Origin: Rhizobiales bacterium dw_265 | Lineage (GTDB): Bacteria > Pseudomonadota > Alphaproteobacteria > Micropepsales > Micropepsaceae | Direction of reading: 5' to 3' | Assembly: GCA_018449595.1 (NCBI GenBank) | Contig: JAAVUU010000002.1 | Location: 682,001-746,000 of the forward strand | Length of the DNA: 64,000 nt | In this document: one piece after another, positions 1-64,000 of the stretch | Layout: every line of letters begins with the position of its first letter | How positions within the stretch are numbered: position 1 is the stretch's first letter | Position numbers and translations under genes: made by a program | Notes under the pieces: generated by a model | Databases searched by the model: none | Seen by the model: the letters and a program-made list of their open reading frames with translations, nothing else | What the model was told of the DNA's origin: nothing

Positions 1-2
1 TG

Positions 3-248
3 CGCGGCGAGACCTTCGCCAGCCGGGTGGCAGCCAGCTTGTTGCATACGGTGGGCTTGCCGGAACTGATCACCGACAGGCTGGAGGATTACGAGGCGCT
101 TGCCCTGCATCTGGCGCGCACACCCACCCTGCTGCGGGAAATCCGCGACAGGCTTGCGCGCAATCGCACCGGCACGCCGCTGTTCGATATTGACCTTTTC
201 ACCCGCGACTTCGAGGCGGCGCTATTGTCCCTGCTGGACAGGGCCTAG
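3..248 (+). CDS. C-terminal end of OGT/SPINDLY-like glycosyltransferase (partial)
   Basis: The frame is open from the window edge to a TAG at 246-248, so about 81 C-terminal residues are visible. The segment RGETFASRVAASLL followed by GLPELI, an EYEALALHLA-like helix and a TPLFD motif matches the end of the catalytic domain of bacterial O-linked GlcNAc transferase (SPINDLY, GT41) proteins, which normally carry TPR repeats upstream. The TPR part would lie left of the window. The last 27 bases overlap the convergent deacetylase gene. The family call rests only on this short tail. Confidence 0.6.
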   Translation, partial: RGETFASRVAASLLHTVGLPELITDRLEDYEALALHLARTPTLLREIRDRLARNRTGTPLFDIDLFTRDFEAALLSLLDRA

Positions 249-1316
249 CGCCGCGACCGCCGTCTCGCGGCCGCTCTTCAGCTTGATCGCCTCGTCCAGC
301 GGCACCAGGGTCACGCCATGGTCCTTCGCCAGCCACGCCGCCAGCAGCCGCAGCGTCGTATCGTGCGGATGGCCTATGGCGATGGCGACGCCGCTGCGTC
401 TGGCTTCGCGCGCCAGCATCTCCAACTGGGCGCTGACCGACACCGCGCTCTGGTCGTCATCCAGGAAGACATCGCGCTGCGCCGTCATCACGCCATAGCG
501 GGCGGCCACCGCGCCGACCTTGCTGTCTGTGCCGGTGCGGGAATCGAAGAAGAACAGATGCCGCGCCCGCAGCGTCGCCATCACCGGCGCAAGCCCCGCC
601 GCATCGGCGGTGAAGCGGCTGCCTTCGTGATTGTTGATGCCCACGATTCCGGGCACGCGCGACAAGTCCCAGCCGAAGCGGCGCGCGATTTCGTCCGCGG
701 GCATGCCGACTTTCAGGGTCATGGGGCCGGGATTCTGCGGTCCCACCGCCTGCATCGGCACATGCGCCAGCACGGGATGGCCCTTGCGCCCGGCTTCCTG
801 CGCCAGGAAGGGCGTCGCCTCGGCATAAGGCAGGAAAGACATCGCCACCTCTTTCGGCAGCGCCATGGCGCGGTCGGTGCCGGCGATGTCCTCGCCCAGA
901 TCGTCGATGCAGATGGCGATGACCGGCCTCAAGTAGCGAAGCGGTAGGCCACTATTAGAAGCCCGCGCGCCGCGCAACGCGGGCGCGGGGCCGGTCCTGG
1001 CCGCCATCACCGCCTGGTTCAGCCAGTCGGGGAATGAATTGGTGACGACGGGATACAGCACCTGCGGCGCATAGCGGCTTTCGCCAAAACCGTCCGGCAC
1101 CGCGAACCGCGCCACGCCATGGGCAAAGCCGTCATCGGCGCTTGCCAAAGAAGTATCAGCCCTTGCCGCCATGCCGGGCATCGCCGCATCCAGGAAGCGC
1201 GGCAGCCCGGCCAGCACCGCAGCCCCGCCGGTCGCCAGCCCGCCCGCGAACAACAGCGCGAACACCGCTTCCGGTGCAAAACGCCGCACAAGTCGAATCA
1301 AAGACCCGCTGCCCAT
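222..1316 (-). CDS. Divergent polysaccharide deacetylase (YibQ/DUF610 family)
   Basis: 364 residues, ATG start. An N-terminal hydrophobic stretch (residues about 15-38) suggests a membrane anchor or uncleaved signal. The deacetylase-like domain starts near residue 134 with AICIDDLG and continues with GHPVLAHVPMQ (about 179), INNHEGSRFT (about 227) and IGHPHDTT (about 322). These are the hallmarks of the divergent polysaccharide deacetylase family (PF04748), thought to act in the cell envelope, often near murein hydrolase activator genes. Those neighbours are absent here. The exact substrate is unknown. The 3' end overlaps the convergent glycosyltransferase gene by 27 bp. Confidence 0.85.
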   Translation of the reverse strand: MGSGSLIRLVRRFAPEAVFALLFAGGLATGGAAVLAGLPRFLDAAMPGMAARADTSLASADDGFAHGVARFAVPDGFGESRYAPQVLYPVVTNSFPDWLNQAVMAARTGPAPALRGARASNSGLPLRYLRPVIAICIDDLGEDIAGTDRAMALPKEVAMSFLPYAEATPFLAQEAGRKGHPVLAHVPMQAVGPQNPGPMTLKVGMPADEIARRFGWDLSRVPGIVGINNHEGSRFTADAAGLAPVMATLRARHLFFFDSRTGTDSKVGAVAARYGVMTAQRDVFLDDDQSAVSVSAQLEMLAREARRSGVAIAIGHPHDTTLRLLAAWLAKDHGVTLVPLDEAIKLKSGRETAVAALGPVQQGQ

Positions 1317-1358
1317 GCCTCACCTTGAGGCAGGCAGGATAGGTGTCAAATCCCAATT

Positions 1359-1486
1359 GTCATGGCCCGCAAAAGCGGGCCACCCAGGTGACGCTGGACT
1401 GATCATTGCACTGCGGTTGATATTTTATCCTGTATCCGCGCTGCTTCACGCCCAACTGGGTGGCCCGCACTCCGGCGGGCCATGAC
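1359..1486. repeat. Dispersed palindromic repeat, copy A (128 bp)
   Basis: The element begins with GTCATGGCCCGC, ends with its inverted partner GCGGGCCATGAC, and each end folds into its own hairpin (GGCCCGC/GCGGGCC with a 4-6 base loop). Just inside are a second inverted pair, GGCCACCCAG and CTGGGTGGCC. The middle of about 70 bp is variable. It fills most of the space between the deacetylase and the DHA2 permease gene, both leftward. Copies B (48503-48630) and C (57194-57309) share the ends, and a bare hairpin is at 31247-31285. It resembles REP/BIME or MITE elements and may also stop transcription. Confidence 0.8.
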
Positions 1487-1494
1487 ACTTTTGT

Positions 1495-3060
1495 TCAATC
1501 CGCAGCAACCGGCGCGCCGCCGCCCGACACCGCGCGCTTGCACAGCCAGACCATGCCGATCATCAGCAGGCAGAGCCAGCCCGAGGCCCAGAAGATGTCA
1601 TCCGCCGACAGCAGATAGGCCTGGGCCGTGATAGTCCGCGCCAGCGACGCCTGGGCGGACAGCCCCGGCAGCCCCAGGTGATGCAGCCCGTTCACGGCAT
1701 TGTTCATCACCGGGTTGAAGATCGAGGTGCCATCGGTCAGCCGGCTCTGGTGCAGCGCCTCGCGCCGGTCCCAGATGGTGGTGACGATGGAGGCCGCGAA
1801 GCCGCCCGCGGTGATGCGCACGAAGTTCGACAGGCCAGAAGCCAGCGGGATGCGATGCGGCGGGATGCCGTCCAGCAGGATGGTAATCATCGAGAGGAAG
1901 AAGGTCGCCATGGCGACGCCCTGCACCAGCAGCGGCAGCATGAAATCCACGAAGCTGGCGTCCTGGGTGAAATTGGACCGCATCAGGAACGAGACGCCGA
2001 ACGCCGCGAAAGCCAGGCTGGCGATCAGGCGGGCGTCTATCTTGCTCATCAGCTTGGCCGACAGCGGCGTCAGCAGCACCGCGATCACCCCGGTTGGGGC
2101 CGCCACCAGCCCCGCCCAGGTGGCGGTATAGCCGACCTGGGTCTGCAGCCACAGCGGCATCAGCAGGTTGTTGGCGAAGAACACCGCATAGCCCAGGCAG
2201 AACGCCAACGTGCCCAGCGCGAAGTTGCGGCGCTTGAACAGCGACAGATCCACGATGGGGTTCTTCTCGGTCAGTTCCCAGATCAGGAAAGACACAAAAC
2301 CGACCGCCGTGAGGATGGCCAGAATGACGATCTGGGTGGAATGGAACCAGTCGGCATCCTTGCCCTGGTCCAGCATCACCTGCAGCGACCCGACCCAGAC
2401 CACCAGCAGCCCCAGCCCCACCGTGTCGATCGGCAGCTTGCGGGTCGGGGTCTCGCGGCTCTTGAGATTGTTCCAGCACAGGAAGGTGACGACCAGCCCC
2501 ACCGGCACATTGATCAGGAATATCCAGGCCCAGTGATAATTGTCGGAGATATAGCCGCCCAATATCGGGCCGCAGATCGGCGCAACCAATGTGGTGATGG
2601 ACCAGATGCCCAGCGCGGTGCCGCGCTTGTCCGGCGGAAAGACCGAGATCAGCAGCGCCTGCGAACCGGGAATCATCGGCCCCGACACCCCGCCCTGCAG
2701 CACCCGAAAGAAGATCAGCGACGGCAGGCTCCAGGCGATGCCGCAGAGGAAGGAGGCGATGGTGAAAGCCAGCACCGACACCGCGAAGGTCCGCACCACG
2801 CCGTAACGGCCCATCAGCCAGCCGGTCAGCGGCACGCCGATGCCGTTGGCGACGGCAAAGGCGGTGATGACCCAGGTGCCCTGGTCCGACGACACGCCAA
2901 GATTGCCCGCGATGGTGGGCAGCGAGACATTGGCGATGGTGGAATCCAGCACCTGCATGAAGGTGCCCATCGCCAGCGCGATGGCGGTGACGGCCAAGAG
3001 CCCGCCCTTCATCGGCGACATGCCCGGCGGGGCCGGCGCGGCTGCGGGCTTGTCGCTCAC
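1495..3060 (-). CDS. DHA2-family MFS drug efflux permease (EmrB/QacA type)
   Basis: 521 residues with about 14 predicted membrane helices, the size and layout of EmrB-type inner-membrane permeases that extrude drugs in exchange for protons. The sequence VLDSTIANVSLPTIAG in helix 1 and the loop PLTGWLMGRYG are family signatures. The start is GTG, sharing GTGA with the stop of the upstream HlyD-type gene, so the two are translationally coupled. It is the last gene of the marR-outer membrane protein-HlyD-permease operon. The substrate cannot be told from the sequence. Confidence 0.93.
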   Translation of the reverse strand: MSDKPAAAPAPPGMSPMKGGLLAVTAIALAMGTFMQVLDSTIANVSLPTIAGNLGVSSDQGTWVITAFAVANGIGVPLTGWLMGRYGVVRTFAVSVLAFTIASFLCGIAWSLPSLIFFRVLQGGVSGPMIPGSQALLISVFPPDKRGTALGIWSITTLVAPICGPILGGYISDNYHWAWIFLINVPVGLVVTFLCWNNLKSRETPTRKLPIDTVGLGLLVVWVGSLQVMLDQGKDADWFHSTQIVILAILTAVGFVSFLIWELTEKNPIVDLSLFKRRNFALGTLAFCLGYAVFFANNLLMPLWLQTQVGYTATWAGLVAAPTGVIAVLLTPLSAKLMSKIDARLIASLAFAAFGVSFLMRSNFTQDASFVDFMLPLLVQGVAMATFFLSMITILLDGIPPHRIPLASGLSNFVRITAGGFAASIVTTIWDRREALHQSRLTDGTSIFNPVMNNAVNGLHHLGLPGLSAQASLARTITAQAYLLSADDIFWASGWLCLLMIGMVWLCKRAVSGGGAPVAAD

Positions 3061-4208
3061 CGCGAGGCCCCATTCTCTTTCAGGATGCGGGCGATCATGG
3101 CGTCGGCCACGGGACCGGAGTCTTCACCCGTATTTGCGATGGTGGTGCCGGCGCCGACGCGGGAGGTGACCAGCGGCCCGGACTCATCGCGCACATCCAC
3201 GTCCGCCGTGACGGAAAGGCCCACGCGCAGGGGATGGTCGGCCAATTCCTTCGCATCCAGCGCCACACGCACCGGCACGCGCTGCACGATCTTGATCCAG
3301 TTGCCGGTGGCGTTCTGCGGCGGCAGCAAGGCAAAGGCGGAGCCGCTCCCCGCGCCAAGACCTTCGATATGTCCGTGATAGGTGACGCTGCCGCCATAGA
3401 TGTCGGCCTTCACCGTCACCGGCTGGCCCACCCGCATGCGCGCCAGCTGCACTTCCTTGAAGTTGGCGTCGATCCAGACATCGTTCAGCGGCACGACGGC
3501 CATGAGGGGCGTACCGGCGGCGACCTGCTGGCCGGCCTGCACCGTGCGCTGGGCGATCACGCCATCCAGCGGCGCGATGATCTTCATATGGCCGAACACG
3601 ATGGCGGCACTGCGCAGTTGCGCCTCGGCCGCCAGCACATCGGGATTGTGGGCGACGTCGGTGCCCTCGATGCTGGCCTGGGTCTGCTGCAGGCCGCCGG
3701 CGGCGGAATTGACGTTTGCCTGCGCGGCGGCGACGGCATCGCGGGCATGGGCCAGTTCCTCGCCCGACACCGCGCCGTCGCTGGCGGCGGACTGGCGGCG
3801 CTTGTAGTCGTCCCGCGCCTGGGCAAGCTGGACACGCGCCTGCGCCAGCTGGGCGTCATAGCTGTCGGACCTGGAGAATTCGCCGCGCACATTGCGCACC
3901 ACCCGCGCCAGGTTGGCCTGGGCCGATTGCAGGTTCACGGTGGGAATGGCGGGGTCCATCTCCAGCAGCAGCTGGCCCTGCTTCACCGTCTGGGTGTTGT
4001 CCACATGCAGCGCCTGGACGGTGGCGTTTTCCTTGGAGGTGATGGTCACGACATTGCCGGCGACATAGGCATCGTCGGTGCTTTCGAAATAACGCGAATA
4101 CAGCAGCCAGTAGACGCCATAGGCGATGGCCGCGATCAGCACCACCGCTCCCAGGATGAGGAAGCCCAGGCGGCGATTGCGGTTGGGGGTCTGCACCGTG
4201 TCAGTCAT
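3057..4208 (-). CDS. HlyD/EmrA-type membrane fusion protein
   Basis: 383 residues. One membrane helix (about 14-36) anchors the protein in the inner membrane. It is followed by YFESTDDAYVAGNVV, typical of EmrA, then a barrel-sandwich half-motif, a coiled-coil hairpin (about 95-175, rich in Ala/Gln/Arg) and the second half near residue 205 (IIAPLDGVIAQRTVQAGQ). It bridges the DHA2 permease and the outer-membrane channel. The gene overlaps its upstream neighbour by 8 bp and its downstream neighbour by 4 bp, consistent with one mRNA. Confidence 0.93.
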   Translation of the reverse strand: MTDTVQTPNRNRRLGFLILGAVVLIAAIAYGVYWLLYSRYFESTDDAYVAGNVVTITSKENATVQALHVDNTQTVKQGQLLLEMDPAIPTVNLQSAQANLARVVRNVRGEFSRSDSYDAQLAQARVQLAQARDDYKRRQSAASDGAVSGEELAHARDAVAAAQANVNSAAGGLQQTQASIEGTDVAHNPDVLAAEAQLRSAAIVFGHMKIIAPLDGVIAQRTVQAGQQVAAGTPLMAVVPLNDVWIDANFKEVQLARMRVGQPVTVKADIYGGSVTYHGHIEGLGAGSGSAFALLPPQNATGNWIKIVQRVPVRVALDAKELADHPLRVGLSVTADVDVRDESGPLVTSRVGAGTTIANTGEDSGPVADAMIARILKENGASR

Positions 4209-5658
4209 GGGATGCGTCCTGCTTGGCGATAGTCATGTTGGGTTCGGGGTCAAAGCCGCCGCCGACGGTGAGCAGCAGGGTGATGCGCTGGGCCACGCCC
4301 TGCGCCACCACACCGGCCAGCGCCTGGCGGGCCTGCAACAGGGTGGCTTCCGCCGTCAGCATCGGCACCTGGGTCGAAAGTCCGCTGCGATAGCGTTCCT
4401 CGGCCAGCTTGAAGGAGCGTTGGGCGCTGTTCACCGCATCCTGCTGCTGCACCCGCTGGCCGGCCAGGCTTCTGACCTGGGTCATGGCGTCGGCGGTCTG
4501 CTTGATGGCGTTCAACACCGTGCCGTTATAGTCGGCCACGGACTCGTCCAGTTCGGCGGTGGATTTGGCATATTGGGCGCGCAGCTTGCCGGCGTCGAAA
4601 ATCGGCAGGTGCAAGGCGGGGCCGATGCCATAGGTAAAGGAACCGCCGGTGACCAGGTTGGACAGGCTCAGCGACTGGAAGCCCACCAGCGCCTCAAGAT
4701 TGATGTCGGGATAGAAGTCGGCGTGGGCGGCCTCGCGATTCTGCACCGCCGCTTCGATGCGCGACCTGGCGGCCAGGATGTCGGGGCGGCGCGACAGCAG
4801 GTCGGCGGGCAGCCGCTCGGGCAGCGCCAGCACGGTGTCGATCTTCAGGGTGGGACGGGTGATGCCGTCATAGGCATTGGCGCCCTGCCCGGCCAGCGCG
4901 GCGATGGCATGCACATCGGTTTCGCGCGCCGCCTGGAAGCGCAACTGGTCGGCCTTGGCGAGGGAGAGCAGCGACCTGGCCTGCTCCACCGCGCTGGCAT
5001 TCTCCAGCCCGGCATTGAAGCGGCCCTGGGTGATCTTCAATATCTCCGCCCGCTCCGCCACCGTCTGGTCGGCGATGTCGCCATTCTGGTAGTTGAGCAT
5101 CAGGTCCACATAGGCCTGGGCAAAAGACCCCGACAGCGCCAGGCGCGCGGCATCCTCGTCCAGCATCGCCGCGTCGGCCAGCCCGCGCGCCTTGGCGATC
5201 AGGTCGGCCTGCTTGCCCCAGAAATCCAGGTTCCAGCTGAAGTTCCCCACCACCGAGCCGTACCAGGCATAATTGCCTGCAAAGGGCGGCGGGAAGATGT
5301 AGTTGTTGCTGAACAGGGTGCGCTGTTCGCTGCCGTCCAGCGTCACCTGCGGCCGGTCATTGGCGCGGTTGACCGACAGTTCCGCCTGGGCGGCGCGCAT
5401 CCGCGCCAGCGCCCCGGCGAGTGTGGGATTGTTCTTTGTGACCAGATCGGCCAGGCGGTCCACCTGCGGATCGTCGAACGCCTTCCACCACTGGCGCGGG
5501 AAATGCGGCGCGGCACCGCCATCGAGGCCCAGCTTGGCCTGCTCGATCTGGGCGACCTGCGGCGTGGTCGGCGGCGCATCCACACATCCGCTTAGGACGG
5601 GGGCTGACAGCATCAAGGCCGCAACAAGCGCCGGGAGGGATCTGAGCGGCTTTTTCAT
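4201..5658 (-). CDS. Outer-membrane efflux channel lipoprotein (NodT/OprM family)
   Basis: 485 residues. The N-terminus is a lipoprotein signal (MKKPLRSLPALVAALML) ending in a lipobox LSGC, which predicts acylation of the cysteine and anchoring to the outer membrane. Two TolC-like repeats follow, with the family features FSWNLDFWGK and RRPDILAARSRIEAA. It supplies the outer-membrane exit of the tripartite pump made with the two downstream genes. The start overlaps the stop of the MarR gene by 4 bp (ATGA). Confidence 0.92.
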   Translation of the reverse strand: MKKPLRSLPALVAALMLSAPVLSGCVDAPPTTPQVAQIEQAKLGLDGGAAPHFPRQWWKAFDDPQVDRLADLVTKNNPTLAGALARMRAAQAELSVNRANDRPQVTLDGSEQRTLFSNNYIFPPPFAGNYAWYGSVVGNFSWNLDFWGKQADLIAKARGLADAAMLDEDAARLALSGSFAQAYVDLMLNYQNGDIADQTVAERAEILKITQGRFNAGLENASAVEQARSLLSLAKADQLRFQAARETDVHAIAALAGQGANAYDGITRPTLKIDTVLALPERLPADLLSRRPDILAARSRIEAAVQNREAAHADFYPDINLEALVGFQSLSLSNLVTGGSFTYGIGPALHLPIFDAGKLRAQYAKSTAELDESVADYNGTVLNAIKQTADAMTQVRSLAGQRVQQQDAVNSAQRSFKLAEERYRSGLSTQVPMLTAEATLLQARQALAGVVAQGVAQRITLLLTVGGGFDPEPNMTIAKQDASHD

Positions 5659-6191
5659 GACGATTTCTTCGGCCTGGCGGGTTTGGAAATGGGGACGTCG
5701 GACATCAGCAGCGGCGACTTCACGCCTTTGACCTGGCGAAAACCGCTCTCGGCCGACAGCACCAGCCGGGTCAGGAGATTGATCAGGGCGTCCACTTCGG
5801 CATGGCTGAAACCGGCCAGCATGCCGTTCCAGAAATCCATCACCTTGGGGGCCAGCTGTTCCACCAGGGTGCGGCCGCGCCCGGTCAGGCTCAATGTGAC
5901 GACGCGGCGGTCGGTGTCGCTGCGATGGCGGGTGACCAGGCCGCGCTTTTCCAACTGGTCGATCATGCGGGTCAGGGAGCCCGCGTCATGACAGATATTG
6001 TGCGCCAGGTCGCCGGCGGTGGAGACGCGCCCGTCATGCAGCGCCACCAGCGTCGTCCATTGCGAAAAGGTGAGTTCCTGGTCGCGGAACAGCGACTCCA
6101 TCTGCGGCAGCACGCGATTGGTGCAGATGCGCATCAGATAGCCCACCGAATTGCGCATGGTGTAGTTGCTGGCGCGGTAATAGGGGCGCAA
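5655..6191 (-). CDS. MarR-family transcriptional regulator of the efflux operon
   Basis: About 178 residues from the proposed TTG start at 6191. The frame is open to an ATG at 6311, but that extension would run through the palindromic operator at 6223-6250, so I prefer the TTG (preceded by AAAGGG) or the ATG at 6158. The winged helix covers roughly residues 45-120, with SQWTTLVALHDG, a recognition helix near ICHDAGSLTRMIDQLEKRG and the wing RHRSDTDRRVVTLSLT. As first gene of the operon it is likely an autorepressor released by pump substrates. Confidence 0.88.
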   Translation of the reverse strand: MRPYYRASNYTMRNSVGYLMRICTNRVLPQMESLFRDQELTFSQWTTLVALHDGRVSTAGDLAHNICHDAGSLTRMIDQLEKRGLVTRHRSDTDRRVVTLSLTGRGRTLVEQLAPKVMDFWNGMLAGFSHAEVDALINLLTRLVLSAESGFRQVKGVKSPLLMSDVPISKPARPKKSS

Positions 6192-6222
6192 GGGAAGACC
6201 CTTTTGTCGGGAGGGGTAATGC

Positions 6223-6250
6223 TTGTCGAAACAATACTTGCTTCGGCAAG
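6223..6250. promoter_or_regulatory. Two MarR-type operator palindromes upstream of the efflux operon
   Basis: Two 12-bp palindromes with four-base arms lie 15 bp apart centre to centre: TTGTCGAAACAA (6223-6234) and TTGCTTCGGCAA (6238-6249, extended by one more pair to 6237-6250). The TTGC-N4-GCAA form matches the known MarR/EmrR box type. The site sits 32 bp in front of the preferred marR start, between marR and the divergent GIY-YIG gene. Repression of the marR operon is inferred. Confidence 0.65.
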
Positions 6251-6374
6251 CATATACGCCGGCTTGCCGCGCCGCACAACCGGCCATTTTGGTCTTGCCA
6301 GCCTTGCGCAAATCGCATCACAAAGAGCGGCCGCCCAGGCGAAGCCGCCGGGTGGCGCGACCGAAAAGAAGCCG

Positions 6375-6650
6375 ATGCCTTCGTTTGTCTATGTGCTGGC
6401 GGCACGAAATCCGGATGGCCGGACAATCACTTATGTCGGATGGACGCTGGATCTGGCGCGCCGCCTGGCCGAACATAACGGCAAGGCGGCCGGCGCCAGG
6501 ACGACGCGGGGGCGCGTCTGGTTCCTGGTCTATGCCGAGAAACACCGCACCCGCAAAGGCGCGATGCGGCGGGAATTCGCGCTCAAGAACGACCGGACGT
6601 TCCGGGCGGCGCTGCGCCTGGTTAGCGGCCCGTTAACCCTGCCCCCCTAG
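6375..6650 (+). CDS. GIY-YIG domain protein (UPF0213-like)
   Basis: 91 residues from ATG 6375. The N-terminus MPSFVYVLAAR and TYVGWTLDLARRLAEH correspond to the two halves of the GIY-YIG motif, followed by ARTTRGRVWFLVYAE, the usual layout of small stand-alone UPF0213 proteins. A conserved Glu near residue 65 (RREFALK) could be the metal-binding glutamate. These proteins have a nuclease fold, but the cellular role is not established. It is transcribed away from the marR operon. Confidence 0.85.
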   Translation: MPSFVYVLAARNPDGRTITYVGWTLDLARRLAEHNGKAAGARTTRGRVWFLVYAEKHRTRKGAMRREFALKNDRTFRAALRLVSGPLTLPP

Positions 6651-6678
6651 GCTTTGCCGGTTTCGCGGAGTTCGGGCC

Positions 6679-8268
6679 ATGTGCGGCATAGCAGTAGCCA
6701 TCAACTGGAACGATGCGGAGGCCAGCGTCAGGCGCCTGATCGCCGGCATCCTGCATCGCGGCGACATCACCGACGCCGTCGCCACGCCCCGCGCCAACAC
6801 CGCCATGTGTACCCGCCGCCTGCGCATCGTGGATGCGGCGCATGGGGCGCAGCCGCAGGCCTCTTTCGACGGCCGGCTGCTGGTCTCGTTCAACGGCGAA
6901 ATTTACAATCACGCGGAACTGCGCCGGGAACTGGAAGCGCTGGGCGTTCCCTTCCGCACCCAGTGCGATACCGAAGTCCTGGCCAACGCGCTGCAGGTCT
7001 GGGGCGTGGGCGCGTTGAAGCGCCTGGCCGGCATGTATGCCTTTGTGGCCTTCGATGCCGCGACCGGCGAATTCCTGGCCGCGCGCGATCCGTTCGGCGT
7101 CAAGCCGCTCTACCTGGTCCAGTCCGGCGCGGGCTTCCTGTTCTGTTCCGAAATCCGTCCGCTGCTGGATGCGACCGAGACCGGCGAGGTCATGCTGCTG
7201 CCGCCCGGCCATCTGCTGACGCGCGATTTCTGCACCAGCTTCTACACCCTGCCCGCGCCGGCCGCCCTGGGCCCGTCCGCGCCGCGCGAACTGGACGCCA
7301 TCCTGTGCGAGGCCGTGCGCAGCCGCCTGCCCGAGGGATTGCCGGTCGCGGCGCTGTTCAGCGGCGGCATCGACAGCACCTTGATGATGCACTATGCGCG
7401 CCGGTTCCGGCCCGGGATTCCAGGCTATTTCATCGGCGGCCCCGATGCGCCGGACCATGCCTATGCCCGCGCCTATGCCGACCGCGCCGGGTTCGAGATG
7501 CGCACCGTCGCTGTCGCCCCGCACGGGCCGGACACGCTGGCGCTGCTGGACCGGGTGGTGGAGACGGTCGAATCCTTCGAGCCTTCCGTGGTGCGCCCCA
7601 GCCTCTATTCCTATCTGGTCTCGCAGCGCATTCACCAGGATGGCTACCGGGTCGCGCTATGCGGCGAAGGCGCGGACGAACTGTTCGCCGGCTATGGCCC
7701 GCTGGAACACACCTTCGCGCAAGGCAACGCGCTCGGCCGCAACGTCCAGGAACAGTGCCTGAGCATGATGAACCGGGCCAACCTGCAGCGGGTGGACCGT
7801 TGCGCGATGCGCTTCGAACTGGAAATCCGCGAGCCGTTCCTCGACCTGGCACTTGTCGAACATGCCGCCCGCCTCGACGCCTCGGCCCTGCTGCGGACAG
7901 TCGGGGGCCTGCCGCGCGGCAAGGAGCCGCTGCGCGAGATTTACGACCTCTATCCGGCCGAACTGCCGGTGGAAATCCGCGACCGCCGCAAAATCCAGTT
8001 CGACGAAGGCGCGGGGCTGGCCTCGGAAAGCGCGGCCTGGCCTGCCTTGTTCGAAGAGGCGGTCAGCGACGCCGACTTCGCGGACGGCAAGCGCGAATTC
8101 GCCGCCTATGAGATCGCCACCAAGGAAGAACTCTATTACATGCGCAAGCTGGCGGCGGCGATGGATGTCTCGCGCCTGCCGCACCTGCGCGGCCGCATCC
8201 GTCTCTATGTGCCGCAGGAAACCGCGCCCATGCCCGAGGCGATGAAACGCCTGGCGCCATCCGCCTAG
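6679..8268 (+). CDS. Asparagine synthetase-like glutamine amidotransferase
   Basis: 529 residues. Cys2 right after the initiator Met (MCGIAVAI) is the class II glutaminase nucleophile. FNGEIYNHAELR (about 73-84) and CDTEVLANAL (about 96) complete that domain. The synthetase half has the ATP-pyrophosphatase loop FSGGIDST (about 227-234) and CGEGADELFAGY (near residue 330). It should use glutamine and ATP to amidate a carboxylate. Aspartate is the default substrate, but stand-alone family members also serve specialised pathways. It is about 25 residues shorter than E. coli AsnB. The gene ends 7 bp from the convergent nrdB. Confidence 0.85.
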   Translation: MCGIAVAINWNDAEASVRRLIAGILHRGDITDAVATPRANTAMCTRRLRIVDAAHGAQPQASFDGRLLVSFNGEIYNHAELRRELEALGVPFRTQCDTEVLANALQVWGVGALKRLAGMYAFVAFDAATGEFLAARDPFGVKPLYLVQSGAGFLFCSEIRPLLDATETGEVMLLPPGHLLTRDFCTSFYTLPAPAALGPSAPRELDAILCEAVRSRLPEGLPVAALFSGGIDSTLMMHYARRFRPGIPGYFIGGPDAPDHAYARAYADRAGFEMRTVAVAPHGPDTLALLDRVVETVESFEPSVVRPSLYSYLVSQRIHQDGYRVALCGEGADELFAGYGPLEHTFAQGNALGRNVQEQCLSMMNRANLQRVDRCAMRFELEIREPFLDLALVEHAARLDASALLRTVGGLPRGKEPLREIYDLYPAELPVEIRDRRKIQFDEGAGLASESAAWPALFEEAVSDADFADGKREFAAYEIATKEELYYMRKLAAAMDVSRLPHLRGRIRLYVPQETAPMPEAMKRLAPSA

Positions 8269-8275
8269 CGCGGCC

Positions 8276-9367
8276 TCATTCCGCCGCGATAGTATTGCGC
8301 TTGTCGAACTGCGACCACACGCCCTCTTCGCCGTCCCACGAGCCCTTGGACGCGCCCTTGGAATATTCGGTGGCGCGCTGTTCGAAGAAGTTGGCGTGCT
8401 CGACGCCATTGAGGATTTCCACCAGCCAGGGCAGCGGATGGGCCTTGAGCTGCTTGTAGCCCGTGTCGGTGACCTCGAAATTGCCGAACACCGGCTCGAG
8501 CTTCAACTGGGTCAGGCGCCAGTCGGCGATATAGCGGACATAGGATTTGATCTCTTTCGCGGTCATGCCCTCGACCTCGCCCAGGCTGAAGGCCAGGTCG
8601 ACGAAGCCCTCTTCCAGCCCGACCATGGTGTGCGCCACGTCGCGGATATCGTCGCGCACCGTCTTGGTGACGCAGCCGGTTTCCTCGTTCCAGGCATGGT
8701 ACAGCTTGGTGATGCCCTCGCAGTGCAGGCTTTCGTCGCGCACCGACCAGGAAACGATCTGGCCCATGCCGTTCATCTTGTTGAAGCGGGGGAAGTTCAT
8801 CAGCATGGCGAAGCTGGCGAACAGCGACATGCCCTCGGTGAAGGCGCCGAACATGGCCAGGGTGCGGGCGACGTCGCCGCAGGTGCCCACCCCGAAGGTG
8901 TGCATGTAATCGGACTTGGCCTTCATCTCGCGATAGTCACGGAAGGCCTCGAACTCGGTCTGGGGCATGCCCAGGGTCTTGAGCAACAGAGCATAGGCGT
9001 CGATATGCACCGTCTCCATGTTGGTGAAGGCGGCCATCATCATCTGCACTTCCAGCGGCTGGAAGATGGGGATGTAGCGCTTGAGGTAATTGTCGCCGAC
9101 TTCCACGTCCGACTGGGTGAAGAAGCGGAAGATCTGGGTCAAGAGGCCCTTTTCGGACTCCGTCATGTGACCGGACTGCCAGTCGCGGATATCGGACCCC
9201 AGCGGCACTTCCTCGCCCATCCAATGGGTCTGCTGCTGGCGTTTCCAGCAGTCATAGGCCCAGGGATAGCGGGTGACGTCATAGGTGCCGGTGGCGTTCA
9301 GCAGCCCGACCGTGCCTTTTCCGATGAGCGAGCGCGGATCGACTTTTGTCAGGTCCATCATTGGCAT
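8276..9367 (-). CDS. nrdB: Class I ribonucleotide reductase, beta subunit
   Basis: About 363 residues. The subunit holds the di-metal tyrosyl radical used by NrdA. The ligands and radical residue are visible: FFTQSDVEV (first Asp), then METVHIDAY, which supplies Glu, His and the radical Tyr in the E-x2-H-x3-Y spacing, and later EGMSLFASF and RDESLHCEG with the second Glu/His set. Four possible starts exist (9376 GTG, 9367, 9361 and 9358 ATG), all overlapping or abutting the nrdA stop. I chose 9367 for its GAAGAG ribosome site at 8 bp. Coupled to nrdA. Confidence 0.93.
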   Translation of the reverse strand: MPMMDLTKVDPRSLIGKGTVGLLNATGTYDVTRYPWAYDCWKRQQQTHWMGEEVPLGSDIRDWQSGHMTESEKGLLTQIFRFFTQSDVEVGDNYLKRYIPIFQPLEVQMMMAAFTNMETVHIDAYALLLKTLGMPQTEFEAFRDYREMKAKSDYMHTFGVGTCGDVARTLAMFGAFTEGMSLFASFAMLMNFPRFNKMNGMGQIVSWSVRDESLHCEGITKLYHAWNEETGCVTKTVRDDIRDVAHTMVGLEEGFVDLAFSLGEVEGMTAKEIKSYVRYIADWRLTQLKLEPVFGNFEVTDTGYKQLKAHPLPWLVEILNGVEHANFFEQRATEYSKGASKGSWDGEEGVWSQFDKRNTIAAE

Positions 9368-11406
9368 GCGAGGCACTCTTCATAGTCGGTGCGAGGGGCC
9401 GCCGCGATGGCGCCCCTGTCTTTCTTCTCCAGCTGGCCGGCGAAACCGGCGCGGCTGATCGACTTGGAGCGGCAGTAATACAGGCTCTTGATGCCGCGCT
9501 CCCACGCCGTCCAGTGCAGCATGTGCAGGTCCCATTTGTCGATATCCGCCGGCAGGAACAGGTTCAGCGACTGGCTCTGGCAGATATAGGGGGTGCGGTC
9601 GGCCGCCAGCTCGATAAGCCAGCGCTGGTCGATCTCGAAGGCGGTGCGATAGACGGCCTTTTCCTCGTCGCTCAGGCAATCCAGATGCTGCACCGAGCCT
9701 TCCTGCTCGACAATGGACTGCCACACCGTCTCGGTGTTCTGGCCCTTGGCTTCCAGCAGTTCCTGGAGGTAGGGATTGCGCACCGAGAAGGAACCCGACA
9801 GCGTCTTGTGGGTGTAAACATTGGCCGGGATCGGCTCGACACAGGCCGAGGTACCGCCGCAGATGATGCTGATCGAGGCGGTGGGCGCGATCGCCAGCTT
9901 GTGGGAGAAGCGCGCCTTCATGCCCCTTTCCTTGGCGTCGGGACAGGCGCCGCGTTCTTCCGCCAGGATATAAGACGCCGCATCCGCTTCCCGGCGTATC
10001 TTCTTGAACATGCGCAGATTCCACGACTTGGCCATCGCGCTTTCCAGCGGGATGTTCTTGGCCTGCAGGAAGGAATGGAAGCCCATCACTCCCAGCCCCA
10101 CCGAACGCTCGCGCTTGGCGGAATAGACCGCGCGCTCCATGCCGGCGGGCGCATTCTCGATGAAGTCGCTGAGAACATTGTCCAGCATGCGCAGCACGTC
10201 CTCGACAAAGCCCTCCACCTGCGCCCACTGGTCCCAGGTCTCGATGTTCAGCGACGACAGGCAGCAAACCGCCGTGCGCTCCTTGCCGTCATGGTCGATG
10301 CCGGTCGGCAGGGTGATCTCGCTGCACAGGTTGGAGGTGTTGACCCGAAGGCCCAGCTCGCGCTGGTGCTTGGGCAGGGCCCGGTTCACATGGTCAATGT
10401 TCAGGATATAGGGCTCGCCGGTCTGCAGCCGGGTTTCCAGGATGCGCTGCCACAGTTCGCGGGCATTGACCTCGCGCAGGACCGCCTGGTCCTTGGGGCT
10501 GCGCAGGGCGAACATCTTGCCCTCCTTCACGCACTCCATGAACTCGTCGGTGATGTTGATGCCGTGGTGCAGGTTCAACCCCTTGCGGTTGAAGTCGCCC
10601 GACGCCTTGCGGATTTCCAGGAATTCCTCGATCTCCGGATGGGTGATGTCGAGATACACCGCCGCCGAACCCCGGCGCAGCGAGCCCTGGCTGATGGCAA
10701 GCGTCAGCCCGTCCATCACATGGATGAAGGGGATGATGCCGCTGGTCTTGCCGGTCTTCACCTTCTCGCCGATGGAGCGGACCTTGCCCCAATAGGTGCC
10801 GATGCCGCCGCCATTGGAGGCCAGCCAGACATTCTCGTTCCAGGTGCCGACAATGCCGTCCAGCGAGTCCGACACATCGTTCAGGAAGCAGGAAATCGGC
10901 AACCCGCGCTTGGTGCCGCCATTGGACAGGATGGGCGTGGCGGGCATGAACCACAGCCGGCTCATATAGTCGTACAGCCGCTGGGCATGGGCCACATCGT
11001 CGGCATAGGCGCAGGAGACGCGGGCGAACATGTCCTGGAAGCTTTCGCCCGGCATCAGGTAGCGGTCGCTCAGGGTGGCCTTGCCGAACGGGGTCAGCAG
11101 GGCGTCGCGGGAACGGTCCAGCACCAGGTCGCCGGGTACCGGCCTGGGCGCCAGCGGCGCCGGGTTGGGCGGCAGCGGCGCGGGCTTGGCCAGGTCTTGA
11201 GAAGGTTCGGCTTTGGGCACGGAACGGGTCTCCACCGTACGGGTGATAACCGTGGAACGCTCAATGACATGATCCCGGGGCGTCTGAACGACCATCTCAC
11301 CGTTGGTGTCGAAATCACCTTCCAGGACGTGTTTACCGCGTGCCGACATCGCAAAACTTCCCTTGGTCCGGGGCTGCGGGAATCGGAAGACATTGGCGCG
11401 GGTCAT
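9358..11406 (-). CDS. nrdA: Class I ribonucleotide reductase, alpha subunit
   Basis: 682 residues from ATG 11406, which has a strong AAAGGAG site. It reduces ribonucleotides to deoxyribonucleotides. Catalytic landmarks are present: PISCFLND (first redox Cys), NTSNLCSEIT (Asn, radical Cys, Glu), TAVCCLSSLN (second redox Cys) and a C-terminal CLAC pair. The first ~95 residues are polar and proline-rich (APLPPNPAPLAPRPVP) and do not look like an ATP-cone, so the overall-activity dATP site seems absent. A longer frame to 11442 has no better start. Confidence 0.95.
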   Translation of the reverse strand: MTRANVFRFPQPRTKGSFAMSARGKHVLEGDFDTNGEMVVQTPRDHVIERSTVITRTVETRSVPKAEPSQDLAKPAPLPPNPAPLAPRPVPGDLVLDRSRDALLTPFGKATLSDRYLMPGESFQDMFARVSCAYADDVAHAQRLYDYMSRLWFMPATPILSNGGTKRGLPISCFLNDVSDSLDGIVGTWNENVWLASNGGGIGTYWGKVRSIGEKVKTGKTSGIIPFIHVMDGLTLAISQGSLRRGSAAVYLDITHPEIEEFLEIRKASGDFNRKGLNLHHGINITDEFMECVKEGKMFALRSPKDQAVLREVNARELWQRILETRLQTGEPYILNIDHVNRALPKHQRELGLRVNTSNLCSEITLPTGIDHDGKERTAVCCLSSLNIETWDQWAQVEGFVEDVLRMLDNVLSDFIENAPAGMERAVYSAKRERSVGLGVMGFHSFLQAKNIPLESAMAKSWNLRMFKKIRREADAASYILAEERGACPDAKERGMKARFSHKLAIAPTASISIICGGTSACVEPIPANVYTHKTLSGSFSVRNPYLQELLEAKGQNTETVWQSIVEQEGSVQHLDCLSDEEKAVYRTAFEIDQRWLIELAADRTPYICQSQSLNLFLPADIDKWDLHMLHWTAWERGIKSLYYCRSKSISRAGFAGQLEKKDRGAIAAAPRTDYEECLACQ

Positions 11407-11687
11407 GACCGCTCCTTTCTGCCCCCTGGGACCCAGCCCCATTCATCTCATATCCATGTCCTGCGGCACCCGACTGCGGGCAGTTTCCCGGCGGCAGGCA
11501 GCCAAATGGCCGTCTTACCGGGTCAATGCCTTCAATGTGGGGGTGTTTTGCCCCGGATTCCAGCCCCACCAGGCTGGTCCCGGAGTTCCCTGGAATCCCC
11601 TACTTAGAGCATCCGAAGCACCGTGAACGTCTATATATAGGGGCCTGTTCGTGGAATCCGTCAAGCCGAAATACTTTCACACGGGCG
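11407..11687 (-). promoter_or_regulatory. nrdAB upstream region with repeated TGGAATCC octamers and CTATATATAG palindrome
   Basis: 281 bp without a gene between nrdA and the btuD end. It holds a perfect 10-bp palindrome CTATATATAG (11631-11640), which matches the core of the NrdR box. The octamer TGGAATCC occurs at 11591 and 11652 and inverted at 11555. The first two pair as a 9-bp inverted repeat, 11555-11563 with 11590-11598. Each octamer contains a GANTC site, the target of the alphaproteobacterial CcrM methylase. NrdR or methylation control is inferred. Only one NrdR-like core is visible, whereas such boxes usually come in pairs. Confidence 0.45.
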
Positions 11688-12458
11688 TCATTTTTCGCTT
11701 GGGGACAAAAGTGTGAATGCGCGCGAATCTCCCTGTCCGCTCAGGTGGGCGCGCACGCCAAAGGCCCTGTGGACAAGTTCTTCTGTGAGCAAATCGGTGT
11801 CGCCCGCGACCGCCCCATCCACAACTACGATGACCCGGCCAGGGTAGCGCGCCGCCAGGGTGAGGTCGTGCAGCGAGGCGATGACCAGGGTGCCGCTCCG
11901 GGCGAATTGTGAAAGCAGGTTCATGCTCTGCATGGCATGGCGCGGGTCCAGCCCGGTGATGGGCTCGTCCACGATCAATATCTGGGGCTCGCTGACAATG
12001 GCGCGGGCCAGCATGGCGCGGGCGAACTCCCCGCCCGACAGGGTGGTGGCGGCCTGCGTGCGCCGATCCACCAGGTCGCATAATTCTAACGCACGCGTAA
12101 TGGCGGGCTGGAATTCGAGGGGAAGACCGCCGGTGGCCGGGAGCCGCGGGGTAAGTCCCAGCGCCACCAGCCGCTCCACCGAAATCGGCCATTCCAGCCG
12201 CGGATTCTGGGGCAGATAGGCCCGCCGCGCCGCCAGCCGGGCCATGGACAGGGAGGCCAGGGACTTGCTGTCCAGCACCACCTGTCCTGTGTCGGGCTTC
12301 AGCAATCCCGCCAGCACCGACAGCAAAGTGGATTTGCCCGCGCCATTGGGGCCGATCACGGCGATGAACTCCCCGGCATGGGCCTGGAGCGACACGTCGC
12401 GCAGGATGGTCTTTCCACCGCGCGTTACGCCGACATTGTCCGCCGCCAATAACGTCAT
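11688..12458 (-). CDS. btuD: ABC transporter ATP-binding protein, vitamin B12 uptake
   Basis: 256 residues. Walker A GPNGAGKST (36-44), signature LSGGEFARAMLARA (about 140) and Walker B ILIVDEP followed by a switch His in SLHDLTLAARY. This is the FecE/BtuD subfamily that powers import of B12 or iron chelates. It overlaps btuC by 4 bp and is the last gene of an operon led by a cobalamin riboswitch, which makes B12 the expected substrate. Confidence 0.9.
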   Translation of the reverse strand: MTLLAADNVGVTRGGKTILRDVSLQAHAGEFIAVIGPNGAGKSTLLSVLAGLLKPDTGQVVLDSKSLASLSMARLAARRAYLPQNPRLEWPISVERLVALGLTPRLPATGGLPLEFQPAITRALELCDLVDRRTQAATTLSGGEFARAMLARAIVSEPQILIVDEPITGLDPRHAMQSMNLLSQFARSGTLVIASLHDLTLAARYPGRVIVVVDGAVAGDTDLLTEELVHRAFGVRAHLSGQGDSRAFTLLSPSEK

Positions 12459-13432
12459 GGCGCGACTTTCCGGATGCGCACCACCAGCCAGAAGAAGAAG
12501 GGCGTGCCCAAGAGGCTGGTGAAGACGCCCAGCCGCAGTTCGGGATTGGTGTGGACCAGCCGCGCGGCGATATCGGCGCAGAGCAGCAGCAGCGCCCCGG
12601 CCAGGGACGCCGGCAACAGCACCCGGCGCGGGGCATAGCCCACGAATGGCCGCACCACATGCGGCGCCACCAATCCGATAAAGCCGATGGCGCCCACCAC
12701 CGAGGTGATCGCGCCCACGCTCAGCGCCGTGCCCGCCACCACCAGCGCCGCCAGCCGGGCCAGGTTGACGCCCAGGCTGGCGGCCTGCGCCTCGCCCAGC
12801 GCCAGCGCATCCAGCGCCCTGCCCGTCAGCGCCAAAAGGCCGCCACCGGCGACCACAAATGGCAGCACCAGCAGCACCTGGATCCAGCTTTTGTCGGCCA
12901 GCGACCCCAGCAGCCAGGACATGATCTCATAGGCGGCATAGGGATTGGGCGCGAAGTTCAGCGCCAGGGCGATGCCCGCCGCCGTCAGGCTGCTGACGGC
13001 CGCGCCCGCCAGCACCAGCGCCACCGTGCCGCCCCCCTTCAATCCTTGGCCCAAAGCAAAAGTCAGCCCGCAGGCCGCCAGCGCCCCCACCATGCCCATC
13101 AGCGGGCCGGCGACCGGCGACAGGGCGGCCAGGCCGAAATAGATCGCGATCACCGCCCCCAGCGCCGCGCCGCTGGAGACGCCCAGCAGCGCCGGCTCGG
13201 CCAGCGGATTGCGGGTGAAGCCCTGCAACACCGCGCCCGACAGGCCCAGCACCGCCCCCACCATCAGCGCCAGCACGGTGCGCGGCAGGCGGATGTCCTG
13301 GACGATCAGGCCCGCCAGGGAGTCCTGCGGCGACAGTAGCGCCGCTGGCGGCAGCCACACCCGTCCCGCCAGCAGGGAGGCGCAGGAGGCGATGACGATC
13401 AGCACGGCCAACGACACATTCAGCTTCATCAC
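12455..13432 (-). CDS. btuC: FecCD/BtuC-family permease, vitamin B12 uptake
   Basis: 325 residues, about ten membrane helices. Signatures include RLPRTVLALMVGAVLGLSG near the N-terminus, GFTRNPLAEPALLGVSSGAA, and GFIGLVAPHVVRPFVG, which carries the cytoplasmic coupling helix to BtuD. It forms the homodimeric inner-membrane channel. It overlaps the neighbours on both sides by 4 bp. Confidence 0.92.
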   Translation of the reverse strand: MMKLNVSLAVLIVIASCASLLAGRVWLPPAALLSPQDSLAGLIVQDIRLPRTVLALMVGAVLGLSGAVLQGFTRNPLAEPALLGVSSGAALGAVIAIYFGLAALSPVAGPLMGMVGALAACGLTFALGQGLKGGGTVALVLAGAAVSSLTAAGIALALNFAPNPYAAYEIMSWLLGSLADKSWIQVLLVLPFVVAGGGLLALTGRALDALALGEAQAASLGVNLARLAALVVAGTALSVGAITSVVGAIGFIGLVAPHVVRPFVGYAPRRVLLPASLAGALLLLCADIAARLVHTNPELRLGVFTSLLGTPFFFWLVVRIRKVAP

Positions 13433-14232
13433 GGAAGCCTCAGCAGCGCATCCTGCAATTGCCGCGTGACGCGCGCGGTCTGCGGCACGCCGCAGCCATA
13501 GAGCGAGTTATAGGAGACGCGCCGCCCGGCATAGCGCCGCATCAGGGCGGGATGCAGGTTCTGGTCGTCGCGCAGGCTGGCGCTGCCGCCATAGCTGTCG
13601 CCATACACCAGCGCATCGGGATTTCTGGCGATCAGGGTTTCGACATCGTAATAGCCGAACGGCCCACGCTCGATATTGCGTGCGCCCGCCGCCGTCAGCA
13701 TGGCGTCGAACAGCCCGCCCGTGCCCGGCACATAACCGCCGCCGCCCCAGCCCGCCACGGTGAGAATGCGTTTGGGGCGATGCGCCGCCACCACGCGCAG
13801 GTCCGCATCCATTTGCGCGATCAGCGCCTCGCCGCGCGCTTCTTCCCCCACCGCTTTGGCCACCAGCCGGGTGACGGCGCGGATCTGGTCGAATGTTTCG
13901 GCGGGCGGCACCTCCACCACTTTCGCGCCGGTCTTCGCCAGCAAGGGCCTGAGCGAAGGCGCGGTGAAGCTGTCGGTCAGGATCAGGTCGGGCCTGGCCG
14001 CCAGTATCTCTTCGGCGCTGTTGTGATTGACCGCGATATCCGCCGCCCGCGGCCAGTATTTCAGCGCCGTCTTTTCGCGCGACAGGAAGGTGATGCTGGC
14101 GATGCGTGACGGCGGCACGAGGTCGAGAAGGAGTGCATCGGTGCAAACCTTCAACGACATGATCCTCTGCGGAGTCGCGGCCGCCGCCTGTCCCGTCATC
14201 GCAAACAGAACAGCGGCCGCGATCCATTTCAT
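13429..14232 (-). CDS. btuF: Periplasmic vitamin B12-binding protein
   Basis: 267 residues with a signal peptide (about 1-18, cut after QAAAA). The body is a class III binding fold: RIMSLKVCTDALLLDL, then AARPDLILTDSF in lobe one, a long connecting helix, and ILTVAGWGGGGYVPG plus ARNPDALVYGDS in lobe two. Such proteins capture the ligand after TonB-dependent entry and hand it to BtuC. The B12 assignment comes from the riboswitch and btuB in the same operon. The gene starts 2 bp after btuB. Confidence 0.88.
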   Translation of the reverse strand: MKWIAAAVLFAMTGQAAAATPQRIMSLKVCTDALLLDLVPPSRIASITFLSREKTALKYWPRAADIAVNHNSAEEILAARPDLILTDSFTAPSLRPLLAKTGAKVVEVPPAETFDQIRAVTRLVAKAVGEEARGEALIAQMDADLRVVAAHRPKRILTVAGWGGGGYVPGTGGLFDAMLTAAGARNIERGPFGYYDVETLIARNPDALVYGDSYGGSASLRDDQNLHPALMRRYAGRRVSYNSLYGCGVPQTARVTRQLQDALLRLP

Positions 14233-14234
14233 GC

Positions 14235-16151
14235 TTACAAGTTCACCTTGATCCCGCCAGTGGCGCCGATGCGCGGGCGCAGGAAGCCATCGGGGCTTTG
14301 ATAATCCCGATCGGTCAGGTTCTCAATCCGCCCGAACAGGCTCCATTTTTCGGTCAGCCGATAGCTGGCGGCGACGTCGATCGTGGTCACGGCGCCCATC
14401 CGCAGGCGCGGGATGGAGAAGTCGCGATTGCCGTCAATCTGCGCGCCGGTATAGAGCAGCACCGCATCCAGCGACAGATCGCCAGTCGCCTGCCAGTCGG
14501 CGCGCAGGCTGGCCTTGTGGCGCGGCCGCCGCAACAGTTCCAGCTTGGTGTCGCCGTCGATGGCGTCGGTATAGGTATAGTCGGCGCGAAGCGTCAGCGT
14601 ATCCAGCGCCTTCCAGGCCAGGAAAGCCTCCACGCCATCGGTGCGGGCGCGGCCGATATTGAGGTTCAGGAACAAGGGCGCGGGGCCTGACGTGATCAGG
14701 TTGCGGATATTGTTATAGAACCAGGTCGCGCCGCCGGTCAGGTCGTCGCCCAGGATCTTCTGCTCGAAGCCCGCGTCATAGCCGAAGCTGGATTCCGGCT
14801 TCAGCAGCGGGTTGCCGCCGAAGGTGCCGTAAAGCTGCTGCAGCGCCGGGGCCTTGAAGCCCGAACCGGCGCTGGCCTTCAGCTTGGTGCCGGTCTCCTC
14901 GATCAGCCAGGCCGGGGCGACGCGCCAGGTGGTGCGGTCGCCGAAACGGCTGTTGGAATCGAAGCGCACCGAAGCGGTGTTGTAGAGTCCCCAGCCGATA
15001 TCGGACTGCAGTTCGCCATAGCCGGCATTGGTGGTGATGCCCGCAGACAAGGGCGACGGGAAGCCGAAGCTGGTGCCGGGATGCAGCGCATCGCGCGCCG
15101 TTTCCGCCCCCAGCACCAGGGTCTCGCCCGCCATCACCCCGATATTGCCCTGATAATCGAGCTTGACGCGGTCGCCCTTCTGGCGGCCGTCGCCATTGTC
15201 GGGGTCCTGGGTGGCCAGGATGTTGCTGCCATAGGCAAAGCCGACGGTCTGGTCGAGGCGGCCATCCCACAGCACCAGATGCGCGGTGCCGCGCGATTCA
15301 TACTGCATGGTCTCAATGCGGGTGCGGGTGGGCGACGGAAACGACGCGAAGGTCACCGGATCGAAAGCATCGCCGGTGATCTTGCCCAGGCTGTTGGAGA
15401 CGCGCCCTGAAAAGCCCAGGTCGAAATTGCCGGTCACGTCATAGCCCAGCTTGGTGCCCGCCGTGGTGTTGTCATAGAAATCGTCATTGCGGCGCTGGCC
15501 CGGCGGCAACAGGTCCAGCGGCGTCACCGGCGTATCGCTGGAATGATAATGCTGCAGATTGGCCTGATAGTGGAAGGCGCCTTCCGAGCCCGACGCCGAG
15601 GCCGTTTCATTGATGGTGCCGAAGGAGCCACCTTCCAGGCTGGCATGGACCTGCATCGGGCCATTGCCGGCCTTGGTCACCAGGTTGATGACGCCGCCGA
15701 TGGCGTCGGAGCCATAGAGGGCGCCCTGCGGCCCGCGCAGCACTTCCACCCGCGCCAGGTCGCCGGCCAGCAGCTTGGAAATATCGGCGGCGCCATTGGC
15801 GGTGGAAGGATCGGAGATGTCGATGCCGTCCAGCAGCACCTTGGTATGGTTGGAATTGGTGCCGCGCATGAAGATCGAGGTCTGGCCGCCCGCGCCGCCG
15901 GTCTGCACGATGTCCAGGCCCGGCACCTCGCGCAGCACATCGGGCAGCGAGCGGTCCTGGCGCTGCTCGATATCGGCGGCGGTGATGACGGTGACGCTGC
16001 TGGCGACCTGGGCGACCGGGGTCGGCAGGCGGGTGGCGCTGACCACGATATCCTCGTCGTTCAGTTGCGGAAAATCGAGCTGGGCCTGGGCGAAAGCGGG
16101 CGCGGCCAGCGCCGCCAATGCGGCGGTGGAGGTGAGAAAGGATTTCAACAT
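14235..16151 (-). CDS. btuB: TonB-dependent vitamin B12 receptor
   Basis: 638 residues. A signal peptide (about 1-21) precedes a TonB box EDIVVSATR (about 34-42). The plug domain contains QRQDRSLPDVLREVPGLDI, GGQTSIFMRGT and VEVLRGPQGALYGSDAIGG. A 22-strand beta barrel follows and the chain ends in GGIKVNL. It imports cobalamin across the outer membrane using TonB energy. The gene lies directly behind a cobalamin riboswitch and heads btuF-btuC-btuD, which supports the substrate strongly. Confidence 0.93.
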   Translation of the reverse strand: MLKSFLTSTAALAALAAPAFAQAQLDFPQLNDEDIVVSATRLPTPVAQVASSVTVITAADIEQRQDRSLPDVLREVPGLDIVQTGGAGGQTSIFMRGTNSNHTKVLLDGIDISDPSTANGAADISKLLAGDLARVEVLRGPQGALYGSDAIGGVINLVTKAGNGPMQVHASLEGGSFGTINETASASGSEGAFHYQANLQHYHSSDTPVTPLDLLPPGQRRNDDFYDNTTAGTKLGYDVTGNFDLGFSGRVSNSLGKITGDAFDPVTFASFPSPTRTRIETMQYESRGTAHLVLWDGRLDQTVGFAYGSNILATQDPDNGDGRQKGDRVKLDYQGNIGVMAGETLVLGAETARDALHPGTSFGFPSPLSAGITTNAGYGELQSDIGWGLYNTASVRFDSNSRFGDRTTWRVAPAWLIEETGTKLKASAGSGFKAPALQQLYGTFGGNPLLKPESSFGYDAGFEQKILGDDLTGGATWFYNNIRNLITSGPAPLFLNLNIGRARTDGVEAFLAWKALDTLTLRADYTYTDAIDGDTKLELLRRPRHKASLRADWQATGDLSLDAVLLYTGAQIDGNRDFSIPRLRMGAVTTIDVAASYRLTEKWSLFGRIENLTDRDYQSPDGFLRPRIGATGGIKVNL

Positions 16152-16152
16152 G

Positions 16153-16175
16153 GGCGTCTCCGGTCAAAGGACGCC
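16153..16175 (-). promoter_or_regulatory. Hairpin over the btuB ribosome-binding site (possible expression platform)
   Basis: On the mRNA strand GGCGTC (16170-16175) pairs with GACGCC (16153-16158), leaving an 11-base loop. The btuB ATG begins one base after the stem, and the GGAG ribosome site is partly in the loop and partly in the 3' arm. Folding would hide the site. It lies about 100 bases after the riboswitch aptamer and may be the translational switch. This reading is inferred. Confidence 0.45.
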
Positions 16176-16275
16176 ACGCGGAATTGACAAGGCAGATTGG
16201 CCCCGCGCGGCATCGGTCTTTGTCGCCGCTGCGGTTTACCCCGCTGTACCCCGCACACCCCGGCAGGCCACAAGA

Positions 16276-16455
16276 CGACGGTGCGAGGCAGGTTTCCTGG
16301 CTTCCGGGTCAGGGCTTCCCGTCCGTCTTCCCAAGGCTCATCTTCGGTTGAAGAGACTGCCTCAGTGACATTTGGACGATGGCTCGCCGGTTACAGTTGC
16401 GGGGGCAGCCGCGGTGTCGATCCGCGTTCCCTAAACCTTGCACCTGGGCGGCTTA
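16276..16455 (-). promoter_or_regulatory. Cobalamin (adenosylcobalamin) riboswitch upstream of btuB
   Basis: On the minus strand the order is AGGTGC then TTTAGGGAA at the 5' side (about 16423-16447), the core GCCCCCGCAACTGTAA (16391-16406), and near the 3' end the B12 box AAGCCAGGAAACCTGCCT (16286-16303). This order and these sequences are the conserved elements of the cobalamin riboswitch. It precedes the btuB-btuF-btuC-btuD operon, which it should switch off when B12 is plentiful. End points are approximate. Confidence 0.95.
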
Positions 16456-16545
16456 TGATCCGGCAAGAACCGCGCGTCAAGTTCCGGCGCCCGAACCCAA
16501 CTGGCAGGCGCGGCGGCGCCGCGCTAAACTTGGCGCCTGTCCGGG

Positions 16546-17610
16546 ATGCGCGCCATGAACAGTTTTCTGCAACGTGCCGGTATCGCCCTGCCGATCTTCC
16601 AGGCCCCGATGGCGGGCGTCTCGACACCGGCCATGGCGGCGGCGGTTTGCGAAGCCGGCGGATTGGGCGCACTCGGCCTGGGCGCGGAAAATATCGAGGG
16701 CGCGCGCCGGATGATCGCCGCGATCCGCGCGCTGACCGGCAGGCCATTTCACGTCAACCTGTTCTGTCATGCCCCCGCCACGGCACACCGCGCGGTCGAA
16801 GCCCGATGGACCCTGCGCCTGACGCCGGAATTCGCGCGGCTGGACGCCACGCCGCCAACAGCGCTGCACGAAATCTACCAGAGCTTTCGCGGCCATTCCG
16901 AAATGACGGCGATGCTGGTGGCGGAAAAGCCGGCGGTGGTCAGTTTCCATTTCGGCCTGCCGGATGCCGGCCAGATCGCGGCGCTGCATGAAGCGGGCGC
17001 TGTACTGCTGGCCTCGGCAACCAGCATCGCGGAGGCGCAACAGATAGCCGATGCGGGACTGGACGGCATCATCGCCCAGGGCCATGAGGCGGGCGGCCAT
17101 CGCGGCATGTTCGATCCCGATGCGCCGGACGACAGGCTGGGCACATTCGCGCTGACGCGATTGCTGGTGCGGCGCTTCAACCTGCCTGTCATCGCGGCGG
17201 GCGGCATCATGGATGGCGCGGGCATCGCCGCGGCGCTGCGGCTGGGAGCGGCCGCGGCCCAGCTTGGCACCGCCTTTGTCGCCTGCCCGGAATCGGCGGC
17301 GGACGCCGGCTATCGCGCGGCGCTGGCCGGGGATGCGGCCAACCACACCATCATGACCCGCGCCATCTCCGGGCGGCCCGCGCGCTGCCTGGCGAACCGC
17401 TTCACAAAGCTGGGCGAGCGTGTTCCAGACGCGGAGGTGCCCGACTATCCCATCGCCTACGACCTGGGAAAGGCGCTGCATGCCGCCGGCAAGGCCAAAG
17501 GGGAATTCGGCTTTGGCGCGCAATGGGCGGGCCAGGGCGCGCCGCTGTCACGCCCCCTGCCCGCCGGCGAACTGGTCAGGCTGCTGGCGGCGGAACTGGC
17601 GGCGGCCTAA
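16546..17610 (+). CDS. Nitronate monooxygenase-family FMN oxidoreductase
   Basis: 354 residues in a TIM barrel. IFQAPMAGVSTPAMAAAV at the N-terminus, the catalytic-His region GHEAGGHRG (about residue 187), VIAAGGIMDGAGIAAAL and AAQLGTAFVACPES form the FMN phosphate-binding part and match class I nitronate monooxygenases. The family oxidises alkyl nitronates such as propionate-3-nitronate. Related proteins include enoyl-ACP reductases (FabK). A second ATG three codons in is an alternative start. It is divergent from the riboswitch and has no operon partner. Confidence 0.87.
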   Translation: MRAMNSFLQRAGIALPIFQAPMAGVSTPAMAAAVCEAGGLGALGLGAENIEGARRMIAAIRALTGRPFHVNLFCHAPATAHRAVEARWTLRLTPEFARLDATPPTALHEIYQSFRGHSEMTAMLVAEKPAVVSFHFGLPDAGQIAALHEAGAVLLASATSIAEAQQIADAGLDGIIAQGHEAGGHRGMFDPDAPDDRLGTFALTRLLVRRFNLPVIAAGGIMDGAGIAAALRLGAAAAQLGTAFVACPESAADAGYRAALAGDAANHTIMTRAISGRPARCLANRFTKLGERVPDAEVPDYPIAYDLGKALHAAGKAKGEFGFGAQWAGQGAPLSRPLPAGELVRLLAAELAAA

Positions 17611-17627
17611 AAGATCAGAGACACACA

Positions 17628-17651
17628 CCTGTCATGGCCGGGCTTGACAGG
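17628..17651. terminator. Hairpin between convergent genes
   Basis: CCTGTCA (17628-17634) pairs with TGACAGG (17645-17651), with a 10-base loop containing TGGCCGGGC. It lies between the stop of the nitronate monooxygenase gene and the convergent amidohydrolase. No U-run follows on either strand, so termination is plausible but not certain. The CTGTCATGGCC start recalls the dispersed repeat. Confidence 0.4.
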
Positions 17652-17661
17652 GAGCGGGTAG

Positions 17662-18615
17662 TCATAGTGCCGGTTGATTGGCCGCGCGTTTCTTCCATTT
17701 GTAGACCGCCAGCGAATTCTTCCAGAAATATTTCTCCGCCGCCGCGCGCGACCGCGTCGCGAAATAGGCGCGCGCGATGGCGACGATCTGGGCTGGGGTG
17801 GCGGTGCCCCAGCTGTTGGGCCAGTCGGTGCCGAACACCACCCGGTCCTCGCCGAACACATCCATCAACTGGTCCAGCCGCGCCTTGTGGGCGGCAAGGC
17901 CGCGCGCCGCCATGCCGCGATGGTCGATCTCCGACAGCTTGGCATGGATGGTGGCGCGGCCCTTGATCTCGTGCAGCACGGCGGCATAGGCCTTCTCGTC
18001 CTCGGGATCGAGTTGCGGCAGGTGGTCCAGCACGATGCGCAGGGACGGCAGCCTGTCGTGAATCCGCACCATGGTTTCCAGCAGCGCCACGGTGGGATTG
18101 GCGGTGTCCATCACCATGTCGGCATCGGCGACGCGCTTCAGCCCGTCGATGAACTTGGGATCGCTTTCCTGTTTGGAGACATCGCGGCCCCAGATATTGC
18201 CGCAGCGAATCCCCAGGAACATCGGGTTCTTGCGGAAGCGTTCGAACAGTTCGGCAAAATCGGGCTTTTCCGGCTCCAGGTCGCCGACGGTGCCGACGAA
18301 CAGCGTGTCGGTCTCAATCTGCTCCAGCACCCACAGATTGTCCTCCACCCAGGGGCTGGCCTCCAGCTCGATGGCGCCGACAATGCCCAACGGCTGGGCA
18401 TAGCCGCGATAGGTCGCGGGCAGCGCCACGCCGTTCATCTCCCTGGCCCATTCCGGCGAGCCGGCATAGGGCACGCCCTGCGGCCGGCGGGAGTCGAACA
18501 GATGCACATGGGTGTCGATGATCGGGATGTCGGCGACCGTCGCGGCTTTGGCGAACGTCGCCGCCAGCGCCGATGCCGCCGCGCCCGCCAGAAACTGCCT
18601 GCGTTCCATGCGCAT
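17662..18615 (-). CDS. Tat-exported amidohydrolase (PDC hydrolase/fuconolactonase-like)
   Basis: 317 residues. The N-terminus MERRQFLAGAAASALA is a twin-arginine signal, so export folded to the periplasm is likely. The metal-dependent TIM-barrel shows THVHLFD (HxH), a barrel His in IVLDHLPQLD, and GTDWPNSWG with the catalytic Asp. This is the amidohydrolase_2 family that hydrolyses lactones such as 2-pyrone-4,6-dicarboxylate or sugar lactones. It is downstream of a ModA-like binding protein and an MFS transporter, which suggests use of an imported acid or lactone. The substrate is unknown. Confidence 0.82.
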   Translation of the reverse strand: MRMERRQFLAGAAASALAATFAKAATVADIPIIDTHVHLFDSRRPQGVPYAGSPEWAREMNGVALPATYRGYAQPLGIVGAIELEASPWVEDNLWVLEQIETDTLFVGTVGDLEPEKPDFAELFERFRKNPMFLGIRCGNIWGRDVSKQESDPKFIDGLKRVADADMVMDTANPTVALLETMVRIHDRLPSLRIVLDHLPQLDPEDEKAYAAVLHEIKGRATIHAKLSEIDHRGMAARGLAAHKARLDQLMDVFGEDRVVFGTDWPNSWGTATPAQIVAIARAYFATRSRAAAEKYFWKNSLAVYKWKKRAANQPAL

Positions 18616-18618
18616 CTC

Positions 18619-19371
18619 CTAGTTGCGATCCAGTCCCCTGGATTTCCAAAGCGCCGTATTTTCGGGCCGGGTGATATAGGCGATGAAGGCGCCGGCCGCC
18701 GGGCCTTGCGCCGAACGCGCCGACACCGCCACCGCTGTATCGATATAGGCGCCCAGTTCGTCCGGCACCAAACCCGCCAGTTCGATCTCGGGATGGTTCA
18801 GCACCTCGCAGGCCAGTTGCAGCGCCATGTCGCCCTCGCCGCGCACCAGCGCCTCGCCGCCCTCGCCCTTGATGCTGATCCTGCTTCGCACCCCGGCAAA
18901 GACCGGATAGCGCCGCAGCATGTCATTGATGATGCGCGCTTCCATGCTGCCGCTGGCGGGATTGGAGTACAGCACGACACCAGTTTTCAGCACACTTGCC
19001 AGTTTCGCAGGCGTGGAGATGTCGGGATGGGCCGCGCCCTTCTTCACCGCCAAGCCGACACGCACCCGGCCCAGGTCGCTGCGCGATCCCGCCACGATGC
19101 CGCTCTCGGCCTCCATGCCGTCCATGAAGGCGACCGGCAGCACGATCACATCGGCAATGGGCGCGGCCTTCTTGATGTCATTGACGATGGCGGCCATGCC
19201 GTCGGACTTGACCGTCACCTTGACGCCGGTTTCCCTGGCATAGGCCGCGGCAAGGTCGACCAGTCCGGCATTGTAGACCACGCCGGGGGCCAGCACGTTG
19301 ATTTCCGCCGTCTGTGCAAGGACCGGCGATGTCAGCAGCGCCAGCAGTGCGGCCGTCAGGACCCTCCCCAT
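18619..19371 (-). CDS. ModA-like periplasmic substrate-binding protein, without ABC partner
   Basis: 250 residues. A signal peptide (about 1-19, cut after VLAQ) leads into a type II binding fold: INVLAPGVVYNAGLVDLAA, DVIVLPVAFMD, and GVVLYSNPASGSMEARII. This fits the ModA/extracellular solute-binding superfamily. No ABC permease or ATPase is nearby and the genes on each side encode an MFS carrier and an amidohydrolase. It may therefore sense or deliver an organic acid rather than molybdate. That is inference. Confidence 0.75.
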   Translation of the reverse strand: MGRVLTAALLALLTSPVLAQTAEINVLAPGVVYNAGLVDLAAAYARETGVKVTVKSDGMAAIVNDIKKAAPIADVIVLPVAFMDGMEAESGIVAGSRSDLGRVRVGLAVKKGAAHPDISTPAKLASVLKTGVVLYSNPASGSMEARIINDMLRRYPVFAGVRSRISIKGEGGEALVRGEGDMALQLACEVLNHPEIELAGLVPDELGAYIDTAVAVSARSAQGPAAGAFIAYITRPENTALWKSRGLDRN

Positions 19372-19386
19372 CGTCGCTCCTTTTTA

Positions 19387-20742
19387 TTATTCTTCGCTGC
19401 GGCCCAGATCCGCGTTCTGCGCCTCGGGGCCGAAATACATCATGGCGGCAATCAGCAACGCGGCGAAACAGGCCACCGCCGCCAGCGCCAGGGAGTAATT
19501 GCCGCCGCTGCGTTCCGCGATCTCGGCCTGGAACACCGCATTGACCGAGGCGATCAGGTTGCCCAACTGATAGACGGTGCCCGCGAAGGTGCCGCGCACA
19601 TTGGGCGGCGACAATTCGTTGAGATGCACCGGCACCACGCCCCAGGCGCCCTGGACGCAGATCTGCATCAGGAAGGCGCCCGCCGCCAGCGTTATCGCGG
19701 TCGGCGCATAGGCCCAGAAATAGATCACCGGCAGCGCCAGAAGCGCCACCAGCACCACCGTCCTGCGCCGCCCGAACGACTGGCTGAGCGAGGCGAAGAA
19801 CAGCCCGCCGACAATGGCGCCCACATTCAGCACCACGGTGATGAAGGTGACGGTGGCGTCGTCGAAATGATGCTGCACCCGCAGGAAGGTGGGATAGAGA
19901 TCCTGGGTGCCGTGGCTGAAGAAATTGAAGCCGGTCATCAGCAGGATGGCGTAGAGCGCCAGCTTCCAGTGCTGGCGGATGAAGGGCGTCAGGAAACCCG
20001 CGATCACCAGCAGCGGCACCACGCCGGCCGCCAGGTACAGCACGCCGGTCTCGCGACCGAAGGCCACCAACACCGTCAGTATCACCGCCAGGATCACGGC
20101 GACGCCCACCAGATGCACCAGATGGCGCGACAGCTTCACATCGGCGGGTTTCTTGAAGGCCGGCGATTCCGAAACCTGCCGCCAGATATACAAGGTCAGC
20201 AACAGGCCCGGCACCAGCCCGACCATGAACATGCCGCGCCAGCCGATGGTGGCGTAAAACCCGCCGAACACCAGCGAGGCCACCAGATAGCCGGTGGGAT
20301 AGCCCGATTGCAGCAGGCCGGAGACAAAGCCGCGCGCCTTGGAGGGGACGGACTCGAAAGCCAGCGAGGCGCCGATGCCCCAGATGCCGCCCATCGCCAC
20401 CCCGAACAGGGCGCGAATGATGAGAAAGCCGGTCAGGCTGGGCGCAAAGGCGGTGGCGAAGCCGAAGATCGAATAGAGGATGATGTTGATCTTCAGGACG
20501 GGCTTGCGGCCATAATCGTCGGCCAGCCGCCCGAACAGGAAAGCGCCCAGCGGCCTGACCGCCAGGGTCAGGGTCACCGCCAGCGCCACCGCCGGAATCT
20601 TCACGGCGAACTGCTTGGCGACATCGGACATCACAAAGGTCAGGACGAAGAAGTCGAAGGCGTCCAGGGTCCAGCCGGTGAAGGCGGCGATGACGGCATG
20701 CCGCTGCGACGGGGTCCAGCCCTTGAGTGCTTCCAACGCCAT
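19387..20742 (-). CDS. MFS transporter (metabolite:H+ symporter type)
   Basis: 451 residues with 12 predicted helices from ATG 20742, which has AAAGGG upstream. A GTG at 20772 would add ten residues. LDAFDFFVLTFVM in helix 1, GRLADDYGRKPVL between helices 2 and 3, and MGGIWGIGASLAFESVP are typical of the aromatic-acid/sialic-acid symporter group. It heads a cassette with the binding protein and amidohydrolase, so it probably imports their common substrate or product. Confidence 0.85.
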   Translation of the reverse strand: MALEALKGWTPSQRHAVIAAFTGWTLDAFDFFVLTFVMSDVAKQFAVKIPAVALAVTLTLAVRPLGAFLFGRLADDYGRKPVLKINIILYSIFGFATAFAPSLTGFLIIRALFGVAMGGIWGIGASLAFESVPSKARGFVSGLLQSGYPTGYLVASLVFGGFYATIGWRGMFMVGLVPGLLLTLYIWRQVSESPAFKKPADVKLSRHLVHLVGVAVILAVILTVLVAFGRETGVLYLAAGVVPLLVIAGFLTPFIRQHWKLALYAILLMTGFNFFSHGTQDLYPTFLRVQHHFDDATVTFITVVLNVGAIVGGLFFASLSQSFGRRRTVVLVALLALPVIYFWAYAPTAITLAAGAFLMQICVQGAWGVVPVHLNELSPPNVRGTFAGTVYQLGNLIASVNAVFQAEIAERSGGNYSLALAAVACFAALLIAAMMYFGPEAQNADLGRSEE

Positions 20743-20881
20743 GTTCCAGGGCCCTTTTGACAGTCCGTTCACGCAAGTATGGCGGGGTCGCCGGAATCGG
20801 CAACCCTAAACCCTTCTCGCGCCGCAACATTTCGTGTGTGGCGACACCGCGCGAGTCCGCGCGCATGGAGCCGGAAGAAAA

Positions 20882-20903
20882 TTCAGATCAGGTGTATTCT
20901 GAA
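20882..20903. promoter_or_regulatory. Inverted repeat upstream of the MFS cassette
   Basis: TTCAGA (20882-20887) and TCTGAA (20898-20903) form an inverted repeat with a 10-base spacer, about 140 bp in front of the MFS start. The rest of the 227 bp between MFS and lactonase shows no gene. It could be a regulator site, but no regulator gene is adjacent. Confidence 0.25.
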
Positions 20904-20969
20904 GACATGGCCGCTGCCGGGACTGTTGCGTTCGGGAAAGCCGGGGATGGCATCACCCTTGCTTTTTTC

Positions 20970-22142
20970 TCAGTTGGGCAGGAACACCATCACCGCCGGG
21001 GTACCCAGTCCCAGATAGTTGCCGGTCGCCCTGGGCACACCGCCCGCGCCGATGCGGAAGGTGACGATGTTGCTGGCGCCCTGGTTCAGCGAATAGAGAA
21101 ATCTGCCGCTGGGGTCCAAGGTCAGACTGCGCGGATTGTTGCCCTCGGTATGGACATTGCCCTGCAGGGTGACGCCATTCGTGCCGATGGCAAAAGTGGC
21201 GATGCCGTCATAGGTGCGGTTGCCGGAATAGAGATGCTTGCCGTCCTTGTCCAGCAGCAGTTCCGAGCCGGTGTTGCTGCCCTGGTAACCGGCGGGCAGT
21301 GCAAAGACCGACGCGCCTTTGGCCGTCAGCTTGCCGCCGGCGAAATCATAGACCGACAGGCGGGAGTCCTGTTCCTGCAACTGGTACATTGTCTTGCCAT
21401 CATGGCTGAAGACGAAATGGCGCGGCGCCGAGCCCGGCAGCGACTTGCTGACCGAGACCTGCTGCAGCTTGCCGGTGGCGGCATCCAGCTTCCAGACGAA
21501 GATCTGGTCGCGGCCGGCATCGTCGCCGATCACATATTCGCCGCTGCGATCCGGCCCGATCATGTGGCCGCGCGAATTTTCATGGCTGGAGCCGGCATAC
21601 TGGCCCGGCTGGGTATCGGCGGCGGTGGCGGGATTGAGCGGGCCGGACGGCTTCACCACATCGGTGATCTCGCCCAGGCTGCCGTCGGCCTTCAGCCGGA
21701 TGATCTCATAGCTGCCGCCGGTATAGTTGGCGACCATCACGAACTTGCCCGAGGGATGCACGCTGATGAAACAGGGAATCGCGCCGCCGGAATCCACCAC
21801 ATTCAACTGCTTGAGGTCGCCATTGGCCTGCACCGCGAAAGCCGTCACCGAACCATGCTTGTCGGGGCCGTAACTGGCCACTTCGCTGACGGCATAGAGA
21901 AACTTGCGGTCGCCCGACAAGGCGATCCAGGACGGCGACAGAATCTTGGCCGCCAGCCTGGGATTGGAGACAGCGCCGGTGGCATCGTCCGTGTTCACCA
22001 GATAGATGCCTTCGCCATGGCTGGCCGAGTGCGCCTCGCCCGGCTCCGGGGTATAGGTGCCGACATAGGCGCGGCCGGCCTGGGCCGCACTGGCGGAGCC
22101 GAGCATCAGGGCCGCGGCCATGACGGTGCTGAGACGTTTCAT
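20970..22142 (-). CDS. Exported lactonase-family beta-propeller (6-phosphogluconolactonase-like)
   Basis: 390 residues from ATG 22142, preceded by AGGAGA. The signal peptide is about residues 1-22 (AQA cut). The propeller repeats include AYVGTYT at the start, IPCFISVHPSGKFVMVANY, PRHFVFSHDGKTMYQLQE and NNPRSLTLDPSGRFLYSLNQ, the pattern of the YbhE/Pgl lactonase family. Cytoplasmic members hydrolyse 6-phosphogluconolactone. An exported one more likely acts on another lactone. A longer frame reaches 22301 but lacks a better start. Confidence 0.85.
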   Translation of the reverse strand: MKRLSTVMAAALMLGSASAAQAGRAYVGTYTPEPGEAHSASHGEGIYLVNTDDATGAVSNPRLAAKILSPSWIALSGDRKFLYAVSEVASYGPDKHGSVTAFAVQANGDLKQLNVVDSGGAIPCFISVHPSGKFVMVANYTGGSYEIIRLKADGSLGEITDVVKPSGPLNPATAADTQPGQYAGSSHENSRGHMIGPDRSGEYVIGDDAGRDQIFVWKLDAATGKLQQVSVSKSLPGSAPRHFVFSHDGKTMYQLQEQDSRLSVYDFAGGKLTAKGASVFALPAGYQGSNTGSELLLDKDGKHLYSGNRTYDGIATFAIGTNGVTLQGNVHTEGNNPRSLTLDPSGRFLYSLNQGASNIVTFRIGAGGVPRATGNYLGLGTPAVMVFLPN

Positions 22143-22287
22143 GCGCTTCTCCTGTTGCGGCGGCCCGTGGCCGGCCCCGGTTTTTATAATTCTGCCGCGA
22201 TTCCTAGCATGACCGCCCCGCGCCCCCAAGCTTGTGCAAATGCAGCAAATTCCGGCTATGCTGGGCCCATTCCAACAGGCGGCGACC

Positions 22288-22878
22288 GTGCTTCTGCTCA
22301 TCGATAACTACGACAGCTTTACCTACAACCTGTTCCACTATCTTGGCGAACTGGGCGCCGAGGTGGAGGTGGTGCGCAATGACGAGATCACCGCCGCCCA
22401 GGCGCTGGCCTTGAAGCCGCAAGGCATCGTGCTGTCGCCCGGCCCCTGCACCCCCAATGAGGCGGGCATCTGCCTGGAGGTGATCGAAATGGCCAATGGC
22501 GCCGTGCCCATCCTGGGCGTCTGCCTGGGTCACCAGGCGATCGGCCAAGTCTATGGCGGCACCATCGTGCGCGCGCCCGAGCCGATGCATGGCAAGCTGT
22601 CCAAAATCCATCACAGCGGCAAGTCGGTCTTTCGCGGGTTGAACAATGATTTCCTCGCCACCCGCTATCACTCCCTGACGATCGACCCGCCCTCGATGCC
22701 CGCGGCGCTCGAAATCACCGCCACCAGCGATGACGGCGTGATCCAGGGCGTGATGCACAAGCGCCATCCCGTCCATGGCGTGCAGTTTCATCCCGAAAGC
22801 ATCGCCAGCGAAAACGGCCATGCGCTGTTGGGCAACTTCCTCCAGATCGCGCGCGATTTCTCAAAAGTCCCGGCATGA
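22288..22878 (+). CDS. trpG: Anthranilate synthase glutamine amidotransferase subunit
   Basis: 196 residues from GTG 22288, giving the usual LLLIDNYDSFTYN beginning. A longer frame from 22234 adds 18 unlikely residues. Class I glutamine amidotransferase: ILGVCLGHQAIG with nucleophile Cys79 and HGVQFHPESI with the His/Glu pair. It feeds ammonia to TrpE to form anthranilate from chorismate. trpE is not in the window. The stop overlaps the trpD start (ATGA). Confidence 0.95.
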   Translation: MLLLIDNYDSFTYNLFHYLGELGAEVEVVRNDEITAAQALALKPQGIVLSPGPCTPNEAGICLEVIEMANGAVPILGVCLGHQAIGQVYGGTIVRAPEPMHGKLSKIHHSGKSVFRGLNNDFLATRYHSLTIDPPSMPAALEITATSDDGVIQGVMHKRHPVHGVQFHPESIASENGHALLGNFLQIARDFSKVPA

Positions 22879-23906
22879 GAGTGACCAGCGCCTCGATCGA
22901 ATTTCCGGCGGCGCTGGCCGTGGTGCGGGAGGGCGGTACCCTGGACGCCGATGCCTCGGCGCGGCTGTTTGAAACCATCATGACCGGCCAGGTGCCGGAT
23001 GCCGACCTGATCGCCTTCCTGACAACCCAGGCCGAGCGCGGTCCCACCGTGCCCGAGATTGTCGGCGCGGTGCGCGCCATGCGCGCCGGCATGCGCCCGG
23101 TCACGGCGCCGGCCAACGCCATCGACCTGTGCGGCACCGGCGGCGACGGCCATGGCACCCTGAACATCTCCACCGCGGTGTCCTTTGTGGTGGCGGGCGC
23201 GGGCGTGCCGGTGGCCAAGCATGGCAACCGCTCCGCCTCGTCCAAAAGCGGCGCCGCCGACATACTGGAAGCGCTGGGGGTGAAGATCGACCTGGAACCG
23301 GGGCGCGCGGCCCAGGTGCTGGCCCAAACCGGCATCGTCTTCCTGTTCGCCCAGGTGCATCATCCGGCGATGCGCCATGTCGGCACGGTGCGCCGCCAGA
23401 TCAAGCACCGCACCATCTTCAATCTTCTCGGTCCCCTGGCCTCGCCCGCCGGGGTGAAACACCAGCTGGTGGGCATCTACAGCCGGGACTGGCTGGTTCC
23501 TTACGCGGAAGCCCTGAAAGCGCTTGGCTCCACGCGCGCCCTGGTGGTGCATGGCGCCGACGGGCTGGACGAACTGACGACGACGGATGTCACTTATTAT
23601 GCGTCGCTGGATAACGGCCGGGTCACCACCGGCGAGATCGCGCCCGAGGATGCCGGGCTGGCACGCGCCCACCTGGCCGACCTCAAGGGCGGCGACGCCG
23701 CCGCCAACGCCGCCGCCCTCGTCCGCCTGTTCGGCGGCGAGCAGGGCCCCTACCGCGACATCGTGCTGCTGAATGCCGCTGCGGCGCTGATGGTGGCGGG
23801 CGCGGCAAAGGATATAAAAGAGGGCGTGGCGCTGGCCGCCCCCGCCCTGGACGGCGGCGCGGCCAAGGCCAAGCTGGAAGACCTGATAAAAGCCTCCAAT
23901 CCATGA
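22875..23906 (+). CDS. trpD: Anthranilate phosphoribosyltransferase
   Basis: 343 residues. It transfers phosphoribose from PRPP to anthranilate. [16 protein letters not shown] (about residue 81-96) is the PRPP-binding glycine loop, followed by [17 protein letters not shown] and the domain-closing segment [16 protein letters not shown]. Overlaps trpG and trpC by 4 bp each, so the three are translated together. Confidence 0.97.
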
Positions 23907-24703
23907 GCACCATTCTCGACAAGATCGTTGCCTACAAGCGCGACGAGATCGCCGCCGCCAAGGCCAGCCTGCCGTCCGCCGAAATCGAGGCCCGGGCGAA
24001 GGACGCCGGTCCCGTGCGCGGTTTTCGCGACGCGCTGGAAGCCAGGAAGGACGCCGGGGAATTCGGCCTGATCGCCGAGATCAAGAAGGCCAGCCCCTCC
24101 AAGGGACTGATCCGCACCGATTTCGATCCCCCGGCCCTGGCGATGGCCTATGAGGATGGCGGGGCCGCCTGCCTTTCGGTCCTGACCGACACGCCCAGCT
24201 TCCAGGGCGCGCCGGAATATCTCACCGCCGCGCGCGAGGCGGTGCGCCTGCCGGTGCTGCGCAAGGATTTCATGCTGGAGCCCTATCAGGTGGCCGAGGC
24301 GCGCAGTTGGGGCGCCGACTGCATCCTGGTCATCATGGCGATGCTGAGCGACGACGAGGCCCGCGCGCTTCTGGACGCGGCGGCGCATTGGGAGATGGAT
24401 GCGCTGGTGGAAGTGCATGACGAGGCCGAGATGGAGCGTGCGCTCAACCTCGATGCCGGCCTGGTCGGGATCAACAACCGCAACCTCAAGACCTTTGTCA
24501 CCGACCTGGGCGTGACCTTGCGGCTGGCGCATCATGTGCCGCGCGGCGTGCATCTGGTGGCGGAAAGCGGCTTGTCGGCGCTGGCCGATCTCAAGCGGCT
24601 GGCGGGCGCCCATGTCACCAGCGTGCTGGTGGGCGAAAGCCTGATGCGGCAGAAGGATGTCGCCAGCGCGACGCGGCTGCTGCTGGGCAACGGCTTCCGG
24701 TGA
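23903..24703 (+). CDS. trpC: Indole-3-glycerol phosphate synthase
   Basis: 266 residues. It closes the ring of CdRP to indoleglycerol phosphate. The catalytic lysine and substrate segment [13 protein letters not shown], then [24 protein letters not shown] and [11 protein letters not shown] are all typical. It is monofunctional, without the TrpF fusion seen in enterics. The trpC stop shares GTGA with the following HTH gene. Confidence 0.97.
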
Positions 24704-25092
24704 GAGATCCGCAAAAGCCGAGGCGTTCCGCCGGGATGCGCGGCTCGCCCGCCGATCCCCTGCCCGAGCATGGGGCGATTTCCACCACACCCAAGGCGCG
24801 GCCCCAGGCCGAACCGCAACCGCGCGTCTCGACCTCGCCCTATGCCAAGCCCAAAGTGCTGATGGGGGAAGTCACCGCACCGAAAGGCCAGCTGATCGCC
24901 GCCGAACGCGGCGCCTTTCGCGCTTTCATGACGGCGCATCGTCTGAACCCCAGCGCCTGGGCGAGCAAGGCCGGTGTGCCCGCCAACGAAATCCTGGCCT
25001 TCCTGACCGGCCGCACCCGCACTATCGCACCGCGGACCCTGGAAAAGCTGGCGCGCGCGGCAGGTGTCGCGCCGCAAGACTTGTTCCAATAA
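24700..25092 (+). CDS. Small helix-turn-helix protein coupled to trpC
   Basis: 130 residues, GTG start overlapping the trpC stop. Residues 1-70 are polar and proline-rich, probably disordered. From about 71 to 130 the sequence [20 protein letters not shown], then [14 protein letters not shown] and [10 protein letters not shown] resembles an XRE-type DNA-binding domain. In many relatives moaC-moeA occupies this position. The coupling to trpC suggests co-expression with tryptophan synthesis. A regulatory link is unproven. Confidence 0.75.
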
Positions 25093-25094
25093 AA

Positions 25095-25120
25095 AAAGGC
25101 GACTCTTGCGAGCCGCCTTT
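25095..25120 (-). terminator. Intrinsic terminator of the 88-residue secreted protein gene
   Basis: AAAGGCG (25095-25101) pairs with CGCCTTT (25114-25120), with inner pairing around a TTGC loop. On the minus strand the stem is followed by a run of T from 25094 down to 25091. It therefore ends the leftward gene at 25138 and probably also slows the rightward trp operon. Confidence 0.8.
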
Positions 25121-25137
25121 CGCAAATCCGCGCCGGA

Positions 25138-25404
25138 TCAGAGCGTGATCCACAGGCCGTTGCGGTAATAGCCGCGGCCGGCATGATAGTCGCGCCAGTG
25201 ATAGCGGCCATCGTCCCAGCGGCGATGGAAATACCAGTCGTCGGGATGGTAGTCGTAACGCACGCCGGGCGCCGACCAGCGCCCTTCGGTGTGCCAGCAA
25301 TCGCCTTCACGGTTGCAGGCGATATAGGCCGAGGCCGGGGCGGCAAGCGCCAGCAAGGCGCCCGCGGCCGCGACCGTTCCCAGAACAAGGGTCTTCAGTT
25401 TCAT
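25138..25404 (-). CDS. Small secreted protein, aromatic- and His-rich
   Basis: 88 residues. A clear signal peptide (about 1-26, cut at ASA-Y) is followed by a short mature part with two Cys (YIACNREGDCWH) and many Trp, Tyr, Arg, Asp and His: VRYDYHPDDWYFHRRWD, YHWRDYHAGRGYYRNG. Small YXXW/HRR-rich exported proteins of this type are common in alphaproteobacteria, but no function is established. Located between the trp cluster and lexA, with its own terminator. Confidence 0.75.
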   Translation of the reverse strand: MKLKTLVLGTVAAAGALLALAAPASAYIACNREGDCWHTEGRWSAPGVRYDYHPDDWYFHRRWDDGRYHWRDYHAGRGYYRNGLWITL

Positions 25405-25495
25405 CCAGATTCTCTCCTCTCATAAAGGTGCCCCACCCGCATGATACCAACGGTCTGGAAAAAGTTCCGTTCCGGATTCACGACGGCGGGCTGCG

Positions 25496-25524
25496 TTGAC
25501 GGCATAACGGAACTAAAGTAGAAC
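25496..25524 (+). promoter_or_regulatory. lexA promoter with LexA (SOS) box
   Basis: TTGACG (25496-25501) and TAGAAC (25519-25524) form -35 and -10 elements with a 17-bp spacer. The sequence GAACTAAAGTAGAAC (25510-25524) is a perfect alphaproteobacterial SOS box, GAAC-N7-GAAC, and its right half lies on the -10. LexA binding would block polymerase, giving autoregulation. The start codon is 48 bp further on. Confidence 0.88.
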
Positions 25525-25571
25525 GATTCGTCGTGTACCGGCTTTGTTCGCCGGGTTGGAGGGAACGCCGC

Positions 25572-26309
25572 ATGCTCACGCGCAAACAGTATGAACTGCT
25601 GATGTTCATCCATGAACGGGTGCGCGAATCCGGCATTCCGCCCTCCTTCGACGAGATGAAGGAGGCGCTGGATCTCAAGTCCAAATCCGGCATCCACCGC
25701 CTGATCACCGCCCTGGAAGAGCGCGGCTTCCTGCGCCGCATGGAAAAGCGCGCCCGCGCCCTGGAGGTGCTGAAACTGCCCGAAAACATGGCCGAGACCC
25801 TGCGCCCCGCCACCACCCGCAGCCAGGCCCAGCGCAGCGCCCATGCCGTGCGCCATGGCCGCAGCGAGATCCGCATGGCCGACACCCGCGGCCCCGCGCC
25901 GCGCCGCGGCTATGGCGACGGGGAAGCCGCCGTCAATGTCCCCCTGGTCGGCCGCATCGCCGCCGGCACCCCGATCGAGGCCCTGCAGAACAAGACCGGC
26001 GAAGTGCCGGTGCCCGGCGGCATGATCGGCAAGGGCAGCCATTACGCCCTGGAAGTGACGGGCGACTCCATGATCAATGCCGGCATCCTGGATGGCGATA
26101 CCGTCATCATCCTGGAATCCGACACCGCCAACACCGGCGAGATCGTCGTCGCCCTGGTGGACAATGAGGAAGCCACCCTGAAGCGGCTGCGCCGCCGCGG
26201 CGACTCCATTGCGCTGGAAGCCGCCAATCCTGCCTATGAGACGCGCCTGTACGGTTCGGATCGCGTCAAGGTGCAGGGCAAGCTGGTCGGGTTGATCCGC
26301 CGCTACTAG
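25572..26309 (+). CDS. lexA: SOS repressor LexA
   Basis: 245 residues from ATG 25572 with a GGAGGG site. The N-terminal winged helix has the alphaproteobacterial recognition region [15 protein letters not shown]. The C-terminal S24 peptidase shows the self-cleavage bond Ala131-Gly132 (VGRIAAG), Ser166 (TGDSM) and Lys204 (EATLKRL). It represses DNA-damage genes until RecA stimulates cleavage. The region 80-120 is a longer basic linker than in E. coli LexA. Its own promoter carries an SOS box. Confidence 0.98.
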
Positions 26310-26317
26310 ACCACTTC

Positions 26318-26339
26318 ACCCTCCCCTCAAGGGGAGGGT
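26318..26339. terminator. Bidirectional hairpin between lexA and comEC
   Basis: ACCCTCCCC (26318-26326) and GGGGAGGGT (26331-26339) form a 9-bp stem with a TCAA loop. The comEC stop codon (26327-26329) lies in the loop, so half the stem is coding for comEC. It is suited to end both convergent genes, although no U-run follows. A near copy is at 44121-44141. Confidence 0.65.
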
Positions 26340-28378
26340 TGAATCACCGCCACCCATGGCCGGTCGCCGCGCGTGGCGCGCACGCTGACCGCCGTCGGCG
26401 GGTTTGACAAAGTCACCTGCCAGCCCTGGCCTCTCATGGCGGCGTCGCGGTCGATCACCACCGCCGGGCCTTGGCAATGCACGGCCGCCGCGGCACTGAC
26501 CACCACGGCGGCGCGGGCGCAATCGTCCGCAAGCGCCTCCGGCCGCAGGGACGCGGCGATTACGATCCTGCGCGTCACCACACAGCCGACCCCGTCGCAT
26601 CGCAGTCCCGGCATGCCAATGGCGTCGGCAATATCGCGGCCATCGCCATCGCGCCTAAGCCATTCGCGCGCAGTGAATTTGTCGGCCGGCTTGCGCACAA
26701 AATGCAGCAGATGGTCATCGCCCCGGATGGCGATGGTGCGCCCGTCGCCGGCCACCAGCATGTCGGGCAAGTGCGCGAACACCGCCATCCCAACTCCCAG
26801 CAGCATCGGCGCCAGGCCCCACCAGCGCCAGCCGCCGCGCCAGATCGCACACCACAGCCCGCCCAGGGAAATCGCCAGCAGCGCCGCCAAGGGCATGGCC
26901 GGCGCCAATGACACCGCGCCCGGCAGGCCGGACACCCAGTGGCCCATGGCGACCATCACCGCGATCCCCTGCCCCAGCAGCCATAGCGCCGGCGCATCCC
27001 AGCCGAACGGCATCAGCGCCACCGACAGCGCCGCCGCCGGCATCACCCAGAAGCCCATCACCGGCATGGCGATCAGGTTGCCCAGCACCGCATAATGGGT
27101 GGCGCGGTCGAAATGGAACAGCGCGAAGGGCAAGGTCGCCAGGCTGCCGACCAGGCTGACCATGACGATGCCGTGCAGGTAACGATAGAGCGGCCCGCGC
27201 GGTGCGATGCGTTCGCGCCGCTGCTCCCATTCCGCCACGGCCACCAGCGCCACCACCGCCGCGAAGGACATCTGGAAGCCCGGCTCGGTGATGGCTTCGG
27301 GCCGCGCCACCAGCAGGATCGCCGCCGCCAGCGCCAGCGCGCGCATGGACAGCGCCGGGCGGTCCAGCAGGATGGCGGTCATCACCATCGCCAGCATCGT
27401 GAAGGCGCGCACCGCCGGCGGCGCCGCGCCGCTGATCGCCAGATAGAAGGCCGACGCTGCCAGCGCCGCCGCCGCCGCCCATTTCTTGATCGGGTAACGC
27501 AGCGCCAGCACCGGCACCGCCGCCAGCGCGGCCCGCACCAGCCAGAACAAGCCGCCGCCCATCAGCGCCATGTGCAGCCCCGCGATCGCCAGCACATGCG
27601 CCAGGCCCGCGTCGCGCAACGCCGTCTCGTCGTCATCGCTGATGCCGCCGCGCGTGCCGGTGATCAGCGCCGCGGCGATGCCGCCGGCCGAGCCCGGCAG
27701 CACGGCCTGGATGCGCGCCGTCATCCCGCCGCGCAGGGTTTCGATGGCCGCGCCGAGGCGCTGCGACAGGCTTGGCGGTCCCGCCGCGACGATGCCGCGC
27801 GCCCGGCCATAGGCAAAGCCGACCGCGCCGATGGACTGGAAGAACAGCGCCCGCCCCAGGTCGGCCGCGCCCGGCGCGCTGGGCGCGGGCGGGGTGTCGA
27901 GTTTGGCGGTCAGGCTCAGCCAGTCGCCCGGCCGGAAATCGGTACCCCGCAACACCACCCGTACCCGGCGCGGTGTCTGGCCCTCGGCGAAAGCACCGGA
28001 ACGCACCGCATCCAGCACCAGCCGCACGCCGTGCGGACGCGGCTCGATGCTGACGATGCGGCCCGTCAGATGCGCAACGATGGCATGGTCCAGCACCGGC
28101 GTATGCACCCGCGCCTCGCGCAGCTTCGCCAGGCCGAAACCCAGCAGCAAAGCCGCCAGCAACGCCAGGATGGCGCGGTTCCAGCCGGCAATCGCGACCG
28201 CCGCCACACCCAGCCCAACCGCCAGCGCCGCCCAGCCCAAGGCCGGCGCCGGCTCGACCGGCAAGGCGAAATAGCCGCCCGCGCCCGCCCCCAACGCCAC
28301 GGGCAGCCACAGCGGCCAGCGGTCGCGCTCGGCCCATGCCAGATCACGCCAATACGCTGGCGCGAACCTGTTTGCCAA
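26327..28378 (-). CDS. comEC: ComEC/Rec2-family DNA uptake channel protein
   Basis: 683 residues. The N-terminal part includes the DUF4131/OB-like region and then the competence domain with GLAHVLAIAGLHMALMGGG, many membrane helices and AAPPAVRAFTMLAMVM. In transformable bacteria this protein forms the channel for single-stranded DNA. The C-terminal part after residue 535 resembles a shortened beta-lactamase-like domain lacking a clear HxHxDH motif. The gene lies between lexA and gltX as in many alphaproteobacteria. Confidence 0.92.
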   Translation of the reverse strand: MANRFAPAYWRDLAWAERDRWPLWLPVALGAGAGGYFALPVEPAPALGWAALAVGLGVAAVAIAGWNRAILALLAALLLGFGLAKLREARVHTPVLDHAIVAHLTGRIVSIEPRPHGVRLVLDAVRSGAFAEGQTPRRVRVVLRGTDFRPGDWLSLTAKLDTPPAPSAPGAADLGRALFFQSIGAVGFAYGRARGIVAAGPPSLSQRLGAAIETLRGGMTARIQAVLPGSAGGIAAALITGTRGGISDDDETALRDAGLAHVLAIAGLHMALMGGGLFWLVRAALAAVPVLALRYPIKKWAAAAALAASAFYLAISGAAPPAVRAFTMLAMVMTAILLDRPALSMRALALAAAILLVARPEAITEPGFQMSFAAVVALVAVAEWEQRRERIAPRGPLYRYLHGIVMVSLVGSLATLPFALFHFDRATHYAVLGNLIAMPVMGFWVMPAAALSVALMPFGWDAPALWLLGQGIAVMVAMGHWVSGLPGAVSLAPAMPLAALLAISLGGLWCAIWRGGWRWWGLAPMLLGVGMAVFAHLPDMLVAGDGRTIAIRGDDHLLHFVRKPADKFTAREWLRRDGDGRDIADAIGMPGLRCDGVGCVVTRRIVIAASLRPEALADDCARAAVVVSAAAAVHCQGPAVVIDRDAAMRGQGWQVTLSNPPTAVSVRATRGDRPWVAVIQPSP

Positions 28379-28410
28379 AGCGCCGACCCTGAATTAAAGC
28401 CTGCCTCATC

Positions 28411-29832
28411 ATGTCGGAAATCCCCAAACCTGTCCTGCGCTTCGCCCCCTCGCCCACAGGCATGCTGCATATCGGCGGCGCCCGTACCGCTTTGTTCAAC
28501 TGGCTCTATGCCCGCCACACCGGCGGCAAATTCCTGCTGCGGATCGAGGATACCGACCGCAGCCGCTCCACGCCGGAAGCGGTGGCCGCCATCCTGGGCG
28601 GCATGACCTGGATGGGGCTCAACTGGGACGGCGATGTGATCTATCAATTCGCCCGCGCCGCGCGGCACCGCGAGGTCGCGGAAAAACTGCTGGCCGAGGG
28701 CAAGGCCTATCGCTGCTACGCCACCGCCGACGAACTGACCGCGATGCGCGAGGAACAGAAGGCGGCCGGCAAGCCCATGCGTTATGACGGGCGCTGGCGC
28801 GACCGCGTGCCCGGCCCCGGACAGGACGGCCAGCCCTTCGTGGTGCGGCTGCGCGCTGCCCAGGAGGGCGAGACCATCGTCCATGACCGGGTGCTGGGCG
28901 ATGTGCGCTTCGAGAACAGCCAGCTCGACGACATGGTGCTGCTGCGCTCCGACGGCACCCCCACCTATATGCTGGCGGTGGTGGTGGACGATGCCGACAT
29001 GGGCATCACCCATGTCATTCGCGGCGCCGACCATCTCAACAATGCCGCGCGGCAATTGCAGTTGATCGCGGCGATGGACGCGGCCGTGCCGGTCTATGGC
29101 CACCTGCCGCTGATCAACGGGCCGGACGGCGCCAAACTGTCCAAGCGCCATGGCGCCCTGGCGGTCGAAGCCTATCGCGACATGGGCTATTTGCCCGAGA
29201 CCATGCGCAACTATCTGCTGCGGCTGGGCTGGAGCCATGGCGACGACGAGATCATCTCCACCGCCCAGGCCATCGCCTGGTTCAACCTGGAGGCCATCGG
29301 CAAGAGCGCGGCGCGGATGGACTATAAGAAGCTCGACAATCTCAACGGCCATTATATCCGCGAGACGGCGGACGATGTGCTGGTCGAGATGCTGATTGAT
29401 TTTTCTTCACACGACGACGAGTTGCGTCATTTTTTTCTTTCAGCACCGAAGGTGAAGGGTCGCCTCCTCGGCGCCATGGCCTCGCTGAAGGAGCGCGCCA
29501 AGACACTCAAGGAACTCGCTCAGGGTGCGGAATTTCTGTTCACGGACGGTCCCCGCCCCCTGGATGCCGCCGCCGACAAATTGTTGACAGCGGACGCGCG
29601 CGCCGTCCTGGCGCGGACCCTGCCCGCGCTGGAGGTCACAGACTGGAGCGGCCCGGCGCTGGAAGCCGCCGCCCGCGCCTTCGCGGACGCGAACGGCCTG
29701 AAACTGGGCCAGGTCGCCCAGCCGCTGCGCGCGGGCCTGACCGGCAAGACCCAGTCGCCCCCTTTATTCGAGATGTTGGCACTGTTAGGGCGGGAGGAAT
29801 CCCTCACCCGATTAAGGGCTTATGCCGCCTGA
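28411..29832 (+). CDS. gltX: Glutamyl-tRNA synthetase
   Basis: 473 residues, class I. The HIGH-type motif is [18 protein letters not shown] near residue 14-31 and the KMSKS-type loop is [14 protein letters not shown] near residue 240. It charges tRNA-Glu in the cytoplasm. Alphaproteobacteria often carry two gltX genes, one of which also handles tRNA-Gln. Which this is cannot be decided here. Divergent from comEC, with a 32-bp gap. Confidence 0.96.
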
Positions 29833-29929
29833 CGAAATAGTCCCCAGGTCCCGGCGCAGATAGGTGACGCGCCGTAAAAAGCCCGTCATATTGCAGCGCA
29901 AGATTGGCTTGGGAAGAAGGGAATTCATC

Positions 29930-31240
29930 ATGCGCGAGAGCAAGATCAAGGCTGACGGCAAGGCCACGCTGAACTACGGCGGCAAGGACTACGAGTTTCC
30001 GGTCTATGCGGGCACCCAGGGGCCCAATGTCGTGGACATCCGCAAGCTCTACGACCAGGTGGACATTTTCACCTACGATCCGGGCTTCACCTCCACCGCC
30101 TCGACCGAATCCAACATCACCTTCATCGACGGCGACAAGGGCGTCTTGGAATATCGCGGCTACGCCATCGGCGACCTGGCCGAACATTCCACCTTCCTGG
30201 AAAGCTGCTACCTGCTGCTGTATGGCGAACTGCCGACGCCGGACCAGATGGACAAGTTCACCTATTCCATCACCCATCACACGATGGTGCATGAGCAGAT
30301 GGTCAGCTTCTTCAGCGGCTTCCGCCGCGACGCCCATCCCATGGCGATCATGTGCGGCGTGATCGGGGCGATGGCGGCCTTCTATCACGACAGCACCGAC
30401 ATCACCGACCCGCGCCAGCGCGAGGTCGCCAGCCACCGCCTGATCGCCAAGATGCCGACGATCGCGGCCATGGCCTACAAATACCACGTCGGCCAGCCCT
30501 TTGTGTATCCGCGCAACGACCTCAGCTTCACCGACAATTTCCTGCGCATGTGCTTTTCGGTCCCGGCCGAGGACTACAAGCCCAATCCGGTGCTCTCCAA
30601 GGCGCTGGACACCATCTTCATCCTGCATGCCGACCATGAGCAGAACGCCTCGACCTCGACCGTCCGCCTGGCCGGCTCGTCGGGCGCCAATCCCTTTGCC
30701 TGCATCGCCGCCGGCATCGCCTGCCTGTGGGGGCCCGCCCATGGCGGCGCCAACGAAGCGGCGCTGAAGATGCTGGAGGAAATCGGCACCGTTGACCGCA
30801 TTCCGGAATATGTCGCCAAGGCCAAGGACAAGACATCCGGCTTCCGCCTGATGGGCTTTGGCCACCGGGTCTACAAGAATTACGATCCGCGCGCCAAGGC
30901 GATGCAGATCCAGGCCCATGCGGTGCTGGACGAGTTGGGCCTGCACGACGATCCGCTGCTGAAGGTGGCGATCGAACTGGAAAAGGTGGCGCTGACCGAC
31001 CCCTATTTCATCGAGAAGAAGCTCTATCCCAACATCGACTTCTATTCCGGCATCACGCTCAAGGCGCTGGGCTTCCCCACCAGCATGTTCACCGTGCTGT
31101 TCGCGCTGGCCCGCACCGTGGGCTGGATCGCCCAGTGGAAGGAAATGCTGGACGATCCGCACCAGAAGATCGGCCGCCCGCGCCAGATCTATACCGGCCC
31201 GACGGCGCGCGCCTATATTCCGGTGAGCGAGCGCAAGTAG
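29930..31240 (+). CDS. gltA: Citrate synthase
   Basis: 436 residues from ATG 29930, with GAAGG 10 bp upstream. A longer frame starts at 29864 without support. Type II (hexameric, NADH-sensitive group) features: an N-terminal beta region ([14 protein letters not shown]), [15 protein letters not shown] and [15 protein letters not shown] with the two catalytic His, and [14 protein letters not shown] with the catalytic Asp. It condenses oxaloacetate and acetyl-CoA in the TCA cycle. Followed by a strong hairpin at 31247-31285. Confidence 0.97.
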
Positions 31241-31246
31241 CCCAAT

Positions 31247-31285
31247 CAATCGTCATGGCCCGCTTCATGCGGGCCATGACGGTTG
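31247..31285. terminator. Long hairpin between gltA and lpxB (solo arm pair of the dispersed repeat)
   Basis: A 17-bp stem with one G-T wobble (31247-31263 with 31269-31285) and a TTCAT loop. It contains GTCATGGCCCGC and GCGGGCCATGAC, the same outer arms as the repeats at 1359, 48503 and 57194, but no interior. It separates two convergent genes and probably stops transcription in both directions. U-runs are weak. Confidence 0.75.
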
Positions 31286-31288
31286 GTT

Positions 31289-32482
31289 TCAGGTTCCCAC
31301 AAACTCCAACAATACGCGGGCGGCGCGCAGGGACGGGGCTTCATCGCCCTCTCCCAGCAGCCGCCCGAAGTCTTTCATGGCCTCGATTTGCGCCGCCCGC
31401 GCCGCCGGGTCCTGGAACAGCCGCGCCACGGCGGCGGCGAGGTTCTGCGGCGTGGCGCGGGACTGCAGGAATTCCGGCACCGCCTCGCGCCCGAGCAGGA
31501 TGTTGATCAGGGTGATGTGGGTCACCGTCATCAGGAATTTGGACAGGAAGAAAGTCAGCCCGCCCACCTTGTAGCCGACCGCCATCGGGGTATGGGCCAG
31601 CGCCAGTTCCGCCGTCACCGTGCCGCTGGCGGCCAAAGCGGCATCGGCGGCGTCGAAGGCCGCGTATCTGTCGGCCTCGCCTTCGACGATATGCAGCGCC
31701 GTGGGCCAGTCTGCGGTGGCGGCGCGCACTTTGGCGGCGACGTGGGGCACGGTCGGCAGCACCGTGACCAGGCCGGGGATTTCCTTGGCCAGTCGCGCCA
31801 TGGTTTCGCGGAACACCGGCAGGATGAAGCGGATCTCGCTGGTGCGGCTGCCCGGCAACAGCGCCAGCAGCGGTGTTTCGGCCGCGATGCCCAGCCGCGC
31901 CCGCAACGCCGCGCCGCCCTGGATTTTCGCGGCGCGCTCGATCACCGGATGGCCGACGAATGCCGCCTTCAAGCCGTATTTCTGGAAGAAGGCGACCTCG
32001 AACGGGAACAGCGCCAGCACCAGGTCGAAATAGCCCGCCATCGCCTTGGCGCGATAGGCCCGGCTGGCCCAGACCTGCGGCGCGACATAATCCACCGTGC
32101 GAATCGTGGGATCGCGTTTCTTGATGGCGCGGGCGACGCGATGGGTGAAGTCGGGGCTGTCGATCACCACCACGGCGTCGGGCCGGGTCTGGACCGCGAA
32201 ATCCACCGCCTGCTTCACCCGCCGCAGGATGGCGGGAATCGCCGGCACCACCTCGCGCAGCCCCATCACCGCTGTCGTGTCCAGCGGATAAAGACTTTCC
32301 AGCCCTTCGCGCGCCATGGCCAGGCCGCCCACGCCGCTGAACCGGATGCGGCCGGGCGCCAGTTGCTTGAGCCCCGCCATCAGTTGCGCCCCCAGCGCAT
32401 CGCCCGAAGGCTCGCCGCAGACCAGCATTAATCGAAGATTTTTTGTTTGCGCGTCCGCGGGCGCGTCCGCGCGGGGATTCAC
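31289..32482 (-). CDS. lpxB: Lipid A disaccharide synthase
   Basis: 397 residues from GTG 32482, which shares GTGA with the lpxI stop. GT19 glycosyltransferase that joins UDP-2,3-diacylglucosamine and lipid X. Motifs: LVCGEPSGDALGAQLM at the N-terminus, DSPDFTHRVA, YVAPQVWASR, GHPVIER and LLPGSRTSEI. Last gene of the leftward envelope cluster. Confidence 0.96.
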   Translation of the reverse strand: MNPRADAPADAQTKNLRLMLVCGEPSGDALGAQLMAGLKQLAPGRIRFSGVGGLAMAREGLESLYPLDTTAVMGLREVVPAIPAILRRVKQAVDFAVQTRPDAVVVIDSPDFTHRVARAIKKRDPTIRTVDYVAPQVWASRAYRAKAMAGYFDLVLALFPFEVAFFQKYGLKAAFVGHPVIERAAKIQGGAALRARLGIAAETPLLALLPGSRTSEIRFILPVFRETMARLAKEIPGLVTVLPTVPHVAAKVRAATADWPTALHIVEGEADRYAAFDAADAALAASGTVTAELALAHTPMAVGYKVGGLTFFLSKFLMTVTHITLINILLGREAVPEFLQSRATPQNLAAAVARLFQDPAARAAQIEAMKDFGRLLGEGDEAPSLRAARVLLEFVGT

Positions 32483-33312
32483 GGTTTGATGCCGATGACG
32501 AACAGGCCCAGCCGGTCGGCTTCGGCCCGCACGCCGTCACGGTCCAGGATCAGGGACGAGCCCGCCTCCAGCGCGATGCCCGCCAGGTGCGCCGCATGGG
32601 CATTGCGCACCGTCTGCACGCCCACCACCGGCATGTCGGTCTTGCTGTCCTGGGTGGGCTTCAGCGCCTTGACCAGCACGCCGCGCGGCTTGTCCGCCGT
32701 GCCGCGCAGGGATACGCGCAAAGCCCCGATACGCCCCAGCATGGCGTCGGTGCCTTCGGCGGCTTCCACGGCCAGCGCCAGCCCGTCGCACACCACCGCG
32801 CCCTGCCCCACATCCAGCGCCCCCAGCGCATGCACGATGCGCAGCGCCGCCGCGATGTCGGCGCGATGTCCGTCGTTCGGCGCCGCCCGGCCCAACAGGC
32901 CCTCACCGCACACCAGTTCCGGCGCGGCTTTGGCCACGCTGATCGCGATCAGGCCCTCGTCCTCGCAGATGCCGACGATGAAACGCAGCAGCGCATCGTC
33001 GCCCTTTTTCGCCGCCGCGATGGCCTTGGGCAGCAGCAGCATGCCCTTGGCGTCCAGCTTCAACTCGCTGAATTTGGGCCGGTCCACCTTGCCGCACATC
33101 AGCACCTCGGTAACGCCATGGGCCTTCATCGCCTTGATGATGCGGCCCGGCTCACCCGGGGTCAGCCATTCATGGGGAAATTCCGCCACCCAGTCGCCGG
33201 TGACGCTGCCGGTCAGCGGGATCACGAAAACCTCCCGGCCCGCGCCGCGCGCGGCCTGCGCCACCGCGCGGGGCAGATCGCCGCCACCCGCGATCAGCCC
33301 CAAGCAGCTCAC
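32479..33312 (-). CDS. lpxI: UDP-2,3-diacylglucosamine pyrophosphatase, LpxI type
   Basis: 277 residues from GTG 33312, which overlaps the lpxA stop (GTGA) and gives MSCLGLIAGGGDLPRAVA. A longer frame to 33342 is less likely. LpxI hydrolyses UDP-2,3-diacylglucosamine to lipid X and UMP in bacteria lacking LpxH. The C-terminal DUF1009-type domain shows ADIAAALRIVHALG, VCDGLALAVEAAEGTDAML and MPVVGVQTVRNA. Position between lpxA and lpxB agrees. Confidence 0.95.
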   Translation of the reverse strand: MSCLGLIAGGGDLPRAVAQAARGAGREVFVIPLTGSVTGDWVAEFPHEWLTPGEPGRIIKAMKAHGVTEVLMCGKVDRPKFSELKLDAKGMLLLPKAIAAAKKGDDALLRFIVGICEDEGLIAISVAKAAPELVCGEGLLGRAAPNDGHRADIAAALRIVHALGALDVGQGAVVCDGLALAVEAAEGTDAMLGRIGALRVSLRGTADKPRGVLVKALKPTQDSKTDMPVVGVQTVRNAHAAHLAGIALEAGSSLILDRDGVRAEADRLGLFVIGIKP

Positions 33313-34112
33313 GCCGCATCTCCGCGGCGGCGGGCCAGGCACAATTCCTGTCTGGCGTCGGCCAGGATGAAATCCGCCATCTCGGCCACTTCCGCCACGC
33401 CGGCGAATTTTTCCTTCGCCGCGCGCGCCCGGTCGGCGATGCCGCCGCCCTCGCCGTAAAACACCGAGCGGAAAGTGGCCCGCATGGCGTTGATGGTGTC
33501 GCGCGTGAGGCCGCGCCGCTTCAATCCGATCAGGTTCAGCCCCGCCAGCTCGACATGGTCGCCGAACGCCATGGCATAGGGGATGATATCGCGATTGACG
33601 CCGGTCAGCCCGCCCACCATCGCGCCCTTGCCGACGCGGCAGAACTGCTGCACCGCCGCCAGGCCGCCGAAGATCACGCCGTCGCCGATCTCCACATGCC
33701 CGCCCAGCGCCACCGAGTTGGCGAAGGTCACGCCGTCGCCGACATGGCAGTCATGGCCGACATGGGAATTGGCCATGAAATAGCCGCGCGCGCCGACGGT
33801 GGTGACGCCACCGCCCTTGCGGCTGCCGGCATGCATGGAAACCATTTCGCGCAGCACGCAGTCGGCGCCGATCTCCAGCCGGCCATCGGCGAAATCATTG
33901 CCCCGGATCTGGCCGTCGCCGCCGATCGCGACACCGGGATAAAGCTGCGACCGCGCCCCCACGCGCGTCACGCCGGCGACGGAAACATGGGAATGCAGCC
34001 GCACGCCGTCTCCCAGTGCAACGCGGGAACCTATAAAACAAAAAGGCCCGATCTCGACATCCGCGCCCAGCACCGCGCCGTCTTCCACCACCGACGAAGG
34101 ATGCACCGTCAT
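33309..34112 (-). CDS. lpxA: UDP-N-acetylglucosamine acyltransferase
   Basis: 267 residues from ATG 34112 (ATGA overlap with fabZ). A left-handed beta helix of hexapeptide repeats covers residues about 1-190, with the catalytic His in MANSHVGHDCHVG, followed by a helical tail (RRGLTRDTINAMRATFR). First step of lipid A synthesis: 3-O-acylation of UDP-GlcNAc by an acyl-ACP. Confidence 0.97.
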   Translation of the reverse strand: MTVHPSSVVEDGAVLGADVEIGPFCFIGSRVALGDGVRLHSHVSVAGVTRVGARSQLYPGVAIGGDGQIRGNDFADGRLEIGADCVLREMVSMHAGSRKGGGVTTVGARGYFMANSHVGHDCHVGDGVTFANSVALGGHVEIGDGVIFGGLAAVQQFCRVGKGAMVGGLTGVNRDIIPYAMAFGDHVELAGLNLIGLKRRGLTRDTINAMRATFRSVFYGEGGGIADRARAAKEKFAGVAEVAEMADFILADARQELCLARRRGDAA

Positions 34113-34561
34113 CCGGAAACGCCGGTAATCATGGCGCTGAACTCGGCTTCGGCGCAGAGGTCGTCGCCGACAAAGGTCTGGCCGGCGAATTTCCACACCG
34201 GGCCGCGCGAGCGGATCAGCTTGACCGGCATGCGCATCACATCGCCCGGCACCACGGGCTTGCGGAACCGCGCCTTCTCGATGGTCATGAAATAGACCGC
34301 GGGCGCCGCGGCCGCGCCCAGGCTGTACACCACCAGCGCGCCGGCGGTCTGGGCCATGGCCTCCACGATCAGCACGCCGGGCATCACCGCGCGCTCGGGA
34401 AAATGGCCCAGGAAGAACGGATCGTTGATGCTGATCGCCTTGGTGCCCGTCGCGCTCTGGCTGGGCACGATGTCGCCCAGTTTCTCGACCAGCAACATGG
34501 GCGGGCGATGCGGCAGCAGTTTCTTGATCTGCTCGACATCCAGAACGGCGGACTCAGTCAT
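34109..34561 (-). CDS. fabZ: 3-hydroxyacyl-ACP dehydratase
   Basis: 150 residues, hot-dog fold. [14 protein letters not shown] at the N-terminus, catalytic His53 in [14 protein letters not shown] and Glu67 in VEAMAQTAG. It removes water in fatty acid elongation and competes with LpxA for hydroxyacyl-ACP, which explains its place between lpxA and lpxD. It overlaps lpxD by 8 bp. Confidence 0.97.
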
Positions 34562-35612
34562 TTCTATCCTGCTTGCGCTGCTTCGCCAGGCGCGCGAGCG
34601 CGTGAATCTCCCTTGCCCATTCTCTTACAGGTTTCGCGGGCGCGCCGCCATAATCCTGCCCGCCTTCCAGCACGATGGCCGATCCGGTGCCCGACCGCGC
34701 CCCCATGCGGGCCCCGGCGCCGACGCGGGTGTGATCGCCCAGGCCTACCTGCCCCGCCAGCACCACCCCGTCCTCCAGCACCACGCTGCCGGCCATGCCC
34801 ACCTGTCCGGCGATGGCGCAGTGCCGCCCGATGCGGCAATTGTGGGCGATCATGATCAGGTTATCGATCTTGCTGCCCTCCCCGATCACCGTATCGCCCA
34901 AGGCGCCGCGGTCGATGGTGGTGGCCGAGCCGATCTCGACATCGTCCTGGATGATGACACGGCCCAGCTGGGGAATTTTCCGGTAGCCCGACGCGGCCGC
35001 CGCGAAGCCGAAGCCGGGCTGGCCGATCGCGGCCCCCGGCAGGATGACGACACGGTCGCCGACATAGGCATGGCTGATGCTGACGCCGGCGCCGATCTCG
35101 CAATCCTTGCCGATGGCGACGCCGGGTCCGATGACGCAGCCCGGCCCCAGCCGCGTGCCGTCGCCGATCTCGGCCCCGGGGCCGATCACGACATGCGGGG
35201 CCAGTTCGACATTCCCGCCGATGCGCGCGCCGGGCGAGATGGCCTGGGCCTGCGTCCAGTGCGGCTGGGAATGATCGGGATAGAACAGCACCGCGATGGC
35301 GGCAAAGGCGATGCTGACCGATGGCGCCGGCAAGACCACCATGCCCGGCGGCGCGTCGGGACGTTTGCCCCCTCCTCCTGAAGAAATATCAGGGACCAGG
35401 CAGAACCCGGCGCGCGAGGCGGCGAAGGCCTCGCGCTGCGCGAAGGTTCCGGAAAAGAACGTCATGTGCCGGTCGCAGGCCCCGGCCAGGTCGGCCAGGT
35501 CGTATACCAGTCCCGCGCCATCGGCGTCCGGCGGGACGGCGATCCCGCTTCTTTCGCAAATCTGTGCCAGCGAGAACGGGCCGCGATTGTCGAAGAAGCG
35601 GGGGTCCGCCAT
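34554..35612 (-). CDS. lpxD: UDP-3-O-acylglucosamine N-acyltransferase
   Basis: 352 residues. An N-terminal uridine-binding domain (about 1-100) is followed by a hexapeptide-repeat helix (about 105-310) with the catalytic His near [17 protein letters not shown], and a C-terminal helix. Adds the N-linked hydroxyacyl chain in lipid A assembly. The gene starts 7 bp after skp. Confidence 0.96.
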
Positions 35613-35619
35613 GGCGTCG

Positions 35620-36189
35620 CTATTTCTTGGGCGCGGCCGGCGGCGGCGCGTTGAAATTGACCTTCACCGTCGGCAGCTTCTGGTTCAGCCGGTTGATGGC
35701 GTCGCCGGTGATATCGAAGCCGTTGACGGTGGCGAACACCACGGCCTGCTTGTCGAGCACCAGGTTGGCGCCGCGTTCCTTGATCAGTTGCTGCAGGATG
35801 GGGCCAAGCGCCTGTTCCATCTGCTGGCGCGCCGCGAACAGCGCCGCCTTGATCTGCTCGTCCTTCTTCTGGGCGGCGCCCTGCAGGCTTTGCTCGCGGG
35901 CCTGGAAGGCGGCGACCTTCTTGGCCTTCACGTCGGGCGCCATGATCGCCACCTGCTGCTGCAGGGCACGGCCATCGGCCTGGAGCTGGCGGCCCTGGGC
36001 GGCGAGATCGTTCTTGGCCAGGTTGGCATAGCTCTGGATCTGCTTGCCGATGTCCTGGCCGGCCTTGGAATATTGCATGATGGCGGCGCGGTCGAGCACC
36101 ACGATCTTGGCCTGGGGCGGATCGGCAAGCGCCGGCGTGATGGTAGCGAGACCGGCAATGGCAAGCGCGAGGCGGAGGGGTTTCGTCAT
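35620..36189 (-). CDS. skp: Periplasmic chaperone Skp/OmpH
   Basis: 189 residues from ATG 36189. A signal peptide (about 1-22) precedes the OmpH domain: [20 protein letters not shown], then a long coiled coil rich in Lys, Gln and Ala (about 45-130) and a C-terminal part ([13 protein letters not shown]). Skp trimers hold unfolded outer-membrane proteins for BamA. The tail [10 protein letters not shown] is a short Pro/Lys extension. The start lies 4 bp after the bamA stop. Confidence 0.92.
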
Positions 36190-36193
36190 GGTC

Positions 36194-38674
36194 TTAGTAT
36201 CCTGTGGCGGTCGAGAAGTGGATGATCTGGGGCCTGTCGTAATAGGTCTTGGCATAGGGCAGCGCCAAGTCGATCTGGACCGGGCCGAAGGGCGATTTCC
36301 AGGTCACGCTGATGCCGGCCGAACCGCGGAAGGCGAGATTGTCCTTCACGCAGCTGCCGATACCGGAATATTGCGCGCCGGTGCAGACGCGGTTGCCGAC
36401 ATTGTCCAGCCGGCCCAGGGTACCGAAATCGGTGAAGGCCGACAGGCCGACGCCATAGCTTTCCGGCAGGAGAGAGGGGAATTTCATCGCAAAGGTGCCG
36501 ATGGCGTCCACCGTGCCGCCCAGCGAGCCGGTATTGTCCGGCGCGGTGGTATCGCGCGGGCCCAGGCCCGCCAGCGCGAAGCCGCGGAAGGTGTCGCCGC
36601 CGTCGAAGAAGCGTTCCTCGAACGGCACCAGCGAACCGTCATAGCCGGTGATGTAGCGGCCCTTGGCGGTCAGGCTTGAGATGATGCCGCCGTCGAACAG
36701 CGGCATGTAGGTCGAGGCCCCGACCTGGGTGCTGATATATTTGAGGTTGCCGCCGAAGCCCGCGAAATCCTCGCCGAAATAGAAGGTCGAGCCGGAGGTG
36801 GGTTTGCGGTAATCGTCCAGGTTGTTGTAGCTGTAGGTGAAGCCGATGATCGAGCCGTTCAGGGTGCCCGCCGCCAGCTGCACGTCCAGCGGCGCGCCGG
36901 CATAGGGCGAGACCTTTTCGATCTTGTAGGTATAGCGCAGCGCCACGCTGGAGAATTCCGAGATCGGGAAGCCCAGGCGCAGCACCGCCGCGGTGGTGTC
37001 GCTCTGGTAGGTGGCCTGGTCGAAATTGGTCTGGGTTTCGTACAGGTCGAAGCCCGCCGCCAGTTCGCGGTCCAGGAAATAGGGTTCGGTGAAGCTGGCG
37101 ACGATCTGCTTGGTGATGTACGAGGCCTGCAGCGACACGCGCACGCTCTGGCCGCGGCCGAACCAGTTGGAGTCCGAATAGGTGACTTCGCCCAGGAGCG
37201 AGGTGGTCGAGGAATAGCCCAGGCCGACCGACAGCTGGCCGGTGGACTGTTCGGTGACATTGACGGTCAGGTTGGTGCGGTCGGGCTGGCTGCCCGGCAC
37301 GTTCTTGACATCGACATTGCTGAAAAAGCCCAGGCCGCGGATGCGGGTGCGCGAGCGGTCCACCAGCACGCGGTTGAAGGCGTCGCCCTCCTGCAGGCGG
37401 AACTGGCGGCGGATGATCTTGTCCAGGGTGCGGGTGTTGCCCGCGATATTGATCTTCTCGATATAGACGCGCGGGCCCTGGGCGATCTCGAACAGCAGGT
37501 CGATGGTGTGGGTCTTGGCATCGCGCTTGATGCGGGGATGGACTTCGGCGAAGGCATAGCCCTTGGTGCCGGCGGCGTTGGTCAGGCTGTCGATCGCCTT
37601 CTGCACCGCGTCCTGGGAATAGATGTCGCCGCTGGCGGCGGCGATCATCGGCCTGAGCTGGGCGGCGGGCAGTTCGCGGATCTTGGAATCCACCTCGATC
37701 TTGCCGAACTGGTACTTCACGCCCTCCTCGACCGTGAAGTTGATGTAGAAGCTTTTCTTGTCGGGGGTGAGCGCGGCCACCGCCGACAGCACCTTGAAGT
37801 CGGCATAGCCGTGATTGATGTAATAGCGGCGCAGGCTTTCGCGGTCGAACTGCAGCCGGTCGGGATCGTAATTGTCGTTGCTGGCGAGGAATTTGTACCA
37901 GCGGCTTTCCTCGGTCGCGATCTGGCCCTTCAGGGTGTCGTCGCCGAACACCTTGTTGCCGATGAAGTTGATGCGGCTGACGCCGGTGGTGGGGCCGTCG
38001 GTGATGGAGAAGATCAGGTCGACGCGGTTCTGCGGCCGCTGGATGATCTGGGGATCGACGCGGGCGGCGAACTTGCCGTTGCGGCGGTACAGTTCGATGA
38101 TGCGCTGGACGTCGGCCTGCACCTTGGCGCGGGTGAACACCGCGCGCGGCTTGATCTGAACCTCCTTGGTGAGGTCCTTGTCGGACACCTTGGAATTGCC
38201 CTCGAACACCACCTGGTTGACGATGGGGTTCTCGGTGACCCGGATGGTCAGGGTGCCGGTGGCGGGCACGAAGCTGGTCTTGACGTCGGAGAAGAGTCCG
38301 GTGGCGGTCAAGGCCTTCAGCGCCTGGTCGACATCGGCCGGGGTGTAATTGTCGCCCTCGCGCACGCCGACATAGGTCAGCACGGTGCCCGGCTCGACGC
38401 GCTGGGTGCCGCGCACCACGATATGCTGGATGACGTGTACCGCCTGGCCGGGCGTCGCCGCCGCGGCATCTGGATTGGCGGCGGCGGCGGCGGAATTGGC
38501 GTTGCTGACGGCGGCGGCGGCATCGGCATTCACCGGCTGCTGCTTGTTGAGATCCTTGGCGCGGTCGGCGGCGCCCTCGCGTATCTGGGCCTCGGCCGGG
38601 GCTACAGCCAGGGCCAGGCACAAGCCGGCGGAGGTCGCGCGCAACAACCTGCTTCTAAGGCGCAAAATCCGCAT
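36194..38674 (-). CDS. bamA: Outer-membrane protein assembly factor BamA
   Basis: 826 residues. Signal peptide (about 1-29), then an unusual Ala/Asn-rich linker (about 45-75), five POTRA domains (VIQHIVVRGTQRVEPGTV opens the first) and a C-terminal beta barrel including VRGF-loop region DTFRGFALAGLGPRD. It inserts beta-barrel proteins into the outer membrane. It ends in Tyr, not the more usual Phe/Trp. The order rseP-bamA-skp-lpxD is the standard one. Confidence 0.97.
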   Translation of the reverse strand: MRILRLRSRLLRATSAGLCLALAVAPAEAQIREGAADRAKDLNKQQPVNADAAAAVSNANSAAAAANPDAAAATPGQAVHVIQHIVVRGTQRVEPGTVLTYVGVREGDNYTPADVDQALKALTATGLFSDVKTSFVPATGTLTIRVTENPIVNQVVFEGNSKVSDKDLTKEVQIKPRAVFTRAKVQADVQRIIELYRRNGKFAARVDPQIIQRPQNRVDLIFSITDGPTTGVSRINFIGNKVFGDDTLKGQIATEESRWYKFLASNDNYDPDRLQFDRESLRRYYINHGYADFKVLSAVAALTPDKKSFYINFTVEEGVKYQFGKIEVDSKIRELPAAQLRPMIAAASGDIYSQDAVQKAIDSLTNAAGTKGYAFAEVHPRIKRDAKTHTIDLLFEIAQGPRVYIEKINIAGNTRTLDKIIRRQFRLQEGDAFNRVLVDRSRTRIRGLGFFSNVDVKNVPGSQPDRTNLTVNVTEQSTGQLSVGLGYSSTTSLLGEVTYSDSNWFGRGQSVRVSLQASYITKQIVASFTEPYFLDRELAAGFDLYETQTNFDQATYQSDTTAAVLRLGFPISEFSSVALRYTYKIEKVSPYAGAPLDVQLAAGTLNGSIIGFTYSYNNLDDYRKPTSGSTFYFGEDFAGFGGNLKYISTQVGASTYMPLFDGGIISSLTAKGRYITGYDGSLVPFEERFFDGGDTFRGFALAGLGPRDTTAPDNTGSLGGTVDAIGTFAMKFPSLLPESYGVGLSAFTDFGTLGRLDNVGNRVCTGAQYSGIGSCVKDNLAFRGSAGISVTWKSPFGPVQIDLALPYAKTYYDRPQIIHFSTATGY

Positions 38675-38726
38675 CCTAAGTCGGCCAACTCGTCTTTTGG
38701 GGTCCGCGAGCGACGGACGCCTGTTT

Positions 38727-39869
38727 TCAGAAAAGATTCAGCCGGACCAGGTCATTCCAGGTCGTCAGGAGCATTAACCCCAGCACCAAAACCAGCCCAA
38801 GCCGAAATCCGACGTCCTGGGCCCGCTCACCGAGCGGACGCCCCAAAACAGCTTCGCATCCATAGTACAGAAGATGCCCCCCGTCGAGGAGCGGAATGGG
38901 GAAAAGATTGGCGAGCCCGATGCTTACAGAAAGTATAGCCACCAGATTGAGGAGCGGCAGGAAACCGAAATCCGCCACCTGGCGGGTCATCTGGGCAATT
39001 CCGGCGGGCCCGCGAAGCTGGTCGGCCGAGCCATGGCCCATGACCAGCTGGGCGATGCCCAGAATGGTGGTTTTCAGGATGTTCCAGGTCTGCGAACAGG
39101 CCGCGGCGAAAGCGCCCACGGGCCCGTAATGCTCCCGGATGACCGGGGCATGGACGTCCGGGCGTACCCCGATCACCATCTGGCTGGTGTCGTTGCCCAG
39201 CACGTCGCGGGTCCTGGTCAGCCGGGGCGTGACCCAGAGGGTGATCTCATGGCCCGCCCGCTGGATGCCCACCGCCAGGGGCTGGCCGCCGCTGATGGAG
39301 ATGATCTCGGGCAGCTGCTGGAAATCGGTGATGGCGGTGGAATCGATTCGGGTCACCCGGTCGCCGGGCCTGATGCCGGCGGCTTGCGCCGCGCTGCCCT
39401 TGGTCACCTGGCCGATGATGGGGGTGATGACGATGTGGCCGCTGTACAGGAACAGGCCGGTCAAGAGCACGATGGCGAGGATGAAGTTGGCGAACGGCCC
39501 GGCGGCGGCGACCAGCGCGCGCTGGCCGACGGGCTTCAGCGCCAGGGTGCCTTCGCGCTCCGCGACCGTCATCCTGGCGGTGGCGGCGGGGTCGGGACGC
39601 GAGGAAGCGTCGGCATCGCCGGCGAACTTCACATAGCCGCCGATGGGCAGCCAGCTGACTTTCCAGCGGGTGCCGCGCTTGTCGTTCCAGCCGAAGATTT
39701 CCTTGCCGAAGCCGACCGAGAAGACATCCACCTTCACGCTGAAGGCGCGCGCCATCAGGAAATGGCCCAGCTCATGGAAGAACACCACCAGGGTGATGAC
39801 GAATAGAAAGGCCGGCAGGCCCAGCGGGGTCCAGTCGATCAGGCCGCGAATCGCTTCGACGATATGCAT
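38727..39869 (-). CDS. rseP: Site-2 intramembrane metalloprotease RseP/MmpA
   Basis: 380 residues. Zinc site HELGH (32-36) in the first membrane helix, one PDZ domain (about 125-215, IIGQVTKGSAAQAAGIRPGD) and NLFPIPLLDGGHLLYY with the third metal ligand Asp. It cleaves membrane anti-sigma factors or, in Caulobacter (MmpA), the PodJ fragment. Located between dxr and bamA as usual. Confidence 0.95.
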   Translation of the reverse strand: MHIVEAIRGLIDWTPLGLPAFLFVITLVVFFHELGHFLMARAFSVKVDVFSVGFGKEIFGWNDKRGTRWKVSWLPIGGYVKFAGDADASSRPDPAATARMTVAEREGTLALKPVGQRALVAAAGPFANFILAIVLLTGLFLYSGHIVITPIIGQVTKGSAAQAAGIRPGDRVTRIDSTAITDFQQLPEIISISGGQPLAVGIQRAGHEITLWVTPRLTRTRDVLGNDTSQMVIGVRPDVHAPVIREHYGPVGAFAAACSQTWNILKTTILGIAQLVMGHGSADQLRGPAGIAQMTRQVADFGFLPLLNLVAILSVSIGLANLFPIPLLDGGHLLYYGCEAVLGRPLGERAQDVGFRLGLVLVLGLMLLTTWNDLVRLNLF

Positions 39870-39870
39870 G

Positions 39871-41109
<1,239 letters not shown>

Positions 41110-41119
41110 GCCCGCGTCC

Positions 41120-41974
41120 TCATGAATGCCCGCCGAACATGGGGTTGAGATGCAGGCCGAACACCAGCAGCGCCAGCACTGTGCCGGCGGCGAACAGCGA
41201 ATCGACGCGGTCCAGCACCCCGCCATGGCCGGGGATCAAGGCGCCGGAATCCTTGGCGTTGAAACGGCGCTTGACCAGGGATTCAAACAGGTCGCCGGCA
41301 TGGGCGGTGAAACTGAAGACAAAGGCGAACAGCATGGCGAGCAACACATTGAATCCGAAAAAGGCGATATAAAGACCGAACACCAGCGCCGCGGTGACGC
41401 TGCCGCCGATGGTGCCGGCCCAGGTCTTGCCGGGCGACAGGCGCGGCGCCATTTTCCGGCCGCCGATCAGCTTGCCGAACACCAGCGCGCCGGTGTCGGT
41501 GGCCCAGACGATCAGGAACAGCCCCAGCACGATCAGCGCACCCTGGGACGGCAACGCCCGCAGCGCCACGATGGCCACGGCGGGAATGCCGACATACAGC
41601 ACCCCGCCGGCATGCCAGAAGGGATTGCCGCCGCGCCGCCGCGCCACCAAAAACACCGCGACCGCGCCGGCGGCCAGGGCCGCGAAAGCAACCGGCACCA
41701 GCCGCAGCAGCACACAGGCGATGGCCAGCGCCACCGCCCCCGCGGTGACGATGGTCTGGACATGCAGGGGCGGGTGTTCGATCGCGGGCGAACCCACCAG
41801 CCGGTGCCATTCGCGGGCCGCCAGCAGGATCAGCAATCCGGTCAGGACGGCAAAGCCGGAGACGCTGGCGAACAGCACCGCGATGGCGGTGACCGCCATG
41901 AACAGCCCGAACAGCACCCGCAGGAAGCCTTCGCTGGCGCTGCGCGGGACCGGGGCGGATTGCTGCTGGGTCAT
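41120..41974 (-). CDS. cdsA: Phosphatidate cytidylyltransferase
   Basis: 284 residues from ATG 41974. A GTG at 41980 would overlap the uppS stop as GTGA. Several membrane helices and the CdsA signature near the C-terminus, KRRFNAKDSGALIPGHGG followed by LDRVDSL. It forms CDP-diacylglycerol for phospholipid synthesis in the inner membrane. Confidence 0.96.
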   Translation of the reverse strand: MTQQQSAPVPRSASEGFLRVLFGLFMAVTAIAVLFASVSGFAVLTGLLILLAAREWHRLVGSPAIEHPPLHVQTIVTAGAVALAIACVLLRLVPVAFAALAAGAVAVFLVARRRGGNPFWHAGGVLYVGIPAVAIVALRALPSQGALIVLGLFLIVWATDTGALVFGKLIGGRKMAPRLSPGKTWAGTIGGSVTAALVFGLYIAFFGFNVLLAMLFAFVFSFTAHAGDLFESLVKRRFNAKDSGALIPGHGGVLDRVDSLFAAGTVLALLVFGLHLNPMFGGHS

Positions 41975-41976
41975 GG

Positions 41977-42717
41977 TCACGCCACGGCCCCGGAATCCAG
42001 CGTATCCAGCGCCCCGAAGCGGCGCTCCCGCGCCGTGAACTGCCCCATCGCCGCCGTCAGCGCGGCGCGGTCGAAATCGGGCCAGTGGGTGTCGAGGAAC
42101 AAAAGTTCGGCATAGGCCGACTGCCACAGCAGGAAGTTGGACAGCCGGTGTTCGCCCGAGGTGCGGATCACCAGGTCCGGCGCCGGCAAGGCCGAGGTGA
42201 ACAGGCGGGTGGCGAACAGTTCCGGTGTGATGGTTTCGGGGTCCAGCCGTCCGTCCTTGGCGGCGCGCGCCAGTTCCTGGGCGGCGGCGGCGATCTCCTC
42301 CTGCCCGCCATAGTCGAAGGCGAAGGTCAGGTTCATGCCGGTGTTGGGAGCGGTGCGGGATTCGGAATCCTGGATCATCTGCTGGATGTCCGGCGCGACC
42401 CGCCCGCGATGGCCGATGATGCGCATGCGGACATTGCGCTCGACCAGTTCGTCCATGTCGCTGCGGAAATAGGCGCGGAACAGCCCCATCAGGGCCCCGA
42501 CCTCGGTCTTGGGCCGCTTCCAGTTCTCGCTCGAAAAGGCGAACAGGGTCAGGTTTTCAAGGCCAAGGTCGCAGGCGGCGCGCACGGTCTCGCGCACCGC
42601 GCCCATGCCGGCATAATGCCCCGCCTCGCGCGGCAGGTGCCGCTTCTTCGCCCAGCGTCCATTGCCGTCCATGATGATGGCGACATGCTTGGGAAGGGGC
42701 ATCTGCGGCGGCTTCAT
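41977..42717 (-). CDS. uppS: Undecaprenyl diphosphate synthase (di-trans,poly-cis)
   Basis: 246 residues from ATG 42717. VAIIMDGNGRWAKKRHLPRE holds the substrate-binding Asp and P-loop-like region. FAFSSENWKRP and the C-terminal DLVIRTSGEHRLSNFLLWQ are family signatures. It makes the C55 lipid carrier for peptidoglycan and O-antigen precursors. Confidence 0.97.
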   Translation of the reverse strand: MKPPQMPLPKHVAIIMDGNGRWAKKRHLPREAGHYAGMGAVRETVRAACDLGLENLTLFAFSSENWKRPKTEVGALMGLFRAYFRSDMDELVERNVRMRIIGHRGRVAPDIQQMIQDSESRTAPNTGMNLTFAFDYGGQEEIAAAAQELARAAKDGRLDPETITPELFATRLFTSALPAPDLVIRTSGEHRLSNFLLWQSAYAELLFLDTHWPDFDRAALTAAMGQFTARERRFGALDTLDSGAVA

Positions 42718-42757
42718 TATTTTCCTTGTCGCATCTTCTCGCGAAAACGCTCCGGGT

Positions 42758-43318
42758 TCAAACCTGCATGATCTCCTGCTCCTTGGCATGGAGCACGGTG
42801 TCGATATCCTTGATATGGGCGTCGGTCAGCTTCTGCAGCTCGTCGCCCCTGGTGTGCTGTTCGTCCTCGCCGATCTTCTTGTCTTTCTCGAGGCGCTTGA
42901 GCAGGTCCATGCCGTCGCGGCGCACATTGCGCACCGCCACGCGGGCGGCCTCGGCATATTTGGCGGCCAGCTTGGAGAGTTCCTTGCGGCGTTCCTGGTT
43001 GAGTTCCGGCAGCGGGATGCGCAGGAGCTGGCCGTCCATCTGCGGATTGAGCCCCAGCCCCGCGTCGCGGATCGCCTTGTCTACCGCCTTGGCCAGGCCC
43101 TTGTCCCACACCTGCACGGTAATCATGCGCGCTTCCGGCGTGGCGATGGAACCGACCTGGTTGACCGGCACCGTGTTGCCATAGGCCTCGACCTTGACCG
43201 GGTCCAGCAGCGCGGCGCTGGCGCGGCCGGTGCGAAGGCCCCCCAGTTCGCTCTTCAGGGTGACGACCGCGCCATTCATGCGGCGGTCCATCTCGTCCTT
43301 GCTATAGGCTTCAGCCAT
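42758..43318 (-). CDS. frr: Ribosome recycling factor
   Basis: 186 residues from ATG 43318, the standard length. [20 protein letters not shown] and the C-terminal helices with [16 protein letters not shown] are characteristic. With EF-G it splits post-termination ribosomes. The gap to pyrH holds two small GC hairpins but no clear terminator. Confidence 0.98.
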
Positions 43319-43387
43319 GCTTTGCTCCAACCACCCCCGGGGAAAAGACATTACCCCAAAAGGGGACGCCTTACCCTGTGAGATGCT

Positions 43388-44107
43388 TCACTTTTCTTCG
43401 ATTATGGTTGCCCGGCCACGGCCCGCCAGCACCTCGGTCAGCGCCCCCGCCTCGGCCAGCGAGAATACCAGGATGGGGATGCGGTTCTCCCGCGACAGGG
43501 AAATCGCCGCCGCATCCATCACCTGAAGATTCTGCGCTAACACCTGATGATAACTCAGAGAATCGTACCGGATGGCATCCGGAACCTTCTTGGGGTCGGC
43601 ACTGTAAACACCGTCCACCTGGGTGGCTTTCAGCATGGCGTCACAGTTCATCTCGGCGGCGCGCAGGGCGGCGGCGGTGTCCGTCGTGAAGAAGGGGTTG
43701 CCGGTGCCGGCGGCAAAGATCACCACCCGGCCCTTTTCCATGTGGCGGATGGCCCGGCGGCGGATATAGGGCTCGCAGACATTGTTCATGGCGATGGCCG
43801 ACTGGACCCGGCTTTCCAGCCCCACCCGCTCCAGCCCGGCCTGCATCGCCAGCGCGTTCATCACCGTCGCCAGCATGCCCATATAGTCGGCGGTGGAACG
43901 GTCGATGCCCTTGGCCGAGCCGGCCAGGCCGCGAAAGATATTGCCGCCGCCGACCACCAGGCAGATTTCGCTGCCGGCGTCATGGGCCTGTTTCACATCG
44001 CGGGCGATGCGGTCGATGGTGTCGATGTCGATGCCGAACTGGCCCGCGCCCATCAACGCCTCGCCGGAGACCTTGAGCAGGACGCGGGCGTACTTCGGCG
44101 TGGTCAT
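43388..44107 (-). CDS. pyrH: UMP kinase
   Basis: 239 residues from ATG 44107, which has AGGAG upstream. A GTG at 44113 is possible. Amino-acid-kinase fold: [39 protein letters not shown] and the phosphate region [20 protein letters not shown]. It phosphorylates UMP to UDP and is the usual partner of frr and tsf. Confidence 0.97.
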
Positions 44108-44120
44108 GAACACTCCTGAA

Positions 44121-44141
44121 ACCCACCCTCAAGGGGAGGGT
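44121..44141. repeat. Short GC hairpin repeat between tsf and pyrH
   Basis: ACCCACCCTC-AAGGGGAGGGT is a near copy of the lexA-comEC hairpin (26318-26339), with the TCAA loop and the right arm identical and the left arm one base shorter. It lies in the 40-bp gap within an operon, so full termination is unlikely. It may reduce read-through or protect the mRNA. Confidence 0.5.
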
Positions 44142-44147
44142 AAATTC

Positions 44148-45071
44148 TTACCGCGTGCCCGCCATCTGGGCGACTTCGTCGGCGAAGTCGGCGTCGGCCT
44201 TTTCGATGCCCTCGCCCACCTGGAAGCGGACAAAGCCCTCGATCTCGACCGGGGCGCCCAGGTCCTTGGAGGCCTTCTCAATCAGCTTGCTGATCTGGGT
44301 CTCTCCGTCGATCACGAAGGTCTGCTGCATCAGCACCGTCTCCTCGAAATACTTGCGCATGCGCCCGACCATCATCTTCTCGACCACGGCTTCCGGCTTG
44401 CCCGACTGCAGCGCCAGGTCCTTCTGGATGGCGTATTCGCGGTCCACCACGGCCTTGTCCATATGGGCCTCGGTCAGCGCCAGCGGCGCGGCGGCGGCGA
44501 CATGCATGGCCAGCTGCTTGGCCAGGGCCGCCAGCTTGTCCTTGTCGGCGCTGGACTTCAGGCCCACCAGGACGCCGATCTTGCCCAGTTCGGGCGAGGC
44601 GGGATTGTGGACATAGGCCGCGACCACGCCGGGATCGACCGACAGGGCGGCGGCGCGGCGCACCGACATGTTCTCGCCGATCCTGGCGACCAGCTCGGTC
44701 AGGGTCTGGCGCACGGTGGAGCCGCCCATCGGGGCGGCCAGCAGCTTTTCGAGGTCGCCGCCTTCCTTGAGCGCCAGCCTGGAGGCGTCCTTGACGAAGG
44801 TCTTGAACTCTTCGTTGCGGGCGACGAAGTCGGTCTCGGCATTCACTTCCAACAGCACGCCGGTACCCGCGTCCACCGCCACCCCGACCAGGCCTTCGGC
44901 GGCGGCGCGGCCGGCCTTCTTGGCGGCCTTGGAGATGCCTTTCTTGCGCAGCCAGTCGATGGCGGCTTCCATGTCGCCGCCGGTTTCCTTCAGCGCCGCC
45001 TTGCAGTCCATCATGCCCGCGCCGGTCTTGTCGCGCAGGTCCTTCACCATGCTTGCGGTGATGTCAGCCAT
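44148..45071 (-). CDS. tsf: Elongation factor Ts
   Basis: 307 residues from ATG 45071. DLRDKTGAGMMDCKAALKET is the N-terminal signature, and AGRAAAEGLVGV with EVNAETDFVARNEEF the second. It exchanges nucleotide on EF-Tu. It follows rpsB, with a 66-bp gap. Confidence 0.98.
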   Translation of the reverse strand: MADITASMVKDLRDKTGAGMMDCKAALKETGGDMEAAIDWLRKKGISKAAKKAGRAAAEGLVGVAVDAGTGVLLEVNAETDFVARNEEFKTFVKDASRLALKEGGDLEKLLAAPMGGSTVRQTLTELVARIGENMSVRRAAALSVDPGVVAAYVHNPASPELGKIGVLVGLKSSADKDKLAALAKQLAMHVAAAAPLALTEAHMDKAVVDREYAIQKDLALQSGKPEAVVEKMMVGRMRKYFEETVLMQQTFVIDGETQISKLIEKASKDLGAPVEIEGFVRFQVGEGIEKADADFADEVAQMAGTR

Positions 45072-45137
45072 GGTCGTCTCCATTCAGAATCATGCTCGCA
45101 CGCAGTTTCACGCGCGGGCGCAACAAAATCGTAAAAC

Positions 45138-45917
45138 TCAGGCCGTCGCCGGTTCGGCTTCGACCAGCTGGGGCGAAGTGTCTTCGATCTCTTCGGCGGC
45201 GCCCAGGTCCACACCGGCGTCGGTCTGGCCCTGGCTGAGGCCGTCGATCACGGCGCGGGCGGCCAGGTCGCAATACAGCGCGATGGCGCGGGCGGCGTCG
45301 TCATTGCCGGGGATCGGGAAGGCGATGCCGTCGGGATCGCTGTTGGAATCCAGGATCGCCATCACCGGGATGCCCAGCTTCTTGGCTTCGGAAATCGCGA
45401 TGGCTTCCTTGTTGGTGTCGATCACGAACAGCATGTTGGGCACGCCGCCCATTTCCTTGATGCCGCCCAGCGACTTTTCCAGCTTGTCCTGTTCGCGCAA
45501 CAGGCCCAGCAGTTCCTTCTTGGTCAGGCCGGACTGTTCGGCGGTGGTCAGCGTTTCCTCGATCGAGCGCAGGCGGCGGATCGAATGGCTGATGGTCTGC
45601 CAGTTGGTGAGCGTGCCGCCCAGCCAGCGATGGTTGACGTAATACTGGGCGCAGCGCTTGGCGGCGGCGGCGACCGGCTCCGACGCCTGCCGCTTGGTGC
45701 CGACAAAAAGAATGCGGCCGCCGCCGGCGGCGACTTCGCGCAGCGCGACCAGCGCCTGGTGCAACAGGGGCACGGTCTGGGTCAGGTCGAGGATGTGGAT
45801 GTCGTTGCGCTGGCCGTAGATATAGGGGGCCATTTTCGGGTTCCAGCGCTGCTGGCGGTGGCCGAAATGAGCACCCGACTCAAGCAGTTGGCGCATGGAA
45901 AATTCTGGCAAAGCCAT
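45138..45917 (-). CDS. rpsB: 30S ribosomal protein S2
   Basis: 259 residues, ATG with AAAGGAG upstream. [20 protein letters not shown] and [16 protein letters not shown] at the N-terminus and the central [16 protein letters not shown] are diagnostic. An acidic C-terminal tail ([20 protein letters not shown]) is a common alphaproteobacterial variation. First gene of the rpsB-tsf-pyrH-frr run. Confidence 0.98.
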
Positions 45918-46091
45918 AGTTCAGTCTCCTTTACCGGTTGGCCAGATGCATGGGTTATCCCTCTTTGTATGGTCGCTCCGGCTTCGCCGACGCTTCCTGG
46001 GACACCGGACGGCGACACAGGAACACCCTGCGAAAGCCACCCATGCACGCGAGATGGCGGGCTTATACGGATTCGGGCGCGGGACCGCAAG
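45918..46091 (-). promoter_or_regulatory. rpsB promoter and leader
   Basis: On the minus strand CTTGCG (46086-46091) and TATAAG (46062-46067) with an 18-bp spacer form a good sigma-70-type promoter. The leader of about 140 bases to the rpsB ATG contains GGTGTCCCAGGAAGCG and other foldable GC segments and could bind S2 for feedback, as for rpsB elsewhere. The remaining 98 bp up to the acyltransferase start shows no gene. Confidence 0.5.
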
Positions 46092-46189
46092 CGCCCGCGG
46101 CGCCTTTTTGCCCGCAAAACCCCCGGAAAACCGGGTTTCGGGGCGTCGTTTTCAACCTTCTTTAAGCCCCCGCCGCCAGACTTCGCGCC

Positions 46190-47308
46190 ATGACCGGGAA
46201 ACGCTTCATCGGGCTGGACGGGCTGCGCGGGGTCTGCGCGATCACCGTGATGCTGTTCCACGCCAGCGGCATGTTCCACAAGGGCCCGATCTTCCAGCAT
46301 GGCTATCTGGCGGTCGACCTGTTTTTCCTGCTCAGCGGCTTCGTCATTGCCCTGGGCTATGAGGAGCGCCTGAAGACCGGGAGCGGTTTGCCGCGCTTCC
46401 TGCAAAGCCGCGCCCGGCGCCTGCTGCCCGTCTACTGGATCGGCGCGGCCTTCAACCTCGCGGTTTTCTTCTGGATGGTGATGTCCGGGAGTTACCCGTC
46501 CGGTTTCAGCGGGGCGGTGGTGTGGCTCATCGTGCCGCTCACGACCCTTCTGATGCTTCCGGCTTTCGGCACGCCCGGCGACAGCTTCTCGCCGGCCATG
46601 ATGAACGTCACCTGGTCGCTGCTGGTCGAATGGATCGTCAATACCGGCTATGGCGCCTTCGGCTTTCGCCTGCGCACCCGCACGCTGGCGCTGCTGGCGC
46701 TCGCGGGCTGGGCCGCCATGACGGTCGCGGGGTATCACGACGATCGCGGCTGGTGCCTTGGCATCACCCGCACCGAAGCCCTGACCTTCGGCATGCTGCG
46801 CGGCGCGCCATCCTTCCTGGCCGGCGTCGTGCTGTACCGGCTGCACACCCGGCCCTGGTTCGAGCGCCTGCCCGTCATCGCGCCCGAACTGCTGCTGGCC
46901 TTCTGGCTCTGCATTGCGAGCGTCCCCACCTTTTCCGCGACGCCGACCTATGACTGGATCACGGCGGTCATTCTCAACCCCGCCCTGATGATGCTGATGC
47001 TGCGCGCCGAAAGCCGGGCGCCGTCATTCTGCCGCCAGCTCGGCCGCATCTCCTATCCGCTTTACGTCGTGCACCCCGGCTTCATCCTGCTGGCGCAGGG
47101 TACGCCGCTGTTCGGTCTGAATACCGCGCCCAATCCGCTGCGCGCGAGCCTTGTCGCGCTGCTGTGCCTTGGCGCGGCCTGGCTGGCCGCCGCCATCGCC
47201 GATGCGTTGCCGCGCGGGTTGCCGTTCACGCCACGCGCGCGGGCGGCGATTGCGCCAAGCGTCCAGGCCTGGAAGGCCAAACGCGTTTCGGCTACACAAA
47301 ATCCATGA
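46190..47308 (+). CDS. Membrane acyltransferase (OafA/YrhL, acyltransferase 3 family)
   Basis: 372 residues, about ten membrane helices. RFIGLDGLRGVCAITVMLFH at the start, with the conserved Arg and catalytic His, and LAVDLFFLLSGFVIALGYEER are family hallmarks. RISYPLYVVHPGFIL marks the last conserved motif. Such enzymes O-acylate sugars of LPS, capsule or secreted glycans. The target is not known. The stop overlaps the start of the aminotransferase (ATGA). Confidence 0.88.
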   Translation: MTGKRFIGLDGLRGVCAITVMLFHASGMFHKGPIFQHGYLAVDLFFLLSGFVIALGYEERLKTGSGLPRFLQSRARRLLPVYWIGAAFNLAVFFWMVMSGSYPSGFSGAVVWLIVPLTTLLMLPAFGTPGDSFSPAMMNVTWSLLVEWIVNTGYGAFGFRLRTRTLALLALAGWAAMTVAGYHDDRGWCLGITRTEALTFGMLRGAPSFLAGVVLYRLHTRPWFERLPVIAPELLLAFWLCIASVPTFSATPTYDWITAVILNPALMMLMLRAESRAPSFCRQLGRISYPLYVVHPGFILLAQGTPLFGLNTAPNPLRASLVALLCLGAAWLAAAIADALPRGLPFTPRARAAIAPSVQAWKAKRVSATQNP

Positions 47309-48492
47309 CTCCCAAATCCCCCATCCGTCCCGCCATCCGCGACCTGGAACCCAGCGGCATCACCAAGGTCACCGCCCTGGGCCTGGGGCATCCCGATGTC
47401 CTGCCCCTGTGGTTCGGGGAAACCGACCTGGCGACTCCGCCCTTCATCCGCCAGGCCGCGATCGACGCGCTGGAAAGCGGCAAGACCTTCTATACCAATG
47501 CGCGCGGCATCCTGCCCCTGCGCGAGGCCATCGCGGCGTTCCACAAGCGCACGTCAGGCGCCGACATAGGCGTGGAGCGTATCACCATTCCCGGCGCCGC
47601 CATGCTGGCGGTGGTGACGGCGCTGCAGATGGTGTGCGAGACCGGCGACAATATCGTCATCGTCTCGCCGATCTGGCCCAACATTTTCCAGGCCGCCAAG
47701 GTGGTGGGGGCCGAGCCCCGGCTGGTGCGGCTGGACGAGGACTGGGACAAGGGCCGCTGGCGCCTGGACCTGGACAAGCTGTTCGATGCCTGTGACGGGC
47801 GCACCAAGGCGATGTTCATCGCCTCGCCCGGCAATCCCACCGGCTGGATGCTGACGGCCGAGGAGCAGAAACGGATTCTGGATTTCACGCGCGAACGCGG
47901 CATCGCCATCATCGCCGACGAAGTCTATGGCACCCTGATCTATGACGGCGGGAGCCACGCGCCCTCGTTCCTGAGCATCGCCGATGACGAGGATGCGGTG
48001 TTCGCGATCAACAGCTTCTCCAAGCCCTGGGCGATGACCGGCTGGCGCATCGGCTGGCTGGTGCATCCCAAAAGCGTCGAGCCCGCCGCCGCCGCCATGG
48101 CCCAGTGCAACAACACCGGCGCGACGCACTTCCTGCAATATGGCGCGCTGGCGGCGCTGTCACCGCAGGGCGACGCCTTTCGCGGCGAATTGCTGGACCG
48201 CTGCCGCCATGGCCGCGACGTGGTCGAGGGCTGGATTCGCAAACAGAACCGGGTGCGCTGGTTTCGGCCGGAAGGCGCCTTTTACGGCTTCCTGCATGTG
48301 GACGGGTTGAAAGACAGTCTGGGCTTCTGCCAATCCATGGTGCGCGACGACAAGGTCGGCATCGCCCCGGGCTGGGCCTTCAGCCTGGGCGATCCCCGCG
48401 ACGACAGTTATGTCCGAATCTGCTTCGCCCAGGATTCCGGCCGCATGGAACAGGCGCTGGAACGGCTGGAAGGCGCTATTCGCAAGCTTTAG
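47305..48492 (+). CDS. PLP-dependent aminotransferase, class I/II (fold type I)
   Basis: 395 residues from ATG 47305. Frame upstream is open but overlaps the acyltransferase gene. LPLWFGETDLATPPFIRQ at the N-terminus, SPGNPTGWML, ADEVYGTLIYDG and the Schiff-base Lys in NSFSKPWAMTGWRIGW are typical aspartate-aminotransferase-family motifs. Amino donor and acceptor cannot be specified. It is coupled to the acyltransferase but the two need not share a pathway. Confidence 0.87.
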   Translation: MTPKSPIRPAIRDLEPSGITKVTALGLGHPDVLPLWFGETDLATPPFIRQAAIDALESGKTFYTNARGILPLREAIAAFHKRTSGADIGVERITIPGAAMLAVVTALQMVCETGDNIVIVSPIWPNIFQAAKVVGAEPRLVRLDEDWDKGRWRLDLDKLFDACDGRTKAMFIASPGNPTGWMLTAEEQKRILDFTRERGIAIIADEVYGTLIYDGGSHAPSFLSIADDEDAVFAINSFSKPWAMTGWRIGWLVHPKSVEPAAAAMAQCNNTGATHFLQYGALAALSPQGDAFRGELLDRCRHGRDVVEGWIRKQNRVRWFRPEGAFYGFLHVDGLKDSLGFCQSMVRDDKVGIAPGWAFSLGDPRDDSYVRICFAQDSGRMEQALERLEGAIRKL

Positions 48493-48502
48493 CCAAAAAA
48501 GT

Positions 48503-48630
48503 GTCATGGCCCGCGAATGCGGGCCACCCAGGTGATACCGGAAAAGCGGTGGCAATTCGGGCGATATTCAATTCTGCTGCCCAAGCATTCCACGCCCAAC
48601 TGGGTGGCCCGCTCTCCGGCGGGCCATGAC
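48503..48630. repeat. Dispersed palindromic repeat, copy B (128 bp)
   Basis: Same length and ends as copy A: GTCATGGCCCGC with a GAAT loop, then GGCCACCCAGGTGA, a variable middle, and CACGCCCAACTGGGTGGCC before the closing hairpin with TCTCCG loop. It fills the gap between the convergent aminotransferase and dnaE genes and probably serves as a two-way terminator. The flank AATTGGG on its right also occurs, inverted, on the left of copy A. Confidence 0.8.
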
Positions 48631-48639
48631 AATTGGGGG

Positions 48640-51600
48640 CTAAACCGCCTCCACCGACATCACCCCCGGCAGCGCCGCGATGCGGTTGCGCAGGGTGGCG
48701 GTGACGGCGATGCGCTTCTTGAGTTCGATCTCCACTTCCTCGCCGGCATTGCCCGGCACCACCAGGCTGACCAGCCCCTTGCCGGCCTGTGACAGTTCGG
48801 CATAGAGCGCGCCCAGCGACGCGGTATCGGCCAGCCGCACCGTCATGCCCTCGCCTGCCTGCGCCGCCGCCTGGTCGAGATCGAGAATGGAGGCCGCCCG
48901 CAGCTTCATCTCGTCGCCGTCCCATTCCACGCTGCAATGGAGCAACAGCGACTTGCCGGCTTCCAGCAGCGGCCGGCTGGCGGCCAGCACTTCGGGAAAC
49001 AGCATGATCTCGAACATGCCGGTGGGATCGGAGAAGGAAACAAAAGCATACATCTGGTCGTTGCGGCCGCGCCGCTCGGATTTCTTGATGACCGTTCCCG
49101 CCAGCTTGGCCTTGAAGCCGCGGCGGCGGTCTTCCGCCAGCGCGGCATAGGTGGACGCCCCCAGCCGCCTCAGCGCCGGACCATAGGAATCCAGCGGATG
49201 ACCCGACAGGTAGAAACCCATGGCGCCGAATTCCTCACCCAGCCGCTCATGCACCGGCCAGTCGGGCACCGTGGTCAGGCGCAACTCTTCCGCCGGGCCG
49301 CCATCACCGCCAAACATCGAGACCTGGCCGCTTTCCCGCTCGCGCTGTGCCGCCTGGGCGCCGCCCAGGATGCGGTCGGAATTCTCGCAAAGCTGGCGGC
49401 GGTTGGGATTGAGCGAGTCGAACGCGCCCGCCCGCACCAGGTTTTCGAACGCCCGCTTGTTGACCAGGCGCGGGTCCACCCGGCGGGCAAAGTCGGAAAT
49501 GGATTTGAACCGCCCCGGCCCGCGCACCTCGACGACATGATCCATCGCCTGCTTGCCCACGCCCTTCACGGCGGCAAGCGCATAGAAAACCGTGTTGGCT
49601 TCCGCATCCACCGAAAATACCGACTGGCTGCGGTTGATGTCGGGCGGCGCCACTTTCACGCCCAGCCGCTGCGCCTCCTGGCGGAAGACATTCAGCCGGT
49701 CGGTGTTGCCGATATCCAGGGTCATGGAAGCGGCGATGAATTCGACCGGATAGTTCGCCTTCAGATAGGCGGTCTGGTAGGCGACCTGCGCGTAAGCCGC
49801 CGCATGTCCCTTGTTGAAGCCATAGCCGGCGAATTTCTCCGCCTGTTCGAAGATGGTTTCGGCGACATTGGCGGCGATCTTGCGCTCGGCCGCGCCCTTC
49901 ATGAATTTCGCGCGCTGCGGGATCATCTCCGCCGGGATCTTCTTGCCCATGGCGCGGCGCAGGATGTCGGCCTCGCCCATGGTGTAGCCTGCCAGTTCGC
50001 GGGCGATGCGCATGACATCGTCCTGATAGGTCATCACGCCATAGGTTTCCTTCAGGATCGGCTCCAGCGCGGGATGGAGATATTCCACCAGCTCCTTGCC
50101 GTTCTTGCGCGCGATATAGGTGGGGATCGAATCCATCGGGCCGGGGCGGTACAGCGCCACCAGCGCCACCAGGTCGTTGATATGGTTGGGCTTCATCTTG
50201 CGCAGCAGGTCGCGCATGCCCGCGCCTTCCATCTGGAACACGCCCACGCTGTCGCCATGAGACAACATCTCGAAGGTCGAGACGTCATCGAAATCAATCG
50301 TCTGGGTGTGCAGCGCGACGCCGCGCTGCTTGAGCAGTTCCTCGGCCTTGGCGATCACGGTCAGGGTCTTGAGGCCCAGAAAGTCGAACTTCACCAGCCC
50401 GGCCTTTTCCGCATCCTCATAGTCGAACTGGGTCACCGGCATGTCGGAACGCGGATCGCGATACAGCGGCAAAAGCTCGTCCAGCGGCCGGTCGCCGATC
50501 ACCACGCCGGCGGGATGGGTGGAGGCATGGCGGTACAGGCCCTCGATCTTGCCGGTGATCTCGAACAGCCGCTTGGCGATGGGCTCCTGCTCGGCGATCT
50601 GCTGCAGGCGCGGTTCGCTGTCCACCGCCTCCTTCAACGAGATGGATTTGCCCGGCGGATTGGGGATCAGCTTGGCGATGCGGTCCACCAGCCCCAGCGG
50701 CATCTGCAGCACGCGGCCGGCATCGCGCACCGCGGCGCGCGCCTGCAGCGAACCCAGCGCCATGATCTGCGCCACCCGGTCCAGGCCGTATTTGCCCCGC
50801 ACATAGCGCACCACTTCGTCGCGCCGCTCCTGGCAGAAATCGATGTCGAAGTCCGGCATGGACAGGCGTTCGGGATTGAGGAAGCGCTCGAAGAACAGGC
50901 CGAAGCGCAGCGGATCGAGATTGGTGATGTCCAGCGCCCAGGCCACCAGCGAAGAGGCGCCGGAGCCGCGCACCCCGACCGGGATGCCCTGGCCGCGGGT
51001 CCATTTCATGAAGTCGGACACGATCAGGAAGTAGCCGGGAAAGCCCATGCGGTTGATGATGCCCAGTTCATAGGTCAGGCGTTCGTCATAGACCTTGCGT
51101 TCGGCGAACAGCGGCGACTGTTTGAGGCGGCGGTCCAGCCCATCCTCCGCCTGGGCCTTGAGTTCGTCTTCCGCGGTACGGCCGGACTCCGGCGTGAACA
51201 CCGGCAGGATCGGCTTGCGCTTGGCCGGCTTGAAGGCGCAGCGCTGCGCGATCTCCACCGTGTTCAGGGTCGCCTCGGGCAGATCGGCGAACTGAAGCTG
51301 CATTTCGTCGGCGGTCTTGAAACGATGCTCGCGGGTCAGGCGGCGGCGGTCGTCCTGGGAGACAAAGGCGCCATCGGCGATGCAGAGCAGCGCGTCATGG
51401 GCCTCATACATGTCGGCGCGGCCGAAATGCACGTCATTGGTCGCCGCCAGCGGCAGCCGCGCGGCATAGGCCAGGTCCAGCAGCCCCTCCTCGGTGGCGC
51501 GTTCCTCGGCCAGGCCATGGCGCTGCAGTTCGACATAGAGCCGGCCCGGAAATGCCTGCGCCAGTCTTTCCAGCGCGGCTTCCGCCGCCTGGGGGTTGCC

Positions 51601-52050
51601 TTCCAGCAGCAGCTGGTTGATGACCCCGCCGGGGCCGCCGGTCAGGGCGATCAGCCCTTCGGCATGGGCCAGAAGCTTCTCGGACTTCACATGCGGCCAG
51701 TCGCCCGGCTCGACCTCCAGATAGGCGGCGGACAACAGCTTGGTGAGGTTCAGATAGCCCGCCTCGTTCTGCACCAGCAGCGGCAGGTGCGGCGGCTTGC
51801 GGCGCGATCCGGTCTGGATGGGGCTGCGCGCCCCGAACTCCACCGACAACAAGGTGCCCACGATGGGCTGGATGCCGGCCTTGGCCAGGGTTTCGGTGAT
51901 CTCGAACACCCCGAACAGGTTGTTGGTGTCGGTCACCGCCACCGCCGGGGTTCCGGCCTCCCGCGCCAGGCCCGCCAGTTCCTTGGGCCGCACGGCCCCT
52001 TCCAGAAGGGAATAGGCGCTCTTGACGCGCAGATGGATAAAAGACGCCAT
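48640..52050 (-). CDS. dnaE: DNA polymerase III alpha subunit
   Basis: 1136 residues. The PHP domain opens with FIHLRVKSAYSLLEG. The polymerase palm carries the catalytic Asp pair in SMPDFDIDF (near residue 400) after GASSLVAWALDITN. Tandem HhH, the beta-binding region and a C-terminal OB fold (about 985-1060, LAGTVIKKSERRGRNDQMYA) follow. This is the replicative polymerase type, not the mutagenic DnaE2. A 35-codon SOS gene lies 90 bp upstream on the same strand. Confidence 0.97.
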   Translation of the reverse strand: MASFIHLRVKSAYSLLEGAVRPKELAGLAREAGTPAVAVTDTNNLFGVFEITETLAKAGIQPIVGTLLSVEFGARSPIQTGSRRKPPHLPLLVQNEAGYLNLTKLLSAAYLEVEPGDWPHVKSEKLLAHAEGLIALTGGPGGVINQLLLEGNPQAAEAALERLAQAFPGRLYVELQRHGLAEERATEEGLLDLAYAARLPLAATNDVHFGRADMYEAHDALLCIADGAFVSQDDRRRLTREHRFKTADEMQLQFADLPEATLNTVEIAQRCAFKPAKRKPILPVFTPESGRTAEDELKAQAEDGLDRRLKQSPLFAERKVYDERLTYELGIINRMGFPGYFLIVSDFMKWTRGQGIPVGVRGSGASSLVAWALDITNLDPLRFGLFFERFLNPERLSMPDFDIDFCQERRDEVVRYVRGKYGLDRVAQIMALGSLQARAAVRDAGRVLQMPLGLVDRIAKLIPNPPGKSISLKEAVDSEPRLQQIAEQEPIAKRLFEITGKIEGLYRHASTHPAGVVIGDRPLDELLPLYRDPRSDMPVTQFDYEDAEKAGLVKFDFLGLKTLTVIAKAEELLKQRGVALHTQTIDFDDVSTFEMLSHGDSVGVFQMEGAGMRDLLRKMKPNHINDLVALVALYRPGPMDSIPTYIARKNGKELVEYLHPALEPILKETYGVMTYQDDVMRIARELAGYTMGEADILRRAMGKKIPAEMIPQRAKFMKGAAERKIAANVAETIFEQAEKFAGYGFNKGHAAAYAQVAYQTAYLKANYPVEFIAASMTLDIGNTDRLNVFRQEAQRLGVKVAPPDINRSQSVFSVDAEANTVFYALAAVKGVGKQAMDHVVEVRGPGRFKSISDFARRVDPRLVNKRAFENLVRAGAFDSLNPNRRQLCENSDRILGGAQAAQRERESGQVSMFGGDGGPAEELRLTTVPDWPVHERLGEEFGAMGFYLSGHPLDSYGPALRRLGASTYAALAEDRRRGFKAKLAGTVIKKSERRGRNDQMYAFVSFSDPTGMFEIMLFPEVLAASRPLLEAGKSLLLHCSVEWDGDEMKLRAASILDLDQAAAQAGEGMTVRLADTASLGALYAELSQAGKGLVSLVVPGNAGEEVEIELKKRIAVTATLRNRIAALPGVMSVEAV

Positions 52051-52073
52051 GACGGTTCCTAAGGAGAGTCAGG

Positions 52074-52088
52074 AGGCGATTATCGCCT
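52074..52088. promoter_or_regulatory. Palindrome in front of dnaE
   Basis: AGGCGAT (52074-52080) and ATCGCCT (52082-52088) are perfect inverted arms around a single T, 24 bp before the dnaE start. It could be an operator or a weak attenuator between the SOS peptide gene and dnaE. The remaining bases show a dnaE ribosome site (TTAGGA) and no other gene. Confidence 0.35.
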
Positions 52089-52140
52089 GCCCGCTCCCGA
52101 TATGGGGGCCCGGCAGGCCGCTATCCACAGATCCGAAAAC

Positions 52141-52248
52141 TCAGGTCGTGACGTGCGCGATCACGGCATGGGCGCCGCTGGCCAGCACAAAGGCCGAAAC
52201 CATGAAAAGAATAAGTCCCGCGCCCGCCGCCGCATCCTTGATCCACAT
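52141..52248 (-). CDS. SOS-regulated 35-residue membrane peptide (SidA-like candidate)
   Basis: A 36-codon frame, ATG 52248 to TGA 52141, preceded by GGGAG nine bases before the start. The product has a short polar start (MWIKDAA), one hydrophobic helix of about 22 residues (AGLILFMVSAFVLASG core, residues 9-30) and a small tail ending HVTT. Its promoter carries a perfect LexA box. In Caulobacter a 29-residue LexA-controlled membrane peptide, SidA, blocks division through FtsW. Size, regulation and topology agree. Sequence homology is not shown here. Confidence 0.75.
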   Translation of the reverse strand: MWIKDAAAGAGLILFMVSAFVLASGAHAVIAHVTT

Positions 52249-52277
52249 GATCGCCGTCTCCCGCTTCTGCGAGATTT

Positions 52278-52306
52278 GTTCTACTTTAGTTCTACTGGGT
52301 ATGCAA
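52278..52306 (-). promoter_or_regulatory. SOS promoter of the membrane peptide gene
   Basis: On the minus strand TTGCAT (52301-52306) and TAGAAC (52278-52283) form -35 and -10 with a 17-bp spacer. The box GAACTAAAGTAGAAC (52278-52292) is identical over all 15 bases to the lexA box and overlaps the -10 in the same way. The start codon of the peptide is 29 bp downstream. Repression by LexA is therefore expected. Confidence 0.88.
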
Positions 52307-52330
52307 GAACAAAAGGTGATCGAATTTGCG

Positions 52331-53023
52331 CTATCGCGGCAGGCTGGTGCCTTCGATCAGCTTGCCCTGGTGCAACAGGAAAGCCCGGTCCATCCGCGAC
52401 GCCAGCTCGAAATTGTGGGTGGCGATCAGCGCGGTCAGCCCCTGCGCCTTGGTGATGGCGATCAGGGCGTCGAACACCCCGCCCGAGGTCTTGGGATCGA
52501 GATTGCCGGTGGGCTCGTCGGCCAGCAGGATCTTCGGCTTGTTGGCCAGGGCGCGGGCGATGGCGACGCGCTGCTGCTCGCCCCCCGACAGTTGCGACGG
52601 GCGGTGGGTGAGCCGCTGGCCCAGCCCCAGCACGGTCAGCAGCCGCTCGCCTTCCTTTGCCGCCTCGGCGCGGCTGACGCCGGCGATCATCTGCGGCAGC
52701 ACCACATTTTCCAGGGCATCGAATTCCGGCAGCAGGTGATGGGCCTGATAGACAAAGCCGATGGCGTCGCGGCGGATGCGGGTCTTGTCCCGGTCGCCCA
52801 GTTTGGAAGTCGCCACACCTTCGATGAAGATTTCGCCGCTGGTCGGCGCTTCCAGCAGCCCGGCGATATGCAGCAGCGACGACTTGCCCGCGCCCGACGG
52901 CCCCACCAGGGCCACGATCTCGCCGGGGCGCAATGACAGGTCCAGGCCGCGAAAGACCTCCAGCTGCCCCTCCCCTTCCCGGTAGCGGCGGGTGATCTGC
53001 TCCAGGCGCAACACGTCATTCAT
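52331..53023 (-). CDS. lolD: Lipoprotein-releasing ABC transporter ATPase
   Basis: 230 residues. Walker A GPSGAGKSS (41-49), signature LSGGEQQRVAIARAL, Walker B ILLADEPTGNLD. MacB/LolD subfamily that drives extraction of outer-membrane lipoproteins from the inner membrane to LolA. Overlaps lolC by 8 bp. It ends 25 bp before the -35 of the SOS promoter. Confidence 0.96.
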   Translation of the reverse strand: MNDVLRLEQITRRYREGEGQLEVFRGLDLSLRPGEIVALVGPSGAGKSSLLHIAGLLEAPTSGEIFIEGVATSKLGDRDKTRIRRDAIGFVYQAHHLLPEFDALENVVLPQMIAGVSRAEAAKEGERLLTVLGLGQRLTHRPSQLSGGEQQRVAIARALANKPKILLADEPTGNLDPKTSGGVFDALIAITKAQGLTALIATHNFELASRMDRAFLLHQGKLIEGTSLPR

Positions 53024-54287
53024 AGCGCAGCGCCTCGACCGGATCGAGCCGCGCCGCCCGCCACGACGGATACAGCGTGGCCAGGAAGGTCAGCACCAGC
53101 GCCATCGCCACCACGGCGGCGACCTGGCCCGGCGCCATCTGGGCCGGCATCCGCGACAGGAAATAGACGGTGGGATCGAACAGGGTGGTGCCGGTCAGCT
53201 TTGACAGGAACTGGCGGATATTCTCGATATTGGCGCAGAACAGCACCCCGGCGGCAAAGCCGATGATCGTGCCGGTGACGCCGATGCTGGCGCCGGCGAT
53301 GAAGAACACCCGCATCACCGCGCCGCGCGTCGCTCCCATGGTGCGCAGGATGGCGATGTCGGCCGACTTGTCCTTCACCAGCATGATGAGCCCCGACACG
53401 ATGTTCAGCGCCGCCACCAGGATAATCAGCGACAGGATCAGGAACATCACATTGCTTTCGACCTGGATGGCCTCGAAGAAGGCGCTGTTGAGATCCTGCC
53501 ATGGCACCGCCCGGGTCATCGGCCCCGCCGCCCTGGTCAGCGCGGGCAGCAGCGCGATATCGCGTTCGGGATCGTCCAGCATCACTTCGATGCCGCTCAC
53601 CGTGTCGCCGGTGTTGAAATAGAGCTGCGCCTCCGGCAGCGGCATGAAGATGAAATTGCTGTCGTAGATGGTGTTGCCGATATGGAAGGTCGAGATCACA
53701 TGATAGGTCTTGACCCTGGGCGTGGTGCCGAAGGGCGTGACATTGCCCTTGGGCGCGATCAGCGTGATGTCGCCTCCCACCCGCACCCCCAGCTTGGAGG
53801 CGAGGCCGGACCCGACAATGACATTGTCGTCGGCAAAATAGGCCAGCGAGCCGGGGCGCAGCTTCTCCGCCAGCACCGTCATGGCGGCGATGTCGCCCGC
53901 GCGCATGCCGCGCACCACCACCCCGGTATTGGCATTGTCGTTCGACGCCAGCACCTGGCCGTCCACCACCGGGGCGGCGCGCACCACGCCCTGCACCTTG
54001 CGGATGCGCGCGGTCACCGCGTCATAATCGGCCAGGTTGCCCAGTTGCGACTGGATGGTGACATGGCCGGAAAGTCCCAGGATGGATTTCAGCAGTTCGA
54101 CCCGAAAGCCGTTCATCACCGACATCACGATAATCAGGGTGGCGACGCCCAGCGCGATGCCGATCAGCGAAAACAGCGAGATGACGGAAATGAAGCTTTC
54201 CTGCCGCTTGGCGCGCAGGTAGCGCAGCGCCAGCATCCATTCGAAGGGCGCGAAAATACCTGTCGTTCTGGCGGGCGATTCTGGCAT
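53016..54287 (-). CDS. lolC: Lipoprotein-releasing ABC transporter permease, LolC/LolE family
   Basis: 423 residues with four membrane helices: one near residue 35-60 (SVISLFSLIGIALGVATLII), a large periplasmic domain (about 65-275), and three near the C-terminus (MFLILSLIILVAALNIVSG, and others). Alphaproteobacteria usually have a single permease acting as a homodimer. The N-terminal LALRYLRAKRQE is the family signature. Forms the Lol complex with lolD. Confidence 0.95.
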   Translation of the reverse strand: MPESPARTTGIFAPFEWMLALRYLRAKRQESFISVISLFSLIGIALGVATLIIVMSVMNGFRVELLKSILGLSGHVTIQSQLGNLADYDAVTARIRKVQGVVRAAPVVDGQVLASNDNANTGVVVRGMRAGDIAAMTVLAEKLRPGSLAYFADDNVIVGSGLASKLGVRVGGDITLIAPKGNVTPFGTTPRVKTYHVISTFHIGNTIYDSNFIFMPLPEAQLYFNTGDTVSGIEVMLDDPERDIALLPALTRAAGPMTRAVPWQDLNSAFFEAIQVESNVMFLILSLIILVAALNIVSGLIMLVKDKSADIAILRTMGATRGAVMRVFFIAGASIGVTGTIIGFAAGVLFCANIENIRQFLSKLTGTTLFDPTVYFLSRMPAQMAPGQVAAVVAMALVLTFLATLYPSWRAARLDPVEALRYE

Positions 54288-54380
54288 GGCGACAACCTAA
54301 GGGGCCTGCTTAAATAGGTCCATCACAAAGGCTTTTCTGCGGCCTTGCGCGCGGCGGGCCCCGGCCCCATACCCCCTGCC

Positions 54381-55598
54381 ATGTCCAGTCCTTCCGCTCC
54401 CGCCGATAGCTTCACCCCTGCCCGGCGGCTGGAGATGATCGCGCTGTGCGGGATACTGACCGTCTTCATCCCCATCGGCATCGACCTTTATCTTCCGGCG
54501 CTGCCCACCATCGCGCGCGAATTCGGCACGCCCATCGCGGCCATCGAACATTCCATGGCGACCTATTTCCTGGGCCTTGCCATCGGCCAGGCCATGGTCG
54601 GCCCATTGTCCGACCGCTTCGGCCGCCGCTGGCCCATCATCCTGGGGCTGATGCTCTACGCGCTGGGCTCGACCGGCTGCGCCCTGGCGCAGGGACCGCT
54701 GACACTCGATGCCGCCCGTTTCGTGCAGGCGATGGGCGGCTGCGCCCCCACCGTGCTGTCGCGCGCCTGTGTGCGCGACCTGTTCGCGCCCCGCGAAGCG
54801 GCGCGCATCTTCGCCCAGATGCTGCTGATCCTGTCGGTGTCGCCCTTGTTCGCGCCCTTTGTCGGCGGCTGGCTGTTGACGCTGACCGGCTGGCGCAGCC
54901 TGTTCTGGTTGCAGACGGCCGCCGCCCTGCTGACCGTGGGGGTGGTGTGGCTGCACCTGCCCGAAAGCCATCCCGGCTCCGACCGCAGGCTGCACCCGCT
55001 GCATGTGCTGAAGGACTATTGGATCATCGCGCGCGACCGCCGCTTTATCGGCTTCATCCTGCCCGCCGTCATCAGCGGCGGCGGGCTTTACATCTTCCTC
55101 ACCGGCTGGCCGCATGTGGTGATCGATCTTTACGGCGTGCCGCCGCAGTATTTCGGCTTCGCCTTTGTGCTGAATGGCGTCGGCCTGATCGTGCTCAGCC
55201 AGGGCACCGCCTGGTGGCTGCGGCGGCGCCGCGGCGAGCCGCTGCTGCTGGCGGGCATTGCCGCCAATGCCGTGCTGGGCCTCTTGACCCTGGCCGTGGG
55301 CCTGAGCGGCTGGGGCGGGCTGCCGGCGCTGGTCGGCTGCGTGTTTCTGTATTGCTCGATGATGGGCTCGATCAACCCGACCTCGGCGGGACTGGCCATG
55401 CATCATTTCGGACATGCGGCGGGCATGGCCTCGGCCCTGATCGGCATTCTGCTGTACGGCATGGCGGCGCTGGCCTCCCTGGCGATGGGGGCCTTTCCCC
55501 ATCCCGCCACGGCCGCGCCGTTCAGCATCCTGATCTGCGGCTTCGGGATCGCCGGCCTTGTCACATATCTGCTGTTCAGGCCCCGCGCGGCGGGTTAA
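54381..55598 (+). CDS. Bcr/CflA-family MFS drug transporter (DHA1)
   Basis: 405 residues from ATG 54381. Twelve helices. GIDLYLPALPTIAREFG in helix 1 and GPLSDRFGRRWPIILG in the 2-3 loop identify the Bcr/CflA group, whose members export drugs such as bicyclomycin or small peptides and amino acids. It lies between lolC and proS, outside the usual gene order, and reads toward proS, with a 32-bp gap. Confidence 0.87.
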   Translation: MSSPSAPADSFTPARRLEMIALCGILTVFIPIGIDLYLPALPTIAREFGTPIAAIEHSMATYFLGLAIGQAMVGPLSDRFGRRWPIILGLMLYALGSTGCALAQGPLTLDAARFVQAMGGCAPTVLSRACVRDLFAPREAARIFAQMLLILSVSPLFAPFVGGWLLTLTGWRSLFWLQTAAALLTVGVVWLHLPESHPGSDRRLHPLHVLKDYWIIARDRRFIGFILPAVISGGGLYIFLTGWPHVVIDLYGVPPQYFGFAFVLNGVGLIVLSQGTAWWLRRRRGEPLLLAGIAANAVLGLLTLAVGLSGWGGLPALVGCVFLYCSMMGSINPTSAGLAMHHFGHAAGMASALIGILLYGMAALASLAMGAFPHPATAAPFSILICGFGIAGLVTYLLFRPRAAG

Positions 55599-55630
55599 AC
55601 CACACCCGATTTTTGCCGGAGCCTTCCCCC

Positions 55631-57160
55631 ATGCAGCGTGCCCTCGACATCACCCGCAGCCGGTTCGCCGACTGGTACCAGGCGGTGGTGCGCGACGCCG
55701 ACATGGCCGAGACCAGCCCGGTGCGCGGCGCGATGGTCATCAAGCCCTGGGGCTATGGCGTGTGGGAGCAGATCCAGCAGGAACTGGACCGCCGCATCAA
55801 GGCGACGGGGCATGAGAACTGCTATTTCCCCATCTTCATCCCGCTCTCCTTCATCGCCAAGGAGGCCGATCATGTCGAAGGCTTCGCCAAGGAAATGGCG
55901 GTGGTCACCCATCACCGGCTGAAGAATATCGACGGCAAGCTGCAGCCCGATCCCGATGCCAAGCTGGAAGAACCGCTGGTGGTGCGCCCCACCAGCGAGA
56001 CCATCATCGGCGACGCCTTTTCGCGCTGGATCAAGAGCCACCGCGACCTGCCGTTGCTCATCAACCAGTGGGCCAATGTGGTGCGCTGGGAAATGCGGCC
56101 GCGCCTGTTCCTGCGGACCACCGAATTCCTCTGGCAGGAGGGCCACACCGCCCATGCCAGCGCGCAGGACGCCGAGGCCGAGACCATGCGGATGCTGGAA
56201 GTCTATCGCAGCTTTTCCGAGGATTACCTGGCCATGCCGGTGATCGCCGGCGAGAAGCCCGAGAATGAACGCTTCCCCGGCGCCGTCGCCACTTATTCCA
56301 TCGAAGCCATGATGCAGGACGGCAAGGCGCTGCAGGCCGGCACCAGCCATTTCCTGGGCACCCACTTCGCGGAAGCGCAGGGCATCAAATTCCAGGACGA
56401 AGCCGGCGGCGTCAGCCTGTGCAACACCACCTCCTGGGGCGTCTCCACCCGCCTGATCGGCGGCGTCATCATGACCCATGGCGATGACGACGGCCTGCGC
56501 CTGCCGCCCGCCATCGCGCCCAGGCAGATCGTGGTGGTGCCGATGCTGCGCGACAAGCCGGAAGACGCCGAGGTCCTGAAATACTGCGAAGACCTGGTGG
56601 CGGCGCTGGGCCAACTGTCGGCGTTCGGCCAGAAGCTGCGGGTGTTGCTGGACACCAAGAAGATCAAGTCGGCGGAAAAGCGCTGGAACTGGGTGCGCCG
56701 CGGCGCGCCCATCATCATCGAGGTCGGCCCGCGCGACGCGGCGGGCGGCAACATCACCTACATGCGCCGCGACCAGTTGCGCGACGGCGACAAGGTAAAG
56801 TCGCTGGCCGTGGGCCGGCAGGAATTCGTGGAAGAAAAAGCCGTGCAGTTGCTGGTGGAGATACAGGCCGGTCTGTACGCCGACGCCAGGCACCGGCTGG
56901 ACAGCAACATCAAGACCGGCGTCACCGACTGGGCCGGGGTGGAGGAGTATTTCTCCGGCGACGAAGACGCCTTCAAGGGCTGGCTGAAAGTGTCCTGGGC
57001 CAAGCCCGGCGGCGCCGAACTGGAAGCGGTGGAGACGAAGCTCAAGACCCTCAAGCTCACCATCCGCAACGCGCCGCTGCAGCAACCGGCGGCGTTCGCG
57101 CCCTGCCTGTTCACCGGCGCGCCGGGCGTGGAAGAAATCCTGATCGGGCGGGCGTATTAG
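55631..57160 (+). CDS. proS: Prolyl-tRNA synthetase, archaeal/eukaryotic type
   Basis: 509 residues from ATG 55631. Class II motif 2 reads RPRLFLRTTEFLWQEGHTAH, the form seen in archaeal and eukaryotic ProRS, followed by TSHFLGTHFAEAQGIKF and NTTSWGVSTRLIGGVIMTHG. Most alphaproteobacteria carry a shorter ProRS of about 440 residues at this locus, on the opposite strand. It charges tRNA-Pro. The C-terminus is short, with no zinc-binding tail. If no second proS exists in the genome, it is essential. Confidence 0.95.
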   Translation: MQRALDITRSRFADWYQAVVRDADMAETSPVRGAMVIKPWGYGVWEQIQQELDRRIKATGHENCYFPIFIPLSFIAKEADHVEGFAKEMAVVTHHRLKNIDGKLQPDPDAKLEEPLVVRPTSETIIGDAFSRWIKSHRDLPLLINQWANVVRWEMRPRLFLRTTEFLWQEGHTAHASAQDAEAETMRMLEVYRSFSEDYLAMPVIAGEKPENERFPGAVATYSIEAMMQDGKALQAGTSHFLGTHFAEAQGIKFQDEAGGVSLCNTTSWGVSTRLIGGVIMTHGDDDGLRLPPAIAPRQIVVVPMLRDKPEDAEVLKYCEDLVAALGQLSAFGQKLRVLLDTKKIKSAEKRWNWVRRGAPIIIEVGPRDAAGGNITYMRRDQLRDGDKVKSLAVGRQEFVEEKAVQLLVEIQAGLYADARHRLDSNIKTGVTDWAGVEEYFSGDEDAFKGWLKVSWAKPGGAELEAVETKLKTLKLTIRNAPLQQPAAFAPCLFTGAPGVEEILIGRAY

Positions 57161-57193
57161 GGTCGGTACGCAATTGGAATCAAAAGCAAAACT

Positions 57194-57309
57194 GTCATGG
57201 CCCGCCGGGTTCGTAGCAACAGCGTGCGAACGGGCCACCCAGTTGGTGCGCCGGGATGCCGGCATGGGAGTCTGCGTCAACTGGGTGGCCCGCTTTCGCG
57301 GGCCATGAC
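57194..57309. repeat. Dispersed palindromic repeat, copy C (116 bp)
   Basis: GTCATGGCCCGC at the left, GGCCACCCAG then a shortened middle, and CAACTGGGTGGCCCGC with a closing GCGGGCCATGAC. The left hairpin is enlarged by an insertion of a second palindrome, GTTCG...CGAAC (57210-57230 region). It lies after the proS stop, before a small convergent gene. Confidence 0.75.
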
Positions 57310-57360
57310 AAGTTTTGATATCGCCCCTGGCCCCACATAGAGTGGGCCATGACACGGAAG

Positions 57361-57504
57361 CTAGAACCGGCTGACCGCCTCGAAGATCACGAAGCCCGCC
57401 GCCAGCACGGTCAGCAGCGACGGCATGATGCGGCGCTTCTGGGGGTGGAACATCCATTTCTTGGGTCGGGGCGCTTCATAAAGCCCCCAGCTATCCTGAA
57501 ACAT
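57361..57504 (-). CDS. Small membrane protein of unknown function (47 residues)
   Basis: ATG 57504 to TAG 57361, with AAGGGG seven bases upstream of the start. The sequence begins MFQDSWGLYEAPRPKKWMFH, has a basic stretch QKRRI and then one predicted membrane helix (about 28-43, SLLTVLAAGFVIFEAV) before VSRF. N-in topology is likely from the positive charges. Nothing identifies a function. It sits between proS and a rightward hypothetical pair. Confidence 0.6.
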   Translation of the reverse strand: MFQDSWGLYEAPRPKKWMFHPQKRRIMPSLLTVLAAGFVIFEAVSRF

Positions 57505-57707
57505 GCGCCTGCCCCTTCGTCTTTATACGGTCCATCCTGGGGGGCCGCTGGTTACCGTCACTTTAAGAACCGTCCTGAAATGCGGCAGACCCGCCCCGGC
57601 CTGTCCACCGGCCCGCGATTTTATTTTTGCCCGCCGCGCCAGCCGCTTGGCGCCGGATCGGGGCTCCGGCCTGTCCCCGCGGTCCCCGCGCCGGTTATCC
57701 TGGCGGC
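57505..57707. other. Gap between two divergent small genes
   Basis: 203 bp with no open gene I would support. It must hold the promoters of the 47-residue membrane protein (leftward; a TATAAAG lies about 26 bp before its start) and of the 95-residue hypothetical (rightward). Several GC-rich short palindromes are present around 57650-57690, none clearly a regulator site. Confidence 0.4.
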
Positions 57708-57995
57708 ATGAAACAGGATGCCGGCCCGGAAGAAACCCTCGAACGCCAGATCGCCCTGTGCGATGCGGCGCTCGCCCAGTGCCTTATGGGGGCGCAAAAA
57801 GCCCGCGCGGAAGACCTCAACACGCGCCGGGTGGCGGAACTGGACAGCGCCATTGCGCTGATGGCGGTCAGCGCCCGGCTGGGCATGGCGCTGGCGCGGC
57901 TGCGCGGCGAGTCCCGCCACACCATCAGGGTCGAACGGGGGGATACCCCTTCAAAAAACGGACGTTCAAATGGGCAAAAGAACGGGCAGACCTAA
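57708..57995 (+). CDS. Hypothetical protein, helical (95 residues)
   Basis: ATG 57708. Mostly alpha-helical and Ala/Arg/Leu-rich: ETLERQIALCDAALAQCL, EDLNTRRVAELDSAIALM, then a polar tail ending KNGRSNGQKNGQT. I recognise a recurrent but unnamed alphaproteobacterial pattern, often paired with a GRPKGAPKGN-type gene as here. No catalytic motif seen. A longer frame to 57627 lacks support. The 3' end overlaps the next frame by 26 bp. Confidence 0.6.
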   Translation: MKQDAGPEETLERQIALCDAALAQCLMGAQKARAEDLNTRRVAELDSAIALMAVSARLGMALARLRGESRHTIRVERGDTPSKNGRSNGQKNGQT

Positions 57996-58120
57996 AGGCG
58001 CTCCCAAGGGCAACACCAACCGCCTCACCCATGGCTGCCGCGGCGCCGCCTGGCGCGCGCGCCGCGCCGCCATCCGCCGGCTGATCCGCGACAGCGATGC
58101 CGCGATCCGGCTCGCCCTAT
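57970..58120 (+). pseudogene. Possible truncated GRPKGAPKGN-type gene
   Basis: From ATG 57970 the frame reads MGKRTGRPKGAPKGNTNRL and RRAAIRRLIRDSDAAI, the usual start of a small basic family paired with the preceding gene. Relatives, as I recall, end after 70-90 residues. Here no stop occurs near that length and the frame runs on for 1.7 kb, opposite a convincing leftward gene. The natural end therefore seems lost at about 58120, by rearrangement or because that gene was placed there. Confidence 0.4.
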
Positions 58121-59676
58121 TGCAGCGAAGACTGGCGGTCCCCCGGATAGCGCTGCACGAAGGGCGCGCGGCCGGGCATGGCGGCGATCAGGCCGCGAAT
58201 ATCCACGTCCGGCGGCCCGCCGACCAGGTTTTTGTCGCGGTCGATGTCGTGCCGGGCCTGGCCCTCGACCGCGTACCAGCGGCGCTTGCCCACCTGGTCG
58301 GGACAGGCGGCGCTGTCATCGCCCCAGCGCAGTTCGACACAGTTGTAGGGATCGAAGCTCATGGCGAACAAACGGCGCGAGATGTCGCCGAAGGACAGCG
58401 GGACCGGCCTCTTGTCGCTGGAGAGATAGGTGACGGTGCAGGCCGCGCTCTCGCGATCATAGGCGGCCAGCAGGTCCTGCCTGAGGTCCAGCCCGTCATA
58501 GGCGATGCGCGGGTCGCGGTTCAGCCACAGCAGGGTCATGCGGCCCAGTTCCCGGCGCAGGGCGACGAACGCCGCGCGCAGCCGGGCATCGCGCGCCGGC
58601 GTGGCATAGCTTTCCCACACCGTGTCCTGGCTGTTGTAGATGTCGGCGGGAATTTCGGAAGGATGCAGCCGGGCCGAAATGCCGTTGGCCACCGCCTGGT
58701 TCACGGCCTGGGCGCGGTCATTCAGATCGTTGCACAACGTGCCCATGCCCGCCTGCAACTCATAGACGGGATTGAAATCGCTCCTACCGCCCGACACCGC
58801 CACACGGGCATATTCGTAATAGCCCAGCCGTGCGCCGTTATAGGTCCATACCGGCCCCGGCTGGGTGCCCAGATATTGAACCAGCGAGAAATCGCCGATC
58901 TGGCTGTTGCGGGCCAGGACATAATGCCCGCCGGTCAGCCCGGCGCCATCCCAGTGCGCGTCTCTCAATTGCAGCGGCCGCCAGTTCTTCAGGCCCCCGC
59001 CCAGGGCCGCCGGGCTCTGGCCGAATTGCGGGCCATAGACGCTGCGGCTGATGGTGAAGTCGGGATGGGCGTCCATGTAATAGATGCGCCCCGACGCATC
59101 CACGCGATAGATGATGCCGACATGGGCATTGGTGTCATAGATCACCGTGCCGGGGCGGATGCTGCCCGGCTGCAGGGCGGGCGAATAGAAATCCGCCGGG
59201 ATGCCGCCGTCGTTGGCCGCGTCGGTGCGGAAGGTGCCGGAATAGACATTGTCGATCATCGCGCGGATGGCGGCGGGGGCGTCTATGCCGCCGCCATGGT
59301 CGATCATGCCGGCGCGGGAGACGATACGGTTGGCGGCATGGCCGAAGCGCGAGCCCGCCACGCCATCGACATAGGAAAAGGGCAGCCCGTTCTTCCAGGC
59401 GTAATAGGCCCGCAGCAGGTAGGGCAGCTTGGCGCAGTCCACGTCTATGTCGAGGAAAGCCCGGTCGCTGCCCCGCCAGGGATTGGCGGGATCGCGCAGG
59501 CAGCTTTGCGAGGAGGAACAGCCGGAATCCCCCAGGGCGGTGAGGAAGCGGCCGAAGCCCGCCTCGTCATTGGCGTCCCAATGGTCTTTGACGATACGCC
59601 ACGGATTATTGATGGGCGCGGCCTGCGCCGTGGCGCAGCCGAGCAGCAGGATCAGGGCGGCAAGCAGGGCGCGCAT
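58117..59676 (-). CDS. Exported protein with papain/NlpC-like Cys-His arrangement
   Basis: 519 residues with a signal peptide (about 1-19, cut at AQA-A). No family recognised with certainty. DVDCAKLPYLLRAYYAWKN (about residue 80) places a Cys at the start of a helix and NAHVGIIYRV...YYMDAHPD (about 184-206) places a His on a strand followed by Asp/His. That order is the one of NlpC/P60 and other papain-like peptidases or amidases. The C-terminal half (about 330-470) is helical with no motif. A periplasmic peptidase is inferred only. GC and codon use look like the neighbours. Confidence 0.6.
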   Translation of the reverse strand: MRALLAALILLLGCATAQAAPINNPWRIVKDHWDANDEAGFGRFLTALGDSGCSSSQSCLRDPANPWRGSDRAFLDIDVDCAKLPYLLRAYYAWKNGLPFSYVDGVAGSRFGHAANRIVSRAGMIDHGGGIDAPAAIRAMIDNVYSGTFRTDAANDGGIPADFYSPALQPGSIRPGTVIYDTNAHVGIIYRVDASGRIYYMDAHPDFTISRSVYGPQFGQSPAALGGGLKNWRPLQLRDAHWDGAGLTGGHYVLARNSQIGDFSLVQYLGTQPGPVWTYNGARLGYYEYARVAVSGGRSDFNPVYELQAGMGTLCNDLNDRAQAVNQAVANGISARLHPSEIPADIYNSQDTVWESYATPARDARLRAAFVALRRELGRMTLLWLNRDPRIAYDGLDLRQDLLAAYDRESAACTVTYLSSDKRPVPLSFGDISRRLFAMSFDPYNCVELRWGDDSAACPDQVGKRRWYAVEGQARHDIDRDKNLVGGPPDVDIRGLIAAMPGRAPFVQRYPGDRQSSLQ

Positions 59677-59756
59677 GGGCGCAAACTAGCAGGGCCACGC
59701 CGCGATCCCGCCCCGGAACACGGTCCAGGGTTAATGGCCAGGATCAATGGCCAGGA
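59677..59756. other. Short gap with 13-bp tandem repeat
   Basis: AATGGCCAGGATC occurs twice head to tail (59733-59745 and 59746-59758) and begins a third time. The stop codon of the 115-residue gene falls in the second copy. No other feature seen. It may be slippage-prone. Confidence 0.5.
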
Positions 59757-60104
59757 TCAATGGCAAGGCGGCGGATTCAGAAGCGGGTCCAGCTTTTGGC
59801 CGTCCAGGCCGACGTAAGCGCGCCCCGCGCCCTTGCGATTCACCGGCACGGCGATCTGGTCCGGCACGGGCACCCTGGCCTGCCCCACATCGGCCGGGAC
59901 CACGGAATGGCCCTCGGCATCGCGGCCGGGCACATACTCTGATCGGGCCATGCAGGGGTCGGCGGGGCCGCCGTCCAGCAAGGGATCGGGCTGGGAGGGA
60001 TGCGCCATGGTGGCGGCAAAAGCCGGGATTGCCGCCAAAAACAGCATGGCAGCCAAAGCCGGGATCGTTCCATGACGAAAGAAATTAAATTGCGTATGTT
60101 GCAT
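59757..60104 (-). CDS. Small exported protein of unknown function (115 residues)
   Basis: ATG 60104 to TGA 59757. A signal peptide (about 12-34: ALAAMLFLAAIPAFAA) is followed by a mature part with PDPLLDGGPADPCMARSEYV, two Cys, and a tail GLDGQKLDPLLNPPPCH. The duplicated DPLL(D/N) at both ends of the mature part is notable. No known domain. The frame extends to 60443, but the extension overlaps DUF1467. Confidence 0.55.
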   Translation of the reverse strand: MQHTQFNFFRHGTIPALAAMLFLAAIPAFAATMAHPSQPDPLLDGGPADPCMARSEYVPGRDAEGHSVVPADVGQARVPVPDQIAVPVNRKGAGRAYVGLDGQKLDPLLNPPPCH

Positions 60105-60265
60105 CGCAATATGACCAAATATTTCGTGACACCTGTCGCGAACCACTGTATCAAACGACCCCATAAGAGAACGTGACCGCGACAAGAACGGCCAAGTTCG
60201 GGGAGAAATACCGCCGCAGGCGGGTCCAAGGCCGGGGCGATGCTCCGGCCTTTTCGTTTCCGGGC
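60105..60265. other. Gap upstream of the 115-residue gene
   Basis: 161 bp containing an AT-richer stretch (about 60080-60130) that probably holds the leftward promoter of the 115-residue gene and, near 60224-60262, the GCGGGTCCAAGGCCGGGGCG / CCGGCC stretch, which may form the terminator for the leftward DUF1467 operon. No gene seen. Confidence 0.35.
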
Positions 60266-60508
60266 TTACAGTTCCAGCCAGTGAAAGCCGATCGCGGCGT
60301 AGAAAATTATCCACAGCACCGCCGCCATGCCGGAAGCAATCAATGCCTTCCTTCCCAGCATCGGCGACAGCGGCGCACCGCTTTCGGGATCGCGCGCCGC
60401 CCCCAGCCCCACCGGCAGCAGGCAGAACAGGCACAGGAACCACAGCACCGCATAGGCGCTGAACAGCACCACATAATGCAGCCCGGTGGCGATGGCGGCG
60501 TCGCTCAT
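60266..60508 (-). CDS. DUF1467 family membrane protein
   Basis: 80 residues, two membrane helices (about 10-32 and 54-75) joined by the polar loop LGAARDPESGAPLSPMLGRKA. DUF1467 proteins occur next to rnj and proS in many alphaproteobacteria. The function is unknown. Its ATG directly follows the rnj stop codon. Confidence 0.85.
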   Translation of the reverse strand: MSDAAIATGLHYVVLFSAYAVLWFLCLFCLLPVGLGAARDPESGAPLSPMLGRKALIASGMAAVLWIIFYAAIGFHWLEL

Positions 60509-62164
60509 TTAAAGCTCCGTGACAAGAATGCGCGTCAAGGGCTTCTTTCCCCAGGCATCCTGGGCCGCGCGGCGCACGGCGCGGCGGATGGTTTCCGACA
60601 GGTCATCGGGATCGGCGCGGCGGTTGGCCTCAATCACATTCTCCACCGCGCGCAGGATGGCGCCCTGCACCGGCTCCGGCATGCCCTCGGCCAGCACCTG
60701 CGGCGGCGCCGCGACCCGGCCCTTGGCATCCATCACCAGGCTGACCACGATCAGGCCGGCGAAGGCCATGGCGCGGCGGTCCTTGGCCAGGCCCTCGCCT
60801 TCCGCCACCAGCACCTTGCCGTCCAGGTGGATGCGGCCCGCCGGCACCTCGTCAATCAGCTGGGGTTTGCCCGGTGCCAGGCGGAACATCTGGCCGTTGG
60901 CCGGCACGATGGCCTGCGGCACCTGAAGTTCGCGGGCAAGCCTGGCATGCGCCATCTGGTGGCGAATCTCGCCATGCACCGGCACCGACAGCCGGGGGCG
61001 GATCCAGCGATACATCTGGGCCAGCTCGTCGCGGCAGGGATGGCCGCTGACATGGACGAAATGATCCTCCGCCGTCAGCAGGCCGATGCCCCGCGCCGCC
61101 AGCTGGTTCTGCATCTCGAAGATGCCCAGCTCATTGCCGGGAATGACGCGGCTGGAGAAGATCACCGTATCGCCCTCCGCCAGATGGACATTGGGATGGC
61201 TGTCATTGGCGATGCGGGCCAGGGCGGCGCGCGGCTCGCCCTGGCTGCCGGTGCAGATATACAGCACCCGGTCGGGCGGCATGTCGGCCAGTTCGGTCTC
61301 ATCCAGGATGGTGGGGAAGTCTTTCAGATAGCCGGTTTCCCGCGCGGCCGAGACCATCTTCTGCATCGAGCGGCCGACCAGGGCGATACGGCGGCCATGG
61401 GCCTTGGCGGCCCGGGCGATGGTGTCCAGCCGCGCCACATTGGAGGCAAAGCCTGTCACCGCCACCCGGCCTTTCAGAGTGCCGATCAGCGCCGTCAGGC
61501 TTTCGCGCACCGTGGCTTCCGAGCCCGAACTGCCGGGCACCAGCGCATTGGTGGAATCGCAGACCAGCGCCAGCACGCCGGCATCGCCGAGCTTCTGCAG
61601 GGCAGCGGTGTCGGTCGCCTCGCCCAGCATGGGATTGGGGTCGATCTTCCAGTCGCCGGTATGGGCCACCACGCCCAGCGGCGTCGTGATGGCCAGCAGG
61701 TTGGGCTCCAGGATGGAATGGGTAATGGAGATGAAATCCATCTGGAACGGTCCCAGGGTCAGACTGCCGCCCACCGGGATCTGCTTCACGGTGAGTTTGC
61801 CGGTCAGGCCCGCCTCTTCCAGCTTGCCGGTGATCAGCCTTGCGGTGAACGGCGTGGCATAGACCGGGCAGCGCAGGGACGGCCACAGATGGGCGATGGC
61901 GCCGATATGGTCTTCATGGGCATGGGTGGCGACGATGCCCAGCACATTGCCCTGCTGCTCCGCCAGGTAGCGGATGTCTGGCATCAGGATATCCACGCCC
62001 GGCGCATTGCCCTCGCGCCCGAACAGGACGCCGCAATCCACGACGATCCATTGCCGGTCATCGGGCGGGCCGAAGCCATAGGCATTGAAGTTCATGCCGA
62101 TCTCGCCCGACCCGCCAAGCGGCAGGAAGACCAGTTCATCCGGCGGGCTGCCCGACTTCGCCAT
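60509..62164 (-). CDS. rnj: Ribonuclease J
   Basis: 551 residues. Metallo-beta-lactamase motif ATHAHEDHIGAI (79-90), then HTGDWKIDPNP, the beta-CASP part with VAVTGFASNVAR and SSRVIPGNE, and HVSGHPCRDEL. It has 5'-3' exo- and endonuclease activity for mRNA and rRNA maturation. The start codon directly follows the coaX stop. Confidence 0.95.
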   Translation of the reverse strand: MAKSGSPPDELVFLPLGGSGEIGMNFNAYGFGPPDDRQWIVVDCGVLFGREGNAPGVDILMPDIRYLAEQQGNVLGIVATHAHEDHIGAIAHLWPSLRCPVYATPFTARLITGKLEEAGLTGKLTVKQIPVGGSLTLGPFQMDFISITHSILEPNLLAITTPLGVVAHTGDWKIDPNPMLGEATDTAALQKLGDAGVLALVCDSTNALVPGSSGSEATVRESLTALIGTLKGRVAVTGFASNVARLDTIARAAKAHGRRIALVGRSMQKMVSAARETGYLKDFPTILDETELADMPPDRVLYICTGSQGEPRAALARIANDSHPNVHLAEGDTVIFSSRVIPGNELGIFEMQNQLAARGIGLLTAEDHFVHVSGHPCRDELAQMYRWIRPRLSVPVHGEIRHQMAHARLARELQVPQAIVPANGQMFRLAPGKPQLIDEVPAGRIHLDGKVLVAEGEGLAKDRRAMAFAGLIVVSLVMDAKGRVAAPPQVLAEGMPEPVQGAILRAVENVIEANRRADPDDLSETIRRAVRRAAQDAWGKKPLTRILVTEL

Positions 62165-62938
62165 TCAGTTGGGTGCGTTGCGGGCGTGGATCAGCATCAG
62201 GCCGCGCATGGTGAGGTCGGGGTCGATATGTTCGATGGCCGGGATGTCGGGACGGAAGAGATGCGCCAGCCCGCCGGTCGCCACCACCGTCATGGGGCGG
62301 CCATACTCGGCCTTGATGCGGCTTATCAGCCCCTCGATCAGCCCGACATAACCCCAATAGACGCCCGACTGCATGCTGGGAACGGTGTCGCGGCCGATCA
62401 CCTTTTGCGCGCGGTGGATGGCGACGCGCGGCAGCAGCGCCGCGGCCTGGTGCAGCGCCTCGATGGAAAGATTGGCGCCGGGCGCGATCACGCTGCCGTC
62501 GAAATCGCCATTCTCCGCCACGATGTCGAAGTTGGTGGCGGTGCCGAAATCCACCACGATCACCGCGCCGGAATAACGCTCATGCGCGGCGACGGTATTG
62601 CACAGCCGGTCGGCGCCCACCGATTGCGGCCGGTCGACATTGGCCGTGAGCCCCAGGTCCAGCGCCGGATCGCCCACGATCATGGGCTCGCACTTCAGAT
62701 AGCCGCGGCACAGGGCGCGCAGGTCGAACAGCACCGCCGGCACCACGGTGGCGATGATGGCCTGGGTGAGGTCTTTGAAGGCCAGGCCCTCCAGCGCCAG
62801 CAACTGGCTCAGCCACACCGCATATTCGTCGGCGGTGCGCGAGGTTTGCGTCACCGCACGCCATTGGGCCCGCATCTTGTCGGCCTCATAAAGGGCGAAG
62901 ACGATGTTGGTGTTGCCGGCGTCGATGGCGAGAAGCAT
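62165..62938 (-). CDS. coaX: Type III pantothenate kinase
   Basis: 257 residues. MLLAIDAGNTNIVFALYE gives the phosphate-binding loop with the catalytic Asp. VGADRLCNTVAAH, VVDFGTATNFDIV and GYVGLIEGLISRI complete the ASKHA fold. First step of coenzyme A synthesis, without feedback by CoA in this type. The start overlaps the birA stop by one base (TGATG). Confidence 0.96.
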   Translation of the reverse strand: MLLAIDAGNTNIVFALYEADKMRAQWRAVTQTSRTADEYAVWLSQLLALEGLAFKDLTQAIIATVVPAVLFDLRALCRGYLKCEPMIVGDPALDLGLTANVDRPQSVGADRLCNTVAAHERYSGAVIVVDFGTATNFDIVAENGDFDGSVIAPGANLSIEALHQAAALLPRVAIHRAQKVIGRDTVPSMQSGVYWGYVGLIEGLISRIKAEYGRPMTVVATGGLAHLFRPDIPAIEHIDPDLTMRGLMLIHARNAPN

Positions 62939-63687
62939 CAGAAAAAGACCTCGCCGGCGGCGATGGCGCGCACCTGGCCCTGTTCGTTCAGCAGCAGCGC
63001 GCCGGTGGCATCGATGCCCTCAAAGACGCCGGTGCGGGTTTCATGGGGCAGCCGGGCGCGGATGGGCCCGCCCAGCGCCTGCGCCCGCCCCAGCCAGGCT
63101 GTGCGCAATGTCTCAAAACCCTGCCGCATCCAGACATCATACCAGTGGGCCAGGCGCGCGGCGAGGACGGTCAGGGCATCGCAAGGTGACGGCGGCGCAA
63201 TGCCCAATTGCGCCAGCGACGTGGCGGGAAATTCGGTGCCTTGGGGAAAGCTCGCCAGATTGACGCCGATGCCGATGGCGAGCCATTGGCCGGTGGTGTC
63301 TGTCCCGGCCTCCAGCAGGATGCCGGCCAGCTTGCGGCCATTCGCCAGCACGTCATTGGGCCATTTGACGGCGATCGCCGCGCCATTCTTCCCATTGGAA
63401 GAGTGCGCGAAATGCGCCGCCATGTCGGAGACGGCCAGGGCGGCGGCGAAGGAGAGTTGCCCTATGATGGCGGCGGGCGCATCGGGCCTGAGCAACAGGG
63501 TGGCGGCCAGATTGCCGCTGCCGCTGTCCCACACCCGGCCGCGGCGGCCGCGGCCCGCGGTCTGGCGTTCAGCGGCGATCCAGACCGGGCCGCCCTCGCC
63601 CGCCTCGGCGAGACGGCGCGCCTCGCTGCTGGTGGAATCCAGTTCGGCATGCCGGATCAAGGCATAGCCTTGCGGCCAGGATATCAA
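62938..63687 (-). CDS. birA: Biotin-[acetyl-CoA-carboxylase] ligase
   Basis: 249 residues from TTG 63687, which shares TTGA with the nuoN stop and gives ISWPQGYALIRHAELDSTSS, the usual start in this group. Motifs: AERQTAGRGRRGRVWDS (ATP/biotin loop), VKWPNDVLANGRKLAGIL, GIGVNLASFP. It lacks the N-terminal DNA-binding domain of E. coli BirA, so it is ligase only. Confidence 0.94.
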   Translation of the reverse strand: MISWPQGYALIRHAELDSTSSEARRLAEAGEGGPVWIAAERQTAGRGRRGRVWDSGSGNLAATLLLRPDAPAAIIGQLSFAAALAVSDMAAHFAHSSNGKNGAAIAVKWPNDVLANGRKLAGILLEAGTDTTGQWLAIGIGVNLASFPQGTEFPATSLAQLGIAPPSPCDALTVLAARLAHWYDVWMRQGFETLRTAWLGRAQALGGPIRARLPHETRTGVFEGIDATGALLLNEQGQVRAIAAGEVFF

Positions 63688-64000
63688 GGCAGCAGCGCTT
63701 TGGCGGCCGCATCGGCGGCGCTCAGGACCGGCGAAGCAGCGACGATGAACAGCAGCGCCACGGCGCCGGAAATCGCGATGATCGCGGTCGAGCCGAAGCC
63801 CTTCACGCCATCGAAGGCCGGCGCGGCTTCGTCGAAGAACATGATCTTCACCAGGCGCAGGTAATAGACCAGGCCAATGGCGCTGGCGAGCACGCCCAGG
63901 ATCGCCGGCCACACCAGCCCCGCCTGCATCGCGGCCAGGAAGACATAGAACTTGCCGAAGAATCCCGCCAAAGGCGGCAGGCCCGCCAGGCTGAGAAACA
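63684..64000 (-). CDS. nuoN: NADH-quinone oxidoreductase subunit N, C-terminal part
   Basis: About 105 C-terminal residues, continuing beyond the right edge. SLAGLPPLAGFFGKFYVF is the conserved complex I antiporter-like motif, then two or three membrane helices (WPAILGVLASAIGLVYYLR; AIIAISGAVALLFIVAAS) and the terminus AKALLP. Followed by birA as in most alphaproteobacteria. Confidence 0.93.
   Translation of the reverse strand, partial: FLSLAGLPPLAGFFGKFYVFLAAMQAGLVWPAILGVLASAIGLVYYLRLVKIMFFDEAAPAFDGVKGFGSTAIIAISGAVALLFIVAASPVLSAADAAAKALLP

Follow-up and report, generated by a model that had tools for sequence, protein, structure and literature searches.

What gene, if any, occupies the short interval between lolD and dnaE in Rhizobiales bacterium dw_265, and could it encode a damage-induced inhibitor of cell division? 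The window analysed here is a single stretch of 64,000 nucleotides in which lolD (52331 to 53023) and dnaE (48640 to 52050, encoding the DNA polymerase III alpha subunit), both on the minus strand, flank a frame on the same strand at 52248 to 52141 (stop codon included), whose product, MWIKDAAAGAGLILFMVSAFVLASGAHAVIAHVTT, is 35 amino acids long with a single predicted membrane helix. lolD ends 82 nt short of the peptide start and dnaE starts 90 nt past the peptide stop; a GGGAG ribosome-binding site lies at 52258 to 52262 (minus strand), 9 nt 5' of the ATG, with GGAG-type sites at the equivalent place in most of the congeneric relatives compared. Family models were used to check the identities of dnaE, of lolD and of the lolC/E-type permease; LolD matches its own family best, at a score below the curated cut-off. 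The frame, its ribosome site, its one hydrophobic helix and its position between lolD and dnaE are thus present as the initial annotation had described them, and the questions we address are whether the frame is a gene, how it is likely to be controlled, and whether it is related to SidA of Caulobacter, as that annotation proposed. We note in passing an open frame of 1041 aa on the plus strand opposite dnaE (48937 to 52062), which is most probably just the mirror frame usual for GC-rich genes.

Conservation among close relatives argues that the frame is a genuine gene. A protein search of 61 genomes recovers it in 34 of 37 congeners including its own (E≤0.0012), and the three misses are genomes that are 58–74% complete. 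An HMM built from 30 members detects it in 49 of the 51 congeneric genomes that are at least 90% complete, a count that includes many genomes that supplied rows of the model; the two misses are G453 and G468. The location is also retained, with the dnaE start motif 187–243 nt downstream of the start of the peptide match at 26 of 30 congeneric loci, at about 650 nt in two more, and not recognised by the pattern at the last two. Among 12 sequences including the window's, the median dN/dS is 0.18 in frame (64 of 66 pairs), against values in the two alternative frames of 1.42 (28 pairs) and 2.18 (44 pairs). None of the 30 genus peptides departs from W2 or D5, and A8, G9, L12, F15 and L22 are conserved in at least 90% of them, such that the earlier expectation of little constraint on the sequence is incorrect at the level of the genus. 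AlphaFold2, run on the single sequence, predicts one helix spanning residues 2–34 with a mean pLDDT of 90.1, and the hydrophobic-window value of the peptide is 2.31. Scans of this peptide and of one congener's against NCBIfam and Pfam return no family, even at E 10, and as judged by these sequence comparisons the frame is a small-protein gene that is conserved but has no family model.

In one congener, G034, another copy of the peptide sequence, lacking a box, lies about 1.4 kb upstream of the first (L024, G034:C12:59030-59122). This second copy is joined directly to a TTTTGTT promoter remnant and has no start codon near its tryptophan, and it looks like a decayed duplicate.

Control of the gene is suggested by a 15-mer, GAACTAAAGTAGAAC, located at 52278 to 52292 on the minus strand and ending 29 nt before the peptide ATG. 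The 4.2-Mb assembly contains two exact copies of this 15-mer and no third, one at the peptide gene and the other at 25510 to 25524 (plus strand), 62–48 nt before the ATG of lexA (25572 to 26309, plus strand; TIGR00498, above the curated cut-off). The underlying pattern, GAACN7GAAC, is by itself little proof, because the genome has 91 such sites and 56 of the reversed pattern, an excess of only about 1.6-fold, and the window contains two sites where 0.94 are expected. The weight of the box at the peptide gene derives instead from its identity with the lexA box and from its conservation, as an exact GAACN7GAAC is present within 150 nt upstream of the peptide in all 30 fetched congeneric loci (own included). 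The frequency of the pattern is what could be said for a chance frame beside a degenerate SOS box, an explanation that we regard as extremely improbable given the lexA-identical box, the 30 conserved boxes, the low in-frame dN/dS and the presence of the peptide in nearly all congeners; loss of frame and box in close relatives, which would have counted against the proposed gene, is not what is observed.

We fetched 20 further sites of the 91, picked for A+T-rich spacers or for nearness to dnaE-type genes. Nine of these precede SOS genes, namely recA, ssb, imuA-type (four loci) and dinB-type (three loci), and the other eleven have no recognised SOS gene there. NCBIfam matches were obtained for one recA, one ssb, one imuA and one dinB, that of imuA below the curated cut-off, and the remaining imuA-type and dinB-type loci were assigned by eye. 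The nine occurrences before SOS genes indicate that the GAACN7GAAC box marks an SOS regulon, and the C. crescentus SOS box is listed as GTTCN7GTTC, the same direct repeat on the other strand (PMC9578287). Regulation by LexA via direct repeats of this kind is established in Caulobacter. Together with the lexA-identical 15-mer, these observations make the box before the peptide gene very probably a LexA site.

Two other features of the SOS sites in this genome (G000) are worth recording. Several imuA-type and dinB-type genes with GAACN7GAAC at their starts are present along with three further dnaE-type genes (the set lies at C1:581982, C15:686411, C15:299429, C18:85742, C20:137377, C1:578956 and C15:690618), constituting a multiplied SOS mutagenesis set in which two members are confirmed by family model and the rest were assigned by eye. 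A GAACN7GAAC site at C17:157007-157021 (L320) is located some 210 nt upstream of an mraZ-like gene (assigned by eye), about 9 kb from an FtsW/RodA-type candidate, and may be there by chance.

The box also appears to overlap the promoter. The best candidate −10, TAGAAC (52278 to 52283, minus strand), corresponds to the last six bases of GAACTAAAGTAGAAC and follows a putative −35, TTGCAT (52301 to 52306, minus strand), with 17-nt spacing; each hexamer matches at four of six positions. A stricter sigma-70 scan reports no promoter upstream of the peptide gene, and the promoter geometry is therefore supported by the comparison of congeners, in which the TTG..TAGAAC arrangement is seen at 12 of 30 loci (own included), with most others having TTGAC and then the box. 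The proposal that the box covers the −10 thus holds for a putative −10 and finds no echo in the stricter scan. Judged from sequence alone, a lexA-identical box over a putative −10 would make this a LexA-repressed promoter, as expected of a SidA-type gene: in undamaged cells LexA would occupy the box over the −10 and block transcription, and following DNA damage the RecA-driven cleavage of LexA would free the promoter.

Just upstream of the box there is an additional conserved stretch (52304–52321), consisting of the element TTGTTCTTG (52304 to 52312, minus strand), which overlaps the −35, and often a GATCaCC-like stretch before it; 25 of 30 congeneric loci retain the element. Conservation here seems to extend beyond a −35, and the stretch may include a third half-site for LexA or a site for an activator.

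If the peptide belongs to a family defined by its locus, then a box and a short membrane frame should recur upstream of dnaE in more distant genomes, as had been suggested at the outset. A search with the DnaE N-terminus across 385 alphaproteobacterial genomes gave matches in 284, for which the best matches were listed; upstream DNA was taken from 130 places among the matches listed, and 129 of these could be oriented (L154 was dropped). Adding three loci of genus g121, reached through the genus HMM, and 24 from Caulobacter and Phenylobacterium gives 156 loci, a sample that favours DnaE proteins close to the window's. Members were defined by a LexA box 5–75 nt before a membrane frame of 22–60 codons, on the dnaE strand and no more than 600 nt before dnaE. 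Box (up to one mismatch) and frame are found together at 55 of the 156 loci, and with an exact box at 40, in comparison with 3 and 1 on the reverse strand and 10 and 0 with a reversed box pattern. Leaving aside the 24 Caulobacter and Phenylobacterium genomes, the exact box with a membrane frame is present in 28 of 132 alphaproteobacterial genomes, spanning 11 families including the window's own (f1, f4, f9, f18, f41, f57, f82, f116, f121, f123 and f126), and the other 104 have no exact-box membrane frame at dnaE; the one-mismatch matches L139, L145 and L165 were left out of membership. The suggestion of a wider family at this locus is thereby supported.

Typical peptides from these loci, such as WFKDIAALISVGAFIWVVSTW, FVKDFLALSSVVGVLWAVTIW and DWIKDTAALLVLGAVMWSGFALTAAAQA, have a short polar start, often with K-D, followed by one helix; the K-D start is absent from some (f41, f57 and f116), and the Caulobacteraceae type of peptide is found in none of the eleven families. 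A search of the 385 genomes of the class with the genus HMM gives clear matches only in five congeners. At E≤1 there is some match in 172 of the 385, and those examined are from genus g121 of family f121 (E 0.0046–0.06), where the matched peptides lie at dnaE, behind a box.

The same upstream regions contain many DnaA-box-like sites (TTATCCACA, up to one mismatch), which are present in 56 of the 156 (400 nt each) against about 9 expected from pair shuffles. Such sites lie between peptide and dnaE in L090, L109 and L116, and the window has one at 52121–52129. Replication control of dnaE is a possible role for them.

In Caulobacter itself, the initial annotation placed sidA, with some uncertainty, beside dnaE, and this placement is supported. 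Caulobacter and Phenylobacterium genomes were reached via PopZ (80 loci), 25 were searched for the DnaE N-terminus and 24 matched; all 24 have a sidA-type peptide directly upstream of dnaE, with an exact box at 12 and a box with one mismatch at the other 12. When the start closest to the conserved core is used, the peptide is 29 aa long in most of these genomes, and on the basis of genus, length, LexA box and membrane helix we identify it as SidA. The Caulobacter vibrioides MAG 32-67-7 (G419) yields neither a dnaE nor a SidA match. The window gene shares this location directly upstream of dnaE, a feature of SidA loci that was measured here and not taken from a paper. SidA is described as a 29-residue, SOS-induced inner-membrane inhibitor of division whose interaction partners are FtsW and, to some degree, FtsN; it blocks late division at FtsW/FtsN with the Z-ring undisturbed, and ftsW(F145L) and ftsW(A246T) are named as suppressors (PMC4211646). 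The window peptide is likewise a very short peptide with a single helix, for which we infer an inner-membrane location.

An arrangement in which a box and a short frame precede dnaE so regularly could also reflect a leader, with box and frame serving mainly the damage-inducible or translation-coupled expression of dnaE and the peptide itself having no target. The two genes are on the same strand with a 90-nt gap, we found no terminator-like site between them, and the order of peptide and dnaE recurs across families. We nonetheless consider a leader role very unlikely: purifying selection acts on the amino acid sequence, with W2 and D5 invariant and the membrane helix conserved, the intergenic RNA folds no better than shuffled sequences (z −0.73), and Caulobacter SidA is reported to have a proven function of its own (PMC4211646).

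Is the window peptide then related by descent to SidA? When the profile of the window family is compared directly with that of Caulobacteraceae SidA there is no match, with 22 of 200 column shuffles reaching the score, and the RESLAL-SV-FVWMM core of Caulobacter SidA is absent from the genus peptides; this core is a lineage feature and is not needed for descent. Intermediates from the same locus link the two groups. We assembled 23 such peptides from the dnaE locus, the doubtful L145 among the rows, and a 20-row set that omits L145 and the f121 peptides, the latter having been found with the window-family model. The 23 intermediates match the window family (P 92.5%, E 4.8e-7) as well as SidA (P 88.5%, E 2.7e-6), and the 20-row set does so too (P 88.3%, E 2.9e-6 and P 80.4%, E 1.3e-5, respectively); in none of these four profile comparisons does any of 200 column shuffles reach the score. 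A set of 13 of the 23 intermediates (A3), picked by eye for the K-D start, gives links in the same direction, with a reversed control in the SidA comparison reaching 15.7 against 22.3; without f121 its match to the window family has P of only 74%, with one shuffle close (20.9 versus 21.5). Because this set was hand-picked and is weak without f121, the call of homology rests on the 23-row and 20-row tests.

Single sequences give a more uneven picture. An HMM of the 23 intermediates scores SidA at 16.9 bits and the window peptide at 13.2 bits, neither reached by any of 2000 shuffles; without f121 the window peptide scores 8.1 bits, a value that 14 of 2000 shuffles attain, and for one congener's peptide 65 of 2000 shuffles attain the score. 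Sixteen of the 30 genus peptides, the window's included, score above all 55 decoys with the HMM of 23, and 14 do not. The top decoys of the intermediate HMM resemble C-terminal fragments of lolC-type proteins, and the decoy that scores highest with the genus HMM (25 bits) is the real second copy in G034. By these comparisons, descent from a common ancestor with SidA, traced through same-locus intermediates, is well supported by place, control and profile links, and less so, at a moderate level, by single sequences. The SidA-like character proposed for the peptide accordingly stands on its place, its box and the links through intermediates, and not on a direct likeness to Caulobacter SidA.

The negative direct comparison speaks for another explanation, that the window peptide is an SOS membrane peptide of the TisB/DinQ type that depolarises the membrane or slows the cell without blocking the divisome, its likeness to SidA extending to locus and helix only. 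TisB is a tiny, SOS-induced, single-pass membrane peptide and is paired with an antisense RNA. E. coli DinQ is described as a toxic single-transmembrane SOS peptide, also paired with an antisense RNA (PMC3567139). The window peptide is of the same size class and has the same SOS control, and it would share with both the form of a tiny SOS-induced single-pass membrane peptide; TisB and DinQ act on the membrane and are set apart by this description. An Rfam search of 51800–52700 finds no family at gathering score, which, as it covers described RNAs, is weak evidence against an antisense RNA of the TisB/DinQ type. We judge this explanation to be unlikely, as the dnaE-side place and the box are common to the window gene and Caulobacter sidA, and profile links connect them through the intermediates. 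Descent from a SidA-like ancestor accounts for the agreement in place, control and profile more simply than either a TisB/DinQ-type peptide or a leader peptide does.

We therefore favor, as probable, the interpretation that the gene encodes a LexA-repressed, single-pass inner-membrane peptide, a divergent homologue of SidA upstream of dnaE, that blocks late division at FtsW/FtsN. Once made, the peptide would insert in the inner membrane, with its short N-terminal W-x-K-D tail probably inside and its short C-terminus outside, and would keep the late divisome (FtsW/FtsI/FtsN) inactive until repair is complete. The SulA domain (PF03846) is found in none of 60 congeneric genomes including the window's own, with an E. 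coli control positive, and two FtsW/RodA-type proteins, both below the curated cut-off, are present in the window's own genome, at C17:147032-148069 and C1:817349-818374; a brake of the SidA type is therefore plausible in this organism. A broader proposal is that the sidA–dnaE pair is an ancestral alphaproteobacterial damage checkpoint, in which a LexA-controlled transcript would enter dnaE and couple division arrest with polymerase supply, and the peptide would have drifted beyond pairwise recognition, perhaps tracking different FtsW/FtsN faces in each lineage; we offer this tentatively, as a possibility with rather long odds.

The locus survey places sidA in a broader context. No SidA relatives outside Caulobacter are reported in the titles and abstract beginnings of the open-access literature searched, and sidA now seems to be an old dnaE-linked locus and no Caulobacter peculiarity. 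If the locus is kept in eleven further families, then an old, FtsW/FtsN-directed peptide checkpoint would be the alphaproteobacterial answer to the missing SulA, and the many natural variants could help to map the way in which a helix of 30 residues halts septal wall synthesis. Detection by locus, through a box and a helix beside dnaE, works where sequence searches miss the peptide.

Comparison with other damage-linked division inhibitors shows where the window peptide fits. DidA of Caulobacter is described as a damage-linked division inhibitor (PMC4211646), and the window peptide shares with it a single membrane helix; DidA is 71 aa long, SOS-independent, driven by DriD and acts on FtsN, whereas the window peptide has a LexA box. 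YneA of Bacillus, SosA of Staphylococcus and ChiZ of Mycobacterium are described as damage-induced small membrane division inhibitors (PMC13396833), a likeness by description; the same source reports that YneA acts on FtsW and presents AlphaFold 3 models, not of high confidence, in which SosA, ChiZ and SidA contact FtsW TM7. YneA and ChiZ are said there to have a LysM domain, and SosA to have an extended helix, in contrast to the window peptide, which is almost only helix. The closest counterpart is SidA of C. crescentus. The window peptide, at 35 aa against 29, has an N-terminal W-x-K-D in place of the R-x-A-R-E-S of SidA and lacks its FVWMM helix core, but the two share their size class, a single membrane helix, a GAACN7GAAC box, and a place upstream of dnaE on the same strand.
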